Below, piece by piece: positions 1 through 64,000 of a DNA stretch of 64,000 bases (within the stretch, counting starts at the first letter, position 1; each line of letters starts with the position of its first letter). A program made the position numbers and the translations under genes. The notes below the pieces were generated by a model, which had not been told where the DNA came from, did not search any database, and saw only the letters and a program-made list of their open reading frames with translations. The stretch spans positions 186,001-250,000 of the forward strand of contig NZ_CP068393.1 in NCBI RefSeq assembly GCF_018128945.1, written 5' to 3'. Source of the DNA: Aristaeella hokkaidonensis (GTDB taxonomy: Bacteria; Bacillota; Clostridia; Christensenellales; Aristaeellaceae).

Positions 1-427
1 GGACATAACGGTCGCTCGGACGCATACCCACCTGCCAGAACCAGCGGCTTTCCGTTTCCTGGAATTCATCGAAGTCCTTTTTCGTGAAGGGACTCATGGT
101 CGGAACACCGGTAGAACCGGAAGAAGTGGAGATAAAGACGACATCCTCTTCTGGCACGGCACACAGTTCACCGAGGAAAGAGCCGACGCCCTGCGTATCG
201 CGCTGGGTCCGTTTGTCGATGAAGGGGAACTTCTGAATGTCCTTTAAGGTTTTGATGTCGGAGGGCTTCACTCCTGCTGCATCAAAGGATCTTTTGTAAT
301 AGGGAGCATGATCATAGGCGAACTGCACGATCTCCTTCAGATCCTCCAGCTGCTTCTTTTCAAGCTCCTCACGGGGCATGGTTTCCAGTTCCTTATCCCA
401 ATACTTGTTATTTACATCTCTGCTCAT
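1..427 (-). CDS. paaK: Phenylacetate-CoA ligase, N-terminal part (cut by window edge)
   Basis: This is an AMP-forming aryl-CoA ligase of the PaaK family, which makes phenylacetyl-CoA from phenylacetate, ATP and CoA. Only about the first 142 residues are present. They include HAPYYKR near residue 40 and the adenylation loop STSSGSTGVPT near 100-110. The ATG is preceded by AGGAGG, and it overlaps the stop of the upstream oxidoreductase beta gene as ATGA, so the two genes are translationally coupled. It is the last visible gene of an operon with an ABC importer and a 2-oxoacid:ferredoxin oxidoreductase. That setting suggests it activates an aryl or branched carboxylate for reductive carboxylation, or works on the product of 2-oxoacid oxidation. 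The exact acid cannot be read from this fragment. Confidence 0.88.
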   Translation of the reverse strand, partial: MSRDVNNKYWDKELETMPREELEKKQLEDLKEIVQFAYDHAPYYKRSFDAAGVKPSDIKTLKDIQKFPFIDKRTQRDTQGVGSFLGELCAVPEEDVVFISTSSGSTGVPTMSPFTKKDFDEFQETESRWFWQVGMRPSDRYV

Positions 428-1335
428 GGTCTTTTTTCCTCCTGTATGTTTTTATAGGTTTTTCTGATTGATTCCCACTTCAGGTCCCTTGACTGACGGA
501 TCAGTTCAATATCCTCTTCCGTCAGGTGCCTGAATCGTGCCTGCCTTTTCAGATAATCCGCGGGATCGGACAACTGTTTCGGCTGATGTGTCAGGGTAAA
601 TTCGCCGTTCTCATACTCGGCCAGGTACCACAGGCCGCAGTCCACAACCTGACGGGCAACTTCCACGGTTTCATCCGTCGCAATTCCCCATCCGGTAGGA
701 CACGGAGCAATAATGTGGATATATTTTGTTCCGTGGATCTTTGAGGCTTTCTCCACCTTCGCGATAAAGTCGTTCAGGTATCCGATGCTTGCTGTTGCCG
801 CGTATGGTATTCCGTGTGCCGCAACGATTTCAAACATATTTTTTTTCGGACGGAGATTGCCGCGGATGTTCTTTCCAGCCGGCGTAGTGGTTGTCCGGGC
901 TCCGAAAGGAGTAAGCGAACTTTTCTGGATGCCGGTGTTCATGTAGGCTTCGTTGTCGTAGCAGATGTACAGGATATCGTCATTCCTGTCGATTGCTCCG
1001 GACAGTGCCTGGATACCGATATCGGCCGTTCCACCGTCGCCTGCGAATCCGACCGCGTGATATCCGGTTTCTCCTTTTGCCCGGAGACCCGCTTCAATAC
1101 CGGTCAGCATGGACGCTGTACCGGCGAAGGTGGAAATGATAGCGTTATTTCCGAAACACAGCTGCGGGAAGTTGAACCCTACAGCCGACATACATCCGGC
1201 AGGTAAAACAGCGATGGATCGTTCACCCAGAACCTTAAGCGCTATACGAACCGCTAAACTTCCGCCGCAGCCGGCACAGGCTTTGTGTCCATAGAAGAAT
1301 TCCTCTTCATTCAATGTTCTTACGTTCAGACTCAA
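424..1335 (-). CDS. porB: 2-oxoacid:ferredoxin oxidoreductase, beta (TPP) subunit
   Basis: This is the thiamine-pyrophosphate subunit of a four-subunit pyruvate/2-ketoisovalerate-type ferredoxin oxidoreductase (303 residues, the usual length). An N-terminal GHKACAGCGG cluster and the TPP/Mg motif AGDGGTADIG followed by DNEAYMNTG are visible. The start is TTG at 1333-1335: a GGAGGTG lies seven bases upstream, and the TTG overlaps the alpha-subunit stop as TTGA. It sits between the alpha subunit and a phenylacetate-CoA ligase. The enzyme interconverts a 2-oxoacid plus CoA with an acyl-CoA plus CO2 and reduced ferredoxin. The PaaK neighbour hints at aryl or branched substrates rather than pyruvate, but that is inference. 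Confidence 0.9.
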   Translation of the reverse strand: MSLNVRTLNEEEFFYGHKACAGCGGSLAVRIALKVLGERSIAVLPAGCMSAVGFNFPQLCFGNNAIISTFAGTASMLTGIEAGLRAKGETGYHAVGFAGDGGTADIGIQALSGAIDRNDDILYICYDNEAYMNTGIQKSSLTPFGARTTTTPAGKNIRGNLRPKKNMFEIVAAHGIPYAATASIGYLNDFIAKVEKASKIHGTKYIHIIAPCPTGWGIATDETVEVARQVVDCGLWYLAEYENGEFTLTHQPKQLSDPADYLKRQARFRHLTEEDIELIRQSRDLKWESIRKTYKNIQEEKRP

Positions 1336-2498
1336 CCTGTTTCACCTCCGGTTCCGACAAAATACAGCCCCTGCTGTCCATTTGACAGATCCTCAAAGAT
1401 CTGCCGGATATCCGCTGCGGAAATATTCTTTCCGCCAAGGCCGCCCACGTAATTGGCTGTGGGAATGGCGATTCCTGCTTTGTGCAGCGCAGAAACGACG
1501 TTGGTATAAACCGTACCTTCATTTCCGAAAGAAATATCTTTTTCAAGCACTGCCAGTGCTTTTGCATTTTTCACGGCAGCGGCTATTTCCTGATTCGGGA
1601 AGGGACGGAGATACCGGAGCCGCAGCAAGCCAACTTTCTGACCGGCATTTCTCAGTGCATCAACAGTTTCCTTTACCAGGCCTGAAATGCTGCCGAGAGT
1701 CACCAGTACATAATCCGCATCCTCTGTCCGATAGTTTTCCGTCAGGCCTGTATACTGCCTGCCGAAGATTTTCGCGAAACGGTCTTCTGCCTCGGTAACA
1801 GCATCCCGCACCTTCAGCAGCCCGGCATGCTCCTTCATCTTGAACTGGGTGTTATAGTCAGGGCCTGCCGAGAATCCCAGATTACGGGGATGCTCCAGAT
1901 CCAGACGGTTCTCTGTCTCAAAGGGCGGCAGGAATTCATCCGCCTGTTCCTTTGCGGGGACATCCACAACTTCATAGGTGTGTGTCAGGACAAAGCCATC
2001 AAGATTGGCCATATACGGTGTGGAGATTTCCTTTTTCTCTGCTATGTAATAGCCAAGCAGAGCCAGGTCCAGTGCTTCCTGCGCATTTTCCGCATATGCC
2101 TGAATCCATCCGCTGTCCAGGAGTGAGATTGAATCCCGCTGGTCTCCGTAGATATTCCACGGAAGGGCTGTGGACCGGTTGGCATTCATCATCAGAATCG
2201 GGAAACGACCGCCGGACGCATATGTCAGGCATTCCGCCATGTACAGCAGTCCCTGTGAGGAAGTGGCTGTAAACGCCCTTGCTCCCACGGCGGAGGCGCC
2301 CATTGCACAGGAAAGAGCTGAATGCTCGGATTCCACATGAATGAATTCCGACTTCAGGCTTCCGTCCTCCACCATTTCCGAAAGCTTCTCCACGACAATT
2401 GTCTGCGGTGTGATGGGGTAGGCGGAAATGACCTGGGGTCTGGCAAGCCGGACACCTTCCGCAAAGGCTTCGTTACCGGACAGAAACTTTTTTGCCAT
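1332..2498 (-). CDS. porA: 2-oxoacid:ferredoxin oxidoreductase, alpha subunit
   Basis: This is the pyrimidine-binding and transketolase C-domain subunit of the oxidoreductase (388 residues). The N-terminus MAKKFLSGNEAFAEG is followed by SAYPITPQTIVVE and the conserved FIHVESEHSALS segment, typical of PorA/VorA. Starting at ATG 2496-2498 places it in a TAATG overlap with the ferredoxin subunit upstream; a longer reading into that gene is not needed. It ends in a TTGA overlap with the beta subunit. All four subunits are separate genes in the order gamma, delta, alpha, beta. That order is common in anaerobes and differs from the fused pyruvate:ferredoxin oxidoreductase of most clostridia. Confidence 0.9.
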   Translation of the reverse strand: MAKKFLSGNEAFAEGVRLARPQVISAYPITPQTIVVEKLSEMVEDGSLKSEFIHVESEHSALSCAMGASAVGARAFTATSSQGLLYMAECLTYASGGRFPILMMNANRSTALPWNIYGDQRDSISLLDSGWIQAYAENAQEALDLALLGYYIAEKKEISTPYMANLDGFVLTHTYEVVDVPAKEQADEFLPPFETENRLDLEHPRNLGFSAGPDYNTQFKMKEHAGLLKVRDAVTEAEDRFAKIFGRQYTGLTENYRTEDADYVLVTLGSISGLVKETVDALRNAGQKVGLLRLRYLRPFPNQEIAAAVKNAKALAVLEKDISFGNEGTVYTNVVSALHKAGIAIPTANYVGGLGGKNISAADIRQIFEDLSNGQQGLYFVGTGGETG

Positions 2499-2788
2499 TA
2501 TTTTTCCGCCTCCATCCTGATTGCACCCGGCCGGCACTCTTTCAGGCAGATGCCGCAGCCTTTGCAGAAATCATAGTCGATGGCTACCTTGCCGTTTTTC
2601 CTGAAGATTACGCCGTCAGGACAGTGAAGATAGCACTGCAGGCAGCCTACACATTTGGCGGTGTCGATGACCGGACGCACGCTTCTCCATCCGGCATTTT
2701 TTGACACCAGGTAACCGGCTTCGTAAGACGTCGTATCGGGTATTTCTGAAAACGTCTGCGGGACGTGATCCCTCAGATACGGCTTCAT
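2498..2788 (-). CDS. porD: 2-oxoacid:ferredoxin oxidoreductase, delta (2[4Fe-4S]) subunit
   Basis: This is a 96-residue polyferredoxin subunit that carries electrons from the TPP centre to ferredoxin. Two cluster-binding motifs are visible: CVGCLQCYLHCP near residues 43-54 and CKGCGICLKECRP near 73-85. The ATG is preceded by AAAGGAGGTGGCCGG, a strong ribosome binding site, and overlaps the gamma-subunit stop by 4 bases. The TAA stop shares a base with the alpha-subunit ATG. Everything expected of PorD is intact. Confidence 0.92.
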   Translation of the reverse strand: MKPYLRDHVPQTFSEIPDTTSYEAGYLVSKNAGWRSVRPVIDTAKCVGCLQCYLHCPDGVIFRKNGKVAIDYDFCKGCGICLKECRPGAIRMEAEK

Positions 2789-3309
2789 CCGGCCACCTCC
2801 TTTATTGCTGCCTTGACCGCGGCAATATTCCGGGCCTGCAGTTTTTCCGGCATATTCTCCCGGATGGCCTGCTCTACCGCACCGGAACCGACGATTCCCG
2901 AAACCGCGGCGAAAGCGCCGAGCATAATGGTATTGGTAATCGGCATATGGAGGATATCCTGTGCGATCGCGGTTCCGTCCAAGGTAATCACCCGCGCATC
3001 ATCCACTTTTCTCCGGGTGTTCAGGATGATTTTTCCCTGATCCTTCAATTCTTCAAACGCCGCATCCGTGAACAGCGTATCATCCAGGTAGATGCTGTAA
3101 TCCGCCTTCACAACCTGACTCCGGTCCCCGACAGGGGTATCACTGAGTTTGGTGAAGGCCCGGATCGGAGCACCCCGCCGTTCAGGACCGAAGGAGGGAA
3201 ACGCCAGCGCGTAAAAGCCGTCGCTTTCCGCTACGTAGGCCGCGCCCAGCAGCCTGGCAGCAGTGAAAGCACCCTGGCCTCCTCTTCCGTGCCATAATAT
3301 CTCTGTCAT
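2785..3309 (-). CDS. porG: 2-oxoacid:ferredoxin oxidoreductase, gamma subunit
   Basis: This is the gamma subunit (PorG/VorC family, about 174 residues) of the same oxidoreductase. The start MTEILWHGRGGQG carries the family's conserved GRGGQGAFTAA loop, and FGPERRGAP lies near residue 47. The ATG at 3307-3309 has GGAGG four bases upstream; an alternative start eight codons earlier has no such site. It follows the ABC permease by 11 bases, so importer and enzyme appear to be one transcript. This physical link is the main reason to think the importer supplies the enzyme's substrate. Confidence 0.9.
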   Translation of the reverse strand: MTEILWHGRGGQGAFTAARLLGAAYVAESDGFYALAFPSFGPERRGAPIRAFTKLSDTPVGDRSQVVKADYSIYLDDTLFTDAAFEELKDQGKIILNTRRKVDDARVITLDGTAIAQDILHMPITNTIMLGAFAAVSGIVGSGAVEQAIRENMPEKLQARNIAAVKAAIKEVAG

Positions 3310-3320
3310 ATGTCCTCCAC

Positions 3321-4241
3321 TTATTTCTTCCACCGAAGCAGGTACTGCTGCAGCTTATTGAAAAGGAATGAAATTGCGACAACCACCACACCGATAACGA
3401 TGATACCGAGGATGGTTCTTGTGTAATCACCGAAGTCCGAGTAATTCTTCACGTAGTAGCCAAGACCGTCCCGCGCACCGATCATCTCAGCCGAAGTGAG
3501 CAGGATGAAGGATACTGTGAGTCCCTGATTGCAGCCGATAAAAATCTGCGGGAGAGAGGCAGGAAGAATTACGGAGAACAGCATTGTGAACGGATTCACA
3601 TTCAGCACCCGGGCTGAATCGATGATCTTCTGCTCCACATTCAGTACACCACTCATAGTACTGGCCAGCACCGGCCAGAAGGTGGCAAGGAAGATAACCA
3701 TGACCGATACGGAACGGAATGTCGGCAGGAGAGCAATGCCGTAGGGGATATACACAATCGGGGGAATCGCGCTGAGGAACTTGGAAATATAAGTTGCGGC
3801 GTTTCCCACACGCGCTTTCCAGCCGAGGAGCAATCCCAGCGGAATGGAGAAAAGCGCAGCGAGCAGATATCCCTGCAGGATGATGGAAAGCGAACTCTGT
3901 ATGTTCACCATGATCTTCGGGAAGTCAGTGATAAACTGGGCGAAGACCCGACCGGGCGGCGGGAAAAGCGTTTCTTTCAGCCACATCAGCTTTGCGGAAG
4001 CCAGCGTCCATAAAATCAGGAATACATACACAAACCCGACGATATCCAGAAACAGTGCCAGGCCTTCCGGCTTTTTGATCAGTGCGGAGACAACGAGCGC
4101 CAGGATTTCAAGCCCTATTGCAAACCACAATACATTGAGGCATTCAGCCGGTTTGACGGTTCTGTCCGGCAGGAACTGCACGGCAGCCAGGATCAGAAAC
4201 AGAAGATTTGTGGCCCTGAGGAATCGATTTCTGAAGGTCAT
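3321..4241 (-). CDS. ABC transporter permease, NitT/TauT (SsuC/TauC) type
   Basis: This is an inner-membrane permease of the nitrate/taurine/sulfonate importer family. It has 306 residues with hydrophobic segments near 12-30, 45-60, 65-90, 115-145 and onwards. The cytoplasmic coupling loop is DSARVLNVNPFTMLFSVILPASLPQ (described as the EAA-type loop near 185-210). The N-terminus has two extra hydrophobic stretches compared with a minimal SsuC. It starts in a TAATG overlap with the ATPase gene. The likely substrate is a small organic anion, either a sulfonate or a carboxylate; the sequence does not decide which. Confidence 0.85.
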   Translation of the reverse strand: MTFRNRFLRATNLLFLILAAVQFLPDRTVKPAECLNVLWFAIGLEILALVVSALIKKPEGLALFLDIVGFVYVFLILWTLASAKLMWLKETLFPPPGRVFAQFITDFPKIMVNIQSSLSIILQGYLLAALFSIPLGLLLGWKARVGNAATYISKFLSAIPPIVYIPYGIALLPTFRSVSVMVIFLATFWPVLASTMSGVLNVEQKIIDSARVLNVNPFTMLFSVILPASLPQIFIGCNQGLTVSFILLTSAEMIGARDGLGYYVKNYSDFGDYTRTILGIIVIGVVVVAISFLFNKLQQYLLRWKK

Positions 4242-5053
4242 TACAGAACCACCTCATCTCCGCCGATCTTGTCCCCGATATCACCGTAGAAGAGGGAAAG
4301 CAGCCTGTTACGGAAGGCACTGTATTCCGGCGTCTGTACCAGTTCGGCACGGTTCCGGGGACGGGAGAAGGGGACGATGATCTCCTTATATACACGACCC
4401 GGGCTTGCGGACATCATTACAATCCGGTCTGACAGCAGAATGGCCTCATCAATGTCATGGGTGACAAACAAAACAGTTTTTTTCGCGGTTTTTCCATCGC
4501 CTTCCCACAGTTTCAGCAGAAGCTCCTGCAGGATCGTACGGTTCTTCGCATCAATTGCACCGAAGGGTTCGTCCATCAGCAGGATATCGGTATCCATGGC
4601 CAGGGCACGGGCAATGGCCACGCGCTGCTGCATACCGCCTGATAACTGGGATGGGTACTTGCCTTTGAATGCATCCAGACCGACCCGGTCCAGAAACTCA
4701 TCCGCCACCCTGAACCGCTCCGCCTTTGACAGCTTCGGCCTGGCTTGCTTAACGCCGAAGGCCACATTCTTTCTCGCTGTCATCCAGGGAAAAAGGGAAT
4801 AGTTCTGGAAAACCACACCGCGGTCGTTTCCTGTGCCTTTGATCGGCTCCCCGTCGATCAGGATGGAACCTTCTGAAGGATGCTTGATTCCTTCCAGAAT
4901 GCTGAGCAGCGTACTCTTTCCGCAGCCGCTGGATCCGATCACACTGACGAATTCGCCGTTTTCCACAGAAAAGGTCACGTCATTCAGTGCCGTGAAATGA
5001 TGATTCTTTTCTGTGTAGTCCACCGACAAATGGTTGATCTCGATCTTACTCAT
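4241..5053 (-). CDS. ABC transporter ATPase, NitT/TauT (SsuB/TauB) type
   Basis: This is the nucleotide-binding subunit of the importer, 270 residues from the chosen ATG. It shows Walker A GSSGCGKST, signature [15 protein letters not shown], Walker B ILLMDEPFGAID and the switch histidine in FVTHDIDEA. The ATG at 5051-5053 is preferred because GAGGTG lies six bases upstream; the in-frame GTG nine bases earlier is itself part of that Shine-Dalgarno sequence. It lies 90 bases downstream of the binding-protein gene. Confidence 0.9.
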   Translation of the reverse strand: MSKIEINHLSVDYTEKNHHFTALNDVTFSVENGEFVSVIGSSGCGKSTLLSILEGIKHPSEGSILIDGEPIKGTGNDRGVVFQNYSLFPWMTARKNVAFGVKQARPKLSKAERFRVADEFLDRVGLDAFKGKYPSQLSGGMQQRVAIARALAMDTDILLMDEPFGAIDAKNRTILQELLLKLWEGDGKTAKKTVLFVTHDIDEAILLSDRIVMMSASPGRVYKEIIVPFSRPRNRAELVQTPEYSAFRNRLLSLFYGDIGDKIGGDEVVL

Positions 5054-5143
5054 ATGTTTCACCTCACAGTTCCTCGTCCGCGGACGTGTGTTTCAGAAAA
5101 ACGGGACGGAAGAGCGTTTCTTCCGTCCTGTTTGATGAACGGA

Positions 5144-6199
5144 TTACTCGTACTGGTCAAAGTGCTCCTTCAGAGACTGGTAAACAGGATCATCAGGGGA
5201 CTCAGCCAGGAGGCTGGCGAGCGCCTTGTCATAGACCGCAGTGTTGTAGAGGGGGTCTATATCGTAATCCTGAATGTAACCCAGTTCGACGATGGAAGCC
5301 TTTAAAGCGACCGTTCCCTGCTTGTCCGGATCGGGAACGGAAGTACCGTATCCGCCGTAAACCTCGGTCCTGATATAGTCTTCGTCAATATCAATGTACT
5401 GTTTGATGTCCCGGATGGATTCGTCCTGATGCTCCTGGGAGAACTTGTAGGCTTTGATCAGGGCACGCTCAAACGCATTGTACGCATTGGGATATTCCGT
5501 AAGCGCGGCGCTCGGCGCGACCTGACGGCAGCAGGGCTGATTCTTCAGCGCCTCCTCCTCAGAGCAGCGGTAGACAATTTCGTATCCCAGTCCCTTTGCC
5601 AGTGAGGCATAGGGGGAATAGACGGACGCCGCGTCGATGGAACCGTTCTGCAGGGCATTGAATGCGTCCTTCTGGCTGTCGAAGTAGATGATGTGAACCT
5701 GGCCTTCGGCTTCGCCGATTTCAATACCCGCGTTTCTCAGGAGGATCTGCAGTTCAGCGTCCTGTACACTGTTCTTGACAGAGGCCACATTCCTGTCCTT
5801 CAGGATGGAAACATCCCATTCAGTCAGGCCTTCGGTGTATTCCGGCTTGATCACATATCCGTGACCGTTGGTCATTGCCCCACCGAAGATGGTGAGATCC
5901 TGACCCTGACTCTGGAAAGAGAGGATCGGAACGGAACCGATAAACGCCACATCCAGTTTGCCGGAGATCAGGCCGGTCGCAAGTTCAGACGCGCTGGAGA
6001 ACTGGGTCAGGGTTACGTTCAGGCCTTCTTCCTCGAAGTAACCTTCTTCCCTGGCGATGAATCCGAGCAGATGAGCTGTGGAATTCAGATAGCCAAGTCC
6101 GAAGTCGGCTTTTTCAACAGCGGGGGTTTCCGCACCGGCAGGAACAGCCAGTGAAAGCACCAGCGCAAGAAGCGCTGCGATTGCAATAATCTTTTTCAT
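5144..6199 (-). CDS. ABC transporter substrate-binding protein, NitT/TauT (NMT1-like) family
   Basis: This is an extracytoplasmic solute receptor of about 351 residues. It has a signal peptide (MKKIIAIAALLALVLSLAVPAGAE) and the NMT1/SsuA-type fold signature: FIAREEGYFEEEGLNV, GLISGKLDVAFIGSVP, then SVQDAELQILLRNAG. An internal QPCCRQV segment contains an adjacent Cys pair. The ATG 6197-6199 has AAGGATGA upstream. It follows the Cys-Cys repeat protein by 51 bases without a terminator, so both are probably cotranscribed. Substrate candidates are sulfonates (sulfur-regulon context) or aryl/branched carboxylates (PorGDAB and PaaK context). Confidence 0.85.
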   Translation of the reverse strand: MKKIIAIAALLALVLSLAVPAGAETPAVEKADFGLGYLNSTAHLLGFIAREEGYFEEEGLNVTLTQFSSASELATGLISGKLDVAFIGSVPILSFQSQGQDLTIFGGAMTNGHGYVIKPEYTEGLTEWDVSILKDRNVASVKNSVQDAELQILLRNAGIEIGEAEGQVHIIYFDSQKDAFNALQNGSIDAASVYSPYASLAKGLGYEIVYRCSEEEALKNQPCCRQVAPSAALTEYPNAYNAFERALIKAYKFSQEHQDESIRDIKQYIDIDEDYIRTEVYGGYGTSVPDPDKQGTVALKASIVELGYIQDYDIDPLYNTAVYDKALASLLAESPDDPVYQSLKEHFDQYE

Positions 6200-6250
6200 G
6201 TTAATCATCCTTTCAATCTGTTATCAGTCTGACCGATTTACGATCGTTTT

Positions 6251-6568
6251 TCAGTTTCCGCAACAATCGGGAATATTATCCGGAAGCGTTACTTCAGTGG
6301 ATTCCTGCTTGCAGCAATCTGGAGTGTTTTCCTCTCCTGTTTCCTGCTTGCAGCAGTCTTTTTCTTCCTGCTTTTCCTGTTTGCAGCAGTCTTTCTCTTC
6401 CTGGGATTCCTGCCTGCAGCAGTCAGGAGTGGATTCCTCCGCGGTCTCCTGCTGACAGCATTCTTTTACTTCCTGGCCGTCATGTCCGAGGCTGCTTTCC
6501 ACAGGTTTGCCGTTTCCTGCAAGAAAGAGGAAGATGAAACTGAGAATTAAACTAAGATACTGGATCAA
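6251..6568 (-). CDS. Unrecognised small membrane protein with six Cys-Cys repeats
   Basis: I do not recognise this 105-residue protein. A hydrophobic segment (residues 3-18) is followed by an acidic, Gln/Glu-rich tail with Cys pairs at 37-38, 50-51, 61-62, 72-73, 85-86 and 102-103. Most sit in a CC(K/R/Q)QE unit repeated every 11-13 residues. Start is TTG 6566-6568 with a strong GGGAGGA seven bases upstream. It is the first gene after promoter 6793-6821 and a hairpin terminator (6600-6628), and leads into the ABC/Por/PaaK operon. The tail could bind metal, form disulfides or act as a thiol store; translation of 12 Cys codons could also act as a cysteine gauge. It does not match the short FeoB-associated Cys-rich proteins I know. 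Confidence 0.75.
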   Translation of the reverse strand: MIQYLSLILSFIFLFLAGNGKPVESSLGHDGQEVKECCQQETAEESTPDCCRQESQEEKDCCKQEKQEEKDCCKQETGEENTPDCCKQESTEVTLPDNIPDCCGN

Positions 6569-6599
6569 ACGCTTGTCCTCCCGACTGTAAAATGAGTAT

Positions 6600-6628
6600 A
6601 AAAAATGGAAGTCTTATTCATACTTCCA
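6600..6628 (-). terminator. Intrinsic terminator inside the operon leader
   Basis: A TGGAAGT/ACTTCCA stem with a 9-base loop is followed by TTTTTT on the minus strand. It lies after the promoter and short ORF and before the Cys-Cys protein gene, so it would cap transcription of the whole operon unless read through or antiterminated. Confidence 0.75.
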
Positions 6629-6760
6629 GCGTTCCGCTTCTCTGATACCGCAGATGACCCGTCACATTCGGGACATACAACATCGGCCGATCCGGGAACC
6701 GCTGAGCCGCATCGTACAGATACACATCTCCATTCGCGTAAAAGTCTGCTTCGTCGTCAT
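6618..6760 (-). other. Short ORF region upstream of the Cys-Cys operon: leader peptide or frameshifted small gene
   Basis: Two readings compete. From ATG 6758-6760, which has GGGAGG nine bases upstream, a 32-codon frame ends at 6662 and contains Cys-Ile-Cys and then a late Cys-Cys pair, like a cysteine leader peptide. The other frame, open to 6618, reads more like real protein (for example GDVYLYDAAQRF and LYVPNVTGHLRYQ) but has no start codon in place. A single base missing just after the ATG would join it to the ribosome binding site. Either way the region lies between the promoter at 6793 and the terminator at 6600-6628. Confidence 0.4.
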
Positions 6761-6792
6761 GTCCCGTAACCTCCCTTCAAAAGTATGACCGT

Positions 6793-6821
6793 ATTGTACA
6801 TGGTGTTTTTGCGTTTGTCTA
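6793..6821 (-). promoter_or_regulatory. Promoter of the Cys-Cys/ABC/Por/PaaK operon
   Basis: TAGACA and TACAAT are separated by 17 bases, each one mismatch from consensus. Just upstream (6826-6842) lies CCTAT-N7-ATATG, similar to sites at the rrf2 and cysK promoters; a LysR or Rrf2 protein could act here. Confidence 0.65.
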
Positions 6822-6874
6822 ATATCATATCGGAATAATAGGTAATAAGTTTTGGCTATATCTTTTATCAGCCC

Positions 6875-7807
6875 CTATTCGAAAACCGTTCTTTGCTCCA
6901 GATAGCTGCGAAGCTTATCAATATACAGTTTCCCCATCCGGCTCTGGATCATGTTTTCCTTAACAATATAACCGATCTCCATTTTGCTGCCAGCCGGGTC
7001 TCCCCCGGCTTCAAAGGGGATGGCAATATGATCTGAACCGTTCAATTCTTCGCAGATGATTCCTGAACAGAGCGTATAGCCGTTTAATCCCACCATGAGA
7101 TTCAGCATTGTAGCCCGATCATTTGCCTTGATGGTCCTGGGGTATTCATTTGTACTCAGGATTTCCTCGGCATAGTAGAAAGAACCATTGGTACCCTGTT
7201 CAAAGGACAGGCACGGATAATCCGCAAGATCTTCAAAACGGATGGATTTCCGGCCCGCAAGAGGATGCCCTTTCCACAGGTAGACATAAGCGCTGCAGTC
7301 GATCAAATGATGAAACTCCAGACTGTTGGCCCGAAGGATTTTGCCTATAGCCTTGCGATTGAAATCGCTCAGATAGAGAATGCCGATTTCACTTCTTCCG
7401 GAAGCGACGTTATCGATGACCTCGCCAGTTTTGGTTTCCCGGATTGCGAACTCATATTCCTCTGTGTCATATTCCTTCACCATTTCCACAAAACTTTTAA
7501 CCGCAAAGGAATAGTGCTGTGAGGAGATGCCGAACTTCTTTTTCAGCTTTCCGTCCTTGCCGTATTTTTCCAGCAACCGTTCATACTGAAGCGCCACCTG
7601 TTTCGCGTAATGGACAAACTCCACGCCGTCATTGGTCAGCGAAACGCCTCGTCCACCGCGGTTGAAGATGGTGATGCCCAGCTCTTTTTCCAGCTCACGG
7701 ACTGAATTGGTCAGCGTGGGTTGGGAAAGGTACAGCATATCCGCGGCTTTGTTGTAAGAACCGGCTTCTGTGATGGCGATCACATATTTCAATTGCTGTA
7801 TTGTCAT
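6875..7807 (-). CDS. LysR-family transcriptional regulator
   Basis: This is a 310-residue LysR regulator. The N-terminal winged helix-turn-helix is MTIQQLKYVIAI...SYNKAADMLYLSQPTLTNSVRELEKELG, and a periplasmic-binding-protein-like effector domain starts near residue 90. AAGGAG lies upstream of the ATG. It is transcribed toward the Cys-Cys/ABC/Por/PaaK operon and divergently from the Rrf2 gene. Its position makes it the likely activator of the operon, comparable in role to Cbl/CysB/CysL regulators. The inducer is unknown. Confidence 0.9.
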   Translation of the reverse strand: MTIQQLKYVIAITEAGSYNKAADMLYLSQPTLTNSVRELEKELGITIFNRGGRGVSLTNDGVEFVHYAKQVALQYERLLEKYGKDGKLKKKFGISSQHYSFAVKSFVEMVKEYDTEEYEFAIRETKTGEVIDNVASGRSEIGILYLSDFNRKAIGKILRANSLEFHHLIDCSAYVYLWKGHPLAGRKSIRFEDLADYPCLSFEQGTNGSFYYAEEILSTNEYPRTIKANDRATMLNLMVGLNGYTLCSGIICEELNGSDHIAIPFEAGGDPAGSKMEIGYIVKENMIQSRMGKLYIDKLRSYLEQRTVFE

Positions 7808-7835
7808 CTGTTTCTCCTTGCTTTTACTTCTTCTA

Positions 7836-7864
7836 TTGAATTCCTACAAAATCCATGGTAATAT
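7836..7864 (+). promoter_or_regulatory. rrf2 promoter with putative autoregulatory site
   Basis: TTGAAT, a 17-base spacer and TAATAT precede the Rrf2 gene. Within the spacer, CCTAC-N7-ATGGT (7843-7859) resembles the CCTAT-N7-ATAGG site downstream of the cysK promoter, as expected if the Rrf2 protein represses itself and cysK. Confidence 0.7.
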
Positions 7865-7892
7865 GGGGTTATAAGATTGTGAGGTAATGACG

Positions 7893-8330
7893 ATGAAGAT
7901 TTCAACAAAAGGCCGTTATGCGCTTCGGTTTCTGCTTGACCTTGCAGAGCATCAACAGGCAGGTTATATTTCGCTGAATGAGATTGCCAAGCGCCAGGAT
8001 ATCTCCAAGAAGTACCTGGAGCAGATTATTCCGATCTTTAACAAGACCGATGTTCTCAGGGCCAACCGAGGCTCTCAGGGCGGCTATATGCTGGCGAAGT
8101 CTCCCGATAAATATACTGTCGGAGATATCCTGCGCTGCACCGAAGGCTCCCTGGCTCCTGTGGACTGTGCGGAACAGGATCCCGTTGAATGCGAACGCAG
8201 TGCAGAGTGTGTGATGCTTCCGGTCTGGCAGGGCCTTTCCAGGGTGATTAATGAGTATCTGGACAGCATCACGCTGCAGGACATTCTGGATCAGCAGCGT
8301 GAACGGTATGCGAACGACTATGTTATCTGA
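7893..8330 (+). CDS. Rrf2-family regulator (CymR/IscR-like)
   Basis: This is a 145-residue Rrf2 winged-helix regulator. The N-terminus MKISTKGRYALRFLLDLAEH, the recognition region ISKKYLEQIIPIF and the GSQGGYMLAK wing are characteristic. Three cysteines (CAEQDPVECERSAEC, about residues 91-105) resemble the Fe-S ligand region of IscR-type members, whereas CymR proper senses cysteine through CysK. I chose ATG 7893-7895 because GAGGT lies seven bases upstream; the ATG at 7887 would be one base from it. It sits among cysteine genes, so a CymR-like role in sulfur control is likely. Whether it holds a cluster is open. Confidence 0.88.
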   Translation: MKISTKGRYALRFLLDLAEHQQAGYISLNEIAKRQDISKKYLEQIIPIFNKTDVLRANRGSQGGYMLAKSPDKYTVGDILRCTEGSLAPVDCAEQDPVECERSAECVMLPVWQGLSRVINEYLDSITLQDILDQQRERYANDYVI

Positions 8331-8352
8331 TCTGTAGATTGAAGAGAAAAAC

Positions 8353-8378
8353 GGCGCGTCTGAATTATCAGGCGCGCC
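8353..8378. terminator. Hairpin between convergent rrf2 and mccA
   Basis: An 11-bp stem GGCGCGTCTGA/TCAGGCGCGCC with loop ATTA lies between two converging genes and probably stops transcription from both sides. Confidence 0.7.
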
Positions 8379-8383
8379 TGATT

Positions 8384-9295
8384 TCATTCGTACAGGTTTT
8401 TGCTGAAATAACGGTCACCCCGGTCAGGCAGGATAACCACGATATTGCCGCGTGCACCTGAATCAATGAGCTTCTTTGCCGCGCTCAGCGCCGCACCGGA
8501 AGAGGATCCGCCGAAGATCCCTTCTTTTTTCGCCAGCTCCCGGGCTCCGGTAAAGGCATCGTTATCATCAACTTTGATGACCTTATCCACCAGTGACATG
8601 TCCATTGTATCGGCGACGAAGTCATTGCCGATCCCTTCGATGTTGTAATCGGCATGCTCACCGCCGCCCATGGTGGAACCTACCGGATCGGCCAGGACAC
8701 CTTTGATTGCGGGATTCTGCTCTTTCAGATACCGTACGACGCCGGAATATGTGCCGCCGCTGCCGGCACCGGCAACCAGGTAATCAATCTTTCCATCCAG
8801 GTCACGCCAGATTTCCGGGCCGGTTGTTTCATAATGCGCTTTCGGATTGGCCATGTTTTTGAACTGCCGCAGGGTTACGGCGCCGGGAATGGATGCACGC
8901 AGCTCCTCTGCTTTAGCTTCTGCACCGAGCATACCTTCTTCCCGGGGCGTGTTGATGATATCCGCTCCCAGCGCACGCATGAGCGTTTGTTTTTCCACGG
9001 AGAATTTTGTCGGTACTACAAAGATGACCCGGTATCCCCGGTTCAGTGCGGCAAAAGCGATTCCGAGACCGGTGTTGCCTGCGGTGCCTTCCACAATGGT
9101 TCCGCCAGGCTTCAGCAGGCCTTTTTGTTCCGCATCCTCGATCATGGACCTGCCGATCCGGTCCTTTACACTGCCGCCCGGATTATACAGCTCCAGCTTT
9201 GCAAACAGATTGACGCCTTCCGGCAGATTCAGGTGGGAAAGCTTTACGATCGGCGTATTTCCGATGAGATCCTGGGTTGACTCATAATAGCTCAT
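8384..9295 (-). CDS. mccA: Cystathionine beta-synthase / cysteine synthase family protein (MccA-like)
   Basis: This PLP enzyme of 303 residues is a CysK paralogue. It has the PLP lysine motif GGSVKDRIG, the substrate loop EGTAGNTGLG, and GAGSGGTYSG and GGSSSGAA for cofactor phosphate and serine contacts. The EGTAGNTG loop (rather than EPTSGNTG of the second paralogue) and placement directly after an mccB-like gene parallel Bacillus MccA (YrhA), which joins O-acetylserine and homocysteine into cystathionine. The ATG has GAGGA eight bases upstream. It is the last gene of the methyltransferase-luxS-mccB-mccA operon, so it should help move methionine sulfur to cysteine. A plain cysteine synthase role cannot be excluded. 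Confidence 0.82.
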   Translation of the reverse strand: MSYYESTQDLIGNTPIVKLSHLNLPEGVNLFAKLELYNPGGSVKDRIGRSMIEDAEQKGLLKPGGTIVEGTAGNTGLGIAFAALNRGYRVIFVVPTKFSVEKQTLMRALGADIINTPREEGMLGAEAKAEELRASIPGAVTLRQFKNMANPKAHYETTGPEIWRDLDGKIDYLVAGAGSGGTYSGVVRYLKEQNPAIKGVLADPVGSTMGGGEHADYNIEGIGNDFVADTMDMSLVDKVIKVDDNDAFTGARELAKKEGIFGGSSSGAALSAAKKLIDSGARGNIVVILPDRGDRYFSKNLYE

Positions 9296-9299
9296 TTTA

Positions 9300-10457
9300 T
9301 TATTCCTCGCTTTCCGCAATGGCCTGTTCAAGATCTGCGAGCAGATCCTCAATGTCTTCAATACCGATTGACAGGCGGATCAGTCCGTCTGTGATGCCGA
9401 CTTTATCCCGTACGTCCTTCGGAATGGAAGCGTGGGTCATGCTGGCGGGATGGCAGACAAGGCTTTCCACACCACCAAGGCTTTCAGCCAGAGCAATCAG
9501 CTTCAGGGCCTTGAAGAACCTGCGGATGTTGTGACGTTCGTCCAGTTCAAAGGAGATCATTGCACCGCCGTTTTTAGCCTGCCGTTTGTTGATCTCGTAA
9601 CCCTGCGCGTCGGGCAGTCCCGGGTAATATACTTTTTTGACTGCTTTGTGATTTTTCAGGAAGGCAGCTGCCTTTTCCGCATTCTCCACGTGGCGGTCCA
9701 GCCGGACGCCCAGCGTCTTGATGCCGCGGATGAGCAGGAAGGAATCGAAGGGCCCGAGTACACCACCTGTGGCATTCTGGATAAACGCCAGCCGCTCGGC
9801 AAGGACAGTATCATTTACCACCACCAGACCGGCTACGAGATCACTGTGTCCGCCGAGGTACTTTGTAGCGCTGTGAATCACAATATCCACACCCAGCTCA
9901 ATAGGACGCTGGAGATAGGGCGTCATGAAGGTGTTGTCCACGATAGACAGGATACCGTTATTTTTGGCGATCTTTGCAACGGCAGCCAGGTCGGTGATGG
10001 TCAGGAGCGGATTCGCCGGGCTTTCCACAAGAATCGCTTTTACATCCGGTGTGATGCTTCTTTCCAGCAGCGCCAGGTCTGAGGTATCGACAATCTCATA
10101 ACTGAGATCAAAGTTTTTAAATACTTTGTCCAGCACACGGAAGGTTCCGCCGTAAACGTTGGATGAAATAATGACTTTATCGCCGGTTTTGAACAGCGTC
10201 AGGACGGCGGTGATTGCCGCCATGCCGGAGCCGAAGGCGAAACCTGCTGTACCGCCTTCCAGTTCCGCGATCAGCGCTTCCAGCGCTGCACGGGTAGGAT
10301 TGCCTGTGCGGGAATATTCCCAGCCGGTGTTTTCACCCAGACCATGCTGTTCATAGGTGGACGTCTGATAAATAGGAGTGTTGACTGCACCCGTTACTTT
10401 GTCTCCATAAATACCGCCGTGGATCAGCGCGGTGCCTGTTTTTTTGTAATTAGCCAT
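9300..10457 (-). CDS. mccB: Cystathionine gamma-lyase / homocysteine gamma-lyase (MccB-like)
   Basis: This is a 385-residue PLP enzyme of the Cys/Met metabolism family. Visible are YSRTGNPT near residue 49, the FGSGMAAI cofactor loop and the PLP lysine in SATKYLGGHSD near 200. The strong AAGGAGG upstream of ATG 10455-10457 fixes the start. It lies 27 bases after luxS and 4 bases before mccA. In this position it would cleave cystathionine to cysteine, 2-oxobutyrate and ammonia. Family members MetB, MetC and MccB are hard to separate by sequence, and the neighbours are what favour MccB. Confidence 0.85.
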   Translation of the reverse strand: MANYKKTGTALIHGGIYGDKVTGAVNTPIYQTSTYEQHGLGENTGWEYSRTGNPTRAALEALIAELEGGTAGFAFGSGMAAITAVLTLFKTGDKVIISSNVYGGTFRVLDKVFKNFDLSYEIVDTSDLALLERSITPDVKAILVESPANPLLTITDLAAVAKIAKNNGILSIVDNTFMTPYLQRPIELGVDIVIHSATKYLGGHSDLVAGLVVVNDTVLAERLAFIQNATGGVLGPFDSFLLIRGIKTLGVRLDRHVENAEKAAAFLKNHKAVKKVYYPGLPDAQGYEINKRQAKNGGAMISFELDERHNIRRFFKALKLIALAESLGGVESLVCHPASMTHASIPKDVRDKVGITDGLIRLSIGIEDIEDLLADLEQAIAESEE

Positions 10458-10484
10458 AATCTGTTCCTCCTTGCATCGTATGAT

Positions 10485-10940
10485 TCAGTACGCGAGTTTT
10501 TCTGTATTCCAGTTTTCCAGGACCGTAAGCATATCTGACGCTGTCCGTCGGGCTCCGGCGAGATCGTGTTCCTGCCAGTTTCCGCATTCCTGGCGTTTGG
10601 CGCCGGGGATTTCACCCTCAAATGCTGAGATAAAGCTGAATGACTGCCTGACGAGATCGATGGCTTCTCCGCCGCTGACCGTATCCCGAAGCAACAGGTA
10701 AAAACCTGTGCGGCAGCCCATGGGACCGACATAAACCACGCTGTCCCGGTATATGCTGTTCCGCGCGTAAGTGGCAAACAAATGTTCAAAGGTGTGCAGT
10801 TCTGCATAACCGAGATAATCGCCGCCATTGGGTTTTTTCATCCGGATGTCGTAGGTGACCACGTCGCCGTCCACACGGGATATATACATTCCTTTTTCCA
10901 GCCGGTCATGATCGACCGAGAAACTGGCGATCCTGTCCAT
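10485..10940 (-). CDS. luxS: S-ribosylhomocysteine lyase (autoinducer-2 synthase)
   Basis: LuxS cleaves S-ribosylhomocysteine to homocysteine and DPD, the autoinducer-2 precursor. The 151-residue protein keeps the metal-binding HTFEH motif near residue 53, a third ligand cysteine in RQECGNWQEH near 123, and the family's GPMGCRTGFYLL block. AAGGAGAG precedes the ATG. It supplies homocysteine to the mccA/mccB pair downstream, while the methyltransferase upstream generates the S-adenosylhomocysteine that feeds this path. The nucleosidase (Pfs/MtnN) needed between them is not in the window. Confidence 0.95.
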   Translation of the reverse strand: MDRIASFSVDHDRLEKGMYISRVDGDVVTYDIRMKKPNGGDYLGYAELHTFEHLFATYARNSIYRDSVVYVGPMGCRTGFYLLLRDTVSGGEAIDLVRQSFSFISAFEGEIPGAKRQECGNWQEHDLAGARRTASDMLTVLENWNTEKLAY

Positions 10941-10988
10941 GATTGTCTCTCCTTTGTGTAATCGTTCTTTTTCACCGATGAGGGAGTG

Positions 10989-11924
10989 TCAGATATACAG
11001 ATAGTAGCTGTCGTTGAAGCGGTCTCCCTTTTTTGCCAGGATAAAGTGGATATTTTCGTAAGCCTGCTGGCCGTCGGTCCGGCCGTCGAAGAACCGCTTC
11101 TGGATCTTTTCTGGCGAGTTGTGCTCATCCAGCAGGAAACCGTGCCGCTCCAGTGCTTCCGAAACCTCCGACAGCGCGTATCCGTGCTGCATTTCCTCAC
11201 CGAGGGAACTGGTGATTTCCGACAGGCGGTGTACGCGTTCCGCCGTATCCGGCGTGAAGGTGGTGTCATCCGGAAAATCAAAAACCAGCTTGCTCCCAAA
11301 GGAAGAGATGGCACCGATGCGCTCCAGGGTTTCCTCAAAGACCGGCAATGTCAGATAATAGGTGACTCCTAATATCGCAAAGAAAGACGGTGCGGCCGGG
11401 TTGTATCCTGCTTTCTTCAGCTCCACTGCCATATCATCCTTTGCAAAATCCACGGCGACATAGTGTACATTGGCCGGGATATTCCACTCCAGCGCCCGGA
11501 TCTTTTCCAGCTTGTAACGCTGGGTATCGGGATGGTCGATTTCAAAGACCTGGATGTTGGGATTATCATTCCGGAACGCGAAGGTATCCATACCGGCTCC
11601 GCAGATTACGTACTGGCATTCTCCACGCTGCCAGGTGAACCGGGTCAGTTCCCGTTCCGCAAAGGCAGCCCGGGAGAGCGGAATAGGAGAAATGTACCGG
11701 TTCAGCTTGTCGCGGATTCTTTTTCCGCTGAAGTTATAAGCCAGGTCAAACAGGCTTTTGTCATATTCATGTTCGATCAGCTGTCCGATCTCATCGTATT
11801 CTTCCTTGCCCATAAGGTCGTAGGCAAGATAATCATCAAAGATTTTGTTCTTCTCGTGATTGGAATGGTAAGCGCGGGCAAAGGAACAAAGCTTTGCCGT
11901 TACGCTTTCCATGTCATCGATCAT
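10989..11924 (-). CDS. SAM-dependent methyltransferase, leucine carboxyl methyltransferase-like family
   Basis: This is a 311-residue class I methyltransferase resembling the LCMT/PPM1-like family. The SAM loop CGAGMDTFAFR (near residue 100) and acidic FEIDHPDTQRYK are visible. The ATG 11922-11924 follows AGAGGTGA; the frame is open much further upstream into the attenuator, but that part is non-coding leader. It is the first structural gene after the cysteine attenuator and precedes luxS. In Bacillus a different methyltransferase (YrrT) heads the equivalent methionine-to-cysteine operon. The acceptor substrate is unknown; its role may be to turn SAM into S-adenosylhomocysteine when methionine is plentiful. 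Confidence 0.8.
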   Translation of the reverse strand: MIDDMESVTAKLCSFARAYHSNHEKNKIFDDYLAYDLMGKEEYDEIGQLIEHEYDKSLFDLAYNFSGKRIRDKLNRYISPIPLSRAAFAERELTRFTWQRGECQYVICGAGMDTFAFRNDNPNIQVFEIDHPDTQRYKLEKIRALEWNIPANVHYVAVDFAKDDMAVELKKAGYNPAAPSFFAILGVTYYLTLPVFEETLERIGAISSFGSKLVFDFPDDTTFTPDTAERVHRLSEITSSLGEEMQHGYALSEVSEALERHGFLLDEHNSPEKIQKRFFDGRTDGQQAYENIHFILAKKGDRFNDSYYLYI

Positions 11925-11958
11925 AAAATCACCTCTTCTTTCAGTCTGAGCATAAAGA

Positions 11959-12166
11959 AATCCCGCCGTGTTCTGCCTCCGCCGGAGAGCGGATCGGGAA
12001 CAGGCGGGATTCGGATGTTCAAAGCCGGTGTCTATCTGCCGCCTGTGCCTTCGTGACAACACAGACAGCAACGCATGCCCGCGGAGGCAGCAGAACTGAC
12101 GGGACGGTGAATAACCGTTCCGGAAAGAGAATTCAGCCTGTTCAGGGGGCGTGCAGTAAACTTCAT
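11959..12166 (-). promoter_or_regulatory. Cysteine-responsive transcription attenuator (leader peptide plus alternative hairpins)
   Basis: Four segments in order on the minus strand can form exclusive helices. Segment 1 (12086-12094) pairs with segment 2 (12035-12043) over 9 bp including one GU. Segment 2 (12039-12046) pairs with segment 3 (12000-12007) over 8 bp. Segment 3 (11998-12011) pairs with segment 4 (11959-11973) as a long GC-rich terminator followed by TTTCTTT. Four Cys codons lie between 1 and 2. A ribosome stalled there would leave 2 free to pair with 3 (antitermination). A ribosome reaching the TAG would cover 2 and let 3:4 terminate. Confidence 0.8.
12032..12166 (-). CDS. Cysteine leader peptide (44 aa, CysCysLeuCysCys)
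   Basis: This is a short attenuator leader peptide, not an enzyme. It starts at ATG 12164-12166 with AGAGGAA upstream, beginning 20 bases after the cysK stop, and ends MRCCLCCHEGTGGR at TAG 12032-12034. The Cys codons TGC TGT CTG TGT TGT lie at 12056-12070. Its last codons overlap segment 2 of the attenuator, so the position of the ribosome decides which RNA helix forms. Its sequence is otherwise unremarkable (Arg, Ser and Leu rich), as expected for a leader under selection at the RNA level. Confidence 0.8.
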   Translation of the reverse strand: MKFTARPLNRLNSLSGTVIHRPVSSAASAGMRCCLCCHEGTGGR

Positions 12167-12185
12167 GATTTCATTCCTCTTCTGA

Positions 12186-13115
12186 TTAATCGGAGAACAT
12201 GGGGGTGGACAGATAACGTTCACCGGTATCCGGGAGCAGGGCGACGATGATTTTGCCTTTGTTCTCGGGTCGTTTTGCCAACTCAGTTGCAGCCCAGACT
12301 GCGGCGCCGGAAGAAATACCAACCAGGAGGCCTTCTTTCCGTGCCAGGGTTCTGCCGGTATCAAACGCGTCCTCATTATCGACCGCGATGATTTCGTCAT
12401 AGATTCCGGTATCCAGGGTATCCGGTACAAAGCCTGCACCGATGCCCTGAATCTTGTGCGGTCCGGATGTTCCCTGGGAAAGCACCGGAGAACCGGCCGG
12501 TTCAACAGCGACGACTTTCACATTGGGGTTCTGTTCCTTCAGGTACTGTCCGACGCCGGAAACCGTACCGCCCGTACCTACGCCTGCAACGAAGATATCT
12601 ACCTTACCGTCTGTATCTTCCCAGATTTCCGGACCGGTAGTGGCACGGTGGGCTTTCGGGTTGGCGATGTTGGTAAACTGGCTGGGAATGAAGCTGTGGG
12701 GTGTTTCGGCGGCGAGCTCATGAGCCTTTTCAATTGCGCCTTTCATGCCTTTCGCACCTTCGGTCAGTACGAGCTCGGCACCATACGCCTTCAGCAGGTT
12801 GCGGCGTTCAATACTCATGGTTTCAGGCATGGTCAGGATAATCCGGTAGCCACGGGCAGCCGCAACAGCCGCCAGGCCGATGCCGGTGTTGCCACTGGTG
12901 GGCTCAATGATCACGGAGTCGGGCTTCAGAATGCCCTTGTCTTCCGCGTCGTCGATCATTGCCTTCGCAATCCGGTCTTTCACGCTTCCGGCGGGATTGA
13001 AATATTCCAGCTTGCCGTAGATTGTCGCTCCAAGTGAGTTCAGCCGGTTATAGTTTGTGAGCTTTAAAAGCGGGGTTCCCCCGATCAGGTCAGTGATTCT
13101 GTCATAAGTCTTCAT
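12186..13115 (-). CDS. cysK: Cysteine synthase A (O-acetylserine sulfhydrylase)
   Basis: CysK makes cysteine from O-acetylserine and sulfide. The 309-residue protein has the PLP lysine motif [11 protein letters not shown] near residue 42, the [10 protein letters not shown] substrate loop near 69, [11 protein letters not shown] binding the cofactor phosphate, and GISSGAA near the C-terminus. GAGGAG lies 11 bases before the ATG, a slightly long spacing. It has its own strong promoter (13258-13286) and heads a transcript continuing through the leader peptide into the methyltransferase-luxS-mccBA genes. The attenuator would therefore let cysK be made while the reverse-transsulfuration genes are switched off. 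Confidence 0.95.
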
Positions 13116-13228
13116 GATCTGTCATACTCCTCTCGGTCTGTATATTGTCAGTGCTTCATACGATCTGCTTAGCAGGTCAACATCGTTTGCTGAGGAGGGG
13201 GAACCGCATAATACTTCATCTCCAAATT

Positions 13229-13253
13229 ACAGATAACCTATCTGTTTTATAGG
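13229..13253 (-). promoter_or_regulatory. Putative operator just downstream of the cysK promoter
   Basis: Two overlapping palindromes sit near the expected transcription start: CCTAT-N7-ATAGG (13237-13253) and ACAGATA-GGT-TATCTGT (13229-13245). The position fits repression. The first resembles sites at the rrf2 promoter and upstream of the promoter at 6793. Confidence 0.55.
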
Positions 13254-13257
13254 AAAT

Positions 13258-13286
13258 GTTATAGCACGCTTTTATTTCCCTGTCAA
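13258..13286 (-). promoter_or_regulatory. cysK promoter
   Basis: TTGACA, a 17-base spacer and TATAAC form a near-consensus vegetative promoter 140 bases upstream of cysK. The remaining intergenic space (13287-13352) shows nothing else clear. Confidence 0.8.
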
Positions 13287-13352
13287 CACCGGAAATCAGA
13301 TTCTTTTATCATGTACAAGGAAAATGCAGAAGATGACCTGAAGAAAGAAAAA

Positions 13353-13374
13353 ACAGGACGCCGAAGCGTCCTGT
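13353..13374 (-). terminator. Terminator after the AraC-family gene
   Basis: A 9-bp stem ACAGGACGC/GCGTCCTGT with a 4-base loop is followed on the minus strand by TTTTTTCTTTC. Confidence 0.85.
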
Positions 13375-13390
13375 ACAAGGACAAACAATA

Positions 13391-14281
13391 TTACTTCTTT
13401 TTTACCGGGATCCACAGCTCGCAGAAGATGCCGGGTCTGCCTTTTTCAAAATAGATTTCATAATCTGTTTCTTCGGAGGCTTCATAGCCCATCTGGGGCA
13501 GGAATTCCTTGTAGAATTTGGACCAGGTCTCGGTGATGCAGTCTCCGTCTTCACCGACACAGTCAAAGACCACATAGGTTCCCGGTTTCACATCCCAGAC
13601 GCTGTAGCCGGCCTTTTCCATTTCCGCAAGGTCAAACGCGGCAGTGTCCCCGTCGAGCAGGACGCCGATTCCGTATTCAAAGGTGTCCTTGCCTTCCTTT
13701 GTCGGGGAGCAAAGGCCGTACAGGTCCCGTTTGCCATCCGGACGCAGGCCGCACATCGGGCCGATCAGGTTCTTCTGATTGCATTCTTCCCAGAAATCAG
13801 CAACATCGTGGTTGTCGTCATCATTGATGATCTCAATCGGGAAGCTCCGAACCATGGCAATAAACTTCTGCTGCTCTGTCTGTACGATTCTGTAGTCCAT
13901 ACTTTTACCGCCTTCCACTGTCAATTTGATTGTGAGAGGGTTGAAAAGTACGAGCTTCGCGGATTTCTGCCTGGCAAAACTGGGCGCGATTCCATGAAAC
14001 CTCGCAAAAGCTTTGGTGAAGCTTTCCGGTGTTTCATATCCGTATTTCAGCGCAATGTCTGTAATGGAAGCATCGGTTTCCACGATTTCCCGTCCGGCGA
14101 GAGACAGCCTGCGGTTACGGATATAGGCGTTGGCAGTGATTCCCGTCAGGAAGCTGAAAGCCCTATGAAACTCATAACACGAAGTGTGCACATGCTTCGC
14201 TACGTCTTCATAGTTGATTTCTTCCAGCAGATGCTCTTCCATGTAGGTGATTGCCCGCTGCATTGCCGCGATCCACTCCAT
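13391..14281 (-). CDS. AraC-family regulator with GyrI-like effector domain
   Basis: This is a 296-residue regulator. The N-terminal AraC DNA-binding domain (about 1-105) contains two helix-turn-helix units, including DASITDIALKYGYETPESFTKAF. The C-terminal half (about 125-295) resembles the GyrI/BmrR-like small-molecule or effector-binding domain, ending in FCELWIPVKKK as usual for that family. It forms its own unit, with a strong terminator downstream. The architecture is that of Rob/SoxS-like multidrug or toxin-response regulators. The ligand and targets are not visible. Confidence 0.88.
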   Translation of the reverse strand: MEWIAAMQRAITYMEEHLLEEINYEDVAKHVHTSCYEFHRAFSFLTGITANAYIRNRRLSLAGREIVETDASITDIALKYGYETPESFTKAFARFHGIAPSFARQKSAKLVLFNPLTIKLTVEGGKSMDYRIVQTEQQKFIAMVRSFPIEIINDDDNHDVADFWEECNQKNLIGPMCGLRPDGKRDLYGLCSPTKEGKDTFEYGIGVLLDGDTAAFDLAEMEKAGYSVWDVKPGTYVVFDCVGEDGDCITETWSKFYKEFLPQMGYEASEETDYEIYFEKGRPGIFCELWIPVKKK

Positions 14282-14376
14282 ACGTTTCCCTCCTGTCGAG
14301 ACATACTATACAGACAATCCGATAAGCTGACATTTCCCGGTTTGCGAAGATTTGTCAGGTCGTTTTCTGCAGAGAT

Positions 14377-14889
14377 TCAGGCCCTTTTCCAGATGCTCCG
14401 GAACACTTCCCGCTGTTCTCCCTGGTAATCGCTGACACCCTCAAACACCGGTTCGAATCCGCACTTTTTCAGGACGTGCTTTGAGGCAATATTGTCGCTG
14501 AGGCAGATCCCCTGCACTTGATCTATTCCCATGGATCCGGTGATGACAGGCAGGAAGGCGTTGACAGCTTCCGTGGCATAGCCGTTTCCGGTATACTGCT
14601 TCGCAATATGATAGCCGATTTCCCAGATTCCGTTTCCGATGGGAGCCATCTGAACATATCCGATGTTCTCGCCGCCGGCTTTTGTCAGGACAGGGTATAC
14701 CAGGGGGCCGTCAGGCCGGCTATACTGGCCCATAAGAAACTCAATGGTTTCCCGGGCTTCGTCTACTGTTTCAAACACTTCGTCCGGAACGAATCTCCGG
14801 TTATCTTCATCAAGGGAGTTTTCATGGACAGCCTGTGCCATATCCGGGGTAAACTCGGTGATAATCAGTCTTTCTGTTTCAATTCGCAT
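14377..14889 (-). CDS. GNAT-family N-acetyltransferase (RimJ/RimL-like)
   Basis: This is a GNAT acetyltransferase of about 170 residues. It opens with the RimJ-type METERLIITEF-like pattern (RIETERLIITEFTP) and carries the acetyl-CoA loop IAKQYTGNGYATEAV near residue 115, followed by SDNIASKHVLKKCGFEP. The second of two closely spaced ATGs (14887-14889) is better spaced from the weak AAGGCGG, though the one at 14893-14895 is possible. It may follow an unrelated unit. The substrate is not predictable. Confidence 0.82.
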   Translation of the reverse strand: MRIETERLIITEFTPDMAQAVHENSLDEDNRRFVPDEVFETVDEARETIEFLMGQYSRPDGPLVYPVLTKAGGENIGYVQMAPIGNGIWEIGYHIAKQYTGNGYATEAVNAFLPVITGSMGIDQVQGICLSDNIASKHVLKKCGFEPVFEGVSDYQGEQREVFRSIWKRA

Positions 14890-15006
14890 AATCATGCCGC
14901 CTTGTCCATATAATTATCCATTCTCTATGATTTTAACACAGATCACTGAATCCTGAAAGAAAGGGCGGGGTTGCTGCATGAAAGGAGATGGCAAAAAATG
15001 TAAATC

Positions 15007-15018
15007 ATTCAGCTGAAT
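15007..15018. promoter_or_regulatory. Palindrome upstream of the ABC importer promoter
   Basis: A perfect 12-base palindrome ATTCAGCTGAAT with partly symmetric flanks lies just ahead of the -35 box at 15035. It could be an activator or metal-regulator site; no family match is certain. Confidence 0.35.
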
Positions 15019-15034
15019 GTGATTAGATTGTCCA

Positions 15035-15063
15035 TTGACAAAAAGAAGCCATATTTGCATAAT
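15035..15063 (+). promoter_or_regulatory. Promoter of the two-ATPase ABC importer operon
   Basis: TTGACA, a 17-base spacer and CATAAT lie 41 bases before the binding-protein gene. The rest of the 14.9-15.1 kb gap contains only the palindrome noted at 15007. Confidence 0.8.
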
Positions 15064-15104
15064 ATGGTTATAAAATTGCCAAAATTGAAAGGGAGGACTC
15101 TCAC

Positions 15105-16091
15105 ATGAAGAAACTCGTCGCTCTACTGCTTGCCCTGACCGTGCTTGCTATGGCTTCCATGGCGATGGCAGAAGGAAAGGTTATGCTCTACTCTTCCATG
15201 CAGGAAGCGCAGCTGCAGGCCATTGAACAGGCATTTGAAGCCAAATATCCCGATGTGGATATGGAATACTACTATGCCGGCGGCGGTAAGCTGGTTACCA
15301 AGATGACCACTGAAGCCCAGGATAACGGCCAGATTGCCAGCGACCTCGTGTGGCTGGGCGACCCGTCCGACTATGAAGCCTTCAAGGCCAATGGCTGGCT
15401 GCAGCCCTACGTATCTCCTGAAACAGATCACATTGCCAAGGAATATATGGATCCCGACGGATACTACACCGCCGGCCGTCTGGTGACCATGGGCGTGGCC
15501 TGGAATATCGGCCTGGTGGATGAAGCGGATGCTCCCCAGACCTGGAATGATTTCCTGGATCCCAAGTGGCAGGGCCAGATTATCATGACCGACCCGTCCC
15601 AGGCTTCCACCACCAAGTACTGGATGGCTGCCATGATGCAGAATCCCAAGTACGGTGAAGATTACTTTAAAGCCCTGAAGGCCAACGGTGTGGAACTGGA
15701 GAGCGGCACCACCGCCACCCATAACCGCGTGGCTGACGCTTCCTATGAAGTAGGTATCTGCCTTGACTACGTGTCCGCGAACCTGATCGCTGAAGGTTCT
15801 CCCATGGCGTTCCACTACACCACCGAGGACGTAATCACCATGACCAGCCCCATTGCCATGATCAAGGGCTGCGCCAATGAAGACAATGCCAAACTGCTGA
15901 TGGACTTCATTCTTTCCAAGGAAGGACAGGAAGTACTGGTAGCCAACAACCTGGTTTCCGTCCGTGACGATGTGGAGATGCAGGTGGATACTTCCGCCAT
16001 CGCCGCGATCAACATGGAAGTTGATTACAATGACCTGGGCGCGAACCTGCAGACCTACCTGGACAATTTCAATAAGATCTTCGATAAGTAA
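15105..16091 (+). CDS. ABC substrate-binding protein, iron(III)/phosphonate (FbpA/PotD-like) family
   Basis: This is a secreted receptor of 328 residues with signal peptide MKKLVALLLALTVLAMASMAMAE. The mature part begins GKVMLYSSMQEAQLQAIEQAF, the family's usual first strand and helix, followed by YYAGGGKLVTKM and DLVWLGDPSDY. FbpA-type ferric binding proteins use tyrosines for the metal and this one is Tyr rich, but related receptors bind 2-aminoethylphosphonate, thiamine or polyamines. GGGAGG upstream gives a good start. A strong hairpin follows it, so it can be made in excess over the membrane components. Confidence 0.85.
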   Translation: MKKLVALLLALTVLAMASMAMAEGKVMLYSSMQEAQLQAIEQAFEAKYPDVDMEYYYAGGGKLVTKMTTEAQDNGQIASDLVWLGDPSDYEAFKANGWLQPYVSPETDHIAKEYMDPDGYYTAGRLVTMGVAWNIGLVDEADAPQTWNDFLDPKWQGQIIMTDPSQASTTKYWMAAMMQNPKYGEDYFKALKANGVELESGTTATHNRVADASYEVGICLDYVSANLIAEGSPMAFHYTTEDVITMTSPIAMIKGCANEDNAKLLMDFILSKEGQEVLVANNLVSVRDDVEMQVDTSAIAAINMEVDYNDLGANLQTYLDNFNKIFDK

Positions 16092-16107
16092 TCCTTCTGT
16101 TTCCTCT

Positions 16108-16149
16108 GGGCATGCGCGTCCGTACACGGGGGAGCATGCCCGCTTTTTT
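16108..16149 (+). terminator. Hairpin terminator between binding protein and ATPase
   Basis: An 8-bp GGGCATGC/GCATGCCC stem is followed by GCTTTTTTC. As no new promoter is clear before the ATPase, partial read-through would set the binding protein well above the transporter. Confidence 0.75.
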
Positions 16150-16200
16150 CTATGGGGAAAAGCAGCAAAGGGGAAGGGAAGAACACAAGGAGAATGATAG

Positions 16201-17286
16201 ATGGCAAACGTCAAATTTGACAATATCACTTTCCGCTACGGCACGAACACGGTACTTGAAAACTTCTCACTGGAAGTGGAAAGCGGAACAATCGTGTGCC
16301 TGGTAGGACCGTCCGGCTGCGGTAAAACAACACTGGTGCGTGCCCTGCTGGGATTGAACAAACCGGAAACGGGCTCGATCACCGTGGGCGACCGGGTGCT
16401 GTTTGACGCGAAGAAACGCGTGAATGTGCCGGCGGAAAAACGAAATATCGGCATTGTGTTCCAGGACTACGCCGTGTGGCCCCACATGACGGTACTGGAA
16501 AACGTAAGCTATCCCCTGAAAAAGCAGCGCAGGCCCAAGGATGAAATCCGCCAGAGGGCCATGAAAGCATTGGAACAGGTGCATATGACGGAATACGCCA
16601 ATCACCTGCCGAACCAGCTTTCAGGCGGACAGCAGCAACGCGTGGCAATCGCCCGTGCCCTTGTCATTGACAGTGACTTGCTGGTTATGGATGAACCCAT
16701 TACCAACCTGGACGCTAAGCTGCGGGAAGAAATGCTGCTGGAAATCCGGATGATCCAGAAGAGGCTGAATGCTACGATCCTGTATATCACCCACGATCAA
16801 CAGTCCGCACTGCAGCTGTGCGACAAGATGGCGATTATGGAGCAGGACGGCACCCTCTGTCAGTACGGAACAGACGAGGAGATCATCCTGCGTCCGGCCA
16901 ACCGTTTCACCTTTGAGTTCATCGGTGTTTCCAATTTCCTGCCCCTGGAGAAGGAGGGAGACAGCCTGTTCCTGAACTGTGGCGAAAAGATTCCCTATCC
17001 CCTGGAGGTACCTGAAGAGGCAGCAAACGGCGGATACGAAATCGGCGTACGGCCTAACGATATCGTCTTTGATTCTCAGTCACCGCTGAAGGCCAAAGTG
17101 GATTCCAGGGTGTTCCTGGGCAGTGAATATAACTACTTCCTTTCCCTGGGACAGAAACAGATCCGTGTGCAGCAGTCCATGCTGGACGCCAGGACAACGG
17201 GCGTGGCCAATGAAGGGGAAACCGTGGGAATCCGGTTCCTGAACACCCGCTGCTATCCCGCAAAGAAAGGAGGCGCATCCGCATGA
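16201..17286 (+). CDS. ABC transporter ATPase (first of two)
   Basis: This is a 361-residue CUT1/FbpC-type nucleotide-binding protein: Walker [10 protein letters not shown], signature [15 protein letters not shown], Walker [13 protein letters not shown] and switch YITHDQQSA, followed by a C-terminal TOBE-like regulatory domain (about 240-350). AAGGAGAATGATAG precedes the ATG. Its end overlaps the permease start as ATGA. Both this and the second ATPase downstream have complete catalytic motifs, so the importer may use an ATPase heterodimer. Confidence 0.9.
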
Positions 17287-19010
17287 GACGCTACGGCAGT
17301 CATGTCAGCGCAGAGCTGGCAGCCGTGGACGGACGGAAACGGCTGAACATGGATAAGGTCATGACGGTGGTCTGCTTTATCCTGCTGCTCATCATCGTGG
17401 TGATTCCCATTGTGATGATTATCTACAACGCCTTTTTCAACGAGGGAAAGCCGGAAATCGACATGTTCGTGGAACAGGTGACGGACGGCAAGAACCTGGA
17501 GGCTATGTGGAACACCCTGAAGATCGCCGTGTTCGCGACCATCCTGGGAACCATTATGGGTGTGTTCTATGCCTGGCTCCTTGGCCGAAGCGATATTCCG
17601 GCCAAGGGCCTGATGCGGGCGCTGTTCAACATTCCGTACATGTTCCCGCCGTTTTTGGGAGCCATGGCCTGGGACATGATGTTCAACGGCCGCTCCGGCT
17701 ACATCAACAAATGGCTCAGGGACCTGTTCCATCTGAGCGGTATGCCCATCAACATCAACTCCGTCTGGGGTATCGTGTTTGTTGAAGTCAGTTACTATTT
17801 CCCCTTTGTGTTCATGCAGGTGGTATCCGCACTGGAACGCATGGATCCCACGCTGGAGGAATCCGCGCGCATTGCCGGCGCGAAGCAGCGCCAGGTGATC
17901 TGGAAGATCACCCTGCCGCTGGTGAAACCCGCTATTTCCGCCGGCGCATTGCTGATCCTGACCACCTCCCTGGCCCATTTCGGCGTGCCCTCCATCCTGG
18001 GCTATGCCAAGGGCATATATACCCTGCCGACCCGGATTTACGCCGTGATCTACAACTCCGGCGGATCCTTTGACGGTATCCGCCAGGGCGCGGCGCTCTC
18101 TGTCATGCTGGTGGTGGTTGTAGCCATTGCCCTGATCCTGCAGAACAAAATCCTGTCCTCGGGCAACTACGATATCATAAAGGGTAAATCCATGCGTCCG
18201 ACGCTGATCAAGCTGCGCGGCGCGAAGATTCCCCTGTTCCTGCTGGCGATCCTGACACTGATCCTGATCGTGATCGTGCCGCTGGTGATGATCGTGCTGG
18301 TTTCCTTCCTGAAAGCCTACGGCCTGCCGATTGCCTTTGAGAACTTCACGCTGGCGCAGTACGTCAAGGTGTTCACGGCAAACGGCACCATCGCCGCAAT
18401 CCGAAACTCCCTGTTCGTATCCATTACGGCCGGTATCATCTGTATGTTTCTTGGTACGCTGGTGGCATACGTGGTGCAGAAGATCCGGCCCAAGGGCAAA
18501 GGCATCCTGGAAGTTACCTCCATGCTACCCTATGCTATTCCCGGCACGGTGCTGTCCATCGGTGTGATCCTGGCCTGGAGTGGACGCATTGCGGGCATCA
18601 ACCTGTACAATACCATCTGGATCATCCTGGTGGCATATCTGGCGCGGTACCTGAGCTTCAGTATGAAGACCTCCTCAGCAGCCCTGCTGCAGGTGCACTC
18701 TTCCCTGGAGGAAGCAGCCCGCGTCTGCGGCGCCAGCCATACCGAGGGACTGGCGGATATTACCCTGCCCCTGATCCGCCCGGCCATGGTGAGCGGCTTC
18801 TTCCTGATTTTCCTGCCGGCCATGCGCGAGGTTACGACATCCATCCTGCTGTACGGCCCCTATACCCGCACGCTGGGCGTACAGATCTACTCCCTGCGCG
18901 ACGCGGGCATGATTCCCCAGGCAGCTGCACTGGCAACCGTGGCGATCGGTATTATCATTATCCTGAATACCATTGTAACCAAGATTACCAAGGACAGGAA
19001 GGGGGTGTAA
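17283..19010 (+). CDS. ABC transporter permease, fused two-domain (FbpB/AfuB-like)
   Basis: This is a 575-residue membrane protein made of two tandem permease domains, as in ferric importers. The first domain spans about 25-290 with its EAA loop near LEESARIAGAKQRQVIWKITLPL. The second spans about 310-570 with LEEAARVCGASHTEGLADITLPL. About twelve hydrophobic segments are visible. A cytoplasmic N-terminus of about 25 residues precedes the first segment. The start overlaps the preceding ATPase stop by 4 bases and the second ATPase begins 3 bases after its stop, so all three are tightly coupled. Confidence 0.9.
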   Translation: MRRYGSHVSAELAAVDGRKRLNMDKVMTVVCFILLLIIVVIPIVMIIYNAFFNEGKPEIDMFVEQVTDGKNLEAMWNTLKIAVFATILGTIMGVFYAWLLGRSDIPAKGLMRALFNIPYMFPPFLGAMAWDMMFNGRSGYINKWLRDLFHLSGMPININSVWGIVFVEVSYYFPFVFMQVVSALERMDPTLEESARIAGAKQRQVIWKITLPLVKPAISAGALLILTTSLAHFGVPSILGYAKGIYTLPTRIYAVIYNSGGSFDGIRQGAALSVMLVVVVAIALILQNKILSSGNYDIIKGKSMRPTLIKLRGAKIPLFLLAILTLILIVIVPLVMIVLVSFLKAYGLPIAFENFTLAQYVKVFTANGTIAAIRNSLFVSITAGIICMFLGTLVAYVVQKIRPKGKGILEVTSMLPYAIPGTVLSIGVILAWSGRIAGINLYNTIWIILVAYLARYLSFSMKTSSAALLQVHSSLEEAARVCGASHTEGLADITLPLIRPAMVSGFFLIFLPAMREVTTSILLYGPYTRTLGVQIYSLRDAGMIPQAAALATVAIGIIIILNTIVTKITKDRKGV

Positions 19011-19013
19011 TCC

Positions 19014-20126
19014 GTGGGAGATCAGATTATCCTGGATCATGTTACCAAAGTATTCACGACAAAAACGCTGGGCAATATCGTGGCTGTGGATGATTTCAAC
19101 CTGCGGGTGCACGAAGGTGAATGCTTCTCCTTCCTGGGCCCCTCCGGCTGCGGCAAATCAACCACCCTGCGCATGATTGCCGGATTTGAGGATCTGACAG
19201 AAGGTGAGATCGAACTGTGCGGCAGGCTGGTATCCTCCAGCAAAAAGAATCTGTATGTTCCGCCGGAAGAACGGGGACTGGGTATGGTATTCCAGGCCTT
19301 TGCGGTCTGGCCGCATATGAATGTTTTTGAGAACGTAGCCTTCCCCCTGCGCATCCAGAAACTGAACAAGACGGATATCGTCCGCCGGGTGAATGAAGCG
19401 CTGCATCATACCAGCCTGACGGGGCTGGAAAAAGCCTGGCCGGGCGACCTGTCCGGCGGCCAGCAGCAACGTATCGCCCTGGCCCGGGCGATTGTCACAA
19501 ATCCCAAGGTTATGTTGCTGGATGAGCCCCTGTCGAACCTGGACCCCAAACTGCGGGAAACCATGCGCTTTGAAATCAAAGCCCTGCAGCGGAAGTTCAA
19601 CTTCACCATTATCTTCGTAACTCACGACCAGTCTGAAGCCATGGCGATCTCGGACCGGATGATGGTGTGTGATATGGGTAAAATCATGCAGATTGATACT
19701 CCGGAAAACCTGTACAATAAACCCTGCAACCGATTCGTTCATAACTTCCTGGGTGAGAGTACCTTTATCAATGTGGTTATCCAGGACGGCAAGGCTTATC
19801 CCAAAGGCCATATGGATCAGCCCCTGAATCTTACCGTGCCTGCTGATGCGGCCGAGGAAATGGTGGTGGCCACCCGTCCCAATGAGATTGCCCTGACAGG
19901 TCCGGATGATGACGGTTTTGCGACCCATGTTGAAAAACGTATTTTCCTGACAGACCGCACGGAATACCTTGTGCCTGTGGGCGACCAGCTGCTGAAGGTA
20001 CAGACACCCCATCGCGTTACCTTTGCCCAGGGCGAGGCATGCAGCGTCCATCTGGTGGAGCCTATGTGGTATCCGGCGGATGACGAAGCCGCGGAAAAGG
20101 AACGTGCCCGCAGACAGCTTGTGTAA
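19014..20126 (+). CDS. ABC transporter ATPase (second of two)
   Basis: This is a 370-residue FbpC/CUT1-like ATPase with Walker A GPSGCGKSTT, signature [15 protein letters not shown], Walker B VMLLDEPLSNLD, the THDQSEA switch and a C-terminal TOBE-like region. It starts with GTG 19014-19016, supported by GGGGGTG six bases upstream. It differs clearly from the first ATPase (for example LGNIVAVDDFNLRV against [12 protein letters not shown]), so this is an old paralogue pair rather than a recent duplication. It ends the operon before a GC-rich hairpin. Confidence 0.9.
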   Translation: MGDQIILDHVTKVFTTKTLGNIVAVDDFNLRVHEGECFSFLGPSGCGKSTTLRMIAGFEDLTEGEIELCGRLVSSSKKNLYVPPEERGLGMVFQAFAVWPHMNVFENVAFPLRIQKLNKTDIVRRVNEALHHTSLTGLEKAWPGDLSGGQQQRIALARAIVTNPKVMLLDEPLSNLDPKLRETMRFEIKALQRKFNFTIIFVTHDQSEAMAISDRMMVCDMGKIMQIDTPENLYNKPCNRFVHNFLGESTFINVVIQDGKAYPKGHMDQPLNLTVPADAAEEMVVATRPNEIALTGPDDDGFATHVEKRIFLTDRTEYLVPVGDQLLKVQTPHRVTFAQGEACSVHLVEPMWYPADDEAAEKERARRQLV

Positions 20127-20149
20127 AAAACAGACAGACAATCAGAATG

Positions 20150-20175
20150 GCGGCCCCCGTGAAGGCGGGGGCCGC
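20150..20175 (+). terminator. GC-rich hairpin after the ABC operon
   Basis: A 10-bp GCGGCCCCCG/CGGGGGCCGC stem with a 6-base loop. It lacks a T run, so termination may be weak or factor dependent. Confidence 0.55.
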
Positions 20176-20251
20176 TGTGCTGTGCAATCCTTGTAAAGGC
20201 TGTGAAAAAATGATAGAATTCTCCTGCGCCATACGAAGGGAGATGATTACT

Positions 20252-20452
20252 ATGGCCAGATTTGTTCCAAAGGACAAAATGAGCAAAAAAGCTCAGAAGG
20301 AACTCAACCGTCAGCGGCGTGTTACCTGGGAATTCAGCCCGGTCACGAAAACCGTGGACAGCAGGAAGATTTATTCCCGTAAAAGGAAAGCTCAGAATCG
20401 TGGTGATTACGATCTGAGCTTTTTTTATGCGTTTTCCGTGTTATCCGTTTGA
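20252..20452 (+). CDS. Small basic conserved protein of unknown function
   Basis: This is a 66-residue lysine/arginine-rich protein starting MARFVPKDKMSKKAQKELN, then WEFSPVTKTVDSRKIYSRKRK. Short proteins of this pattern occur in other clostridia; no function is known to me. GGGAGA lies eight bases before the ATG. The last third overlaps an AGCTCAG...CTGAGCT hairpin followed by seven Ts, so the gene's own terminator is inside its reading frame. The 3' end overlaps the convergent VOC gene by 12 bases. Basic charge suggests nucleic acid or ribosome binding, but that is only a guess. Confidence 0.65.
   Translation: MARFVPKDKMSKKAQKELNRQRRVTWEFSPVTKTVDSRKIYSRKRKAQNRGDYDLSFFYAFSVLSV
20389..20427 (+). 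terminator. Terminator embedded in the end of the small basic gene
   Basis: Stem AGCTCAG-ATCGT pairs with ACGAT-CTGAGCT with one bulged A and a 7-base loop, followed by TTTTTT. Confidence 0.75.
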
Positions 20453-20893
20453 ACCGGCCAGGCGTTTGTCAGCCTGAGCCTGGAGGGATTCAGGCGGCAT
20501 TTCCATGATTTCAATCTGCGTGCCGTCCGGGTCATGGATCCAGAACATGAGGCACCGGGATAAGCCGCGGCGGATTTCTGAGTCCAGCGGACCGCCTTTT
20601 GCACGGACGGTTTCATAGGAACGCTGGATATCATGGGTCATCAGGCAGAGATGGCAGAAGCCGATTGTTTCCGAATCAGCCGCTGTTTCTTTCCGCCCGT
20701 TGGCAAATAATTCCAGATACTGTCCGGGTGCCAGGAAGATATATACGGTTGCCAGGGAACCGTCTTCCCCGTGCATACGGAAGGCCTCCGGAAGACCGAG
20801 GATTTCCGTATAAAACCGGACACTTTCGAGAATGTCCCGGGTCCGGATCGCGACATGACACAGCCCCGCTGCGGCCTGATGCTTATCCATCAT
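20441..20893 (-). CDS. VOC-family (glyoxalase/bleomycin-resistance fold) protein
   Basis: This is a 150-residue vicinal-oxygen-chelate protein. It has paired beta-alpha-beta-beta-beta units: GLCHVAIRTRDILESVRFYTEILGL at the start, then GFCHLCLMTHDIQRSYE and FWIHDPDGTQIEIME. Histidine and glutamate positions fit a metal site like glyoxalase I. It is last in the aldehyde-detoxification operon (alcohol dehydrogenase, flavodoxin-like reductase, aldo/keto reductase), which favours a role with methylglyoxal or a related electrophile. Other VOC reactions remain possible. Confidence 0.8.
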   Translation of the reverse strand: MMDKHQAAAGLCHVAIRTRDILESVRFYTEILGLPEAFRMHGEDGSLATVYIFLAPGQYLELFANGRKETAADSETIGFCHLCLMTHDIQRSYETVRAKGGPLDSEIRRGLSRCLMFWIHDPDGTQIEIMEMPPESLQAQADKRLAGSNG

Positions 20894-20908
20894 CTTATCT
20901 CTCCCCGG

Positions 20909-22033
20909 TCAGGCATCCAGTTTGCCGGAAGCCTCTTTCAACAGGTCAATGATCGGCAGGTGCTGCGGGCATACGCCTTCGCACTGGCCGCAGGCGATGC
21001 AGTCGAAAGCGCGGCCGTATCCCTGGCCGATCAGTCCGCCGTAGAATGCTTTGGGACGGAACTCATCACCGTACAGGTTCATGGTGTTCACTGCGCGGAA
21101 CACGTCCGGGATTGATATATTCATCGGGCATCCGGGCGTGCAGTACCGGCAGGACGTACAGCCGATCTGCGGCACATTGAGCATGATGGTCCGGACTTTG
21201 TCCACCAGTTTCTTTTCATCTTCGGTCAGCGGTTCAAAGTTGATGAATGTTCCAATGTTATCTTTCATCTGCTCTTCGGTGCTCATACCTGACAGAATGG
21301 TCATGACTCCCGGCAGGGAACCGACAAAGCGCAGCGCCCAGGAGGCGATGGAAGCTTCAGGACGGGCTGCCTTGTACATGGCTTCCAGTTCCGGCTTCAG
21401 TGCGGCAAGCGTACCGCCCTTGACCGGCTCCATAATGATCATGGGGATATCCCTGTTGTGCAGGATTTCATACAGTTCCCCGGAACGGACGACAGGGTTT
21501 TTCCAGTCTGCGTAGTTCAGCTGGATCTGCACGAACTCAATTTCCGGATGGGCGTCCAGAACCTTGATCAGATAGAAGGGACTTCCGTGGAAGGAAAAAC
21601 CGAAGTGCCGGATTTTGCCTTCCGCTTTTTTCTGCAGTCCCCAATTGAAGCAGTCCAGGCGTTCATAGGTATCGCCGTTGCTGCCGTCCTCAATGGAATG
21701 GAGCAGGTAGAAATCAAAGTAATCCACACCGCACCGTTCCAGCTGTTCATTGAATACACGATCCCTGTCTTCCGGCCCTTTGAGGCACCAGGCTGGAAGC
21801 TTTGTGGCAAGCATGAACTGATCACGCGGATAGCGTTTTACCAGGGCTTCCTTGATGGCTTTCTCGGAATTGCCGCCGTGATAAACATAGGCTGTATCAA
21901 AGTAATTCATCCCGGCCTGCATATAGGCATCCACCATGCGGTTTACATGGCCGATATCGATGACTCCGTCTTTCTCGGGCAGGCGCATGAGGCCGAACCC
22001 CAGCTTTGGCATGGCATTCAGATTGATACTCAT
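20909..22033 (-). CDS. Aldo/keto reductase with C-terminal 4Fe-4S domain
   Basis: This is a 374-residue aldo/keto reductase. The catalytic Asp-Tyr region NYFDTAYVYHGG (near 45), lysine in LATKLP and histidine in YLLHSIEDG are present. The C-terminus carries Cys motifs CTSCRYCTPGCP (near 295) and CIACGQCEGVCP (near 345) typical of the ferredoxin-fused clostridial branch. It lies 15 bases upstream of the VOC gene and 37 bases after the flavodoxin-like gene. It probably reduces an aldehyde or ketone using NADPH or reduced ferredoxin. Confidence 0.9.
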   Translation of the reverse strand: MSINLNAMPKLGFGLMRLPEKDGVIDIGHVNRMVDAYMQAGMNYFDTAYVYHGGNSEKAIKEALVKRYPRDQFMLATKLPAWCLKGPEDRDRVFNEQLERCGVDYFDFYLLHSIEDGSNGDTYERLDCFNWGLQKKAEGKIRHFGFSFHGSPFYLIKVLDAHPEIEFVQIQLNYADWKNPVVRSGELYEILHNRDIPMIIMEPVKGGTLAALKPELEAMYKAARPEASIASWALRFVGSLPGVMTILSGMSTEEQMKDNIGTFINFEPLTEDEKKLVDKVRTIMLNVPQIGCTSCRYCTPGCPMNISIPDVFRAVNTMNLYGDEFRPKAFYGGLIGQGYGRAFDCIACGQCEGVCPQHLPIIDLLKEASGKLDA

Positions 22034-22070
22034 TCAGCACGCTTCCTTTCTGCTCCGCTCTGTCAATGAA

Positions 22071-22703
22071 TCAGCGGATGAAGTTTGTCCATACCCGGGG
22101 TTCTTCCGCCTGGGGAATTCCGATTTCCGCTTTGCCCAGGGCAATGCTCTTCATGAGGAAAACCATATTCCTTGCCAGCACGCGCATGACCTGGCGGCCT
22201 TCCATGTCCGTCTCTGCCTCGCCGGGAATACCACCGTAAATATTGTTCCAGTACTGGCTGGAGGCTACCGGCATATTGGCCAGGGTAAAGAACTTGTTCA
22301 GCTCATCAAAGGTGGCGGTGCATCCGGAACGCCGGGCACAGACCACGCTGGCCCCGACCTTCAGGCTCTTGTCAAAGGAAGTGCTGTAGAACAGCCGCTG
22401 CAGCGCAGATACCAGCGTGCCATTGGCAGAACCGAAATAAACCGGCGAACCGACGACCAGGCCGTCCGCATCACTGAATTTTTCAGCCAGTTCATTGACA
22501 ACGTCATCAAAAACGCATTTTCCGTTTTTCCGGCAGGTTCCGCAGGCAATGCATCCGCGGATCGCCTTTTTCCCCAGGAGGATGTTTTCAACTTCCACGC
22601 CGTTTTCCCGGAAGACCTGCTCCATTTCCCGGAAGGCAAGGGCAGTATTGCCATTTTCATGCGGGCTCCCGTTTAGCATCAGGACTTTCAGATTCTTTTC
22701 CAT
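22071..22703 (-). CDS. Flavodoxin-like NAD(P)H-dependent oxidoreductase (IsfD/NADPH-FMN reductase type)
   Basis: This is a 210-residue flavoprotein with the phosphate-binding loop LNGSPHENGNTALAF at the N-terminus. A cysteine motif CIACGTCRKNGKC near residue 51 marks the iron-sulfur flavoprotein-like clade. VVGSPVYFGSANG is the second flavin contact. It sits between the alcohol dehydrogenase and the aldo/keto reductase in one transcript, so it likely provides or accepts electrons in electrophile detoxification. Confidence 0.87.
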   Translation of the reverse strand: MEKNLKVLMLNGSPHENGNTALAFREMEQVFRENGVEVENILLGKKAIRGCIACGTCRKNGKCVFDDVVNELAEKFSDADGLVVGSPVYFGSANGTLVSALQRLFYSTSFDKSLKVGASVVCARRSGCTATFDELNKFFTLANMPVASSQYWNNIYGGIPGEAETDMEGRQVMRVLARNMVFLMKSIALGKAEIGIPQAEEPRVWTNFIR

Positions 22704-22745
22704 ATCCGTTTCTTCCTTTCAGATGAACAGGTTGGGAACTGATGT

Positions 22746-23924
22746 TTACCGGCTGGCCTTGAAGATTTCCAGCATGTCCTTTTCATACAGCAGCCGAGCG
22801 GAACCCATGGAGCCGCCTACGCCGACAGCGCACTTATGAGCCATTTCGGCCAGGTCTTCGTCGGTGGCATTGACGCCGAGTTCCCTCAGGTTGGTGGGCA
22901 TATGAATCCGGCGGTAGAAGTCTTCCATGGCTTCAATGCCCTTCAGAGCGATTTCCTCATCTGAACCGACGGGTTCAACACCCATGACATTGACAGCAAA
23001 CTGCTTAAACCGGGGCAGACAGTTTCCACAGACGTACCGGGCCCAGCTTCCCCAGATGGCAGCCAGCCCGGCACCGTGGGCAACATCATACAGGCCGCCC
23101 AGCTCATGCTCCAGCTTATGCGTCATCCAGTCACCGCCGTCGTTGCCGCAGCCGGTGAGTCCATTATGGGAGAGACTTCCGGCCCACATAACTTCAGCGC
23201 GGGCTTCGTAGTTTTTCGGATCCTTCACAAGGATTTCAGCGTTTTTCATCACGGTGCGGATCAGGCCTTCCGCCAGGGCATCGGTGATTTCCATGTTTCC
23301 GCCGTTGGTGAAATAGCGTTCCATGGTGTGCATCATGATATCGGTGCAGCCGCAGGCAGTCTGATAGTCCGGAAGGGTCATGGTCAGTTCCGGATTCATG
23401 ATAGCAAATTTCGGACGGCAGTAATCACTGCTATAGCCGCGCTTGACCAGGCCTTCTTCCTTGGTAATGACGGAAGAGTCGCTCATTTCGCTTCCGGTGG
23501 CGGCGAGAGTCAGGATGACGCCCAGGGGCAGACAGGCTGTGGCTTTTCGCTTGTAATCATAGAAATCCCAGACGTCGCCGTCATTGGTGACACCGTAGCC
23601 GATGGCTTTGGCAGAGTCGATAGCGCTTCCGCCGCCAACGGCCAGCAGGAAATCAACCCCTTCCTTTTTGCACAGATCAATGCCTTCATATACCAGAGAG
23701 AGGCGGGGATTCGGTACGGCACCGCCGAGCATCACATAAGGGATTCCTGCTGCGTCAAGCGAATCCGTAACTTTCTTCATCAGGCCGGAGCGGATCACGC
23801 TGCCGCCGCCGTAATGAATCAGGACTTTTTTTCCGCCGAATTCCTTAATCAGGGATGCAACCTGAGATTCTGTTTCCCTGCCAAAGACCACTTTGGTGGG
23901 TGTAAAGTATTTGAATCCAAACAT
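22746..23924 (-). CDS. Iron-containing alcohol dehydrogenase (BdhA/YqhD-like)
   Basis: This is a 392-residue group III alcohol dehydrogenase. NAD(P)-binding GGGS stretches (HYGGGSVIRSG near 39 and AVGGGSAIDSAKAIGYG near 96) and metal ligands in DIMMHTMERYF and DVAHGAGLA are visible. The sequence resembles butanol dehydrogenase and the aldehyde-scavenging YqhD/YugK group. It is first in the operon behind a MerR-type promoter with an AdhR-like operator, so an aldehyde-reducing role is likely. GGGA upstream of the ATG gives a weak ribosome binding site. Confidence 0.92.
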   Translation of the reverse strand: MFGFKYFTPTKVVFGRETESQVASLIKEFGGKKVLIHYGGGSVIRSGLMKKVTDSLDAAGIPYVMLGGAVPNPRLSLVYEGIDLCKKEGVDFLLAVGGGSAIDSAKAIGYGVTNDGDVWDFYDYKRKATACLPLGVILTLAATGSEMSDSSVITKEEGLVKRGYSSDYCRPKFAIMNPELTMTLPDYQTACGCTDIMMHTMERYFTNGGNMEITDALAEGLIRTVMKNAEILVKDPKNYEARAEVMWAGSLSHNGLTGCGNDGGDWMTHKLEHELGGLYDVAHGAGLAAIWGSWARYVCGNCLPRFKQFAVNVMGVEPVGSDEEIALKGIEAMEDFYRRIHMPTNLRELGVNATDEDLAEMAHKCAVGVGGSMGSARLLYEKDMLEIFKASR

Positions 23925-23980
23925 CGTATTCCCTCCAGACTGTATATATCATAAATGTGGTTCAGGATCTTACTGAAACC

Positions 23981-24011
23981 ATGATAAAACTTAGAGTAAA
24001 CTTTAAGTCAA
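23981..24011 (-). promoter_or_regulatory. MerR-type promoter with AdhR-like operator
   Basis: TTGACT and TATCAT are separated by 19 bases, the long spacing MerR-family activators act on. Between them CTTAAAG-TTTA-CTCTAAG (23990-24007) differs by one base from the inverted repeat CTTAAAG-N4-CTTTAAG known for the Bacillus aldehyde regulator AdhR. The regulator gene is not in the window. Confidence 0.75.
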
Positions 24012-24035
24012 GGACTTTATGCCAGAAAACAAACA

Positions 24036-24063
24036 TCGGTCGGAAACAGCTGCTTCCGGCCGA
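24036..24063 (-). terminator. Terminator after the secreted hydrolase-like gene
   Basis: A 10-bp stem TCGGTCGGAA/TTCCGGCCGA with an 8-base loop is followed on the minus strand by TGTTTGTTTTCTGG. Confidence 0.75.
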
Positions 24064-24081
24064 CAGGACAGGAAAACGGGA

Positions 24082-24810
24082 TCAGTTGACGGGCTCCTGC
24101 CATTTTTCATAAATGTATCGTGCCACCTGATCCTCGACAAGGGAGATGATGGAGTTGTGATTGCAGGCCAGGAGTGCGGTTTCGATTCGTCCCAGTTCCT
24201 TGCCGTTTTCATCCACTGCACAGTACCATCCGTCATTCAACGGAATGAGCGAGGAATCCTTTGCCGCCAGCTTTTTCAGATTGTTGAGTGCGAACCTGGA
24301 ACCGGAAGGTTCATCGCGCATGCCGACAGAGACAAGCAGGTGAACATTGACACCCTGCCGGACCGTGGAGACGATCCAATTTGCCCAGACAATGCCGTTC
24401 ATTTCGGGATCAGAACATATTCCGCGGATGCTGACACAGGCATCGATCAGATAGATCTCACTGATTTTATCCATCTCAATGAAAAAGATGGACTGCCCTC
24501 CGTGAGAGTAGCCTCCTACAACATTCATACAATGATCTGACAGATAGCCGACAGCTGCTTCCGTGCGCTGAATGGCAGCGTCGTTTGAATAATCCCGGCC
24601 GGCAGATCTGATAAAGAAGGATTGGGCGTCTTCCTGAAAAGCTTCGTTGTTGAGCAGAATGGTCCTGAACAGGTTGTTTTTGCTTTCTTCAGTATCAGAA
24701 TCCCCGCCAATAAAGATCAGGTTGAGCTTCCGGGTCTCCGCCTGCCCAGGAGAAACACAGGCAAAGACAAGAAGCAATGACAAAAAAGAGATGAAAGCGG
24801 AGCGTCTCAT
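24082..24810 (-). CDS. Secreted protein, possible alpha/beta-hydrolase
   Basis: This is a 242-residue protein with a signal peptide ending near residue 24 (FACVSPGQAE). I do not recognise the family. It contains LIFIGGDSDTEESKNN near 30 and a nucleophile-elbow-like VVGGYSHGGQS near 98 (GxSxGG). Later SVGMRDEPSGSRFALNN and CNHNSIISLVED could carry acidic and histidine residues. These suggest a small secreted esterase/lipase-like fold, but the catalytic set is not proven. It has its own promoter, a strong AAGGAGAG and a terminator, so it is a single-gene unit. Confidence 0.6.
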   Translation of the reverse strand: MRRSAFISFLSLLLVFACVSPGQAETRKLNLIFIGGDSDTEESKNNLFRTILLNNEAFQEDAQSFFIRSAGRDYSNDAAIQRTEAAVGYLSDHCMNVVGGYSHGGQSIFFIEMDKISEIYLIDACVSIRGICSDPEMNGIVWANWIVSTVRQGVNVHLLVSVGMRDEPSGSRFALNNLKKLAAKDSSLIPLNDGWYCAVDENGKELGRIETALLACNHNSIISLVEDQVARYIYEKWQEPVN

Positions 24811-24868
24811 GTACGCGCTCTCCTTCCGGCATTTTCGAATATAGATTCATTCTGAACTGTGTATAGTC

Positions 24869-24897
24869 AGTATACCAGAGTCCGTGGTGAATCGCAA
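24869..24897 (-). promoter_or_regulatory. Promoter of the secreted hydrolase-like gene
   Basis: TTGCGA, a 17-base spacer and TATACT on the minus strand, 59 bases before the gene. Confidence 0.55.
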
Positions 24898-24931
24898 CGC
24901 AGATTTCGGCCAGGCAAGCCCGGCCTGTAAA

Positions 24932-24960
24932 TTGACGTGCCTGTCTATCCATTGTAAAAT
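24932..24960 (+). promoter_or_regulatory. Promoter of the cobalamin operon
   Basis: TTGACG, a 17-base spacer and TAAAAT end 38 bases before cobD. The short leader leaves no room for a cobalamin riboswitch, unlike the btuF gene 10 kb away. Confidence 0.75.
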
Positions 24961-24998
24961 ACTGACATAAACCGATCATATAAAAAGGGGGATGGGCA

Positions 24999-25985
24999 GT
25001 GAATCACGGCGGTAATGTGTGGGTCACTGAGAACCCGTCCGAATGGCTTGACTTTTCCGCAAACCTGAGGCCGGAAGGACCGGCACAATGGGTTACGGAA
25101 GTGATACGTCAATCGCTGGACAATATACGGTACTACCCGGATCCTGAGATGAAGCAAGCCCGTAAAGGGATTGCCCGTTTCCTGAAGATTCCGGAGGAAT
25201 ATATCCTGCCAACGGCGGGCGGAGCAGCTGCCATTGATCTGGTGACACAGCTGGACGGCGGATGCATATTTACTCTGCCGCCAACCTTCGGGGAATACAC
25301 CGCACGGGCAGCGATCCATGGACGAAAGACAGCCGTGTGGGAGGGTTCCTGTGAACCGGGAGACACACTGATTGTGTGCAATCCCAATAACCCCACAGGC
25401 GAGGTCCGGACAAAGGAGACACTGCTGGCAATACTGACGGAAACGAAGGCGTGCGGCGGCCGTCTGGCAGTGGATGAAGCCTTCATCGAATACTGTCCGG
25501 AATACAGCCTGCGCAGGGATCTGCAACCCGGACTGATCCTCCTGGGATCCTTTTCAAAAATCCTCGGCACTCCCGGCGTACGGCTCGGTTATATATGCGC
25601 AGAACCGGAAATCATTGAAAGGCTCCGGCAGAAGACGCTTTCCTGGACACCGGACACGGCCGCAACGGAAATAGCTGCAGCGCTTCCTGAACATAAAGAA
25701 CAGATTGCGGCAGAGTGTGAACTGAACAGGGAAAGAAGAAACCTGTTCAGAACGCAGCTGCAGAAGCTGGGCGCGGAGGTTCATCCTTCGGAGGGCAATT
25801 TCCTGCTGGTTGATTTTCACTGGGATATGACTGCCGCAGCAGAAACGCTGAAGGCCCGGAAAATCCTGGTCCGCACCTGTACATCCTTCGGCCTGCCGGC
25901 CAGTTTCTGGCGGCTGGCGGTGAAAACCGAAGAAGAGAATACCAGGCTGATTGCTGCATTGGAGGAAATACTGCATGTACGGTAA
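24999..25985 (+). CDS. cobD: L-threonine-O-3-phosphate decarboxylase
   Basis: CobD makes (R)-1-amino-2-propanol O-phosphate, the linker of the cobalamin lower loop. The 328-residue PLP protein starts MNHGGNVWV (typical HGGN start), has NPNNPTGE near residue 128 and the PLP lysine in GSFSKILGTPGVRLGY near 184. Start is GTG 24999-25001 with AGGGGG seven bases upstream. It resembles histidinol-phosphate aminotransferase, but the HGGN start and its cob neighbours decide the call. Its end overlaps cobQ by 11 bases. Confidence 0.88.
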   Translation: MNHGGNVWVTENPSEWLDFSANLRPEGPAQWVTEVIRQSLDNIRYYPDPEMKQARKGIARFLKIPEEYILPTAGGAAAIDLVTQLDGGCIFTLPPTFGEYTARAAIHGRKTAVWEGSCEPGDTLIVCNPNNPTGEVRTKETLLAILTETKACGGRLAVDEAFIEYCPEYSLRRDLQPGLILLGSFSKILGTPGVRLGYICAEPEIIERLRQKTLSWTPDTAATEIAAALPEHKEQIAAECELNRERRNLFRTQLQKLGAEVHPSEGNFLLVDFHWDMTAAAETLKARKILVRTCTSFGLPASFWRLAVKTEEENTRLIAALEEILHVR

Positions 25986-27483
25986 ATGTCTGATGATCCA
26001 GGGAACAGCTTCCTCGGTTGGTAAAAGCGTTCTTTGCAGCGCATTTCTCCGGATCCTGAAGCAGGACGGATGGAAAGCAGCTCCCTTCAAGGCGCAGAAT
26101 ATGTCCCTGAATTCCTTCGTGACGAAGAAAGGCCTGGAAATGGGCCGGGCGCAGGTGACCCAGGCACAGGCGGCAGGCATGGAACCGGACGCACGGATGA
26201 ATCCTGTGCTGCTGAAACCTACAAGCGACCGGCGCAGCCAGGTGATTGTTGAGGGAAAAGCCATCGGTACTATGACGGCGATGGAATACCATGAATACAA
26301 ACCAGCGCTCCGCAGGCGGATTAAAGAAATCTATGATTCGCTGGAGTCGGAAAACGATTATGTGATCATTGAAGGCGCTGGAAGCCCGGCAGAGATTAAC
26401 TTGCGGGAGGGCGATATCGTCAATATGAGCATGGCGGAAGCTGCAGACGCGCCTGTGATCCTTGTGGGTGATATTGACCTGGGCGGCGTATTTGCGTCCC
26501 TGCTGGGGACGGTGATGCTGCTGACAGAAGAGGAAAGGAAACGGGTCCGGGGAATCATCATCAACAAGTTCCGGGGTGACGTCAAAATCCTGGAGCCCGG
26601 TCTCCGTATGCTGGAGGACAGAATCCATATTCCCGTGATCGGCGTAGTGCCGTGGATGAATGTGGAGCTGGAAGATGAGGACAGCGTTACGGAACGCTTC
26701 CGCAGGCAGAGCGGCGAAGGCGATATTGACGTGGCAGTAGTTAAGCTGCGGCATATCTCCAACTTCACGGATTTCCAGTCCCTGGCGCTGCAGCCGGGCT
26801 GCAGGCTGCGCTACGCGGAAAGTGCCGGAGACCTGGAAAAGGCAGATCTGATAGTGCTCCCGGGAACGAAGAATACCATTGAGGACCTGATTGACATGCG
26901 CAACCGCGGAATGGACCAGGCCATCATCCGGCATGCCCGCCGCGGGGGAATGGTATTCGGTATCTGCGGCGGATACCAGATGCTCGGAAACCGGCTGAAA
27001 GATCCGGAACATACAGAATCAGGAGTGCCGGAGGCATCCGGACTCGGACTGCTGGATATGGACGTCATTTTTGAAAAGGAAAAACAGACAACGCAGGCGG
27101 TTGGCACGGTGGAGTGTGCCTCCGGCTGGCTGGAGAAATACAACGGAACGTTCATGGACGGCTATGAAATCCACGCCGGGCAGAACATTTTAGGGAAGAG
27201 TGCACAGCCCTGGCTGCGGACAGCGGAAGGAACGGACGGCATCATGAATGCGGGTGGTAACGTGCTGGGAAGCTACCTGCACGGAGTGTTTGACGATGGA
27301 AAGCTCTTCGCCGCCATGGCCGCACGGATCCGTGAAGAACGGGGCGAAACAGGCAAAGAAAGCGTTCCGGTCAGCTTTGAAGCATTCCGGGAAAAGGAGT
27401 TTGACCGGATTGCTGCCATCGTACGGAGCAGTGTGGATATGGAAAAGGTCTATGAAATCATGCGCGGGGAGGACAGGAAATGA
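25975..27483 (+). CDS. cobQ: Cobyric acid synthase
   Basis: CobQ amidates four side chains of adenosylcobyrinic acid a,c-diamide. The 502-residue protein has the N-terminal ATP-binding QGTASSVGKSVLC, then KAQNMSLNS. A class I glutaminase domain has the nucleophile Cys in FGICGGYQMLG near 325 and the partner His in GSYLHGVFD near 430. The ATG at 25975 has GGAGG nine bases upstream, inside the cobD end; an earlier in-frame start is not needed. cbiB follows in an ATGA overlap. Confidence 0.95.
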   Translation: MYGKCLMIQGTASSVGKSVLCSAFLRILKQDGWKAAPFKAQNMSLNSFVTKKGLEMGRAQVTQAQAAGMEPDARMNPVLLKPTSDRRSQVIVEGKAIGTMTAMEYHEYKPALRRRIKEIYDSLESENDYVIIEGAGSPAEINLREGDIVNMSMAEAADAPVILVGDIDLGGVFASLLGTVMLLTEEERKRVRGIIINKFRGDVKILEPGLRMLEDRIHIPVIGVVPWMNVELEDEDSVTERFRRQSGEGDIDVAVVKLRHISNFTDFQSLALQPGCRLRYAESAGDLEKADLIVLPGTKNTIEDLIDMRNRGMDQAIIRHARRGGMVFGICGGYQMLGNRLKDPEHTESGVPEASGLGLLDMDVIFEKEKQTTQAVGTVECASGWLEKYNGTFMDGYEIHAGQNILGKSAQPWLRTAEGTDGIMNAGGNVLGSYLHGVFDDGKLFAAMAARIREERGETGKESVPVSFEAFREKEFDRIAAIVRSSVDMEKVYEIMRGEDRK

Positions 27484-28421
27484 AGCTGGGCATTGCCGCG
27501 CTGATTGCCGGTTATCTGCTGGACCTGCTTCTGGGCGATCCGGAATGGCTTTATCATCCGGTCCGGCTGATCGGGAAATACATATCTTTTGCGGAAAAAC
27601 GGCTCCGGAAAAGGGGCGGAAACCTGCGGATCTGTGCCCTGATCCTGACGATTTCCACTACGCTGGCAACCATGGCGGCGGTCACACTGATCCTATGGCT
27701 GCTCAGGCTGGCAGGGGACGTTCCGCTGTTCATAGGTATGGCACTGATGGACTGGATGGGGATTGCGGTTACCTGCATGGCGAAGGAAGCCAGAGGAGTC
27801 GGGCGAGCCCTGAAACTGGGAGTTGGACCGGCACGAAAACAGGTGGCCCGCATTGTCGGGAGAGACACGGAAAACCTGAACGAGGAAGAGATTATCAAGG
27901 CTACAGTGGAAACGGTGGCAGAGAATACCACAGACGGAGTGATTTCACCGATCCTGTATGCCCTGATCGGCGGCCCGGTGCTGCTGTGGGGATACAAAGC
28001 GGTGAATACGCTGGATTCCATGGTGGGCTATATGGATGAAAAATACCGGGATATCGGCTGGAGCAGCGCAAAGCTGGATGACGTCCTGAATTTTATTCCG
28101 GCGCGGCTGACAGCCCTGCTGATGGCTCTTGCCGCCCGGCTGACCGGCCTGGACGGGAAGAATGCCCTGCGCATTGTCCGCAGGGATCACGCCAATCACA
28201 AGAGTCCCAACAGTGCCTGGAGTGAAGCCGCGGCGGCAGGTGCCCTGCATATCCAACTGGGCGGTACGCATCTGTACTTTGGCAAACCGGTGGAGAAACC
28301 GACGATCGGGGATGATGACCGGTCGGCGGAGGAAGAGGATATCCGGAAGGTTAACCGTCTTCTTTATGTGACAAGCGGCCTGATGATGCTGATTGCCGCA
28401 GTGACCGGATTACTTGCATAG
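27480..28421 (+). CDS. cbiB: Adenosylcobinamide-phosphate synthase (CbiB)
   Basis: This is a 313-residue membrane protein that attaches aminopropanol phosphate to adenosylcobyric acid. It begins with hydrophobic LIAGYLLDLLLGDPEWLYHPV, the family's conserved GDPxxxxHPV start, and contains ATVETVAENTTDGVISP near 140 and VNTLDSMVGY. The C-terminal part PNSAWSEAAAAGAL is also characteristic. The product of cobD, two genes upstream, is its substrate. Confidence 0.93.
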   Translation: MKLGIAALIAGYLLDLLLGDPEWLYHPVRLIGKYISFAEKRLRKRGGNLRICALILTISTTLATMAAVTLILWLLRLAGDVPLFIGMALMDWMGIAVTCMAKEARGVGRALKLGVGPARKQVARIVGRDTENLNEEEIIKATVETVAENTTDGVISPILYALIGGPVLLWGYKAVNTLDSMVGYMDEKYRDIGWSSAKLDDVLNFIPARLTALLMALAARLTGLDGKNALRIVRRDHANHKSPNSAWSEAAAAGALHIQLGGTHLYFGKPVEKPTIGDDDRSAEEEDIRKVNRLLYVTSGLMMLIAAVTGLLA

Positions 28422-28431
28422 GAGACTGAAA

Positions 28432-28716
28432 ATGGAAAAGACCCCAAACAGCAACAGCTTTTTCCAGAACAGGGAATGCCGTTATTTTCCCTGCCACACG
28501 GGGGTGCCGGAAGAGGAATTCAACTGCCTGTTCTGCTACTGCCCCCTGTATACGCTTGGCCGGAAGTGCGGGGGGAACTATGTTTACACGGACAAGAACA
28601 TCAAAAGCTGTATCAACTGCGTCTTTCCGCATATCAGGGACAATTACGGGAAGGTGACAGCCCGGTTTAATGAAATCAAAGAGGTAGTCCGGATGATGGA
28701 CGGAGAGAATGAATGA
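28432..28716 (+). CDS. Cysteine-rich small protein of the cobalamin operon (zf-like)
   Basis: This is a 94-residue protein with ten cysteines: CRYFPCHTG near residue 17, CLFCYCPLY near 34, KCGG, then CINC near 63. It resembles the Cys-rich small domain that often sits in cobalamin clusters of anaerobes; function is not established and a metal (Zn or Fe-S) or cobamide trafficking role is a guess. GGAGA lies six bases before ATG 28432. It overlaps cobT by 4 bases. Confidence 0.78.
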   Translation: MEKTPNSNSFFQNRECRYFPCHTGVPEEEFNCLFCYCPLYTLGRKCGGNYVYTDKNIKSCINCVFPHIRDNYGKVTARFNEIKEVVRMMDGENE

Positions 28717-29732
28717 AAGTACAGGATGAAGCGCGCAGGCGCTGGGACAGTGTGGCAAAACCGCTGCATTCCCTGGGGCTCCTGGAGGATCTGGTGGTCC
28801 GGATTGCAGGTGTCCAGGGAACGGAAAATGTGTGTATCGACCGTCGGTGCGCGCTGGTTTTCTGCGGGGATCACGGTGTGGTCCGGCAGGGCGTCACCCA
28901 GACGGACAGCAGCGTAACGGCACTGGTGGCTAAAGCGATCGGAGAAGGAACCGGGAACATCAACCTGATGGCGGCTGAGGCTCATACGGATGTGGTGGCT
29001 GTGGACATGGGCATGCTGGAACCTGTGCCGGGCACTGTGGACCGGCATGCCGGGCGGGGAACCGCCGATATGACGGAAGGCCCTGCCATGACCCGGGAAC
29101 AGGCAGAGAAAGCAATCCGGGCCGGTATGGAGCAGATGAAAGAGCTTCATGAACAGGGATACCGGATTGCCGTGATCGGTGAAATGGGCATCGGCAATAC
29201 AACCGCAGCCAGCGCGGTTTCCGCCGTGCTGCTGGGACTGGATCCCGAAAAGGTGACAGGCCGCGGGGCAGGACTTTCCGATGCGGGACTGAAGAGAAAA
29301 ATCAGCGCTATCCGGAAAGCTATTCAGGTAAATAAGCCTGACGCGGGCGACGCGGTAGACGTGCTGGCCAAAGTAGGCGGATTTGAGCTGGCGGGTATGG
29401 CCGGCGCCTACCTGGGCGGACTGAAATATCATATTCCGACGATTCCGGACGGGATGATCCCGATGGTATCCGCCCTGACAGCCGCACGGATCAATCCAGA
29501 CGTGACGCAGTCCATCCTTCCGGGAACAGTCAGCAAGGAACCGGCAGACAGGCTGATTATGCAGGCTCTGGATATGGAACCGGTGATCCATGCGCAGACA
29601 GCCCTGGGAGAAGGAACCGGGGGAGTCCTGCTGCTGCCGCTGCTGGATATGGTACTGCGGGTATATAACGGCCCTCATACCTTCAGCAACCTGGGAATGG
29701 ACGCCTATACGCCGCAGGAGGGAAAAATATGA
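28713..29732 (+). CDS. cobT: Nicotinate-nucleotide:dimethylbenzimidazole phosphoribosyltransferase
   Basis: CobT activates the lower-ligand base as alpha-ribazole phosphate. The 339-residue protein has FCGDHGVVRQGVT near 52, EMGIGNTTAASA near 160, and the catalytic glutamate region ALGEGTGGVLLLP near 302. It is translationally coupled to genes on both sides by ATGA overlaps. The base is not defined by sequence, since anaerobes often use other benzimidazoles or phenols. Confidence 0.94.
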   Translation: MKVQDEARRRWDSVAKPLHSLGLLEDLVVRIAGVQGTENVCIDRRCALVFCGDHGVVRQGVTQTDSSVTALVAKAIGEGTGNINLMAAEAHTDVVAVDMGMLEPVPGTVDRHAGRGTADMTEGPAMTREQAEKAIRAGMEQMKELHEQGYRIAVIGEMGIGNTTAASAVSAVLLGLDPEKVTGRGAGLSDAGLKRKISAIRKAIQVNKPDAGDAVDVLAKVGGFELAGMAGAYLGGLKYHIPTIPDGMIPMVSALTAARINPDVTQSILPGTVSKEPADRLIMQALDMEPVIHAQTALGEGTGGVLLLPLLDMVLRVYNGPHTFSNLGMDAYTPQEGKI

Positions 29733-30244
29733 TTGTTCTGGTAACAGGCGGAAGCGGCTGCGGAAAATCCACCTGGGCGGAAAAACTGATTCAAACCCTG
29801 CCGGAAGAGCAACGCGTATATATTGCAACCATGCAGGTATACGACAGGGAATCGGAACTGCGGGTGGAACGGCACAGGAAGCAGCGCGCGGACAAGGGAT
29901 TCCGGACCGTTGAGTGTGAAAAGGACCTGGCAGCAGCCCCGATTGAAGACGGCAGCACAGTCCTGCTGGAAGACCTGGTAAACATGACAGCAAACGAGAT
30001 GTTTGATGGCGGCGATCCGGAGCAGATTGTGCCGTCACTCCGGGAACTGGCTGCGCGGTGCCGCAATCTGGTGATGGTTACCAACGACCTGTTCTCGGAT
30101 GGCGTGGATTATTCACCCTCTGTAAAAGAATACCTGCATTGCCTGGCGGAAGTGAACCGGCAGGCGGCTGAAATGGCTGACTGTGTTGTGGAAGTGGTTT
30201 ATTCGATTCCTGTTCCGGTGAAAGGAGAATTGCCATGCGTTTGA
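29729..30244 (+). CDS. cobU: Adenosylcobinamide kinase / adenosylcobinamide-phosphate guanylyltransferase
   Basis: CobU phosphorylates and then GMP-loads adenosylcobinamide. The 171-residue protein has the P-loop TGGSGCGKSTWAEKL, YIATMQVYDRE, an HRKQRADKGF guanylylation-region histidine, and LLEDLVNMTANEM. The C-terminal VTNDLFSDGVDYSPSVKEYLHCLAEVNRQAA is typical. Intact catalytic motifs set it apart from the shorter CobU-like protein encoded two genes downstream. It overlaps cobS by 10 bases. Confidence 0.92.
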   Translation: MIVLVTGGSGCGKSTWAEKLIQTLPEEQRVYIATMQVYDRESELRVERHRKQRADKGFRTVECEKDLAAAPIEDGSTVLLEDLVNMTANEMFDGGDPEQIVPSLRELAARCRNLVMVTNDLFSDGVDYSPSVKEYLHCLAEVNRQAAEMADCVVEVVYSIPVPVKGELPCV

Positions 30245-30996
30245 TCCGATCCCTGTTGATTGCTTTCTCCACCTATTCCCGGATTCCGGTTCCGCAGGTG
30301 GAATGGACAGAAGAAAACCGGCGGTACAGCATGTGTTTCTTTCCCCTGGTCGGGCTGGTGACCGGCCTGCTGCTGTGGGGATGGCTGGCATTGTGTGATC
30401 ATTTCGAAATTGACCTGTTTCTCCGGGGCGCAGTGGCAGCGCTTCTGCCGCTGGTGATTACCGGAGGTATCCATATGGACGGTTTTATGGATACTGTGGA
30501 TGCGCTGGCGTCCTGGCAGCCGGCGGAAAAGCGCCTGGAGATCCTGAAAGACAGCCATACAGGTGCTTTCGCGGTGATGGCCTGCGCAGGGTATCTGCTG
30601 CTTTCTGCTGCCCTGTACAGTGAGCTGTTCGCATCGGCCGGTCCCAGCCTGATCTGTGTCTTTATCCTGTCCAGGGCGCTCAGCGCATGGGCGCTGGCTG
30701 TGATGAAGGGTGCCAGGGAGCAGGGAATGCTGGACGATTTTTCCAGGGTTACCCGAATCAGGATGGTGTCGGTCAGCGGCGGGATATATGCTTTGATCTG
30801 CCTGTGTGTCTGGATACTGACGGGCGGCTGGCTTGCTCTGCTTTGCGCGGCTGCAGCCGCGGTGTGCGTTCTGGGTTACAGGCGCATGGCATACCGGCAG
30901 TTCGGCGGCGTGACGGGGGACCTGGCAGGATGGTTCCTGCAGGTGACGGAGCTGGCACTGATTGCCGTGATTGTGATCGGAGGAAGACTGCTTTGA
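30235..30996 (+). CDS. cobS: Adenosylcobinamide-GDP ribazoletransferase (cobalamin synthase)
   Basis: CobS is the membrane enzyme that joins adenosylcobinamide-GDP with alpha-ribazole phosphate. The 253-residue protein has FSTYSRIPVP at the start, GGIHMDGFMDTVDAL near 76, DSHTGAFAVM and several membrane helices, matching the family length. It ends with a TGA that overlaps the TTG start of the next gene. Confidence 0.94.
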   Translation: MRLIRSLLIAFSTYSRIPVPQVEWTEENRRYSMCFFPLVGLVTGLLLWGWLALCDHFEIDLFLRGAVAALLPLVITGGIHMDGFMDTVDALASWQPAEKRLEILKDSHTGAFAVMACAGYLLLSAALYSELFASAGPSLICVFILSRALSAWALAVMKGAREQGMLDDFSRVTRIRMVSVSGGIYALICLCVWILTGGWLALLCAAAAAVCVLGYRRMAYRQFGGVTGDLAGWFLQVTELALIAVIVIGGRLL

Positions 30997-31322
30997 AACT
31001 GTATATAGGCGGAGCATACCAGGGACAGGAAGAACTGGCCCGGCAGGAGAATCCGGATGGGGAGATTTTTGAGCGGTTTCATGAAACCATCCGGGGAAAA
31101 GTGCAAAAAGAAGGACAGGAAGCGCTGGCTTTCGCGGAGATGTTCTGCAGAGAACACCCGGAGGCAGTGATTGTTTCCGATGAGGTTGGTTCCGGCGTGG
31201 TACCCATGGCGGCAGAAGACAGAGCCTTCAGGGAAACTGTGGGCCGTGTCCTGTGTGTGATTGCCCGGAACGCGGAGCAGGTAACCAGATGCGTGTGCGG
31301 AATCGGGGTGCGGATCAAGTGA
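30993..31322 (+). CDS. Short CobU-like protein without a functional P-loop
   Basis: This is a 109-residue protein resembling the C-terminal half of CobU (VIVSDEVGSGVVPMAAEDRAFRETVGRV). The N-terminal loop reads IGGAYQGQEELARQEN where CobU has a GxxxxGK[ST] nucleotide-binding loop, and the central guanylylation segment is absent. The start is TTG 30993-30995 with GGAGG nine bases upstream and a 4-base overlap with cobS. It may be a regulatory or binding partner of CobU, or a remodelled duplicate. The intact frame and ribosome binding site argue against a pseudogene. Confidence 0.75.
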   Translation: MKLYIGGAYQGQEELARQENPDGEIFERFHETIRGKVQKEGQEALAFAEMFCREHPEAVIVSDEVGSGVVPMAAEDRAFRETVGRVLCVIARNAEQVTRCVCGIGVRIK

Positions 31323-31873
31323 GCTGGATCCTGATCAGGCACGGTATGACACAGGGAAATACAGAAAGGCGCTACGTGGGCTGCCGGACGGATGAGCCGC
31401 TTTGCCCGGAAGGCATTGCAAAGCTGCAGCAGGGAGAATATCCTGCCGTAAAGAAGGTATATTCCAGCCCCATGCGCCGGTGCCTGGAAACGGCAGCAAT
31501 CCTTTATCCCAATATAAAAGCCGAAATCATTCCGGATTTCCGGGAATGTGATTTCGGCGAATTTGAATATAAAAACTACGAGGAACTGAACGGGCGGGAA
31601 GATTACCAGGCCTGGATCGACTCCGGTGGAGAACTGCCCTTTCCGGACGGCGAAAGCCGGGCGGATTTCGCGGCACGCAGCCTGGCAGCCTTTCAGTCCA
31701 TCCGACAGGAGGCAGGGAGTGAAGACTGCGCCCTGATCATCCACGGGGGTACCATTATGTCGATCATGGAAGCGATGGCACGACCCCAGGGCAGTTACTA
31801 TGATTTCCAGGTGAAAAACGGCTGCGGTTATATCCTGAAAGAGGACGGATCATATACCGGTATCGGGCTGTGA
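31319..31873 (+). CDS. cobC: Alpha-ribazole phosphatase-like histidine phosphatase
   Basis: CobC-type enzymes dephosphorylate alpha-ribazole or cobalamin phosphate. The 184-residue protein starts SWILIRHGMTQGNTERRYVG with the histidine-phosphatase RHG motif, has SSPMRRCLETA near 51 and IIHGGTIMS near 138 with the second catalytic histidine. Start is GTG 31319, overlapping the previous stop as GTGA, with GGGGTG eight bases upstream. Its 3' end overlaps the convergent btuD-like gene by 24 bases. Confidence 0.85.
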   Translation: MSWILIRHGMTQGNTERRYVGCRTDEPLCPEGIAKLQQGEYPAVKKVYSSPMRRCLETAAILYPNIKAEIIPDFRECDFGEFEYKNYEELNGREDYQAWIDSGGELPFPDGESRADFAARSLAAFQSIRQEAGSEDCALIIHGGTIMSIMEAMARPQGSYYDFQVKNGCGYILKEDGSYTGIGL

Positions 31874-32641
31874 CGGCTCCTGCCACTGGGACAGCATGTC
31901 CCGCATCCATGCATAGACGTCCATGCCGTAAACCTGCTTCAGGTTATCCGGCGTCATGACATCGCTGATTGTTCCCTGTGACACGGTTTTTCCGTGATCC
32001 AGGAGGATCGCATGCGTACCGTAACGCCGTGCAAGGCTCAGGTCATGAACCACGGACAGGACGGCCCGGCCGGGCTGCGCCAGCCATTCCTGAATGAGCG
32101 AGAAGATGTGCTGCTGGTACTTCAGGTCCAGGTGATTGGCAGGTTCATCCAGGATCAGGACCTGCGGGTTCTGGGCGAAAACCTGGGCCAGGAAAACGCG
32201 CTGCATTTCTCCGCCGGAAAGCGTCAGCATGCTGGCGTGGCGGAGCTCTGTGAGCCCTGTGATTTCCAGCGCTTTTTCCACGGCGGCTTTTCCGTCGTCA
32301 TCCCGGCCGGAAAACAGACCTGCTTTGTAGGCATAACGCCCAAGACCGACAACTTCCTCCACAGTGTAGGCATATCCTACATTGTTTTTTTGTGCCAGCA
32401 CACCGATTTTCTGTGCCAGGCTGGCCGCCTTCAGCGCACGGATATCCTCATCCTGCCACCGGATTGAACCGGTATAGGGTGTACCCTGGGCGATGGTTTC
32501 GATCAGGGTGGATTTGCCGGCTCCGTTCGGTCCGGCCAGCATGAGCCACTGGCCTTCCTCCAGGCGGAAGGAAAGATCATCGACAACCGTAAAGCTGCCG
32601 TAGCGGACAGTAATGTGTTCTCCCTGCAGCATTCCGGTCAC
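31850..32641 (-). CDS. btuD: Cobalamin-type ABC transporter ATPase (BtuD/FecE-like)
   Basis: This is a 263-residue ATPase with Walker A GPNGAGKST, signature LSGGEMQRVFLAQVF, Walker B VLILDEPANHLD and switch SVVHDLSLA. It pairs with the permease encoded just upstream through a 4-base ATGA overlap. A cobalamin riboswitch ahead of the operon makes cobalamin or cobinamide the likely substrate; by sequence alone it could also serve siderophore import. Confidence 0.88.
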   Translation of the reverse strand: MTGMLQGEHITVRYGSFTVVDDLSFRLEEGQWLMLAGPNGAGKSTLIETIAQGTPYTGSIRWQDEDIRALKAASLAQKIGVLAQKNNVGYAYTVEEVVGLGRYAYKAGLFSGRDDDGKAAVEKALEITGLTELRHASMLTLSGGEMQRVFLAQVFAQNPQVLILDEPANHLDLKYQQHIFSLIQEWLAQPGRAVLSVVHDLSLARRYGTHAILLDHGKTVSQGTISDVMTPDNLKQVYGMDVYAWMRDMLSQWQEPSQPDTGI

Positions 32642-33681
32642 CTGGCCTTTCTTGTCTTGTTGAAAATGATCACGAACGCGACAGCCCCGACCATGGACGT
32701 GACCACACCGATGGACAGTTCAATAGGACTGAGCAGGGTACGGGCAACCAGATCCGCCAGAAGCAGGAAAATGGCACCGGAGAACAGGGAAGCCGGCAAC
32801 AAACGCTTGTGGTTCGGTCCGACCAACATCCGGGCAATATGGGGCATGACAAGGCCGACAAAGCTGACTGTGCCCGAAATGGACACACAGACGCCGATGA
32901 GGACGGAAACGGTAATCAGGATGATCAGTTTCACCCGTTTCACATTCACGCCGATGTGCCTTGCGTTGTCTTCGCCGATGGCAAAGGCGTTCAGTTCCGG
33001 ACTGAAGCGAAACAGGATTCCGCCGCACAGGAGAAGTGCCAGAAGCAGCAGTTTGACCTGGTCATAGTTTACTCCGGAAAAGGAACCGAGCGTCCAGTAG
33101 CTCAGAGAACGGGTGTGATCACTGCAGAAGGTAATCAGCAGCGAAATAATGCTGGAAATGAACATGGTAAAGATGACGCCGATCAGGATGATGCTGCTGG
33201 TGCTCAGCGACCGGTCCAGGGCGTAAGCAAGGGAAAGAATCAGGATCAGTGAGCCAAAGGCAAAAGCCATGGCCATGATCATAGTGCCGCCGTAGGCGGA
33301 GCCGGGAATGGTGAATCCGATGACAATCGCAATGATTGCGCCCAAGGCGGCACCGGAGGAAACGCCCATGGTGGAGCCATCGGCAAGGGGATTGCGCAGG
33401 AGCCCCTGCATGGCGGCACCGCATATGGATAAAGACGCCCCGGCCAGCGTGACGCACAGCACGCGGGGCAGTCGGACATTCAGAATGATGTTTTTGGCGA
33501 TATTCTGGGGAATCGGCAGCCCCCAGACAGCGTTCCATACCGCTGTGACGGTATCGGAAAAAGTGATCCTGACGCTGCCGACGCAGATACACAGGACCAT
33601 AGTCAGGAACAGCGCTGCAGACAGGAACAGATAGGTAAGGGGTGAGAATCGCTCCCGCAGGAGCAGCCGCGATTTCTGCAT
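32638..33681 (-). CDS. btuC: Cobalamin-type ABC transporter permease (BtuC/FecCD)
   Basis: This is a 347-residue permease with about ten hydrophobic segments. The FecCD family features are plain: RLPRVLCVTLAGASLSICGAAMQGLLRNPLADGSTMGVSSGAALGA near 70-115 and VSFVGLVMPHIARMLVGPNHKRLLP near 275-300. It lies 62 bases after the binding-protein gene in the riboswitch-controlled operon. Confidence 0.93.
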   Translation of the reverse strand: MQKSRLLLRERFSPLTYLFLSAALFLTMVLCICVGSVRITFSDTVTAVWNAVWGLPIPQNIAKNIILNVRLPRVLCVTLAGASLSICGAAMQGLLRNPLADGSTMGVSSGAALGAIIAIVIGFTIPGSAYGGTMIMAMAFAFGSLILILSLAYALDRSLSTSSIILIGVIFTMFISSIISLLITFCSDHTRSLSYWTLGSFSGVNYDQVKLLLLALLLCGGILFRFSPELNAFAIGEDNARHIGVNVKRVKLIILITVSVLIGVCVSISGTVSFVGLVMPHIARMLVGPNHKRLLPASLFSGAIFLLLADLVARTLLSPIELSIGVVTSMVGAVAFVIIFNKTRKAR

Positions 33682-33743
33682 AGCAACCTCAACAACAGGA
33701 AAGGGGAACCGAAACCAATCCGGTTCCCCCTGAATAAGTGGAA

Positions 33744-34655
33744 TTAAGCAGCCGGGACTTCCTCGGCTTCATCACCATAGACAAAGTTATACAGTTCGAT
33801 GACAGCGTCCTTCAGGCGCGGGCCGGGACGGGTCATCATGCTGGTTCCATCGTAATAGATATTCTTTTCCTTGATGGCGGTAATATCTCCCCAGCCATCG
33901 CGGGCTGCGATTTCATCGATGCCTTCGGCACCCATACCGTTCATCAGAATGATATAGTCAGGGTTGCGCTCGATGACCTGCTCATCGCTGATCATCAGCC
34001 AGGGATCAGCCTGGTCGCCGAAGATGTTTTTGAGACCGCAGATTTCAGCCAGTTCATGGGTAAAGCTGCTGCTGCCGCAGGAGTACAGATACGGAGGCGG
34101 AGAAATCTCAAAATAGACGGTCTTTTCATTGCCTTCGGTTTTTGCCCTGATTTCATCGCAGGTAGCCTGGATGTCAGCAATCAGCGCTTCGGCATTATCA
34201 TCCTTGCCCATCAGGGCGCCGATCATGCGAATGGCGGTGTAGATGCTGGCAATATCGGAGGTGGTGCTGATGACAACCTTCACGCCGTTTTCTTCCAGTT
34301 GTTTCACCTGATCCTCGGACTGGCTCATATCATTCATCAGAACGATCTGGGGCTCCAGGGCCAGGATCTCTTCAATGTTGGTCTCCTTGCCGGACTGAAC
34401 CTTGGGCAGGTTCGTGATGGAAGCGGGGTAATCGCAATACTGTCCGATACCCACCAGGGCGTCTTCGCAGCCGATGGCGCACAGAATTTCGCAGTCAGAA
34501 GGCTGCAGGGCGACAATCCGGGTGGCGGGCTCTGTCAGGATGATCTCACGGCCGTACATATCCGTGACAGTGACCGCGGTATCCTCGGCCAGTACTGATG
34601 TCATGCTGAAAATCATCAGCGCCGCAAGGAAAAGGGATACAAGTTTCCTGGACAT
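33744..34655 (-). CDS. btuF: Cobalamin-type ABC substrate-binding protein
   Basis: This is a 303-residue class III (helical-backbone) binding protein with signal peptide MSRKLVSLFLAALMIFSMTSVLAE. It shows VTDMYGREIILTEPATRIVAL, PSDCEILCAIGCEDALVGIG and NIEEILALEPQIVLMN, standard for BtuF/FhuD-type receptors. No lipobox cysteine is present, which is unusual for a Gram-positive receptor. It is the first gene after the cobalamin riboswitch. Confidence 0.88.
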   Translation of the reverse strand: MSRKLVSLFLAALMIFSMTSVLAEDTAVTVTDMYGREIILTEPATRIVALQPSDCEILCAIGCEDALVGIGQYCDYPASITNLPKVQSGKETNIEEILALEPQIVLMNDMSQSEDQVKQLEENGVKVVISTTSDIASIYTAIRMIGALMGKDDNAEALIADIQATCDEIRAKTEGNEKTVYFEISPPPYLYSCGSSSFTHELAEICGLKNIFGDQADPWLMISDEQVIERNPDYIILMNGMGAEGIDEIAARDGWGDITAIKEKNIYYDGTSMMTRPGPRLKDAVIELYNFVYGDEAEEVPAA

Positions 34656-34736
34656 TATATATGTCCCTCCTCATGAAAATGATCAAATGAATCAGCGGGA
34701 GGAAGCAAAAGAAAAGCGTCCCTCCCCGAGGCACGC

Positions 34737-34764
34737 CAACAAAACCCACAGACGGACTGTCTGT
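34737..34764 (-). terminator. Expression-platform terminator of the cobalamin riboswitch
   Basis: A 6-bp ACAGAC/GTCTGT stem with a 5-base loop is followed by GGGTTTTGTT on the minus strand. Confidence 0.65.
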
Positions 34765-34799
34765 AAGTTTTATAGCATATCCCACCCCCAGGGGAATGA

Positions 34800-35000
34800 T
34801 ATTTTCACGGTGTAAACAAGTCTCCCGGCTTGGCTTCATTCTACTTGCACACCTTCCCGCACAATTGCAGTGGCTTCTTTACGTGCTTTCGTCAGCTTCA
34901 CGGTTACTGGGATAGCCCGGAACTCTCATCCGTGTTCCTATGACGCGCTTCCTGAGAAGCAGCGCCGCGCATCGCTGCGCAGATACACCGGCTATTCATT
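34800..35000 (-). ncRNA. Cobalamin riboswitch upstream of btuF
   Basis: The minus-strand leader contains the B12-box-like AAGCCAAGCCGGGAGAC (near 34820-34836) and AGCCACTG (near 34868-34875). It also has the GGGCTATCCCAGTAACCGTGA core (near 34900-34920). Transcription would start near 35004 from the promoter at 35011. When cobalamin is bound, the terminator at 34737-34764 should stop importer synthesis. Boundaries are approximate. Confidence 0.88.
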
Positions 35001-35010
35001 TGTCGCATCC

Positions 35011-35039
35011 ATTATATAGTTCCGAAAACCCATCGTCAA
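35011..35039 (-). promoter_or_regulatory. Promoter of the riboswitch-btuFCD transcript
   Basis: TTGACG, a 17-base spacer and a perfect TATAAT on the minus strand. Confidence 0.85.
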
Positions 35040-35047
35040 TTAATTCC

Positions 35048-35076
35048 TTGTGTTCTTTGCGGGAGAAAAATACAAT
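35048..35076 (+). promoter_or_regulatory. Promoter candidate for the cystatin-like gene
   Basis: TTGTGT, a 17-base spacer and TACAAT, divergent from the riboswitch promoter and about 100 bases before the gene. Confidence 0.5.
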
Positions 35077-35176
35077 AAAACAAGAGAAAAAAGAAACCGG
35101 ACAGAACCCAAGGCATTCTTTTTTGCGTATAAACAGATGAGAACGGAAAAACGGCCGAAAGGAAGGAAACAAGATC

Positions 35177-35548
35177 ATGAAAAAGCTGATTGCTGTACTG
35201 TCTGCCCTGCTGATGCTGGTGAGCGCTGCTGCCGCTGAAGACGGCCCCCTGTCCGGCGGCTGGACGCCCTCTGCTGATCCTGCCGTGACGGAAGAATTGC
35301 AGGCGCTGTTTGATAAAGGACTCGAGGGTCTGGTGGGCGTCGGATATACGCCGGTAGCTTACCTGGGTTCACAGGTGGTGGCGGGAACCAACCACGCGTT
35401 CCTGTGCCAGGCTACAGTTGTCTATCCCGGAGCGCAGCCTTACTATACAATCGTGTACCTGTATGAAGACCTGCAGGGAAATGTGACGATCCTGAACATC
35501 GCGGAGCTGGACGTGGGCGCCCTGTGCACTTACGGTGCGGAAGAATAA
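35177..35548 (+). CDS. Secreted cystatin/stefin-like protein (possible cysteine-protease inhibitor)
   Basis: This is a 123-residue protein with signal peptide (1-20, ...VSAAAAED). The mature part lines up with stefins along its length: Gly-Gly at 27-28, an amphipathic helix (about 35-52), the papain-inhibitor loop QVVAGTN at 66-72, then beta strands with YYTIVYLYEDLQGN. The QxVxG loop and N-terminal glycine are the contact points of cystatins with papain-like proteases. AAGGAAGG precedes the ATG. It stands alone between the riboswitch promoter and a bidirectional terminator. Inhibitory activity is inferred; a cystatin fold without that role is possible. Confidence 0.72.
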   Translation: MKKLIAVLSALLMLVSAAAAEDGPLSGGWTPSADPAVTEELQALFDKGLEGLVGVGYTPVAYLGSQVVAGTNHAFLCQATVVYPGAQPYYTIVYLYEDLQGNVTILNIAELDVGALCTYGAEE

Positions 35549-35564
35549 ACGCCGCGGAAAAGAA

Positions 35565-35598
35565 AGCGGGAACGGAATGAAATCCGTTCCCGCTTTTT
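35565..35598. terminator. Bidirectional terminator
   Basis: A perfect 12-bp stem AGCGGGAACGGA/TCCGTTCCCGCT with a 6-base loop has a T run on the plus strand and a T-rich tract on the minus strand. It serves both the cystatin-like and the MocR genes. Confidence 0.88.
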
Positions 35599-36668
35599 CA
35601 GTTTCCGGAAGTTTTTCGCTCGACGCGGCGGATCCGGTTGATATGCCGTTCGAAATCCCCGCCGCTGATCAGCTCCGCCAGCACATATTGCTCAAAGGTG
35701 GGAACTGTACAGCTGTAAAATCCCACACGGAGTTCGAAAACAGGGAGCAAGGCGCGGGGAAGCACCATATATCCCACACGGAAAGAAGGGGATACTGTGC
35801 GGGAGAAGGTGTTCAGGTAGATCACATTCTGGCGGGCGGTTCCGGCAAAGAGCGTTTCTTCCGGTTTGCGCAGGAGAGAGAACTCTGATTCATAGTCGTC
35901 CTCCACGATATACCGGTCCGGTTCTGACGCCCAGCGCAGGTATTCCCGGCGCTTGGAAGCCGTGGCGGTGACGCCGCTGGGGAAACTCCGGAAGGGAGTG
36001 ATATGAAGCACGGAAGCTTTTGTGGAACGGAGCGCTTCAGAAAGAATACCGTCCTTTCCCAAGGGACAGAAGTCCACCTGTACATTCCGGGAACGGTAGA
36101 CCTGTTCGATCTTCTGATAGGAGGGGGCTTCAATGCCGAATATCCGGCTGCTACCCAGCAGTTCCACCACAAGTCCGTAAAGGTATTCCGCTCCGGCACC
36201 GATGATAATCTGGTCCGGCTGAACACGGATGCCTCGGTTACGGGCAAGATAACTGCACAGCGTTTCCCGCAGGAAGGTACAGCCGGTATTGGGAGAACGT
36301 ATCATGATTTCTTCACCGTACTCGGTCAGAACCCGGCGCATGACACGGGCCAGGGCGGGGAAGGGGAAAGTGTCCCGGTCCGGCGTGGGAGGTACGGAGG
36401 GAAGCCTGTGCTCTGTCCGGACGGAGGGCAGGGTGAACCCGTCTGATTCCCGGTAAATGACATAGCAACCGCTGCGGGGACGGGATTCCGCATACCCTTC
36501 CTCACACAGGAGTTCAATGCTGTGTTCCGCGGTGATGGCGCTGACACCCCGGTCCCGGGCAAGAATGCGGCGGGAGGGCAGACGGCTGCCAAAGGGGCGG
36601 ATGCCTGAGATGATCTCTTCCCGGAGAGACTCATACAGGGTCAGGTAAGCCGGTTTTTTCGTACTCAT
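35598..36668 (-). CDS. MocR/GntR-type regulator with aminotransferase-like domain lacking the PLP lysine
   Basis: This is a 356-residue protein. An N-terminal GntR winged helix (about 1-70: YLTLYESLREEIISG, LPSRRILARDRGVSAITAEHS) precedes a fold-type I aminotransferase domain. The usual PLP anchor GTFSK[ST] reads NTFSRTVSPSFRVGY, with Arg at residue 290. The EDDYESEF motif is kept, and the TP-SHQ-PTG segment is changed to TPFRSFPSGV. It is also shorter than typical MocR proteins (about 450). Divergent placement beside an ECF S component suggests vitamin B6 or a related ligand as effector, as with PdxR. No good Shine-Dalgarno sequence precedes the ATG. Confidence 0.8.
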   Translation of the reverse strand: MSTKKPAYLTLYESLREEIISGIRPFGSRLPSRRILARDRGVSAITAEHSIELLCEEGYAESRPRSGCYVIYRESDGFTLPSVRTEHRLPSVPPTPDRDTFPFPALARVMRRVLTEYGEEIMIRSPNTGCTFLRETLCSYLARNRGIRVQPDQIIIGAGAEYLYGLVVELLGSSRIFGIEAPSYQKIEQVYRSRNVQVDFCPLGKDGILSEALRSTKASVLHITPFRSFPSGVTATASKRREYLRWASEPDRYIVEDDYESEFSLLRKPEETLFAGTARQNVIYLNTFSRTVSPSFRVGYMVLPRALLPVFELRVGFYSCTVPTFEQYVLAELISGGDFERHINRIRRVERKTSGN

Positions 36669-36770
36669 CTGGTCTTATAAAATTCTCCATTTCTGGCACT
36701 TTTCATATGGCCAAGCAAAGCATATACTCCTTTGCATCCAAAGTCAAGGGTTCTGAAAGGGGTCATTGTT

Positions 36771-37376
36771 ATGAGCAATACAGCAGGCGGAAAGAACAGC
36801 AATGCGCTGATTACCCGGATTGTTTTTACCGGTGTGATGGCCGCCATTATCTGCGTGATTACCACATTCCGGATTCCCCTGGGCCAGAGCAAGGTCCATT
36901 TTGCAAACTCCATGTGCCTGCTGAGCGGCCTGCTGCTTGGACCGATCTGGGGCGGTACGGCGGCCGGACTGGGTTCCGCGATCTATGACGTACTGCTGGG
37001 CGGATACAGCTTTTTTGACGCGCTGATCACCTTCGTGAGCAAGTTTGCCATGGCCTGGGTGACCGGCATCCTTTATCAGAAATGGGTGCTGAAGAAGGAA
37101 GAAAAAAGCTGGAAGGAAAATCTCCTTCCGCTCATTATCTCCTGTGTGCTGGGCGCACTGACCTATGTGGCGCTGTATATGCTGAAGACGTGGCTTTTCA
37201 AACTGTATGTGGAGCCGGTGCCTGTGGATACGATTCCCGGCATCATGGTGGCCAAACTGGGACCCTCGCTGATCAACGCGGTTTTCGCGATTGTGACAGC
37301 ACCGATTTTCTTCCATGCGGTTCGTCCTGCACTGAAGGCCGGCGGCATCCTGAAGCAGCTGGAAACGATCAAATAA
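36771..37376 (+). CDS. ECF transporter S component (possible vitamin B6 or related precursor)
   Basis: This is a 201-residue integral membrane substrate-binding component of an energy-coupling-factor importer. Six hydrophobic segments start with ITRIVFTGVMAAIICVITTFRIPLG, and LLGPIWGGTAAGLGSAIYDVLLGG is the conserved GG/GAxxD-like region. ATG 36771 follows AAAGGGG. The A/A'/T module (EcfA1, EcfA2, EcfT) is not in the window, so it would use a shared one. The divergent MocR-type regulator favours a pyridoxal-pathway substrate, but sequence alone does not fix it. Confidence 0.8.
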   Translation: MSNTAGGKNSNALITRIVFTGVMAAIICVITTFRIPLGQSKVHFANSMCLLSGLLLGPIWGGTAAGLGSAIYDVLLGGYSFFDALITFVSKFAMAWVTGILYQKWVLKKEEKSWKENLLPLIISCVLGALTYVALYMLKTWLFKLYVEPVPVDTIPGIMVAKLGPSLINAVFAIVTAPIFFHAVRPALKAGGILKQLETIK

Positions 37377-37378
37377 TC

Positions 37379-37777
37379 TCAGAGCTTAAAGCCTGTGAAT
37401 GTGGCCTGGGCAATATCCTTGCCCAGGTCATCTTTTATGGTGATGACATAGACGCAGGAAGTGCGGCCGCTCTTCAGGCAGGACGCTGTGGCAGTCAGGT
37501 GCTTTCCCTTGCTGGCGTTGAGGAAATTCAGGCTGACCTGCTGGGCAACCGTGGGCCGGTGGGCATTGTTGGAGGCGGCCGCAAAGGTGAAGTCCGCCAG
37601 GGCGAGAATCGCGCCGCCCATGAGGCCGCCTTCGGCGTTCATGTGACGCTCTGTGATCTCCATACCGCAGACAGCACCGTCTTCCGTGAGGGCGTCCAAG
37701 GTCATGCTGTTGGACATGGCAAAAAGATCTTTGCTGAAGTAGTCGCGGGCCTCCTGCAGGGAGCGAAAAACTGACAT
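37379..37777 (-). CDS. PaaI-family hotdog thioesterase
   Basis: This is a 132-residue single hotdog-domain protein. The family pattern is HMNAEGGLMGGAILALADFTFAAASN near residue 45, with PTVAQQVSLNFLNASKGKHLTATA after it. It likely hydrolyses an acyl-CoA or aryl-CoA. GGAGG precedes the ATG. It is the last gene of the shikimate operon, a position that suggests a link to aromatic acid CoA thioesters, although it could merely be cotranscribed. Its stop is two bases from the convergent ECF gene stop. Confidence 0.85.
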   Translation of the reverse strand: MSVFRSLQEARDYFSKDLFAMSNSMTLDALTEDGAVCGMEITERHMNAEGGLMGGAILALADFTFAAASNNAHRPTVAQQVSLNFLNASKGKHLTATASCLKSGRTSCVYVITIKDDLGKDIAQATFTGFKL

Positions 37778-37790
37778 AGAATCCTCCAGA

Positions 37791-37828
37791 ACAATGAAAA
37801 ATGAAGAATGAAAAATGAAGAATTAATG
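37791..37828. repeat. AT-rich heptamer-like repeat (between aroA and thioesterase)
   Basis: About five near-copies of ATGAAAA/ATGAAGA in tandem fill the gap. Similar runs lie in three other gaps of this operon. Confidence 0.7.
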
Positions 37829-37829
37829 G

Positions 37830-39038
37830 TTAATCTGTAAGGGTGATGTTGAGGCCAAGGGAGCGGAGACGGGTCCAGTAATCGGGGAAGCTTTTGCGGA
37901 CGGCTTCAGCGCAATGGATTTCGCCGCCGGTACGGCTGCAGAGCAGGGACAAGGCCATGGCAATCCGGTGATCATTATGGCTGTCGAGGGGCTCGGCCGG
38001 AGCGTGGAAGGAACCAGCGGGTACGGTGATCCGGTTTTCCTCCATATCCAGCATGATCCCGAATTTGGCCATTTCCTGCGCCATGACAGCACCGCGGTCG
38101 CTTTCCTTGAAGCGGAGACGGCGTGTGCCGGTGAAAACAGCACCATGGCAGAGGGCAGCAGTGACGAAGAGCACGGGCGCCAGATCGGGACAGTCAGTCA
38201 GGTCCAGCTCCGCATAGCCTTTTGCCAGAACATTGAAATAATCCTGATAAACCCGGTCGCCCTGCAGGCTGTCGGGACGGAGACCGGTAATTTTTACATC
38301 TCCGCCGGCACAGTTGAAGGCTTCAAAGAAGGCGGCGTTGGAGTAATCGCCTTCCACGGCTGTATCCTGGGCGCGGAAGGCTGCGCTGCCGGCGATATCC
38401 AGGGTGAACTCATCCGCCCAGGACACCTGAACACCCGCATCCTGCAGGGCCTGCAGGGTGAGTGACAGATAGGAGCGGCTTTCCACAGGGGGCAGGAGCC
38501 GGATCCGGCTGTTACCGGGGAGCAGGGGAAGGGCAAAGAGCAGGCCGGAAATGAACTGACTGGAGATACTCCCGGAGACGGTATACTCTCCGGCCGTCAG
38601 GCGGCCCTGTACCAGGAGTCCGCCGTTGCTGTGCTCCAGGCGGAGCCCCTGTTCCCTGCACAGGTCCTCATAAACAGAAAGAGGCCTGGACAGAAGCGTT
38701 TCACTGCCTTCCAGCCGCATGAGCTGGCCGGAAAGGAGACACAGGGGAATCATGAAACGCAGGGTGCTGCCGGATTCCCGGCAGCACAGGCTTGCGGAGA
38801 CCGCTTTCCGGGGATCGCAGCCCCGGACACGGACGGTGTTCCCATCCCAGATGAGGGAGGCGCCCAGTGCCGTCAGGCAGTCTGCTGTGGCGAGAATATC
38901 CTGGCTGGGATCCACGCCCCGCACGATGCTCTCTTCTTCCGCAAGGGCGGCACAGATCAGCAGGCGGTGAGCCATGGATTTGGAAGGCGGCGCCGCTACA
39001 GTACCCCGGGCTGTGCCGGGCTGAATGAGTGCTCTCAT
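37830..39038 (-). CDS. aroA: 3-phosphoshikimate 1-carboxyvinyltransferase (EPSP synthase)
   Basis: AroA adds the enolpyruvyl group to shikimate 3-phosphate. The 402-residue protein has APPSKSMAHRLLI near 16, CCRESGSTLRFMIPL near 85, the EGDYSNAAFF segment, RLRFKESDR and the C-terminal HNDHRIAMAL. The ATG overlaps the aroQ stop as ATGA. Length is a little short of the usual 425-430, but all substrate-binding blocks are present. Confidence 0.95.
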   Translation of the reverse strand: MRALIQPGTARGTVAAPPSKSMAHRLLICAALAEEESIVRGVDPSQDILATADCLTALGASLIWDGNTVRVRGCDPRKAVSASLCCRESGSTLRFMIPLCLLSGQLMRLEGSETLLSRPLSVYEDLCREQGLRLEHSNGGLLVQGRLTAGEYTVSGSISSQFISGLLFALPLLPGNSRIRLLPPVESRSYLSLTLQALQDAGVQVSWADEFTLDIAGSAAFRAQDTAVEGDYSNAAFFEAFNCAGGDVKITGLRPDSLQGDRVYQDYFNVLAKGYAELDLTDCPDLAPVLFVTAALCHGAVFTGTRRLRFKESDRGAVMAQEMAKFGIMLDMEENRITVPAGSFHAPAEPLDSHNDHRIAMALSLLCSRTGGEIHCAEAVRKSFPDYWTRLRSLGLNITLTD

Positions 39039-39466
39039 TGGTCAACTCCTGTGAGATAATCCATGGCTTCCAGATAGCCGTTGAAACCATGGCCTTTGAT
39101 GGTTTTCACGCAGGCGGCACGGACATAGCTGATTTTCCGGAATTCATCCCGGGTATCCGGATCGGAGATGTGGACTTCCACCGCGGGAAGCCCCACCGCC
39201 TTCAGCGCGTCCAGAATGGCGATGCTGGTGTGGGTATAGGCACCGGGATTGATCACGATGCCATTGGCTTTGCCGTGAGCCTGCTGGATCGCATCCACCA
39301 GATCCCCTTCGTGATTGGACTGATACAGGGTGACGTCAATTCCCAGCTGAGAGGCATGTTCCTCAATGAGACGGCAGAGATCCGCATAGGTGGCTTTGCC
39401 GTAAATCTCCGGTTCGCGGATGCCCAGCATGTTGAGGTTTGGTCCGTTAATGACAAGAATGTTCAT
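39035..39466 (-). CDS. aroQ: 3-dehydroquinate dehydratase, type II
   Basis: AroQ dehydrates 3-dehydroquinate to 3-dehydroshikimate. The 143-residue protein starts MNILVINGPNLNMLGIREPEIYG, with YQSNHEGDLVDAI near 58, NPGAYTHTSIAILDAL near 75 and VEVHISDPDTRDEFR near 98, all hallmark blocks of the type II enzyme. Length is normal. Confidence 0.96.
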   Translation of the reverse strand: MNILVINGPNLNMLGIREPEIYGKATYADLCRLIEEHASQLGIDVTLYQSNHEGDLVDAIQQAHGKANGIVINPGAYTHTSIAILDALKAVGLPAVEVHISDPDTRDEFRKISYVRAACVKTIKGHGFNGYLEAMDYLTGVDQ

Positions 39467-39480
39467 GAAAGCACCTGCCT

Positions 39481-39520
39481 AAACAATTAACAATGAATAA
39501 TGAACAATGAACAATTATAT
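39481..39520. repeat. AT-rich heptamer-like repeat (between aroQ and aroE-aroK)
   Basis: Tandem near-copies of AATGAAC/AATGAAT flanked by AACAATTA on both ends. Confidence 0.7.
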
Positions 39521-39528
39521 GTTCCAGA

Positions 39529-40770
39529 TTACTGCTGAAGGATCAGAGAAGCAGTATTTTCGGGGGTGCCGAAGACGGGGATGATGACGTCGGCGGAGGC
39601 GCGATAGACGGGTTCACGCTCCTGGTAAAGCTTTTTCATTTTTTCGGAAGTGTCCGCCAGCGGACGGTCATCCGTCGGCACCAGGCAGTCAGGATCCCTG
39701 TCCAGCCAGAAAAGGCGGCCGTTCTGACGAAGCAGGGTGACGTTTTCCGGACGGAGCACTGCTCCGCCGCCGGTGGAAATAACCTGTCCACCCTGCAGGG
39801 AGAGCTCACGGATAATCTCACTTTCCAGATCCCGGAAGGCGGGCTCTCCGTCTTCCCGGAAGATCTCAGGAATCGGTTTTCCGGCTTTTTCCACGATGAG
39901 CAGGTCCGTATCGGCCAGCGGTTTGCCGGTGGTTTCTGTGAGGATTTTGCCGACGGCAGATTTGCCGCTTCCCGGCATGCCGATGAGAACCAGGTTTTCT
40001 TTCCGGCGGAGGATTGCATTATAAATACGGTCTGTCAGGTCTTCGGGATAGGAGGTATCCAGGAACAGTTCGGAAGCCCGAACTGCCTGGGCAACCAGCA
40101 TATACAGGCCGCCTTCCGCAGGAATGCCACGGGAACGGGCGTCCAGCACCAGCCGGCTGCGAAGGGGATTGTAGATTGCGTCTGCCACACCCTCGAGACG
40201 GGTAAAGGGCTCAAGGGAAAGAGGCTGTTCTGCAGGCTTGGGGAACATGCCGCAGGGGGTGGTGTTCAGAATGATTTCCGCGTCTGTATGATTCAGCAGG
40301 ACGTCCTCATAGGAAAGACTGCCTTCCCGGGAAGTCCGGCTGACCCGGTAAACCACCCGGGCACCAAGTTTTTCCGCAGCATAGGAAGCGGTGCGGGAAG
40401 TGCCGCCGGTGCCTAGTACCAGCACCTTTTTTCCGGACAGATCCAGACCGATGCGGCGGATCAGCCGCGTCAACCCGTACAGATCTGTGTTATAGCCATA
40501 CAGTTTTCCATCCCGGTTGACAACGGTGTTGACTGCTCCAATGGCACGGGCGGTTTCATCAATTTCATCCAGGAAGGGGATGACAGCCTGCTTATAGGGG
40601 ATGGTGACGTTGATTCCCCTGAAGCTCCGGGCGGTCATGAAGCCGGGAAGCTCTTCCGGGGTCAGTTCCTTCAGATCATAGGCATAGCTGCCGATTTCCC
40701 CGTGGATTTCCCGGGAAAAACTGTGGGGCAGGTGTTCGCCGATGCAGCCGTAAATCAATTCAGAATGCAT
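39529..40770 (-). CDS. aroE-aroK: Fused shikimate dehydrogenase - shikimate kinase
   Basis: This is a 413-residue bifunctional protein. Residues 1-255 are shikimate dehydrogenase (YGCIGEHLPHSFSREIH, RGINVTIPYKQAV, GAVNTVV, nucleotide loop VLGTGGTSRTA). Residues 257-413 are shikimate kinase with P-loop IGMPGSGKSAVGK, DTDLLIVEKAG and STGGGAVLR. It covers two consecutive steps from dehydroshikimate to shikimate 3-phosphate. The start ATG (40768-40770) lies in an ATGCATT repeat and has no Shine-Dalgarno sequence, so translation initiation may be unusual. Confidence 0.93.
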   Translation of the reverse strand: MHSELIYGCIGEHLPHSFSREIHGEIGSYAYDLKELTPEELPGFMTARSFRGINVTIPYKQAVIPFLDEIDETARAIGAVNTVVNRDGKLYGYNTDLYGLTRLIRRIGLDLSGKKVLVLGTGGTSRTASYAAEKLGARVVYRVSRTSREGSLSYEDVLLNHTDAEIILNTTPCGMFPKPAEQPLSLEPFTRLEGVADAIYNPLRSRLVLDARSRGIPAEGGLYMLVAQAVRASELFLDTSYPEDLTDRIYNAILRRKENLVLIGMPGSGKSAVGKILTETTGKPLADTDLLIVEKAGKPIPEIFREDGEPAFRDLESEIIRELSLQGGQVISTGGGAVLRPENVTLLRQNGRLFWLDRDPDCLVPTDDRPLADTSEKMKKLYQEREPVYRASADVIIPVFGTPENTASLILQQ

Positions 40771-40790
40771 AATGCATAATGCATAATGAT
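40764..40790. repeat. ATGCATA heptamer repeat at the aroE-aroK start
   Basis: Three exact or near-exact tandem copies of ATGCATA. On the minus strand they supply the aroE-aroK start codon and occupy the place where a ribosome binding site would be. Confidence 0.75.
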
Positions 40791-40852
40791 GAGAATGCTG
40801 TCAGGCTTTTGACAGATGTTCCATCATTTATGCTGGAACCTTTCTGAAGTAT

Positions 40853-41947
40853 TCAGTCATTATGGGGAGCAAGCCAGTCGGTGCCGAAACGGAGGGCAAG
40901 AAGGTCGCAGAGGGCGAGGGCAGTGACGCTGTCCACAACCACCCGGGCACGGTGTACAATGGCCGGATCATGACGGCCGTTGATCACCAGGGTGGTTTCC
41001 GTGCCGGTGCCGGGATTGACGGTCTGCTGCTCCTGAGCGATGGAGGGGGTGGGCTTGACGGCACAGCGGAAAATCACCGGCATGCCGTTGGTGATGCCGC
41101 CGTTTATACCGCCGTTATTGTTGGTGGTGGTTACCGGCTTCCCGTCCTTCATCCGAATGGGATCGTTTGCCTGGCTGCCGGTCATATCGGCAAAGGCAAA
41201 ACCGGATCCGAATTCAACACCTTTGACGGCGGGAACGGAGAAGAGCGCATGGGAAAGGACGCTTTCAACCGTGTCGAACCAGGGCTCACCGACGCCGGCG
41301 GGCAGCCCGGTAATGGCGGTTTCCAGGATGCCGCCCACACTGTCACAACGGGCAGCGGCGTTTTCAACCGCTTCACGCATGGCCTGGCCTTTTGCTTCGT
41401 CCAAAACGGCAAAGGACAGGCTGTTCAGCCGGGGCAAATCCACGGACAGATCCGTGAAGGGAGCGTCATCAATACCGGCGCAGCGGGCGACATGGGTACC
41501 GATTACAATGCCTTTCCGCCGCAGGGCGGCAATCGCAACGGCACCGGCTGCTACCAGCGCGGCTGTGATCCGGCCGCTGAAGTGGCCACCGCCGCGATAA
41601 TCTTCATAGCCATGATATTTGGCATAAGCCGTAAGATCCGCATGCCCTGGGCGGGCAGGACCGCGCTGATAATCCCCGCTGCGGGTGTCAGCATTGGGAA
41701 TCAGGATTGCCATCGGGGTACCGGTGGTGCGACCCTCAAAAACGCCGCTGACAATCCGGAAGGGATCTGCTTCCTGACGGGCAGTGGAAATACGGCCGGC
41801 AGGACGGCGCAGGGTCAGCTGGGAAGCGATAAACTCCTCATCCACAGGGATACCGGGAGCCAGCCCGTCAATGACAGCGCCGATTTCGGCTCCATGGCTT
41901 TCACCGAAAAGTGTGACGGTGAGGGAAGTGCCAAAGGTGTTCTTCAT
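40853..41947 (-). CDS. aroC: Chorismate synthase
   Basis: AroC makes chorismate with reduced FMN. The 364-residue protein has the three family blocks: GESHGAEIGAVIDGLAPG near 15, DLTAYAKYHGYEDYRGGGHFSGRITA near 106 and ALCDLLALRFG at the C-terminus. GGAG lies five bases before the ATG. Normal length, all conserved blocks present. Confidence 0.96.
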   Translation of the reverse strand: MKNTFGTSLTVTLFGESHGAEIGAVIDGLAPGIPVDEEFIASQLTLRRPAGRISTARQEADPFRIVSGVFEGRTTGTPMAILIPNADTRSGDYQRGPARPGHADLTAYAKYHGYEDYRGGGHFSGRITAALVAAGAVAIAALRRKGIVIGTHVARCAGIDDAPFTDLSVDLPRLNSLSFAVLDEAKGQAMREAVENAAARCDSVGGILETAITGLPAGVGEPWFDTVESVLSHALFSVPAVKGVEFGSGFAFADMTGSQANDPIRMKDGKPVTTTNNNGGINGGITNGMPVIFRCAVKPTPSIAQEQQTVNPGTGTETTLVINGRHDPAIVHRARVVVDSVTALALCDLLALRFGTDWLAPHND

Positions 41948-41964
41948 AACAACTCCAATGCTTT

Positions 41965-42003
41965 TAATTCATAATACATAATTATATTAACAGAACAATT
42001 ATC
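41965..42003. repeat. AT-rich repeat (between aroB and aroC)
   Basis: TTCATAATACATAATTA with AACAATTA nearby, built from the same short words as the other gaps of this operon. Confidence 0.6.
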
Positions 42004-42017
42004 GATGCCTGGAATAA

Positions 42018-43076
42018 TCAGGAGGAAAAGTATTTCGTATAACGCTGACGGAGTTCCTCCGGGGAGAGTTCCTGTTCAGTAAAGGTACCGACCGTATCCA
42101 CGAGGATGGAACGGATTTTACCCGCAAACTGCTTTTTGTCATGGACGACCGCCTGCATGACCTGATCCGGATCAGAGGAGCAAGCTGTGGGAAGACCAAG
42201 CTTTTCCAGCACCGGAAGCAGGCGTTTCCGGACAGAATCGGAACACATCGGCAGCATGCCGAGGGCTACACATTCACCGTGCAGCATCCCGTTTCTGACG
42301 TTCACGCTTTCAATGCCGTGGCCGAGGGTGTGACCGAAATTCAGGACGCGGCGCAGCCCCTGCTCTTTTTCATCCTTTTCAACCACATCCCTTTTCGTAT
42401 GAAGCGCGTCAGAAATGATCCGGATCAAGGCCGGAGAAGGCTGACCGGAAGCGAGCAGGGCTAACTCCGCTTCAAAATCAAGGGACTCAAAACGGACAAA
42501 GGCTTCCGGATCGAAACAAAGAGCCATCTTGACTGCCTCTGCCAGACCGTTTGCGATCTGGCGGCGGGAAAGGGTGGACAGGGTAATGGGATCAATCAGG
42601 ACGCGGCACGGCTGATAAAAAGCGCCGACGACGTTTTTGATGCCATCCAGGTCAATGGCGGTCTTCCCACCGATGGAGGAGTCCACCTGGGACAGGACGG
42701 TAGTGGGAATGTTATAGAAATCAATGCCGCGCATATAGCAGGCTGCGGCAAAACCGGACATATCACCAACCACACCGCCGCCGACGGCCACAACGCAGTC
42801 CCCGCGGCCCATGCCGAAGGCCAGCATACGGCTGAGCAGCATGCGGAAATGATCAAAGTTTTTGCTTGCTTCACCCTGAGGGATCCGGACAACCTCTGCC
42901 GCCAGGCTTGCTGCGTCAACGGTATCCGCATAGGATTCGGGCACGCCTGAATCCGTGACAACCAGGACCTTCCGGTTCAGGTTCAGCAGATCTCCGGCCT
43001 GCTGCAGGCAGCCGGATTCCAGCACAATATCATAACTGTCTGCACCGAGCGACAGGGTGATTGTTTCACGGTTCAT
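42018..43076 (-). CDS. aroB: 3-dehydroquinate synthase
   Basis: AroB cyclises DAHP to 3-dehydroquinate using NAD and a divalent metal. The 352-residue protein has VVAVGGGVVGDMSGFAAA near 95, TTVLSQVDSSIGGKTAID near 125 and NFGHTLGHGIESV near 243 with metal-binding histidines. GGGAGGG precedes the ATG. It is the first gene of the six-gene shikimate operon; DAHP synthase is not in the window. Confidence 0.96.
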   Translation of the reverse strand: MNRETITLSLGADSYDIVLESGCLQQAGDLLNLNRKVLVVTDSGVPESYADTVDAASLAAEVVRIPQGEASKNFDHFRMLLSRMLAFGMGRGDCVVAVGGGVVGDMSGFAAACYMRGIDFYNIPTTVLSQVDSSIGGKTAIDLDGIKNVVGAFYQPCRVLIDPITLSTLSRRQIANGLAEAVKMALCFDPEAFVRFESLDFEAELALLASGQPSPALIRIISDALHTKRDVVEKDEKEQGLRRVLNFGHTLGHGIESVNVRNGMLHGECVALGMLPMCSDSVRKRLLPVLEKLGLPTACSSDPDQVMQAVVHDKKQFAGKIRSILVDTVGTFTEQELSPEELRQRYTKYFSS

Positions 43077-43257
43077 CGGTATCCCTCCCTGAGGGAAACA
43101 ATATACCCGGGAGTCAGGGATGTCAATGTTTCATCGGCATTCCCACCGTTTTCCTTCTGTTTTTCAGCGAGTGCGGACTGATTTGCTTTTTTCAGCGGAA
43201 CATGAGATAATATTCAGGCGAAAAACAGACAAACGTCTGTGTTGAAGGTGAATTGCG

Positions 43258-44445
43258 ATGCTGAAAATCGGGCAGTTTACAGATACATTTCTGCCGATTG
43301 TCGATGGCGTGGGCCGGGTGGTCCAGGCTTATTCAGAGACGCTGTGTAAAATGGGCCACCAGGTAACCGTGGTGGCACCGATGTATGATACGGGTTTCCA
43401 GGGCGGCTTTCCTTTCCAGCTGGTGGAGTATGTGGGCAGCAGCGTGCCGGGAATGAAACAGTACAAGGTCGGAGAGGCCGTGCTGGACGCTCATTACCGT
43501 CACCGGATCCGGATGATTGACCTGGATCTGATTCACGCGCACAGCCCGTTTACCGCCGGTTCGGAGGCGCTTCGCCTGGCATCGGTCAGGAAGCTGCCGC
43601 TGGTAGCTACCTTCCATTCCAAGTATTATGATGATTTCCTGAAGGCAACCAGATCGGAATCCATCGCCAAGATGGGCGTCAAGCTGGTTGTGAGTTTTTA
43701 TAACCGCTGCGATGAAGTCTGGGCTGTAGGCAAAAACACGGCGGACGTGCTACGGGAATACGGCTATGAAGGCGAGATTCAGGTTATGCCCAACGGCGCC
43801 ACCCTGCGTACGGTTTCACCCGGCGACGTGGAGCAGGTGAACCTCCGGTGGAACCTGGGGACAGATCCCCTGATCCTTTTTGTGGGTCAGATGGACTGGA
43901 AGAAGAACATCCTGACGGTGCTGGAAGCCTGCGCGGAAATGAAAAAGGCAGGAACCAAATGCCGGTTGCTGCTGGCAGGACAGGGTATGGACATGAACGC
44001 CATCGGCCAGAAGATTCATGAGCTGAATATCCAGGACCGGGCGGAGCAGATCGGCCATATTACGGACGCCAGCCTGCTGGATGCCCTTTACGCCAGGGCT
44101 GACCTGTTTGCGTTCCCGTCGCTGTATGACGCTGCCCCCATGGTTGTGCGGGAGGCGGCTGTCATGGGTACGCCCTCTGTGATGGTGCGGAACAGTACAG
44201 CCGCGGAGATTATCCGCCACGGGGAGAACGGCCTGCTGTGCGACAATGATCCGAAGGATCTGGCACGGGTGATGACGGAAGCCCTGAAGGAGCCCGAAAA
44301 GCTGAGTCTGATCGGTGAAACAGCCCGGGAGACGATTCCGGTACCCTGGGAAAAAGTGCTGGAAACCGCGGTTGAACGCTATGAGCGGCTGATTGCCCTG
44401 GGCAAGGAAGGCAAACTGAAGGATAAACGGAAAAGAGTGCTGTGA
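43258..44445 (+). CDS. Glycosyltransferase family 4 (diacylglycerol/phosphatidylinositol glycosyltransferase-like)
   Basis: This is a 395-residue GT-B glycosyltransferase. The N-terminal acceptor domain starts IGQFTDTFLPIVDGVGRVV, and HAHSPFTAGSEAL and ATFHSKYYDDF follow near residues 92-125. The C-terminal donor domain has VGQMDWKKNI and the sugar-nucleotide segment PSLYDAAPMVVREAAVMG near 288. The pattern resembles clostridial alpha-glucosyl- or mannosyl-diacylglycerol synthases. AAGGTGA precedes the ATG. Donor and acceptor are not fixed by sequence. Confidence 0.85.
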   Translation: MLKIGQFTDTFLPIVDGVGRVVQAYSETLCKMGHQVTVVAPMYDTGFQGGFPFQLVEYVGSSVPGMKQYKVGEAVLDAHYRHRIRMIDLDLIHAHSPFTAGSEALRLASVRKLPLVATFHSKYYDDFLKATRSESIAKMGVKLVVSFYNRCDEVWAVGKNTADVLREYGYEGEIQVMPNGATLRTVSPGDVEQVNLRWNLGTDPLILFVGQMDWKKNILTVLEACAEMKKAGTKCRLLLAGQGMDMNAIGQKIHELNIQDRAEQIGHITDASLLDALYARADLFAFPSLYDAAPMVVREAAVMGTPSVMVRNSTAAEIIRHGENGLLCDNDPKDLARVMTEALKEPEKLSLIGETARETIPVPWEKVLETAVERYERLIALGKEGKLKDKRKRVL

Positions 44446-44462
44446 GAAAGCAATATAGTGAA

Positions 44463-44505
44463 ACCGGGCGGTTCAAGGAGCATATCCATGAACCGCCCGG
44501 TTTTT
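44463..44505. terminator. Strong terminator between convergent genes
   Basis: A perfect 13-bp stem ACCGGGCGGTTCA/TGAACCGCCCGGT with a 13-base loop is followed by TTTTT. Confidence 0.9.
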
Positions 44506-44511
44506 CATATT

Positions 44512-45594
44512 TTATTCGGCACCGATGATTTCAATCTGCAGGTTATCCGGACCGGTGAAACGGAGCAGCCGACGGCCGGTGGCGGGATCCCGGCGGTAAT
44601 CTCCCGGCTGGATTCCGTTTGCTTCCAGTCGTGACCGCACCGCGGCCAGACGGGTTGCGAAGAGCGTCAGGTACTGGGTTTCCGGAACAGGTTCATCCGG
44701 CGAACAGATAACCTGGATCTGTGTTTTGCCCATTTCAAAGAGATAGACCACATCTCCGGACTCCCGGCGGTCGATCTGCTGGCGGAGACGGAAACCCAGG
44801 CGTTCCACGAAAAAGCTCCGGATAGCCTCTTCATCTGAACCCCTGAGCGTGGTGCGGAACATATGCGTCTTTTTGGTATAGGGGAAGAGCGTGCTGCGAC
44901 GGGCATGGCGTTTCCAGGAACGATAGGCCCGGAGCTCACGCCGCCAGCCGGGATGGGTGACTACATAGCCGACAGCAATATACAGCAGCTGACCGATCAG
45001 CCCGCCGATGGTGTTGGAGATGATGTCATCAAAATCATACATGCCGCGCCGGGAAATCAGCTGCAGGTTTTCCACCATAAAACTGAGCAGCAGGCAGAAA
45101 GCCACGGGACGGATCCGGACCCGGGCCCGGAACCAGCGGAAGACATAGGGCAGCAGATAGCCAACGGGCAGGAAGATCATCACATTCAGGTAGAACTGGG
45201 AGATATCTTCCGGGCGGACAATGGAGATCTGGGAAAAGGCGGAGGAAATGCCCTCCGTGAACAGGGTATGGAACCATCCGGAAAAACCGGTGGGAGTGGA
45301 GAACGCGTTCTTCAGATCCTCCAGGGGCGCGATATGGACTGTATAGTATGCGGTTGACGCCCGGGAAAAGAAAACAAGCCAGGCAAAGAGCAGAAAATAC
45401 AGAAACAGCCCGAGGGTCAGGAGCCTCTGCCGCAGCCGGAGCAGCCGGTCAGCATTCGGATTGTCACTCAGTCCGCCTTCCAGGTTCAGCCGCAGGCTCC
45501 GGCAGATCCGCCGGTCCGCCCAGGGAAGCAGAAAAACCAGGAAAAGCACGAGGACGGTGATGACGACATTCATCTTTAAACTGTTGAAATCCAT
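44512..45594 (-). CDS. VanZ-like membrane protein fused to a VOC domain
   Basis: This is a 360-residue protein with two parts. Residues 1-220 are a VanZ-like membrane domain with about five hydrophobic segments (VVITVLVLFLVFLLPW, GLFLYFLLFAWLVFFSR, FYLNVMIFLPVGYLLP, MYDFDDIISNTIGGLIGQ). After a basic linker, residues 240-360 form a soluble VOC/glyoxalase-like domain (HMFRTTLRGSDEEAIRSFFVERLGFRL, ending LLRFTGPDNLQIEIIG). I do not know this pairing from other genes. It overlaps the phospholipase-like gene as TAATG, so the two are coupled; teicoplanin-type resistance should not be assumed from the VanZ label. Confidence 0.78.
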   Translation of the reverse strand: MDFNSLKMNVVITVLVLFLVFLLPWADRRICRSLRLNLEGGLSDNPNADRLLRLRQRLLTLGLFLYFLLFAWLVFFSRASTAYYTVHIAPLEDLKNAFSTPTGFSGWFHTLFTEGISSAFSQISIVRPEDISQFYLNVMIFLPVGYLLPYVFRWFRARVRIRPVAFCLLLSFMVENLQLISRRGMYDFDDIISNTIGGLIGQLLYIAVGYVVTHPGWRRELRAYRSWKRHARRSTLFPYTKKTHMFRTTLRGSDEEAIRSFFVERLGFRLRQQIDRRESGDVVYLFEMGKTQIQVICSPDEPVPETQYLTLFATRLAAVRSRLEANGIQPGDYRRDPATGRRLLRFTGPDNLQIEIIGAE

Positions 45595-46532
45595 TACCGT
45601 GTCTCCTTTTCAGGGGGCAGCAGGGATTTGACCCGGTAATTCCGGGGATCATCCGCAGGCAGGCCGCTCAGGTAAGAATTGTTTCCTATCAGTTCAGAGA
45701 CGCTTTCAATAGACCCCTCGCCATATCGGACCAGACGGTAGGACGCCTCAATCAGCTGCAGGGCGAACTGCCGGGCTTTTTCCCGCAGCTCCGGGAAACT
45801 TTCCGTGAAGGACTGGTCCGGATCAAAGGGATGCTTCCAAACGCGGTGCTCTGTGTTTTCCGGATCCAGGGAATGAAACTGGGATTCGGAATAAGCGAGG
45901 GAACAAAGCACGTCACGCTTTGTCCGCCGGGCCAGACGCGCCACCAGTCCGCGATGGTTTTCCAGCGCACGATAGCACAGCCGGTAACGGCGGCAGGAGC
46001 GGTTTAGCGCCGCCCAGCAATTTTTCCAGCCGTAGACTTCCTCAAAGACGGCGTTCAGATCCTGACGCAGGGTTTCCGGCAGGCGAAGCAGGGGATAATA
46101 ATGCCCGGTAACCGGGTGCTTTTCATTTTCATATCCGTCACGGCGGAACTGCACGACATCCAGGGCATGTTCCAGGCTCATATGGCTGCGCGGGAAAACA
46201 CGTTCTTCCGCTGTGACATAAATAATGTAGGGATGGGTAATGCTGTCCAGTGCGTAATGACAAAGGAAACCGGACAGATAGGAGAACATTTCCGCCCGGG
46301 AAGCAGAGACTTCCGCCCGGCGGAGCAGGGTGGTCAGGAAGAGACCGGGTTTCCCGGTGTGCATCCGACGACCGCGGCCTTCCCGGCGAAGCCAGGGTTT
46401 ATACATGAACCAGATATCGGGGCCAAACAGCGCAAAAGTATAAGGTTCGGGAAGCAGATATTCCCGAACTTCCTCCGGCAGGGAGGCCAGAACTTCCCGG
46501 CCGAAGGCCGCATGAACCGCAACATCAGGCAT
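45594..46532 (-). CDS. Zinc-dependent phospholipase C-like protein
   Basis: This is a 312-residue protein of the zinc-dependent phospholipase C/S1-P1 nuclease-like group. It starts MPDVAVHAAFGREVL, followed by FALFGPDIWFMYKP, HYALDSITHPYIIYV near 93 and HMSLEHALDVVQFRRDGY near 117, where histidines and aspartates can ligate zinc. No signal peptide is seen, so it may be cytoplasmic, unlike classical phospholipase C toxins. The ATG has AGGTGA upstream; an in-frame start 20 codons earlier lacks support. Confidence 0.8.
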   Translation of the reverse strand: MPDVAVHAAFGREVLASLPEEVREYLLPEPYTFALFGPDIWFMYKPWLRREGRGRRMHTGKPGLFLTTLLRRAEVSASRAEMFSYLSGFLCHYALDSITHPYIIYVTAEERVFPRSHMSLEHALDVVQFRRDGYENEKHPVTGHYYPLLRLPETLRQDLNAVFEEVYGWKNCWAALNRSCRRYRLCYRALENHRGLVARLARRTKRDVLCSLAYSESQFHSLDPENTEHRVWKHPFDPDQSFTESFPELREKARQFALQLIEASYRLVRYGEGSIESVSELIGNNSYLSGLPADDPRNYRVKSLLPPEKETR

Positions 46533-46571
46533 CGTTCTCACCTGTTCTTTCTGGGTGCAAATTACCCATTC

Positions 46572-46600
46572 AGTATAACAATTTTTGCACAAACCGACAA
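46572..46600 (-). promoter_or_regulatory. Promoter of the phospholipase-like/VanZ unit
   Basis: TTGTCG, a 17-base spacer and TATACT on the minus strand. Confidence 0.6.
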
Positions 46601-46606
46601 GGACAA

Positions 46607-46635
46607 TTGCCCGGAACGCATTTGTGATATATAAT
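46607..46635 (+). promoter_or_regulatory. Promoter of the carboxypeptidase-sensor operon
   Basis: TTGCCC, a 17-base spacer and TATAAT on the plus strand, back to back with the promoter at 46572. Confidence 0.65.
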
Positions 46636-46697
46636 CAAACTGATGACATCCGGGCAAAGCGCCGGTGAAAAGCCTTCAATCGAAGGAGGAGTTATAT

Positions 46698-47846
46698 ATG
46701 AAACATGGTTTACGGAACCTTACAGCGCTGCTGATGGCAGTGCTTATGCTGATGTGCCTGTGTCCTGAACAGGCTGCTTTCGCGGAGAGCGCGGCGGAGA
46801 CGGAGACCCAGGCAGCGGAGCAAACCAACAAGACAAAAATGTCCGCCTCAGAGCTCCAGGCCCAGGGAATTCTCACAGTGGGCGCAAAAGGTGAGGAAGT
46901 GACCAAACTTCAGCAGCGGCTGAAGGACCTGGGATATCTGGAAGGCAAAGTAGACGGCCAGTACGGCGGCGGAACCAAACGTGCCGTAATCGCCTTCCAA
47001 CGCCGGAACGGACTGACCACAGACGGCGTGGCCGGCACGGATACACAGAACAAGTTATATGCGGAAGACGCCCTGGCCGCGCCGAATGGCAGTCCGGTGG
47101 ATACACTGGCCGGAGACGTTCCCATGCTGGTCAACAAGGAACACCCACTGGCAGACGGAGAGTTTTTTACTCCGGCTGACCTGGTACAGCTGAACAAGGA
47201 ACTGAGCAGCAAACTGGTTACGATCAAGTATAAAAAGACCCGCGGCGTCAAAGCAGCCGTGGACGCCCTGAAAGAGATGCTGGAGGCGGCGAAGGAAGAC
47301 GGTATCGGCAAATGGCAGATCAGCGCGGGCTACCGCACATGGGACGATCAGGTCAGCATGCTGAATTCCAAGGTCAAGAGCATCCAGAAGAGCCATAAGG
47401 ACTGGAGCAGCTCCAAAGCACGCCGCGCAGCCCTGCGGACTGTGGCGGAACCGGGAAGCAGCGAGCATCACCTGGGACTGGCTTTTGATATCAATAAGAA
47501 AGGTTCTTCCAAATTCGCAGGCACAAAGCAGAGCGACTGGCTGAACGAGCACTGCTGGGAGTACGGCTTCATTATTCGCTACCAGAAAGAAAAGGAAAAG
47601 ATCACCGGCTTTGAGGCGGAACCCTGGCATATCCGTTATGTGGGTATAGAACATGCCCTGTATATGAGGGATCATGATCTGTGCCTGGAGGAATACATCC
47701 AGGGACTGGAGGACGGAAGCATCCAGAATCCGGCAGCCCGGACAGCGGATGACGCGGATTCCGGAAATAATAATGAAACGATTGATTCGGATCCGGGAGA
47801 ATCCTCGGATGAACCTTCGGAAGAGACAGAGGAACCCGCAGCATAA
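46698..47846 (+). CDS. Secreted D-alanyl-D-alanine carboxypeptidase (M15/VanY) with peptidoglycan-binding domain
   Basis: This is a 382-residue exported protein. A signal peptide (1-32) leads to a PG_binding_1 repeat (about 60-125: LQQRLKDLGYLEGKVDGQYG, AVIAFQRRNGL). The M15 catalytic domain has the zinc motif SSEHHLGLAFDI near 250 and EPWHIRYVG near 310. An acidic, low-complexity tail ends the protein. AAGGAGGAG precedes ATG 46698. It trims D-Ala from cell-wall peptides. It lies 24 bases upstream of the binding-protein/histidine kinase/response regulator genes, so it may be co-expressed with that sensing system. Confidence 0.9.
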   Translation: MKHGLRNLTALLMAVLMLMCLCPEQAAFAESAAETETQAAEQTNKTKMSASELQAQGILTVGAKGEEVTKLQQRLKDLGYLEGKVDGQYGGGTKRAVIAFQRRNGLTTDGVAGTDTQNKLYAEDALAAPNGSPVDTLAGDVPMLVNKEHPLADGEFFTPADLVQLNKELSSKLVTIKYKKTRGVKAAVDALKEMLEAAKEDGIGKWQISAGYRTWDDQVSMLNSKVKSIQKSHKDWSSSKARRAALRTVAEPGSSEHHLGLAFDINKKGSSKFAGTKQSDWLNEHCWEYGFIIRYQKEKEKITGFEAEPWHIRYVGIEHALYMRDHDLCLEEYIQGLEDGSIQNPAARTADDADSGNNNETIDSDPGESSDEPSEETEEPAA

Positions 47847-47870
47847 GAAAGATAGAAGCAGGTGAAACGT

Positions 47871-48848
47871 ATGCGTAGAAGAATCGTGCCGATCCTTGTG
47901 CTGCTTGTGCTGTTCCTCCTGACCGGCTGTGCCGGGAAACAGGAAACAGGCGGAGACAGCGCGTCTGTTGTGGTTGGCTTTTCCCAGCTGGGAGCGGAAA
48001 GCTCCTGGCGTATTGCAAACACTGTCAGCATGGAACAGGCCGCGAAGGCTGCCGGTTACGGGCTGATGATGGAAAACGCGAACCAGAAACAGGAAAAGCA
48101 GATCGACGCGATCCGTTCCTTTATTGCATACCGCGTGGATGTGATTGTTTTCTCGCCGATTGTGCAGACCGGCTGGGACAATGTGCTGGCGGAAGCAAAA
48201 CAGGCAGACATTCCGGTGATTATCATGGACCGGATGATTGATACCCAGGATGACTCATTGTACAGAGCCTATGTGGGTGCAGATTTCTACGCTGAAGGCG
48301 TCCGGGCCGGGGAATACCTGATCCGGAAGGCTGACACGCTGGGCGCTGATCATCTGCGGATCGTGGAAATCTGCGGTACGACGGGGTCCACTCCCATGCA
48401 GGACCGGCAGCGGGGCTTTATGGACGTGATCGGGAAGGATGAACGGTTCACCGTTATCGAAAGCGTGGACGGGGATTTCCTTCAGTCCAAGGGTGAGGAA
48501 TGCATGCGGGAACTCCTGCAGAAATACGGGACAGACGGCATCGACGTGATATACTCCCACAATGACGCTATGACGCTTGGCGCGCTGAATGTGCTGGAGA
48601 AAGAAGAAACCGCCGGATCCAAAGACATGATCATCATCACTGTGGACGGGGAAAAGGACGCAGTGGATGCCCTGAAGGCCGGAAAAATCAACTGTGTGGT
48701 ACAGTGTACGCCGCACCTGGGGCCTTCCGTGATGAAGCTGGTCAGGGATGTGACGGCCGGAAAGGAAATACCCAAAGTATATCATCCGGATGAGGGAGCG
48801 TTCAGTGACTTTGACGACCTGACTGATCCGGCGGTGGAGGGTTTCTGA
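47871..48848 (+). CDS. Sugar-binding lipoprotein (YtfQ-like), likely sensor partner of the histidine kinase
   Basis: This is a 325-residue periplasmic-binding protein of the sugar (PBP type 1) class. The lipobox LLTGC near residue 20 makes it a lipoprotein. The sequence GFSQLGAESSWRIANT, QKQEKQIDAIRSFIAYRVDVIVFSP and TGWDNVLAEAKQADIPV closely follow galactofuranose-binding YtfQ. ATG 47871 has AGGTGA five bases before it. It has no permease next to it; instead the kinase starts two bases after its stop. That arrangement suggests it presents a sugar to the sensor rather than to a transporter. Confidence 0.85.
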   Translation: MRRRIVPILVLLVLFLLTGCAGKQETGGDSASVVVGFSQLGAESSWRIANTVSMEQAAKAAGYGLMMENANQKQEKQIDAIRSFIAYRVDVIVFSPIVQTGWDNVLAEAKQADIPVIIMDRMIDTQDDSLYRAYVGADFYAEGVRAGEYLIRKADTLGADHLRIVEICGTTGSTPMQDRQRGFMDVIGKDERFTVIESVDGDFLQSKGEECMRELLQKYGTDGIDVIYSHNDAMTLGALNVLEKEETAGSKDMIIITVDGEKDAVDALKAGKINCVVQCTPHLGPSVMKLVRDVTAGKEIPKVYHPDEGAFSDFDDLTDPAVEGF

Positions 48849-48849
48849 T

Positions 48850-50328
48850 ATGAAACGCAGCGGAATGACCAGCATTACCGCGCAAGTCCGCCGATCAGTT
48901 TTCTCCATTGCCTTTCTGCTGGCAGTGCCGGCAGTGATCGGCCTGGTGGTTATGATGCTTTATTCCTCCCGGACACAGGCCATGATCCGGAGAATGGATG
49001 CCATAGCCGGGATGAAGCCCGCACTGGAGAGCACCATTGCCGAGAACCTGTTCTCTGTAGCCGCGGGCCGGAGCACCTTCGAGGACAGCGGCGTACAGGG
49101 ACTGATCACCGAAACGGACAATACGCTGGATATGCTCCTCGCGGAGACTGAAGGCAGCGGGCAGATGCAGCTGACCATTGCCCGGCGGACAATGGACACG
49201 CTGGAACAGTATGTGCTCAGGGTACGGGACGGCATGGAAGCCGGAACGCCCATCAGTACAATTGAAAAGATCGTGGATGAAGTCCGTGACGTCGGGCGTC
49301 TGGTATCAGACATGCTGGACGCCTTTACTACGGATGAAATTGCCAATGCTTCGGTTGCCAGCGGACGGCTGAGAATCATTGTGGTTGTTGCAGCGGTGAC
49401 AGAGGTGCTGCTGCTCCTGATCGCCTTCCTGCGCACACGGTATGAAACAAACAAGCTGACGGAATCGATTCATTCCTCCATCTATTCATTGGAAGGAACG
49501 GTCCGGCGAATCGCAGAAGGGAACTTCGGTGACCGGGTGCAGGGCATGAACGTGGAGGAACTGCGTGACCTTGGCGAAAAGGTTAACCAGATGGCAGACC
49601 GCCTGGAAACCCTGATCGCACAGATCCGCCAGAACCAGGACCACCTGGCACGGGCGGAACTGCGTACGCTGCAGGCACAGATTAATCCTCACTTCCTGTA
49701 CAATACGCTGGACGCCATTGTCTGGCAGGCTGAATCGGGAAAAGGGGAAGAAGTGGTTCACCTGACCCGGAACCTGAGCGACTTCTTCCGGATTTCCCTG
49801 TCCGCCGGCGCAGACTGGATTCCGGTGAGCCAGGAACTGAAGCATGTGTCCGCTTACCTGAGTATCCAGAAAACCCGGTACCGGGATATCCTGGACTATG
49901 AAGTGGATCAGCCGGAAGGCCTGGAAGAAATCTACATGCTGAAACTGCTGCTGCAGCCGCTGGTTGAGAATGCCCTGTACCACGGGATCAAGAACAAGCG
50001 GGGCGGCGGTATGATCCGGGTAAAGGTTCAGATCCAGAACCGGATTATGACATTCACGGTGGCCGATACAGGCAAGGGAATGTCGCCGGAACAGCTGGAG
50101 GAAGTGGAAACGCTCCTGAAAGAGAACGTGCCGACTGCCCAGCCTGCACCTGAACCGGGACATTCCGGCTTCGGCATGCGGAACGTGGATATGCGCATCC
50201 GCCTGTATTATGGCAAAAAGACCGGCCTGCTGATCAGCTCAGGACCGGAGGGAACAGAGGTATCATTCAGTATTCCGATTCGTACAAGGGAGGAAATCGA
50301 CCATGATGAAAGTCTTTCTCGTGGATGA
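48850..50328 (+). CDS. Sensor histidine kinase, YesM/LytS type
   Basis: This is a 492-residue membrane kinase. Membrane segments lie near 17-38 and 173-196, enclosing an extracellular domain of about 135 residues. A HAMP-like region (about 205-260) precedes the His_kinase block QINPHFLYNTLD with the phospho-acceptor His281. A HATPase domain (about 370-485) has LQPLVENALYHGI and DTGKGMSPEQ. GGAGGG in the end of the binding-protein gene serves as ribosome binding site. It overlaps the response regulator gene by 26 bases. Confidence 0.93.
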   Translation: MKRSGMTSITAQVRRSVFSIAFLLAVPAVIGLVVMMLYSSRTQAMIRRMDAIAGMKPALESTIAENLFSVAAGRSTFEDSGVQGLITETDNTLDMLLAETEGSGQMQLTIARRTMDTLEQYVLRVRDGMEAGTPISTIEKIVDEVRDVGRLVSDMLDAFTTDEIANASVASGRLRIIVVVAAVTEVLLLLIAFLRTRYETNKLTESIHSSIYSLEGTVRRIAEGNFGDRVQGMNVEELRDLGEKVNQMADRLETLIAQIRQNQDHLARAELRTLQAQINPHFLYNTLDAIVWQAESGKGEEVVHLTRNLSDFFRISLSAGADWIPVSQELKHVSAYLSIQKTRYRDILDYEVDQPEGLEEIYMLKLLLQPLVENALYHGIKNKRGGGMIRVKVQIQNRIMTFTVADTGKGMSPEQLEEVETLLKENVPTAQPAPEPGHSGFGMRNVDMRIRLYYGKKTGLLISSGPEGTEVSFSIPIRTREEIDHDESLSRG

Positions 50329-51871
50329 TGAAATTGCTATCCGGGAGAATCTCCGGAATTCCTTTCCATGGGAAGAGAAAGGCTATCAGCTGGTTGGCGA
50401 AGCACCGGACGGCGAAATGGCGCTGCCCATGCTGCGGGACCTGAACGCAGACATCCTCCTGACTGATATCCGGATGCCCTTTATGGATGGAATCAAGCTG
50501 TGCGAGGAAGTGCAGCGGACAATGCCGTGGGTGGAACGGATTATCCTCTCCGGCTATGACGATTTTACCTACGCCCGGAAGGCAATTTCCCTGGGAGTAA
50601 AGGAATACCTGCTGAAACCGGTGACCGCTGCGGAACTTGAGGCGGCACTGAACCGGGTCAGCCGGCAGATTGAGGAAAAACGCCGTGACCGGGAAAACCT
50701 GACTGCACTGCGGGAACGCCTGTCTTCCGGAAACCAGTTCCTGCGGGACAAGCTTCTGGCTTCCCTGTTTACAGACGAGGGGGACAGCGAGGACGACGCG
50801 GCCATGCTCCGGCAGATGCGGGAGCTGGGTGTGAACCTGAAAGCAGGCTGCTATGCCGTGATCGATATCGCCTTCCCGGCGGAAGGTGAGAAACGGATCA
50901 GCTGCAGGAATGCCCTGACCTCCCTGGCGGAGATGAGCGGCGGCGGGGTTTACGTCTGCGGTGCGCCGAAGGGTGCCCGGGCGCTGGTGCTGGGAGATAA
51001 TCCGGAGGATACGGAGGAACGGGCCTATTCATTCGCCAATTCCGCCATGCACCTGCCAGAACTGGCCCAGGAGAAGCGGCTGCTGATCTCTGTGGGGGAA
51101 ACTGTGACAGATTTCCGGGATATCCGGCAGTCCATGAAAGGCGCAAGGCATGCCCGGCACCTGCAGGGTCCCGAAGCGAATGAAGAACGGAGAATCATCG
51201 GCGTCAACGAAAACAACAGCCAGCTGCAGCCCCTGTCCGAAACGGAGCTGAGCCCGCTGTATGAGCGGCTGCAGTATGCATCCGAGGAAGAAGTGGAACC
51301 CATCCTGACGGAATATACCCGATCCCTGGATCCTTCCCTGGCGCTGGGTTACCTGCGGGTTGCAGGACTGCTGGCGGCACGCAGGATTATCCAGGAAGGG
51401 GAGGGCGTACCTAAGGAAGTGCTGTCGGATGACACGGTGGAGGAAGCTCTGCGCACTGAAGGCGAAGAAGGTTTCCGCCTGCTGGCTGAACTGCTTCGGA
51501 AGGCAATTGCTTTCCGCAACCGGAACCGGGCCGGATACGGGGATCCGACTATCAGCCGGGCCAGGGCCTATCTCTCCGAGCATTATGCGGATCCGAACCT
51601 GATGCTGCAGGACGTGGCCGGAGAAGTGCATCTGTCCCAGAGCCATTTTTCCACGGTTTTTGCCCAGGAAACCGGCCTGACCTTTACCCAGTACCTGACG
51701 GCGCTGCGGATCGGCAAAGCCAAGGAACTGCTGGAAGCAACGGAGATGAGATCCTCCCAGATCGCACAGGAAGTGGGATACAATGATTCCCATTATTTCA
51801 GCTATCTGTTCAAGAAAACCACTGGAATGACCCCCAGTGAATTCCGCCGGAATAACCGGACCGGGGAATAA
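50303..51871 (+). CDS. AraC-type response regulator, YesN type
   Basis: This is a 522-residue regulator. An N-terminal receiver domain has the phosphorylation site Asp55 in ILLTDIRMPFMDG, with conserved LSGYDDFTYARKAI and the lysine in EYLLKPV. A linker of about 270 residues follows, then a C-terminal AraC domain (about 420-520: SRARAYLSEHY, LSQSHFSTVFAQETGLTFTQYL, QEVGYNDSHYFSYLFKKTTGMTPSEFR). It is paired with the kinase and probably activates the YtfQRT-YjfF-like transporter genes that follow. Confidence 0.94.
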   Translation: MMKVFLVDDEIAIRENLRNSFPWEEKGYQLVGEAPDGEMALPMLRDLNADILLTDIRMPFMDGIKLCEEVQRTMPWVERIILSGYDDFTYARKAISLGVKEYLLKPVTAAELEAALNRVSRQIEEKRRDRENLTALRERLSSGNQFLRDKLLASLFTDEGDSEDDAAMLRQMRELGVNLKAGCYAVIDIAFPAEGEKRISCRNALTSLAEMSGGGVYVCGAPKGARALVLGDNPEDTEERAYSFANSAMHLPELAQEKRLLISVGETVTDFRDIRQSMKGARHARHLQGPEANEERRIIGVNENNSQLQPLSETELSPLYERLQYASEEEVEPILTEYTRSLDPSLALGYLRVAGLLAARRIIQEGEGVPKEVLSDDTVEEALRTEGEEGFRLLAELLRKAIAFRNRNRAGYGDPTISRARAYLSEHYADPNLMLQDVAGEVHLSQSHFSTVFAQETGLTFTQYLTALRIGKAKELLEATEMRSSQIAQEVGYNDSHYFSYLFKKTTGMTPSEFRRNNRTGE

Positions 51872-51950
51872 AAAAATCAACTTCAGGGAAACGATTTCAA
51901 ACCGGATCCGTAAACCGACATGGCAGAAACGGAAAAAAACAAACCAAAAC

Positions 51951-51988
51951 AATAATCCTCTGTATTTCAATCACAGGGGATTATTTTT
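51951..51988 (+). terminator. Hairpin with T run between the response regulator and the transporter
   Basis: AATAATCCT-CTGT pairs with ACAG-GGGATTATT around a 9-base loop and is followed by TTT. A TATACT (51988-51993) overlaps its end and could be the -10 of a regulated promoter, as no good -35 is seen. Confidence 0.65.
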
Positions 51989-52041
51989 ATACTGTAACCA
52001 ACATGGCAGGGATGCCAAAAATGAAATGGAGGTTTTTTACC

Positions 52042-53013
52042 ATGAAGAAACTGTTGGCTCTGGTTCTCGCACTGGTGATGGTGCTGGCCGCTACTTCCGC
52101 TTTCGCGGATGGACTGCTGAAGATCGGTTACGTCCAGGTTGGACATGAATCTGACTGGCGTATGGCGAACACCCAGAACTACTACGACGTGTTCACTGAA
52201 GATGCCGGATTCGAACTGGAACTGATCGACTGCGACAACGACCACGCTCTGCAGCTGGCCAAGGTTCGTGAGTTCGTCCAGAAGGACTTCGACTACATCG
52301 TCATCGACCCGATCCAGACCGCTGGCTGGGACGACGTTCTGAAAGAAGTTCAGGAAGCCGGAATCCCCTGCATCATCGCTGACCGTTCCGTGGACGCTTC
52401 CTCTGACCTGTATACCACTGCTGTTGGTACCAACATGACCGCTGAAGGCGAAACCGCCGGCAAGTGGCTGGAAGAGTACCTGGCCGGCAAGGCTGCCAAG
52501 ATCCTGGTGATCGAAGGCTCCACCGGTTCCTCCGCTGCCATCGGCCGTTCCGAAGGCTTCAACAACATCGCTGCCAACCATCCTGAGTGGGAAATCCTGG
52601 CCAGCCAGGACGGCGACTTCACCCAGAACGGCGGACAGGCTGTTATGGAAGACTTCATCAAGCGCTTCCCCGAGTTCGACGTGGTTGTGTGCCACAATGA
52701 TAATGAAGCTTACGGCGCCATGGACGCTATGGACGCTGCCGGCATCAAGTACGGTGTTGACGGAAAGATCATCATCTCCTTCGACGCTACCAAGGAAGGC
52801 CTGACCCGCACGCTGGCCGGCCAGATCCTGTGCAACGTTGAATGCAACCCCATCCAGGCCGTTATCGTCATGAACGTTATCAAGGACATCCAGGATGGCA
52901 AAGAAATTCCGAAGTTCACCCTCGTGCCCGACGAAGGCTTCTGCGCTCCCGGAATCGAAAGCTCCCTCGTGACCGTCATGACCGACGAAGTTCTGGCTGC
53001 CCGCAAGTATTAA
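52042..53013 (+). CDS. ytfQ: Sugar ABC substrate-binding protein (galactofuranose-type, YtfQ-like)
   Basis: This is a 323-residue secreted sugar receptor with signal peptide MKKLLALVLALVMVLAATSAFAD and no lipobox. IGYVQVGHESDWRMANTQNY, FDYIVIDPIQTAGWDDVLKEVQEAGIPCI and EGSTGSSAAIGRSEGF follow YtfQ. ATGGAGG precedes the ATG. Codon use is strongly biased to C/T-ending optimal codons compared with its neighbours, a sign of very high expression. Flanking hairpins (51951 and 53063) fit a stable, abundant message. It is a paralogue of the sensor lipoprotein at 47871. Confidence 0.87.
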   Translation: MKKLLALVLALVMVLAATSAFADGLLKIGYVQVGHESDWRMANTQNYYDVFTEDAGFELELIDCDNDHALQLAKVREFVQKDFDYIVIDPIQTAGWDDVLKEVQEAGIPCIIADRSVDASSDLYTTAVGTNMTAEGETAGKWLEEYLAGKAAKILVIEGSTGSSAAIGRSEGFNNIAANHPEWEILASQDGDFTQNGGQAVMEDFIKRFPEFDVVVCHNDNEAYGAMDAMDAAGIKYGVDGKIIISFDATKEGLTRTLAGQILCNVECNPIQAVIVMNVIKDIQDGKEIPKFTLVPDEGFCAPGIESSLVTVMTDEVLAARKY

Positions 53014-53062
53014 TTCCATCAATTAAGCAGCCGGTTCTGCACAAGGAACAAGGAAACTTACA

Positions 53063-53090
53063 GCGGAAGGAACCGGAAGGTTTCTTCCGC
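53063..53090 (+). terminator. Long hairpin after the binding-protein gene
   Basis: A 12-bp stem GCGGAAGGAACC/GGTTTCTTCCGC with a GGAA loop is followed by CTTTCC. It may partly terminate or protect the message so that the receptor exceeds the ATPase and permeases. Confidence 0.7.
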
Positions 53091-53223
53091 CTTTCCTATT
53101 CTAAAACCGCCATTTCAAAAAACTGAAAGTTGTTTCTCCCGACCGAGGAGAATCTTCTCCGGCGGAGAATACAGAATATAAAAGCGATTTATCCGGATGA
53201 ATAATAAGAGAGGGAAAGCAGTC

Positions 53224-54738
53224 ATGAGCAATGAAGTGATCCTCAGCATGCGCGGCATCTGCATGACGTTCCCGGGCGTAAAGGCGTTGAGCGACGTTGA
53301 TTTTACGCTCAGGAGCGGAGAGATACACGCACTGATGGGGGAAAACGGCGCGGGGAAATCCACCCTGATCAAGTGCCTTACGGGCGTCAATGATTTTGAG
53401 AAGGGTGAAATTTTCATGGGACCGGAAATGTGTCCCATCAGGAACCACTCCACACTGGAGGCACAGAAAAACGGTATTTCCACCGTGTACCAGGAAGTGA
53501 ACCTCTGTCCCAACCTGAGCGTGGCGGAGAACCTTTTTATCGGCCGCGAGCCGCTGACGAAGCTTGGCACCATCAACCATAAAGCCATGACGAACCGGGC
53601 ACGTGAACTGATGAAAAAGCTGGACATCCAGGTGGACGTTACCCAGGCACTGGAGAACTACTCCATCGCCCTGCAGCAGATGATCGCCATTGCCCGCGCC
53701 GTGGATATGGACAGCAAGGTGCTGATCCTGGATGAGCCCACTTCCTCACTGGACGATAACGAAGTGGAAAAGCTGTTCAAGATGATGAGATCACTCCGGG
53801 ATGAAGGCATCGGCATCATCTTCGTTACCCACTTCCTGGAGCAGGTTTACGCAGTCTGCGACCGGATTACGGTACTCCGTAACGGCCAGCTGGTAGGCGA
53901 GTATGAGATCTCTGACCTGCCCCGTCTCAAGCTGGTGGCAGCCATGATGGGTAAGGATTTTGACGATCTGCAGTCCATCAAGTCCAAGGAGGACGAGGCT
54001 GTGTCCGAGGAAGTGCTGATTGACGCAAAAGGCCTGAGCCACGTGCGTAAGATCAAGCCCTTTGACCTGGATATCCACAAGGGCGAGGTCATTGGCCTGA
54101 CCGGCCTGCTGGGCAGCGGCCGCAGTGAGCTGGCCCGCTGCATTTACGGCGCGGACAAGGCACAGACCGGCACCCTGAAGGTAAAGGGCAAAGAAACAAA
54201 AATAAACGCGCCGATCGACGCCATGCGGCTTGGCATGGGCCTGCTGCCAGACGACCGGAAGGCGGAAGGTATTGTGGAAGATCTGTCTGTCCGTGAGAAC
54301 ATTATGCTGGCCATGCAGTCCCTGGCCGGTGTTGTGAAGCGGATCCCGATGGAAAAGCAGATGGAGATCACGAAGAAGTTCATCGATCTGCTGGATATCA
54401 AGACCCCCAGCACAGAGACGCTGGTCAAACAGCTGTCCGGCGGCAATCAGCAGAAGGTTATCATTGCCCGCTGGCTTGCGACCAACCCGGACTTCCTGAT
54501 CCTGGACGAGCCTACCCGCGGTATCGACGTCGGTACGAAGACGGAGATCCAGAAGCTGGTGGTGGATCTGGCACGCCAGGGAAAGAGCGTGATCTTCATT
54601 TCCTCCGAAATCGAAGAAATGCTCCGTACCTGCAACCGCCTTGCGGTACTGCGTGACGGAGAAAAGGTCGGAGAACTGACCGAAGACCTGACCCAGGAGT
54701 CAGTGATGAAGGTCATTGCCGGAGGTGAGCGGAGTTGA
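53224..54738 (+). CDS. ytfR: Sugar ABC transporter ATPase, tandem-domain (YtfR/RbsA/MglA type)
   Basis: This is a 504-residue double ATPase. The first half has GENGAGKSTLIKCL and LILDEPTSSLDDNEV but a weak signature (ENYSIALQQMIAIARA). The second half has an atypical Walker A GLLGSGRSELARC and a good signature LSGGNQQKVIIARWL with LDEPTRGIDVG, the usual asymmetry of this family. I chose ATG 53224, which follows GAGAGGG; an earlier in-frame start is unsupported. The permease start overlaps its stop as TTGA. Confidence 0.92.
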   Translation: MSNEVILSMRGICMTFPGVKALSDVDFTLRSGEIHALMGENGAGKSTLIKCLTGVNDFEKGEIFMGPEMCPIRNHSTLEAQKNGISTVYQEVNLCPNLSVAENLFIGREPLTKLGTINHKAMTNRARELMKKLDIQVDVTQALENYSIALQQMIAIARAVDMDSKVLILDEPTSSLDDNEVEKLFKMMRSLRDEGIGIIFVTHFLEQVYAVCDRITVLRNGQLVGEYEISDLPRLKLVAAMMGKDFDDLQSIKSKEDEAVSEEVLIDAKGLSHVRKIKPFDLDIHKGEVIGLTGLLGSGRSELARCIYGADKAQTGTLKVKGKETKINAPIDAMRLGMGLLPDDRKAEGIVEDLSVRENIMLAMQSLAGVVKRIPMEKQMEITKKFIDLLDIKTPSTETLVKQLSGGNQQKVIIARWLATNPDFLILDEPTRGIDVGTKTEIQKLVVDLARQGKSVIFISSEIEEMLRTCNRLAVLRDGEKVGELTEDLTQESVMKVIAGGERS

Positions 54739-55826
54739 AAAGTGTGATTGATTGGCTGAAAAAGGTATCCAAGAAACCGTTGTTCCTGCCACTGGTCAGC
54801 GTTTTCCTGGTGCTGATCATCAATGTGGTGTATGACGCGATTCAGGGCAACTATGTTTTTGAATTCCTGAAGTTTGAACTGAAGGAAGGCGCACTGTACG
54901 GCCGTATCATCGATATTCTCAACCGCGGCAGCGAGGCGGCGATCCTGGCCATCGGTATGACGCTGGTAGTTTCCTCTTCCGCCGGTACGGATATTTCCGT
55001 GGGCTCTGTGATGAGCCTGGCCGGCAGCCTTTGCTGTATGCTGCTTGCCGGCTTCGGCGTGACGCATGTACGTGAGATTGGCGAACTGCAGATGCCGATT
55101 TTCGTCGGTGTGATCGCGGGTATTGCCGTGGCGGGCCTGTGCGGTCTGTTCAACGGTTTCCTGGTGGCAAAGATGAAGATACAGCCAATGGTGGCCACGC
55201 TGATTTTCTTTACCGCGGGCCGCGCCATCGGCCTGCTGCTTACCAACAACAAGATGGTGTACATCCATCTGGAGCAGTTCAAAGTGTTCGGCGGAAAACT
55301 GTGGATTTTCCCCACGCCTACAGTGATCGCCGCGGTATGTATCCTGATCATGACGCTGGTCCTGAAAACAACTTCCCTGGGCATGTATGTGCAGTCCGTG
55401 GGTATCAACCCCAAGGCATCCAGGATCGCCGGTATCAACTCTGTGGCGATTATCCTGCTGTGCTACGTGATCTGCGGCCTGTTCTCCGGCGTGGCCGGTA
55501 TTGTGGCCACCTCCCGTATCTATTCGGCTGACTCCAATAATATCGGCCTGAACCTGGAGCTGGACGCAATCCTGGCAGTGGCCCTGGGAGGCAACAGCCT
55601 GGGCGGCGGCCGGTTTAACCTGGCTGGTTCCATAATCGGTGCCTATACCATCCAGGCCATTACCACCACCATGTACGCACTGGGTGTGGCCAAGGCTCAG
55701 GCTCCCGTGTATAAGGCGATCATCGTTATCCTGATCGTTGTTGTACAGTCCCCGGCGGTGAAAGCGTACTTTGCGCATCGCAAGGCACAGAAAGAAGGCG
55801 GCCTTGCAGTCGCGGGGAGGAGTTGA
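54735..55826 (+). CDS. ytfT: Sugar ABC transporter permease 1 (YtfT-like)
   Basis: This is a 363-residue inner-membrane permease of the BPD_transp_2 (ribose/galactofuranose) family, with about 8-10 hydrophobic segments. The N-terminal ILNRGSEAAILAIGMTLVVSSSAGTDISVGSVMSLAG is the family hallmark, and LGGNSLGGGRFNLAGSIIGAYTIQAI is the second. Start is TTG 54735 with GGAGGTGA six bases upstream. It pairs with a second, distinct permease, as in YtfT/YjfF. Confidence 0.92.
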   Translation: MKSVIDWLKKVSKKPLFLPLVSVFLVLIINVVYDAIQGNYVFEFLKFELKEGALYGRIIDILNRGSEAAILAIGMTLVVSSSAGTDISVGSVMSLAGSLCCMLLAGFGVTHVREIGELQMPIFVGVIAGIAVAGLCGLFNGFLVAKMKIQPMVATLIFFTAGRAIGLLLTNNKMVYIHLEQFKVFGGKLWIFPTPTVIAAVCILIMTLVLKTTSLGMYVQSVGINPKASRIAGINSVAIILLCYVICGLFSGVAGIVATSRIYSADSNNIGLNLELDAILAVALGGNSLGGGRFNLAGSIIGAYTIQAITTTMYALGVAKAQAPVYKAIIVILIVVVQSPAVKAYFAHRKAQKEGGLAVAGRS

Positions 55827-55831
55827 GCAAA

Positions 55832-56893
55832 ATGGAAAAGAACAACATGAACACAAAGAAGAACATCAACAGCCACTCCATACTGCTGCTTATCACCGTG
55901 GGCCTGTTTATCCTGCTGTATGCAGCCGGATACTTCATGTATGGCTTCGGCGCCAACGCAAAAGGTTTTGAAAAGCTCCAGAATTTCCTGGATATTTTCC
56001 GGACCAACGCAGCTTTGATCTGCATAGCCTGCGGCATGACCTGCGTTATGCTGACCGGCGGTATTGATATCTCTGTTGGCTCCCTGGTGGCAATGGACTG
56101 TATGATCCTGTCCGTTGGTATGGAAAACAGCGGGATTTCTCCCTCGCTGCTGGTACCCTTTGTGCTGCTGATCGGTATAGTGTTCGGCGCGGTACAGGGT
56201 TATCTGATCGGTTATCTGGGGATCCAGCCCTTCATCGTGACGATGGCAGGCATGTTCTTTGCCCGCGGTATGACAGCTATGATCTGTACAGACCAGGTCA
56301 ATATTACCGTGGACAACTGGTTCAAGCAGGTGGCGGCTGTCAAGGTGTATATGCCCTTTGAACTGGGCGCTGTGGTCAACAAGCGCGGCGTTAAGATGGT
56401 GCCCTATGTGAACATTCCGGTGATTATTGCGCTGGTGGTTGTGGTGCTGGTGTTCCTGATGCTGCGCTATACCCGTACGGGCCGCAGCATGTATGCGGTA
56501 GGCGGCAACCAGCAGAGTGCCGCACTGATGGGCCTGAACACCAAACGGACCAAGATGATCACCTACATTCTGTCCTCTTTCCTGTGCTCCATCGGCGGTG
56601 TGCTTTACTGCATGAACACCATGTGCGGTACAACGACCCAGGCGCTGGGCCTGGAAATGAAGGCCATTTCTTCCGCGGTTATCGGCGGTACGCTGTTGAC
56701 CGGCGGTGTGGGCAATGTGTTCGGTTCCTTTATTGGCGTGCTGATCAACGGTACGATCAACAGCCTGGTCAGCTTCAACGGAGAACTGACCAAACTGGGC
56801 GGCACAGTGCCCAACGTAGTGTCCGCTTTCCTGCTTTTCGTGTTCATCATGCTGCAGGCGGTATTTGCCAAGCTGCGTGAACGGAAACAGTAA
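55832..56893 (+). CDS. yjfF: Sugar ABC transporter permease 2 (YjfF-like)
   Basis: This is a 353-residue permease of the same family. MTCVMLTGGIDISVGSLVAMD and SSAVIGGTLLTGGVGNVFGSFIGVLINGTI are visible. The ATG at 55832 is better spaced (11 bases) from GGAGG than the overlapping TTG at 55823. Two non-identical permeases behind one ATPase gene match the galactofuranose transporter YtfQRT-YjfF, not ribose or xylose systems with one permease. It ends the operon before a strong terminator. Confidence 0.92.
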   Translation: MEKNNMNTKKNINSHSILLLITVGLFILLYAAGYFMYGFGANAKGFEKLQNFLDIFRTNAALICIACGMTCVMLTGGIDISVGSLVAMDCMILSVGMENSGISPSLLVPFVLLIGIVFGAVQGYLIGYLGIQPFIVTMAGMFFARGMTAMICTDQVNITVDNWFKQVAAVKVYMPFELGAVVNKRGVKMVPYVNIPVIIALVVVVLVFLMLRYTRTGRSMYAVGGNQQSAALMGLNTKRTKMITYILSSFLCSIGGVLYCMNTMCGTTTQALGLEMKAISSAVIGGTLLTGGVGNVFGSFIGVLINGTINSLVSFNGELTKLGGTVPNVVSAFLLFVFIMLQAVFAKLRERKQ

Positions 56894-56910
56894 ACCGAAA
56901 CATAATCAAA

Positions 56911-56944
56911 AGCCGTATCCGGATTCAGACCGGATACGGCTTTT
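56911..56944. terminator. Bidirectional terminator at the end of the sugar transporter operon
   Basis: A perfect 12-bp stem AGCCGTATCCGG/CCGGATACGGCT with a 7-base loop has TTTT on the plus side; the convergent secreted-protein gene ends just beyond. Confidence 0.88.
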
Positions 56945-56960
56945 CTGATGCTGTAATCAT

Positions 56961-57770
56961 TTATTCACCGGCAAAGATGATATCATCCCGGAGCCGGTAG
57001 AGGGTGGCACCGCATTTCTTCCGGCAGAAGAAACCGACCCACTCATCAATGGACAGTTCGCAGTCGTACATGACCTTTCCGTAACGGAGGCCGTTGATCC
57101 GCTTGCCGCTCCGGTTGCTTTCCAGGGAACGGACCGTGTCGGTTTCGGGATCGTAATCTGACATGAAGATCGCGCTGTGGGCGCCCTTGCCGCCGGAGTA
57201 ATCGCCGGTCATCTGGAAATAATCGCCCTTCCGGGTCTGCTTCATGAATTCCCGGGCCAATGCGATGTTCTCGTCCTTGGAAAGGGATTTATCATACAGG
57301 AACTGAGCGGCGATTTCAAAGGGATTGCCGTCGGAGGCGGGGATATCTTCCCAGCAGTAGCCATAGGCATAGGGCCTGCACTTTTTCTCCGGCAGGTTGT
57401 TGGGGATTTTCAGCTCCTTGTCCGGATACTCCGCCATCCGGTAGCGATCCCGGGTCTGACGGAAGAGGTGGACGGTGAAATTCTTACAGACATAGATATC
57501 GCCCTTGTAATGGGCGCGCTGAAGCTTCCCGTCAGCTTTTTCGTACAGTTCCCTGCCCAGGGAGATGATATCCTCGATAAAGGCATCCCGGGCAACAGAT
57601 GATGCCTCTTCCCCGTCCGGAGAAGAGGCAGTCTCATCGGAGAGGATATCCTCGTCCAAAGAAATATCTTCGGTCTCTTCTTCCCCGTATACCGGGAAGG
57701 AGAAGAGACACAGCATCAAGAGAAGGGCAGCCAGCAGGAATGAAAGCTTCCTGCGCGAGGTAAAAGGCAT
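56961..57770 (-). CDS. Secreted NlpC/P60-like or CHAP-like protein (putative)
   Basis: This is a 269-residue exported protein. A signal peptide (to about residue 29) is followed by an acidic linker (EEETEDISLDEDILSDETASSPDGEE). The globular part has a possible catalytic cysteine in DIYVCKNFTVHLF near 115 and a histidine in GGKGAHSAIFMSDYDPE near 200, the order and spacing of papain-like cell-wall amidases. Family assignment is tentative; the third catalytic residue is not clear. It shares one base with the LacI gene stop (TGATG), so it is coupled to that regulator. Confidence 0.6.
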   Translation of the reverse strand: MPFTSRRKLSFLLAALLLMLCLFSFPVYGEEETEDISLDEDILSDETASSPDGEEASSVARDAFIEDIISLGRELYEKADGKLQRAHYKGDIYVCKNFTVHLFRQTRDRYRMAEYPDKELKIPNNLPEKKCRPYAYGYCWEDIPASDGNPFEIAAQFLYDKSLSKDENIALAREFMKQTRKGDYFQMTGDYSGGKGAHSAIFMSDYDPETDTVRSLESNRSGKRINGLRYGKVMYDCELSIDEWVGFFCRKKCGATLYRLRDDIIFAGE

Positions 57771-58753
57771 CAGACAGTTTCTCCTTCAATCAACTTACCG
57801 GAAACAGTAACCTGTTTCGGCATATGACTGTCCGGGAATTCAATCGCGTCGATCAGCAGGCTGAAAACTTCCTTGGCAATCCGCGGGGTGTCCTGGCAGT
57901 AGGTGGTCAGCCGCGGCGTAATCATCTGGCTCATGAGAATGCCGTCATAGCCGACCAGGCTGATATCCTGGGGCACCTTGATTCCCTGGGCTTCCAGCAG
58001 CCACAGGGCACCGAGACAGCTGTAGTCATCGGGACAGAGAACGCAGGTGGGTTTATCTTTCTGCTGAAGCAGCTCCTGAATATAAGCGGCGCAGTCTGCG
58101 GAATTATGGAAGTGTCCCTCACGGACATATTCCACGGGAACACGAATACCCAATTCTGCACAGATCTTGTAGAATCCTGCAAGGCGTTCACGGCTGACCG
58201 CACCTTTTTCACCCTGGATGAAGGCGATTTTGCGATGGCCGCGGGCGTAGATATGACGAACAATCTGCTCCATACTCCTGCGGTTATCGCTGGTGACGCA
58301 GTCCACACCTTCGTAGGTATGGTCCACGATGACGGTGGGAATACTGCTGGTAGCCAGACGGATGATACCGGCGGATTCAAAATCAGCCTGAACCACGATG
58401 ACACCGTCCAGGCTCCGCTGACGGGCGTGCTCGTAATAGTTGCTTTCGGCAAAACCGCCCCGGCCGATGAAGGTAAGATCATAACCGTTGCGTTCTGCTT
58501 CCAGACGGAGCTCATCGAAAAGCGAACTGAAATATTCATGATTCATCCGGTCTTCGTAGATGATGCCGATGTTGTTGGATTTGCTGGTTTTCAGCGTTCT
58601 GGCGGCGGCATTCGGATAATACCCCATATCCTTGGCCGTCTGGCAGATAAACGCGGTCCTCTCTCTGCTGTCACTGGTTAAGCCGTTCAGAGCACGGGAG
58701 ACCGTTGCTACCGACACACCGCACACCTCAGCTATATCCTTCAGTCTGACCAT
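57770..58753 (-). CDS. LacI-family transcriptional regulator
   Basis: This is a 327-residue repressor. The N-terminal helix-turn-helix VRLKDIAEVCGVSVATVSRALNG is followed by the hinge TAARTLKTSKSNNIG and a sugar-binding-protein-like core (about 60-320: YEDRMNHEYFSSLFDEL, CLGALWLLEAQGIKVPQDISLVGYDG). GGAGG precedes the ATG. A LacI-type operator downstream of its own promoter suggests autoregulation. It is a candidate regulator of the adjacent galactofuranose-type transporter, but its operator was not found there. Confidence 0.92.
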   Translation of the reverse strand: MVRLKDIAEVCGVSVATVSRALNGLTSDSRERTAFICQTAKDMGYYPNAAARTLKTSKSNNIGIIYEDRMNHEYFSSLFDELRLEAERNGYDLTFIGRGGFAESNYYEHARQRSLDGVIVVQADFESAGIIRLATSSIPTVIVDHTYEGVDCVTSDNRRSMEQIVRHIYARGHRKIAFIQGEKGAVSRERLAGFYKICAELGIRVPVEYVREGHFHNSADCAAYIQELLQQKDKPTCVLCPDDYSCLGALWLLEAQGIKVPQDISLVGYDGILMSQMITPRLTTYCQDTPRIAKEVFSLLIDAIEFPDSHMPKQVTVSGKLIEGETV

Positions 58754-58781
58754 GATCGAATGAATCCTCCTTCCGCAAATC

Positions 58782-58794
58782 GGTAATCGTTTGC
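58782..58794. promoter_or_regulatory. LacI-type operator
   Basis: GCAAACGATTACC has the central CG and AT-flanked half-sites of LacI-family operators and lies 12-24 bases downstream of the -10 box, suited to autorepression. Confidence 0.55.
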
Positions 58795-58806
58795 TGTTTT
58801 TTCATC

Positions 58807-58835
58807 ATTTTACAGCAAAATGTAACTGACGTCAA
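58807..58835 (-). promoter_or_regulatory. Promoter of the LacI gene
   Basis: TTGACG, a 17-base spacer and TAAAAT on the minus strand. Confidence 0.75.
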
Positions 58836-58880
58836 CTAAATTTACAATAATTGCGTAACTAAAAAATAGACAAAGGAAAA

Positions 58881-58901
58881 GACAGCAATGTAACTGCTGT
58901 C
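58881..58901 (-). terminator. Terminator after thiT
   Basis: A 7-bp GACAGCA/TGCTGTC stem, extended by AA/TT pairs, is followed by TTTTCC on the minus strand. Confidence 0.8.
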
Positions 58902-58925
58902 TTTATAAGGAAATATCAGATATTT

Positions 58926-59510
58926 TCAGCGGATGTCTTCCCGACGGATAAACCTGGCCAGGGGCTGATAGATCAGCATGGCGATGACCATGGTTACCAC
59001 AAGCTCTGCCAGCATATACCAGCCGTTATACAGGAAGGAATAAATCCAAGGATTGGTCATGGTCATGTTCATGAAGGATTCCGGCATCCACACACCCCAG
59101 ATCCAGGCACCGCTGATCAGGTGGCAGATGAACCGAAGCACGAAGGTAACAACGATGCCGACAGCCAGGCTCTTGCGGGTCTTGCCAAGAACGGTGTCGA
59201 AGAGGCCGGAAAAGCCGATGGCGGTGTAGGCAATGATATAGTCCAGCAGGATAACGCCGACGGCCATAATAAAGTTGGCAGCATATCCGACGTTGTCCAG
59301 GCCGAGCAGGAGCTGGATTGCACTGTAAACAAAAGCGGTGGGAACGCCCCACTTCCAGCCCCAGCGATGGCTGATCAGTACAACGGGCAGCATGCTGGCG
59401 ATGGTAACGCCGCCGCCGAAGGGCAGGTCAATCTTCAGAAGGCTCAGTACGGTTCCCAGCGCGATCATAATGGCGCTTTCGGTCAGTTTGCGGGTCAGGT
59501 TTTTATTCAT
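58926..59510 (-). CDS. thiT: ECF thiamine transporter S component (ThiT)
   Basis: This is a 194-residue membrane protein that captures thiamine for an energy-coupling-factor importer. It starts MNKNLTRKLTESAIMIALGTVLSLLK and has GGGVTIASMLPVVLISHRWGWKWG near 40, the conserved ThiT region, plus GAWIWGVWMPESFM near 130. AAGGAGGAAG precedes the ATG; the longer upstream frame runs through the riboswitch and is not coding. A TPP riboswitch controls it. Confidence 0.92.
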   Translation of the reverse strand: MNKNLTRKLTESAIMIALGTVLSLLKIDLPFGGGVTIASMLPVVLISHRWGWKWGVPTAFVYSAIQLLLGLDNVGYAANFIMAVGVILLDYIIAYTAIGFSGLFDTVLGKTRKSLAVGIVVTFVLRFICHLISGAWIWGVWMPESFMNMTMTNPWIYSFLYNGWYMLAELVVTMVIAMLIYQPLARFIRREDIR

Positions 59511-59540
59511 GGTCTTCCTCCTTTTCTGATCCGGCGGACA

Positions 59541-59572
59541 TAAGAAAACCCACATGCCTGAAGACATGCGGG
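59541..59572 (-). terminator. Expression-platform terminator of the TPP riboswitch
   Basis: CCCGCATG pairs with CATGTGGG (one GU) around an 8-base loop, followed by TTTTCTT on the minus strand, just before thiT. Confidence 0.8.
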
Positions 59573-59589
59573 AAACGGTTTTGTACAGC

Positions 59590-59685
59590 ATGACCGCTTC
59601 CCTACGGTAGGATTACCTACACAGGTTCCAAGGGTCGGGCGATGCCCTCTCAGCCGGAAACCGGCCCCCCCAGCGTGCATGTTCG
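59590..59685 (-). ncRNA. TPP (THI-box) riboswitch
   Basis: On the minus strand the conserved segments appear in order: GGCTGAGAGGGC, CGACCCTTGGAACCTG and GTAATCCTACCGTAGGGAAGC. Thiamine pyrophosphate binding should favour the terminator at 59541-59572 and lower thiamine uptake. Confidence 0.93.
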
Positions 59686-59700
59686 CATCGGAACAGCGAC

Positions 59701-59728
59701 ATTATATCACCGGGGCCTTGTTTGTCAA
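59701..59728 (-). promoter_or_regulatory. Promoter of the TPP riboswitch-thiT transcript
   Basis: TTGACA, a 16-base spacer and TATAAT, both perfect consensus hexamers. The 59729-59924 stretch before thiN shows no clear feature. Confidence 0.88.
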
Positions 59729-59924
59729 CAGATTGAAGCCGTTTTTGCTGCCTGAAAGTCAGAAACTGACAGAAGAGATTCCGGAAGAGATTCTCGCTGG
59801 GGAAGGAGATTCCCGGGGAACCGGGGAATAACAGGTATATGCTCCGGAAGGATCAGGTGCCGGAGTCTGTGGAATGAATGGGAAATGCCGGTATTCCGGA
59901 ATAAAGGAAAGGGAGACCTGAACA

Positions 59925-60554
59925 GTGCAGCGATGTGTGATTGTGGGCGGGGCCGGGATTCGTGAATATCAGCGTATCCGGGAAAGCCTGCGCGGGGATG
60001 ACTGGTTTGTATACTGTGACGGCGGACTGAAACATGTGCAGGAGCTCGGCCAGGAACCGAACCTGATCGTAGGGGATTTTGATTCCCATGAGCAGCCGGA
60101 AACGGATACGGAAACCATTGTCCTGCCCTGTGAGAAGGATGATACGGATACAGTCTACGCGGTGAAGGAAGCCGTCAGGCGAGGCTTCCGGGATTTCCTG
60201 TTGATTGGCGTGACCGGTGAAAGATTCGACCACACCTTCGGCAACATCTCGCTGCTGCTTTACCTGGATTCCCAGGGCATTCCGGCTTGCATCCTGGATG
60301 ATTATTCCGAAATGAGGATCGTCTCCCGGGAAACGGCGGAAGTGAAAGAAGACTGTTCCTGGTTCTCACTGCTGAATATCAGCGGAACCGCGAAAGGAAT
60401 CACGATCCGGGGTGCAAAGTATCCGCTGACGGACGGAGAAATCACCAGCGAGTATCAGTACGGCATCAGCAATGAGGTTCTCCCGGGCAAAACAGCCCAT
60501 GTATCCGTACGGGAAGGCCGCCTTCTGCTGGTGAAGGTTTTCGGACAGAAGTGA
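59925..60554 (+). CDS. thiN: Thiamine pyrophosphokinase
   Basis: ThiN converts thiamine to TPP using ATP. The 209-residue protein has YCDGGLKHVQELGQEPNLIVGDFDS near 30-54, PCEKDDTDTVYAVKEA near 68 and GVTGERFDHTFGNISLL near 92, the usual catalytic blocks. Start is GTG 59925 with GGGAGA eight bases upstream. It lies divergently beside thiT; together they take up thiamine and turn it into the riboswitch ligand. Confidence 0.92.
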   Translation: MQRCVIVGGAGIREYQRIRESLRGDDWFVYCDGGLKHVQELGQEPNLIVGDFDSHEQPETDTETIVLPCEKDDTDTVYAVKEAVRRGFRDFLLIGVTGERFDHTFGNISLLLYLDSQGIPACILDDYSEMRIVSRETAEVKEDCSWFSLLNISGTAKGITIRGAKYPLTDGEITSEYQYGISNEVLPGKTAHVSVREGRLLLVKVFGQK

Positions 60555-60587
60555 TTGTTTGTTTCTTGTTCTTTCAGGATTCTCCCC

Positions 60588-60616
60588 TTGACGGAGGTCA
60601 GGTTTCGTAATACGAT
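60588..60616 (+). promoter_or_regulatory. Promoter of the T-box transcript
   Basis: TTGACG, a 17-base spacer and TACGAT just ahead of the T-box leader. Confidence 0.5.
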
Positions 60617-60619
60617 TGC

Positions 60620-60885
60620 GGTGCAATGATGGAGATCCAGTAGGGAACAGATAATCCGCACAGAGAGCTGCCGGGAGGTGCGAGGCAGCCGGAGCTGTTT
60701 ATCCGAAATACTCTCCGGAGCTGTGATCTGAATCCTGCAAGGGTAGTAGGAAAGCCGGGGGCGCCCGATACAGCGCAAAGGATATGAAAGTATCCGGAGG
60801 CCGGCCCTGAACGGGGCGGCAAATACGAGGTGGTACCGCGGAGTTAATTCGCCCTCTGTGTCCGAAGGGACACAGGGGCTTTTTT
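60620..60885 (+). ncRNA. T-box riboswitch leader (specifier probably Tyr)
   Basis: The 363-base gap after thiN is filled by a T-box leader. A long stem I carries AGTAGGGAACAGATAA (near 60640), the AGAGAG loop motif and GGAGCTG on the far arm. The tRNA acceptor-binding sequence AGGTGGTACCGCG lies at 60828-60840, followed by the terminator. The specifier region reads GAAATACTCTC (near 60702-60712); UAC (Tyr) is my best reading, AUA (Ile) an alternative. Uncharged tRNA would turn on the downstream symporter. Confidence 0.9.
60851..60885 (+). terminator. T-box terminator hairpin
   Basis: GCCC-CTGTGTCC pairs with GGACACAG-GGGC around GAAG, followed by TTTTTTC. Confidence 0.9.
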
Positions 60886-60917
60886 CATGAAGCGGCGCCG
60901 CAGAAAGAAGGAGTAGT

Positions 60918-62522
60918 ATGGTATTAGGTGATCTGGCACTCAAACTCGGTATGCTGTTGGTTTTCTTCGGCGTCATGGTCTATGTCGGTTTCTACTGCAG
61001 GAAGCATTCCACCGACGTGAACGGCTTTGTGCTCGGCGGACGGAGCGTAGGCCCCTGGCTGACCGCATTCGCTTACGGCACTTCCTATTTCTCCGCTGTT
61101 ATTTTTGTCGGCTATGCCGGACAGTTCGGCTGGAAGTTTGGTATTGCCGCCACCTGGGTGGGTATCGGCAACGCCCTGATCGGTTCGCTGATGGCCTGGG
61201 TGATCCTCGGACGGCGTACCCGGATTATGACGCAGCACCTGTCCAGTGCCACGATGCCTGACTTCTTCGAGAAGCGGTTCGACGCGACTTCCCTGAAGAT
61301 TGCTGCTTCCATCATTATCTTTATCTTCATGATTCCCTATACCGCGTCCCTGTACAACGGACTGAGCCGTCTGTTCCGGATGGCCTTCAATATTGACTAT
61401 TCCGTCTGCGTGATCGTTATGGCGGTGCTGACTGCCATCTACGTGATTGTCGGTGGCTATATGGCAACGGCAGTGAATGACTTTATCCAGGGCATCATCA
61501 TGCTGGTGGGTATTGTGGCGGTCATCGGGGCTGTGCTGGGCAGCAAGGGCGGCTTCATGGCTTCCCTGGAAGGCCTGTCCGCGGCAAAGGATACCAGCGC
61601 GGGTTTTGCGAACGGTACGGTTCCCGGCATCTTCAACTCCTTCTTCGGACCGGATCCGCTGAGCCTGCTGGGCGTTGTGCTGCTGACTTCCCTGGGCACC
61701 TGGGGACTTCCCCAGATGGTTGGCAAGTTCTATGCCATCAAGAGTGAAGGCTCCATTCATAAGGGAACCATTATCTCCACTCTCTTCGCTATGGTGGTTG
61801 CGGGCGGCTGCTACTTCCTGGGCGGCTTCGGCCGTCTGTTTGCCGCTGAACTCGGCGCCGCGGAAGGCGGCAACCCGGCGGGCGGCTTTGACAACGTGAT
61901 CCCGACGATGCTGCAGACCCTGTCTCCCTTCCTGATCGCGATTGTGATCATCCTGGTACTTTCTGCATCCATGTCCACGCTGTCTTCCCTGGTGCTGACT
62001 TCCTCCTCCACGGTAACCCTGGACCTGCTCAAGGGCCGTGTGATCAAGGATATGGACGAGAAAAAGCAGCTGCTGATCATGCGGGTGCTGATCGTGGTCT
62101 TCATCATTATTTCCGCCGCACTGGCTATCGTACAGGCAAACTCCAGCGTTGCCTTTATTGCCCAGGCAATGGGTGTCAGCTGGGGCGCCATGGCCGGTGC
62201 ATTCCTTGCTCCCTTCCTCTACGGCCTGTACTGGAAGCGGACCACGAAGACCGGCTGCTGGGCTGCCATGCTCTTCTCCTCTGTATTCATGATCATTGAC
62301 ATGCTGGCCAACCTGAAGGTGCTGAATATCAGCCTCGGTTTCCTGCAGTCCCCGATCAACGCGGGTGCTTTCTGCATGATCGCCGGCCTGATCATCGTTC
62401 CGCTGATCAGCCTGATCTCAAAAGCACCGGACAAGGATACGGTGGATCGTATCTTCTCCTGCTATGAGCGGAAGGTTATTGTTACCGCCAAGGATTCTAT
62501 TGAAACCGAAGCGGAAGGCTGA
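60918..62522 (+). CDS. Sodium:solute symporter (SSS family), T-box regulated
   Basis: This is a 534-residue membrane transporter with about 13 hydrophobic segments. SSS-family features include GFVLGGRSVGPWLTAFAYGTSYFSAVIFVGYAG near 35, MTQHLSSATMPDFFEKRFD near 95, and LGTWGLPQMVGKFYAIKSE near 258. AAGGAG precedes the ATG. Control by a T-box means its substrate should be an amino acid or a precursor, most likely tyrosine or a related aromatic compound if the specifier is UAC. PutP-like proline transport is the alternative suggested by family alone. Confidence 0.88.
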   Translation: MVLGDLALKLGMLLVFFGVMVYVGFYCRKHSTDVNGFVLGGRSVGPWLTAFAYGTSYFSAVIFVGYAGQFGWKFGIAATWVGIGNALIGSLMAWVILGRRTRIMTQHLSSATMPDFFEKRFDATSLKIAASIIIFIFMIPYTASLYNGLSRLFRMAFNIDYSVCVIVMAVLTAIYVIVGGYMATAVNDFIQGIIMLVGIVAVIGAVLGSKGGFMASLEGLSAAKDTSAGFANGTVPGIFNSFFGPDPLSLLGVVLLTSLGTWGLPQMVGKFYAIKSEGSIHKGTIISTLFAMVVAGGCYFLGGFGRLFAAELGAAEGGNPAGGFDNVIPTMLQTLSPFLIAIVIILVLSASMSTLSSLVLTSSSTVTLDLLKGRVIKDMDEKKQLLIMRVLIVVFIIISAALAIVQANSSVAFIAQAMGVSWGAMAGAFLAPFLYGLYWKRTTKTGCWAAMLFSSVFMIIDMLANLKVLNISLGFLQSPINAGAFCMIAGLIIVPLISLISKAPDKDTVDRIFSCYERKVIVTAKDSIETEAEG

Positions 62523-62556
62523 AGAAACGACAAAAGATAAAGGACATATTTGCATA

Positions 62557-62590
62557 AAGAGGAGACATTTGCGGATGTCTTCTCTTATTT
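62557..62590 (+). terminator. Terminator after the symporter
   Basis: AAGAGGAGACAT pairs with ATGTCTTCTCTT (one GU) around TTGCGG and is followed by ATTTTAT. Confidence 0.85.
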
Positions 62591-62681
62591 TATAATCGGA
62601 AAAGACGTTTTCTATTACGGACCATGCTTTGATTTGCTTGCTATGACATTATACAATACGAGTCGAATTTGTTACAAATGT

Positions 62682-62710
62682 TTGACAAAAGCTAAACAAC
62701 GTGATAAAAT
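62682..62710 (+). promoter_or_regulatory. Promoter of the DUF3048 gene
   Basis: TTGACA, a 17-base spacer and TAAAAT, 37 bases before the start codon. Confidence 0.8.
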
Positions 62711-62747
62711 CACCATTGTTTTTAAGAACACTTTTGGAGGTATATCA

Positions 62748-64000
62748 ATGATGAAGAAACTGATGAGTCTGATAGTGGCTCTTGTGTTGCTCTTTAGTAT
62801 GTCTGCAGCGATGGCAGATCCGTCTGCCATTGACGGTCTTGCCAAACGGCAGATCAAGATCAATGAGGCCGGACTGAATCCTTCAGCGGATGAAATGATC
62901 AGCCAGATGATCAGTCCTACTACAGGCAGACAGCTGGATAGTATCGAGTATCCTGATGGCTTCGTCGGGACTGCTGTGACCGGTGTTTATCAGCCGATTA
63001 TGGTTCAGATCTCCAATGCCGGCGGCGGTGTGACTTCTGATTCCAAGGGCAGACCGACTACCGCGCCGATTAACGCACAGTATGCAGACGTTGTTTACGA
63101 AGCTTGTCAGGCGAACTCATCCAATGGCGGCACCCTGACTCGTTTCAGTATGGTTTTTTCCGATACAGTTCCGGATTATGTAGGTTTTGTGCGCAGCACC
63201 CGTGCCACACATCCCAGACTCCGGCAGGAATGGGACTGCGCTTACGTGACGTCCGGTTATTCTGCCGCGGATGTTCCGAAAGAATGGAAGAATCTCGGCG
63301 TGATGAATCCCGAGAGTGCCACTGCTGATAACCCCGGCCTTGTGTATGTGCAGAACTTCCCCAAGGTCTGGGCAAAGTACATGTTCCACTGCACCAACAT
63401 TTTCGATGCCAATGACCATGTGTATCAGCTGGCAAACATTGTACAGAACATTATTCCCAAGGATCATGTTCCGGCCAATCATACCTTCAAATTCACGGAT
63501 GAAACACCTGAAGGCGGAGATTCCGGTGAGATTGTCTACGTTACATTCGGCGGCGGCACCAAGACCGACAGCCGTCTTGAATATGATGAAAACACCAAAG
63601 AATACATCCGCTATGTACCGATCTCCGGACAGGAAGATTTTGCTTATCGTTCACAGACCCTGATTAACCCGAAACTGTCTGCCAAGAATGTAAACGGTTC
63701 AAAGCTGACCATGGTGGATCCTGATGACCGTACCTACGGTGATCTGATTACCTTTACCAATGTCATTGTTCAGGGAATCAAAATGAACTGGCTGGGCAGC
63801 GAACGTCCCGATCCTGAACTGACAGGCACAGGCAACGCTGACTATTTTATGGGCGGCAAGCATTATACCGGCGTATGGCAGCGTAAAGATTATAACAGCC
63901 GTACCGTATTCTACGGAGAAGATGGCAATGAGATTGAACTGCTGCGCGGCAAGACCCTGATCATTCTGATGGATTACAACAACAAGGGAAGAAGCGTACA
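62748..64000 (+). CDS. Secreted DUF3048 (YerB-like) protein, C-terminal end cut by window
   Basis: At least 417 residues are read, open to the window's right edge. A signal peptide (1-24, ...FSMSAAMADP) is followed by the DUF3048 N-terminal domain: QPIMVQISNAGG, the ADVVYEA and RFSMVFSD strands, and VGFVRSTRATHPRL near 145. The second domain begins near 245 (IVYVTFGGGTKTDSRLEYDENTKEYIRY) and includes TFTNVIVQGIKMNW and VWQRKDYNSRTVFY. Related YerB proteins are lipoproteins; this one has no lipobox. GGAGG lies seven bases before ATG 62748. Function of the family is unknown. Confidence 0.88.
   Translation, partial: MMKKLMSLIVALVLLFSMSAAMADPSAIDGLAKRQIKINEAGLNPSADEMISQMISPTTGRQLDSIEYPDGFVGTAVTGVYQPIMVQISNAGGGVTSDSKGRPTTAPINAQYADVVYEACQANSSNGGTLTRFSMVFSDTVPDYVGFVRSTRATHPRLRQEWDCAYVTSGYSAADVPKEWKNLGVMNPESATADNPGLVYVQNFPKVWAKYMFHCTNIFDANDHVYQLANIVQNIIPKDHVPANHTFKFTDETPEGGDSGEIVYVTFGGGTKTDSRLEYDENTKEYIRYVPISGQEDFAYRSQTLINPKLSAKNVNGSKLTMVDPDDRTYGDLITFTNVIVQGIKMNWLGSERPDPELTGTGNADYFMGGKHYTGVWQRKDYNSRTVFYGEDGNEIELLRGKTLIILMDYNNKGRSV

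Follow-up and report, generated by a model that had tools for sequence, protein, structure and literature searches.

A 64,000-nucleotide stretch of the Aristaeella hokkaidonensis genome (contig NZ_CP068393.1; this whole stretch is called the window) very probably carries on its minus strand a ribosome-mediated transcription attenuator, which from its sequence is predicted to be specific for charged tRNA-Cys; the confidence expressed here refers to the class of mechanism. The gene order, a leader with a run of Cys codons, the possible RNA pairings, a terminator and the conservation of these features together with a methyltransferase gene can be read directly from the DNA. The gene upstream of the leader is cysK, encoding O-acetylserine thiol-lyase (12186..13115, minus strand; NCBIfam TIGR01139, 470 bits at a cut-off of 351). 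The first gene 3' of the attenuator encodes a SAM-dependent methyltransferase of the LCM/TIGR00027 family (10989..11924; NCBIfam TIGR00027, 147.7 bits; Pfam PF04072, 140.7 bits) and it is followed on the same strand by luxS for S-ribosylhomocysteine lyase (10485..10940; NCBIfam NF002604, 170.6 bits, cut-off 158), by mccB for a cystathionine gamma-lyase/homocysteine desulfhydrase-like enzyme (9300..10457; NCBIfam NF005810, 573.4 bits and hence below the cut-off of 594) and by mccA for a cysteine synthase/cystathionine beta-synthase-like enzyme (8384..9295; NCBIfam TIGR01136, 344.3 bits, cut-off 344.15). The start of mccA was placed at MSYYES by inference, within an ORF that is open from 9361. 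From the roles assigned to these enzymes, methyltransferase, LuxS, MccB and MccA would pass sulfur from SAM/methionine to cysteine. Convergent with mccA, a regulator of the Rrf2 family is encoded on the plus strand (7887-8330) with IscR and CymR scores both under cut-off; it could add cysteine control at the promoter level.

The leader peptide ORF (12032..12166, minus strand) has 44 codons (...MRCCLCCHEGTGGR; full reading MKFTARPLNRLNSLSGTVIHRPVSSAASAGMRCCLCCHEGTGGR), and 16 other loci have a Cys-run leader in the corresponding position. It is preceded by the Shine-Dalgarno sequence AGAAGAGG (12176..12183, minus strand), for which a duplex energy of -5.9 kcal/mol with the anti-Shine-Dalgarno sequence was obtained. 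The control codons TGC TGT CTG TGT TGT (Cys Cys Leu Cys Cys; 12056..12070, minus strand) contain the Cys codons at 12070-12065 and 12061-12056. These observations confirm the initial annotation, made from the sequence of the window, in placing a 44-codon ORF with ribosome binding site and Cys-Cys-Leu-Cys-Cys motif after cysK and ahead of methyltransferase-luxS-mccB-mccA. The mycobacterial poly-Cys ORFs are reportedly leaderless, a term said to stand in the title of Canestrari et al. 2020, whereas the leader of the window has a Shine-Dalgarno sequence and its start codon lies 19 nt after the stop codon of cysK.

Folding of the region revealed three helices that exclude each other in part. Segment 1 (12071-12058), which overlaps the Cys codons, forms a helix of 14 bp with segment 2 (12036..12049), i.e., 12071-12058 with 12049-12036. 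The core ACAGGCGG of segment 2 (12046-12039) is able to pair either with segment 1 or, over 8 bp, with the core CCGCCUGU of segment 3 (12007-12000), and this core in turn is able to pair with segment 2 or 4. Segment 3 (11998..12012) is the 5' arm and segment 4 (11958..11973) the 3' arm of an intrinsic terminator, a helix that has about 15 bp, contains a single bulge and joins 12012-11998 to 11973-11958 (-32.9 kcal/mol; all segments on the minus strand). Its U-rich tract at about 11960-11953, UUUCUUUA, is interrupted in the window, and the hairpin is absent from the list returned by a simple terminator scan. The mutually exclusive helices described in the initial annotation were thus recovered, including the 8 bp of 2:3, whereas the 1:2 helix is 14 bp and not 9 bp long; the terminator placed there directly before methyltransferase-luxS-mccBA was found as described, 33 nt before the methyltransferase. 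An additional 10-bp match, suggested as a further antiterminator, is present in the window (p = 0.02) but is not conserved and was dropped as a part of the element, as the match fails in the loci L003 (p = 0.126) and L005 (p = 0.96). The fold of the 231-nt region has a z-score of -3.9 and that of its 101-nt 3' part a z-score of -4.0, and in neither case was any of 200 shuffles equally stable. Tested for the window alone against shuffles, 2:3 reached p = 0.031 and 1:2 p = 0.113, the latter being short of 0.05.

In the mechanism that we propose, RNA polymerase would pass from cysK into the leader and a ribosome would load at the leader's own Shine-Dalgarno sequence. With ample Cys-tRNA the ribosome would reach the stop codon and cover segment 2, so that 3:4 would form and transcription would end before the methyltransferase. 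With scarce Cys-tRNA it would stall on the Cys codons and cover segment 1, so that 2:3 would form in place of the terminator, methyltransferase-luxS-mccB-mccA would be made and sulfur would be directed from SAM/methionine to cysteine. If no ribosome were present, 1:2 and 3:4 would form and transcription would end as well. That cysK is co-transcribed and itself unaffected, that the leader is translated and that the ribosome stalls on it are points that we infer, as are the efficiency of termination and the response to cysteine. The last leader codons lie inside segment 2, as had been noted initially, and the stop codon (12034-12032) lies one base past it. Given the size of the ribosomal footprint, a ribosome whose A site holds an early Cys codon should leave segment 2 free and one at the stop codon should cover it, and both positions would agree with the classical attenuation model.

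Among relatives, the methyltransferase is close, with at least 47% identity, in 19 loci, 17 of which possess a Cys-run leader followed by a terminator. The two exceptions, L147 and L148, lie outside the window's class, among 398 genomes of the phylum, and are devoid of the architecture. In L148 (1080-1500) a terminator is followed by a 20-codon ORF, MKCICCNIGKILLKFERMWI (MKCICC...), directly before the methyltransferase, perhaps a different Cys-codon control, or chance. Eight of the 17 element loci are in genomes of the window's class and nine were reached via, or are in the family of, metagenome-assembled genomes labelled Ruminococcus, Ruminococcaceae or Clostridiales. At least four Cys within eight codons are present in 16 of the 17; the remaining one, L105, has three Cys in two clusters. 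Within the window's genus the operon is present in three of 44 other genomes, all three keeping the leader; methyltransferase and CysK are 94-95%, MccB 92-95% and LuxS 85-92% identical to those of the window. The RCCLCC of the window reads CRCLCC in two of these relatives, while the third has RCCLCC followed by one Asn and the stop, with four Cys codons in all cases.

Searches from different starting points gave a consistent picture. In a collection of contigs, four of the best 80 cysK loci from a longer list have the methyltransferase at most 300 bp downstream of cysK, and all four have a CCMCC leader and a terminator; the remaining 76 have no methyltransferase in the surrounding stretch examined. 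The family of one such genome contains the close methyltransferase in five of 300 genomes at six places, one of which is the already counted L034; in every one, cysK lies upstream and a Cys-run leader is present. At a threshold of 1e-60, the 391 genomes of the class gave ten matches: the window, four close loci (L108-L111), each having both leader and terminator, and five loci at a greater distance (34-39% identity), which have neither. Three further family scans covering 11, 9 and 38 genomes gave no new close methyltransferase locus. Among 13 distant methyltransferases (L006-L013 and L112-L116; for L007 only 148 nt upstream were available) none has four Cys within eight codons upstream, L006 having three. 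One of them, L012 (G000:C1:2325903-2326697), is a second, distant (33%) methyltransferase of the family in the same genome as the window, and no short ORF with at least three Cys in eight codons was found upstream of it. As background, 4000 random draws of 423-nt windows of related DNA contained a short ORF with four Cys in eight codons in 0.98% and with three in 7.2% of the cases.

Regarding its genomic neighbourhood, cysK is located just upstream in 15 of the 17 element loci, and none was found in the stretch examined for L110 and L111; luxS is near the methyltransferase in 15 (not in L108 and L109; that of L036 is only 41% identical) and mccB in 14, the exceptions L036, L105 and L111 being loci where the examined stretch ends early. 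The methyltransferase is for this reason regarded as the constant partner of the element, and the tie to the cysK junction supposed in the initial annotation had to be given up. In L111, a 12-of-12 promoter match lies 54 nt before the leader start; promoter-like sites at this locus are no commoner than in shuffles (3 versus 3.1). One genome bin (G532) contains the cysK-leader-methyltransferase operon twice, as L101 and L106, with methyltransferases 91% identical, reflecting either duplication or mixed strains.

Simple sequence patterns were scanned as well. A strict pattern with CACAGRCGG occurs in one of 391 class genomes, the window's own, in two of 150 relatives and in four of four individually chosen genomes with five places, and since it misses the element-bearing genomes G001 and G023 of the same genus these counts are no measure of spread. 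The pattern TGYTGYN{0,9}TGYTGY occurs at 260 places across the whole genome in all frames, and an in-frame check was done for the window and 30 loci. L122 and L131, with weak hairpin scores of -5.7 and -9.6 in this crude test, were taken as chance because their Cys runs are both inside long ORFs in another frame; the element of the window reached only -8.3, since its exact length was not among the lengths tried. A CCLCC at 47899 of the window, inside a long ORF of another frame, was likewise taken as chance.

The pairing tests were based on 16 distinct loci, L004 being omitted as a near copy of L003, and on dinucleotide shuffles of segment 2. Pairing of 2:3 exceeds the shuffles at p<0.05 in 10 of the 16 loci (Fisher 1.4e-10) and that of 1:2 in 9 (Fisher 4.0e-9), Fisher values that exaggerate independence because the loci are related; taken singly, six loci miss p<0.05 for 2:3 and seven, the window included, for 1:2. 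In the modelled states, 2:3 forms with segment 1 masked in 15 of 16 loci (not L105), 3:4 with the ribosome at the stop codon in all 16, and 1:2 in the free RNA in 15 (not L036). Reading the element as a 1-2-3-4 Cys attenuator, as first proposed, is thereby supported, with 2:3 and 1:2 exceeding shuffles and the modelled switch operating in 15-16 of 16 loci. An intrinsic terminator was picked automatically in 13 of 16 loci; in L031, L101 and L106, where the automatic finder chose other hairpins and segment 3 was set by motif, it was identified by the alignments A3/A4, and in L004 by sequence.

In alignment A4, which has 13 rows including the misplaced and incomplete row of L109, kept in the counts, 95.9% of the cells are paired for 1:2 and 3:4, and the covariation of 0.214 compares with 0.150 +- 0.015 for shuffles, of which 1 in 500 reaches it, in an alignment that was fitted to this structure. 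Slid versions of these helices reach a covariation of at most 0.078. Only one pair of 1:2 and 3:4 shows a double-sided change, a count reached by 485 of 500 shuffles. For 2:3, to which the alignment was not fitted, 93.4% of the cells pair compared with 28-52% in slid versions; one pair changes on both sides and covariation is modest, being reached by 33 of 500 shuffles. In a set of eight loci 2:3 hardly varies and 254 of 500 shuffles reach its covariation. A joint MAFFT alignment of the window's genus and the other loci misaligned segment 3 and was left unused. Conservation and covariation among relatives, on which the initial annotation had staked its reading, largely bear it out, given the Cys-run leaders and terminators in 17 of 19 close loci, with few true double-sided changes.

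When a covariance model was derived from eight loci that do not belong to the window's genus, its sole match in the window was at 12073-11952 (27.3 bits, E 1.6e-4). Over 100 loci, it also matched L003, L004, L005, L109, L110 and weakly L111. It is regarded as supporting and not as decisive because neither L105 nor L108 was recovered and because a chance terminator in L039, with 27.7 bits, matched the score of the window. The matches in L039, L070 and L068 were rejected as terminators or other DNA without Cys runs. In L110, the model additionally gave a match on the minus strand.

The leader peptides differ between groups except for the Cys run and the residues encoded by segment 2. The Cys blocks read CCLCC, CRCLCC, CCMCCC, CCMCC, CACCMCC, CCCMCC, CCCRC, CCCCCC, CCIVCC, CCCCPCC, CCCIACC, CFCCCILC and CCSC, and the distance from the last Cys codon of a block to the stop codon ranges from +3 to +63 nt. 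This variability bears on a very unlikely alternative, namely that the leader acts as an arrest peptide or controls translation of the methyltransferase, as reported for the mycobacterial poly-Cys ORFs, instead of coupling tRNA-Cys starvation to termination: across groups there is no constant peptide sequence usable as an arrest motif, and in 17 loci a U-rich-tailed hairpin lies ahead of the methyltransferase, although the short distance from terminator to methyltransferase start would fit translational control and cysteine genes of M. smegmatis are mentioned under translation attenuation in the accessible part of one report (PMC13236596). Transcription attenuation remains the preferred reading. 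The same distance, 22-35 nt in the 13 loci with an automatic terminator pick, is hardly enough to accommodate a promoter and a ribosome site of the methyltransferase's own and speaks against the extremely unlikely case of a hairpin that is merely the end of the cysK transcript, a short ORF that arose by chance and a methyltransferase operon with its own promoter. Intrinsic terminators are ordinary transcript ends and this one does lie close behind cysK, but the element is also present in L110 and L111, with no cysK in the stretch examined, and a short downstream ORF with four Cys in eight codons is present in none of the 76 cysK loci without methyltransferase from the best 80. There is hardly any probability that the ORF encodes a functional small protein, e.g., a metal- or thiol-binding one, with the terminator merely fixing the ratio of cysK to downstream transcripts, since, although CCxCC motifs are found in metal-binding peptides, Cys spacing and number vary (CCLCC, CRCLCC, CCCCCC, CFCCCILC), most other residues differ between groups, the leader of the window has no Pfam or NCBIfam match, and segment 2 is also able to pair with segments 1 and 3.

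Classical attenuators are the trp, his, leu, thr and phe leaders of Proteobacteria. The element shares with those of the trp/his type the leader ORF with control codons, the exclusive 1:2, 2:3 and 3:4 helices, the last codons in segment 2 and the intrinsic terminator, and it differs in its Cys control codons, in its position between cysK and the controlled genes and in its occurrence in what appear to be Clostridia. In Rhodobacterales, a ribosome-mediated Cys attenuator, uORFC-8-2, was predicted before cysS; going by its description in the part of the report available, it is similar in that an intrinsic terminator follows a short ORF containing tandem Cys codons, and it differs in its two Cys codons, the phylum and the cysteinyl-tRNA synthetase gene (PMC8632094). 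Cys-run leader ORFs were described before cysteine genes in Actinobacteria, also before cbs in Bifidobacterium longum; these likewise contain several Cys codons in a row within a short ORF and differ in that, as far as the available sections state, no conserved terminator hairpin was found in Mycobacterium (PMC1262725). Within Firmicutes, excerpts of two reports describe the same kind of attenuation for the Leu leader of the S. aureus ilv operon and the His leader of bacilli, with other amino acids and other genes (PMC5794164, PMC2965389). In Clostridium perfringens, C. botulinum and C. acetobutylicum a cysteine T-box precedes the ubiG operon, that of C. acetobutylicum being described as not fully functional; according to the available text, the decision is the same, as a methyltransferase-mccB-(luxS)-mccA operon, whose products likewise convert methionine to cysteine, is opened by lack of cysteine, while the sensor is a tRNA-binding T-box in contrast to the translated leader here (PMC2940859). 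The T-box covariance model gave no match in 11900-12260 of the window with E values of up to 5, and none at the gathering score among 14 element loci; with the same scopes no Rfam family matches the element, except for one chance-level snoRNA match on the other strand.

Among the matches listed in mainly open-access literature, as judged by titles and the openings of abstracts, no report of this Cys element was found. The novelty claimed initially has to be narrowed, since Firmicutes are already known to have leader-peptide attenuators (Leu, His) and Cys leaders have been described for Alphaproteobacteria as well; as both the kind of attenuator and the Cys specificity are known elsewhere, what looks new is the lineage, the operon that is controlled and the position, one where a T-box might stand. 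On balance it seems probable that the element represents a class of Cys-specific 1-2-3-4 attenuators, observed to date in Clostridia-like genomes alone, which accompanies one methionine-to-cysteine operon headed by the methyltransferase, takes the place of the cysteine T-box controlling the equivalent operon of Clostridium and, where cysK lies upstream, splits one transcript such that the sulfide route is left on and the methionine route is opened only by shortage of tRNA-Cys. If this holds true, one decision, to make cysteine from methionine at uncharged tRNA-Cys, would be taken in related bacteria by RNA sensors of two unrelated kinds, and the replacement of sensors would become directly testable. 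It would also provide a readable signal of the cysteine response for those Clostridia of the rumen and gut that are known mainly through metagenomes, and cysteine would join the amino acids under leader-peptide control in Firmicutes.

Further features were observed in the window. On the minus strand at 6251-6568, a 105-aa ORF with TTG start, a hydrophobic N-terminus and repeated Cys-Cys pairs, without Pfam or NCBIfam match, ends 42 nt before the gene of a sulfonate/SaoX-like ABC substrate-binding protein (5144-6208). The ORF is reminiscent of the CC-rich SaoC proteins, and it may encode a SaoC-like protein or constitute another Cys-codon sensor. A TPP riboswitch (59582-59681) and a cobalamin riboswitch (34799-35000), both on the minus strand, exceed the Rfam gathering score. 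On the plus strand, a T-box leader (60617-60859; 97 bits) precedes a 534-aa ORF (60918-62522), the product of which looks by eye like a sodium:solute symporter.
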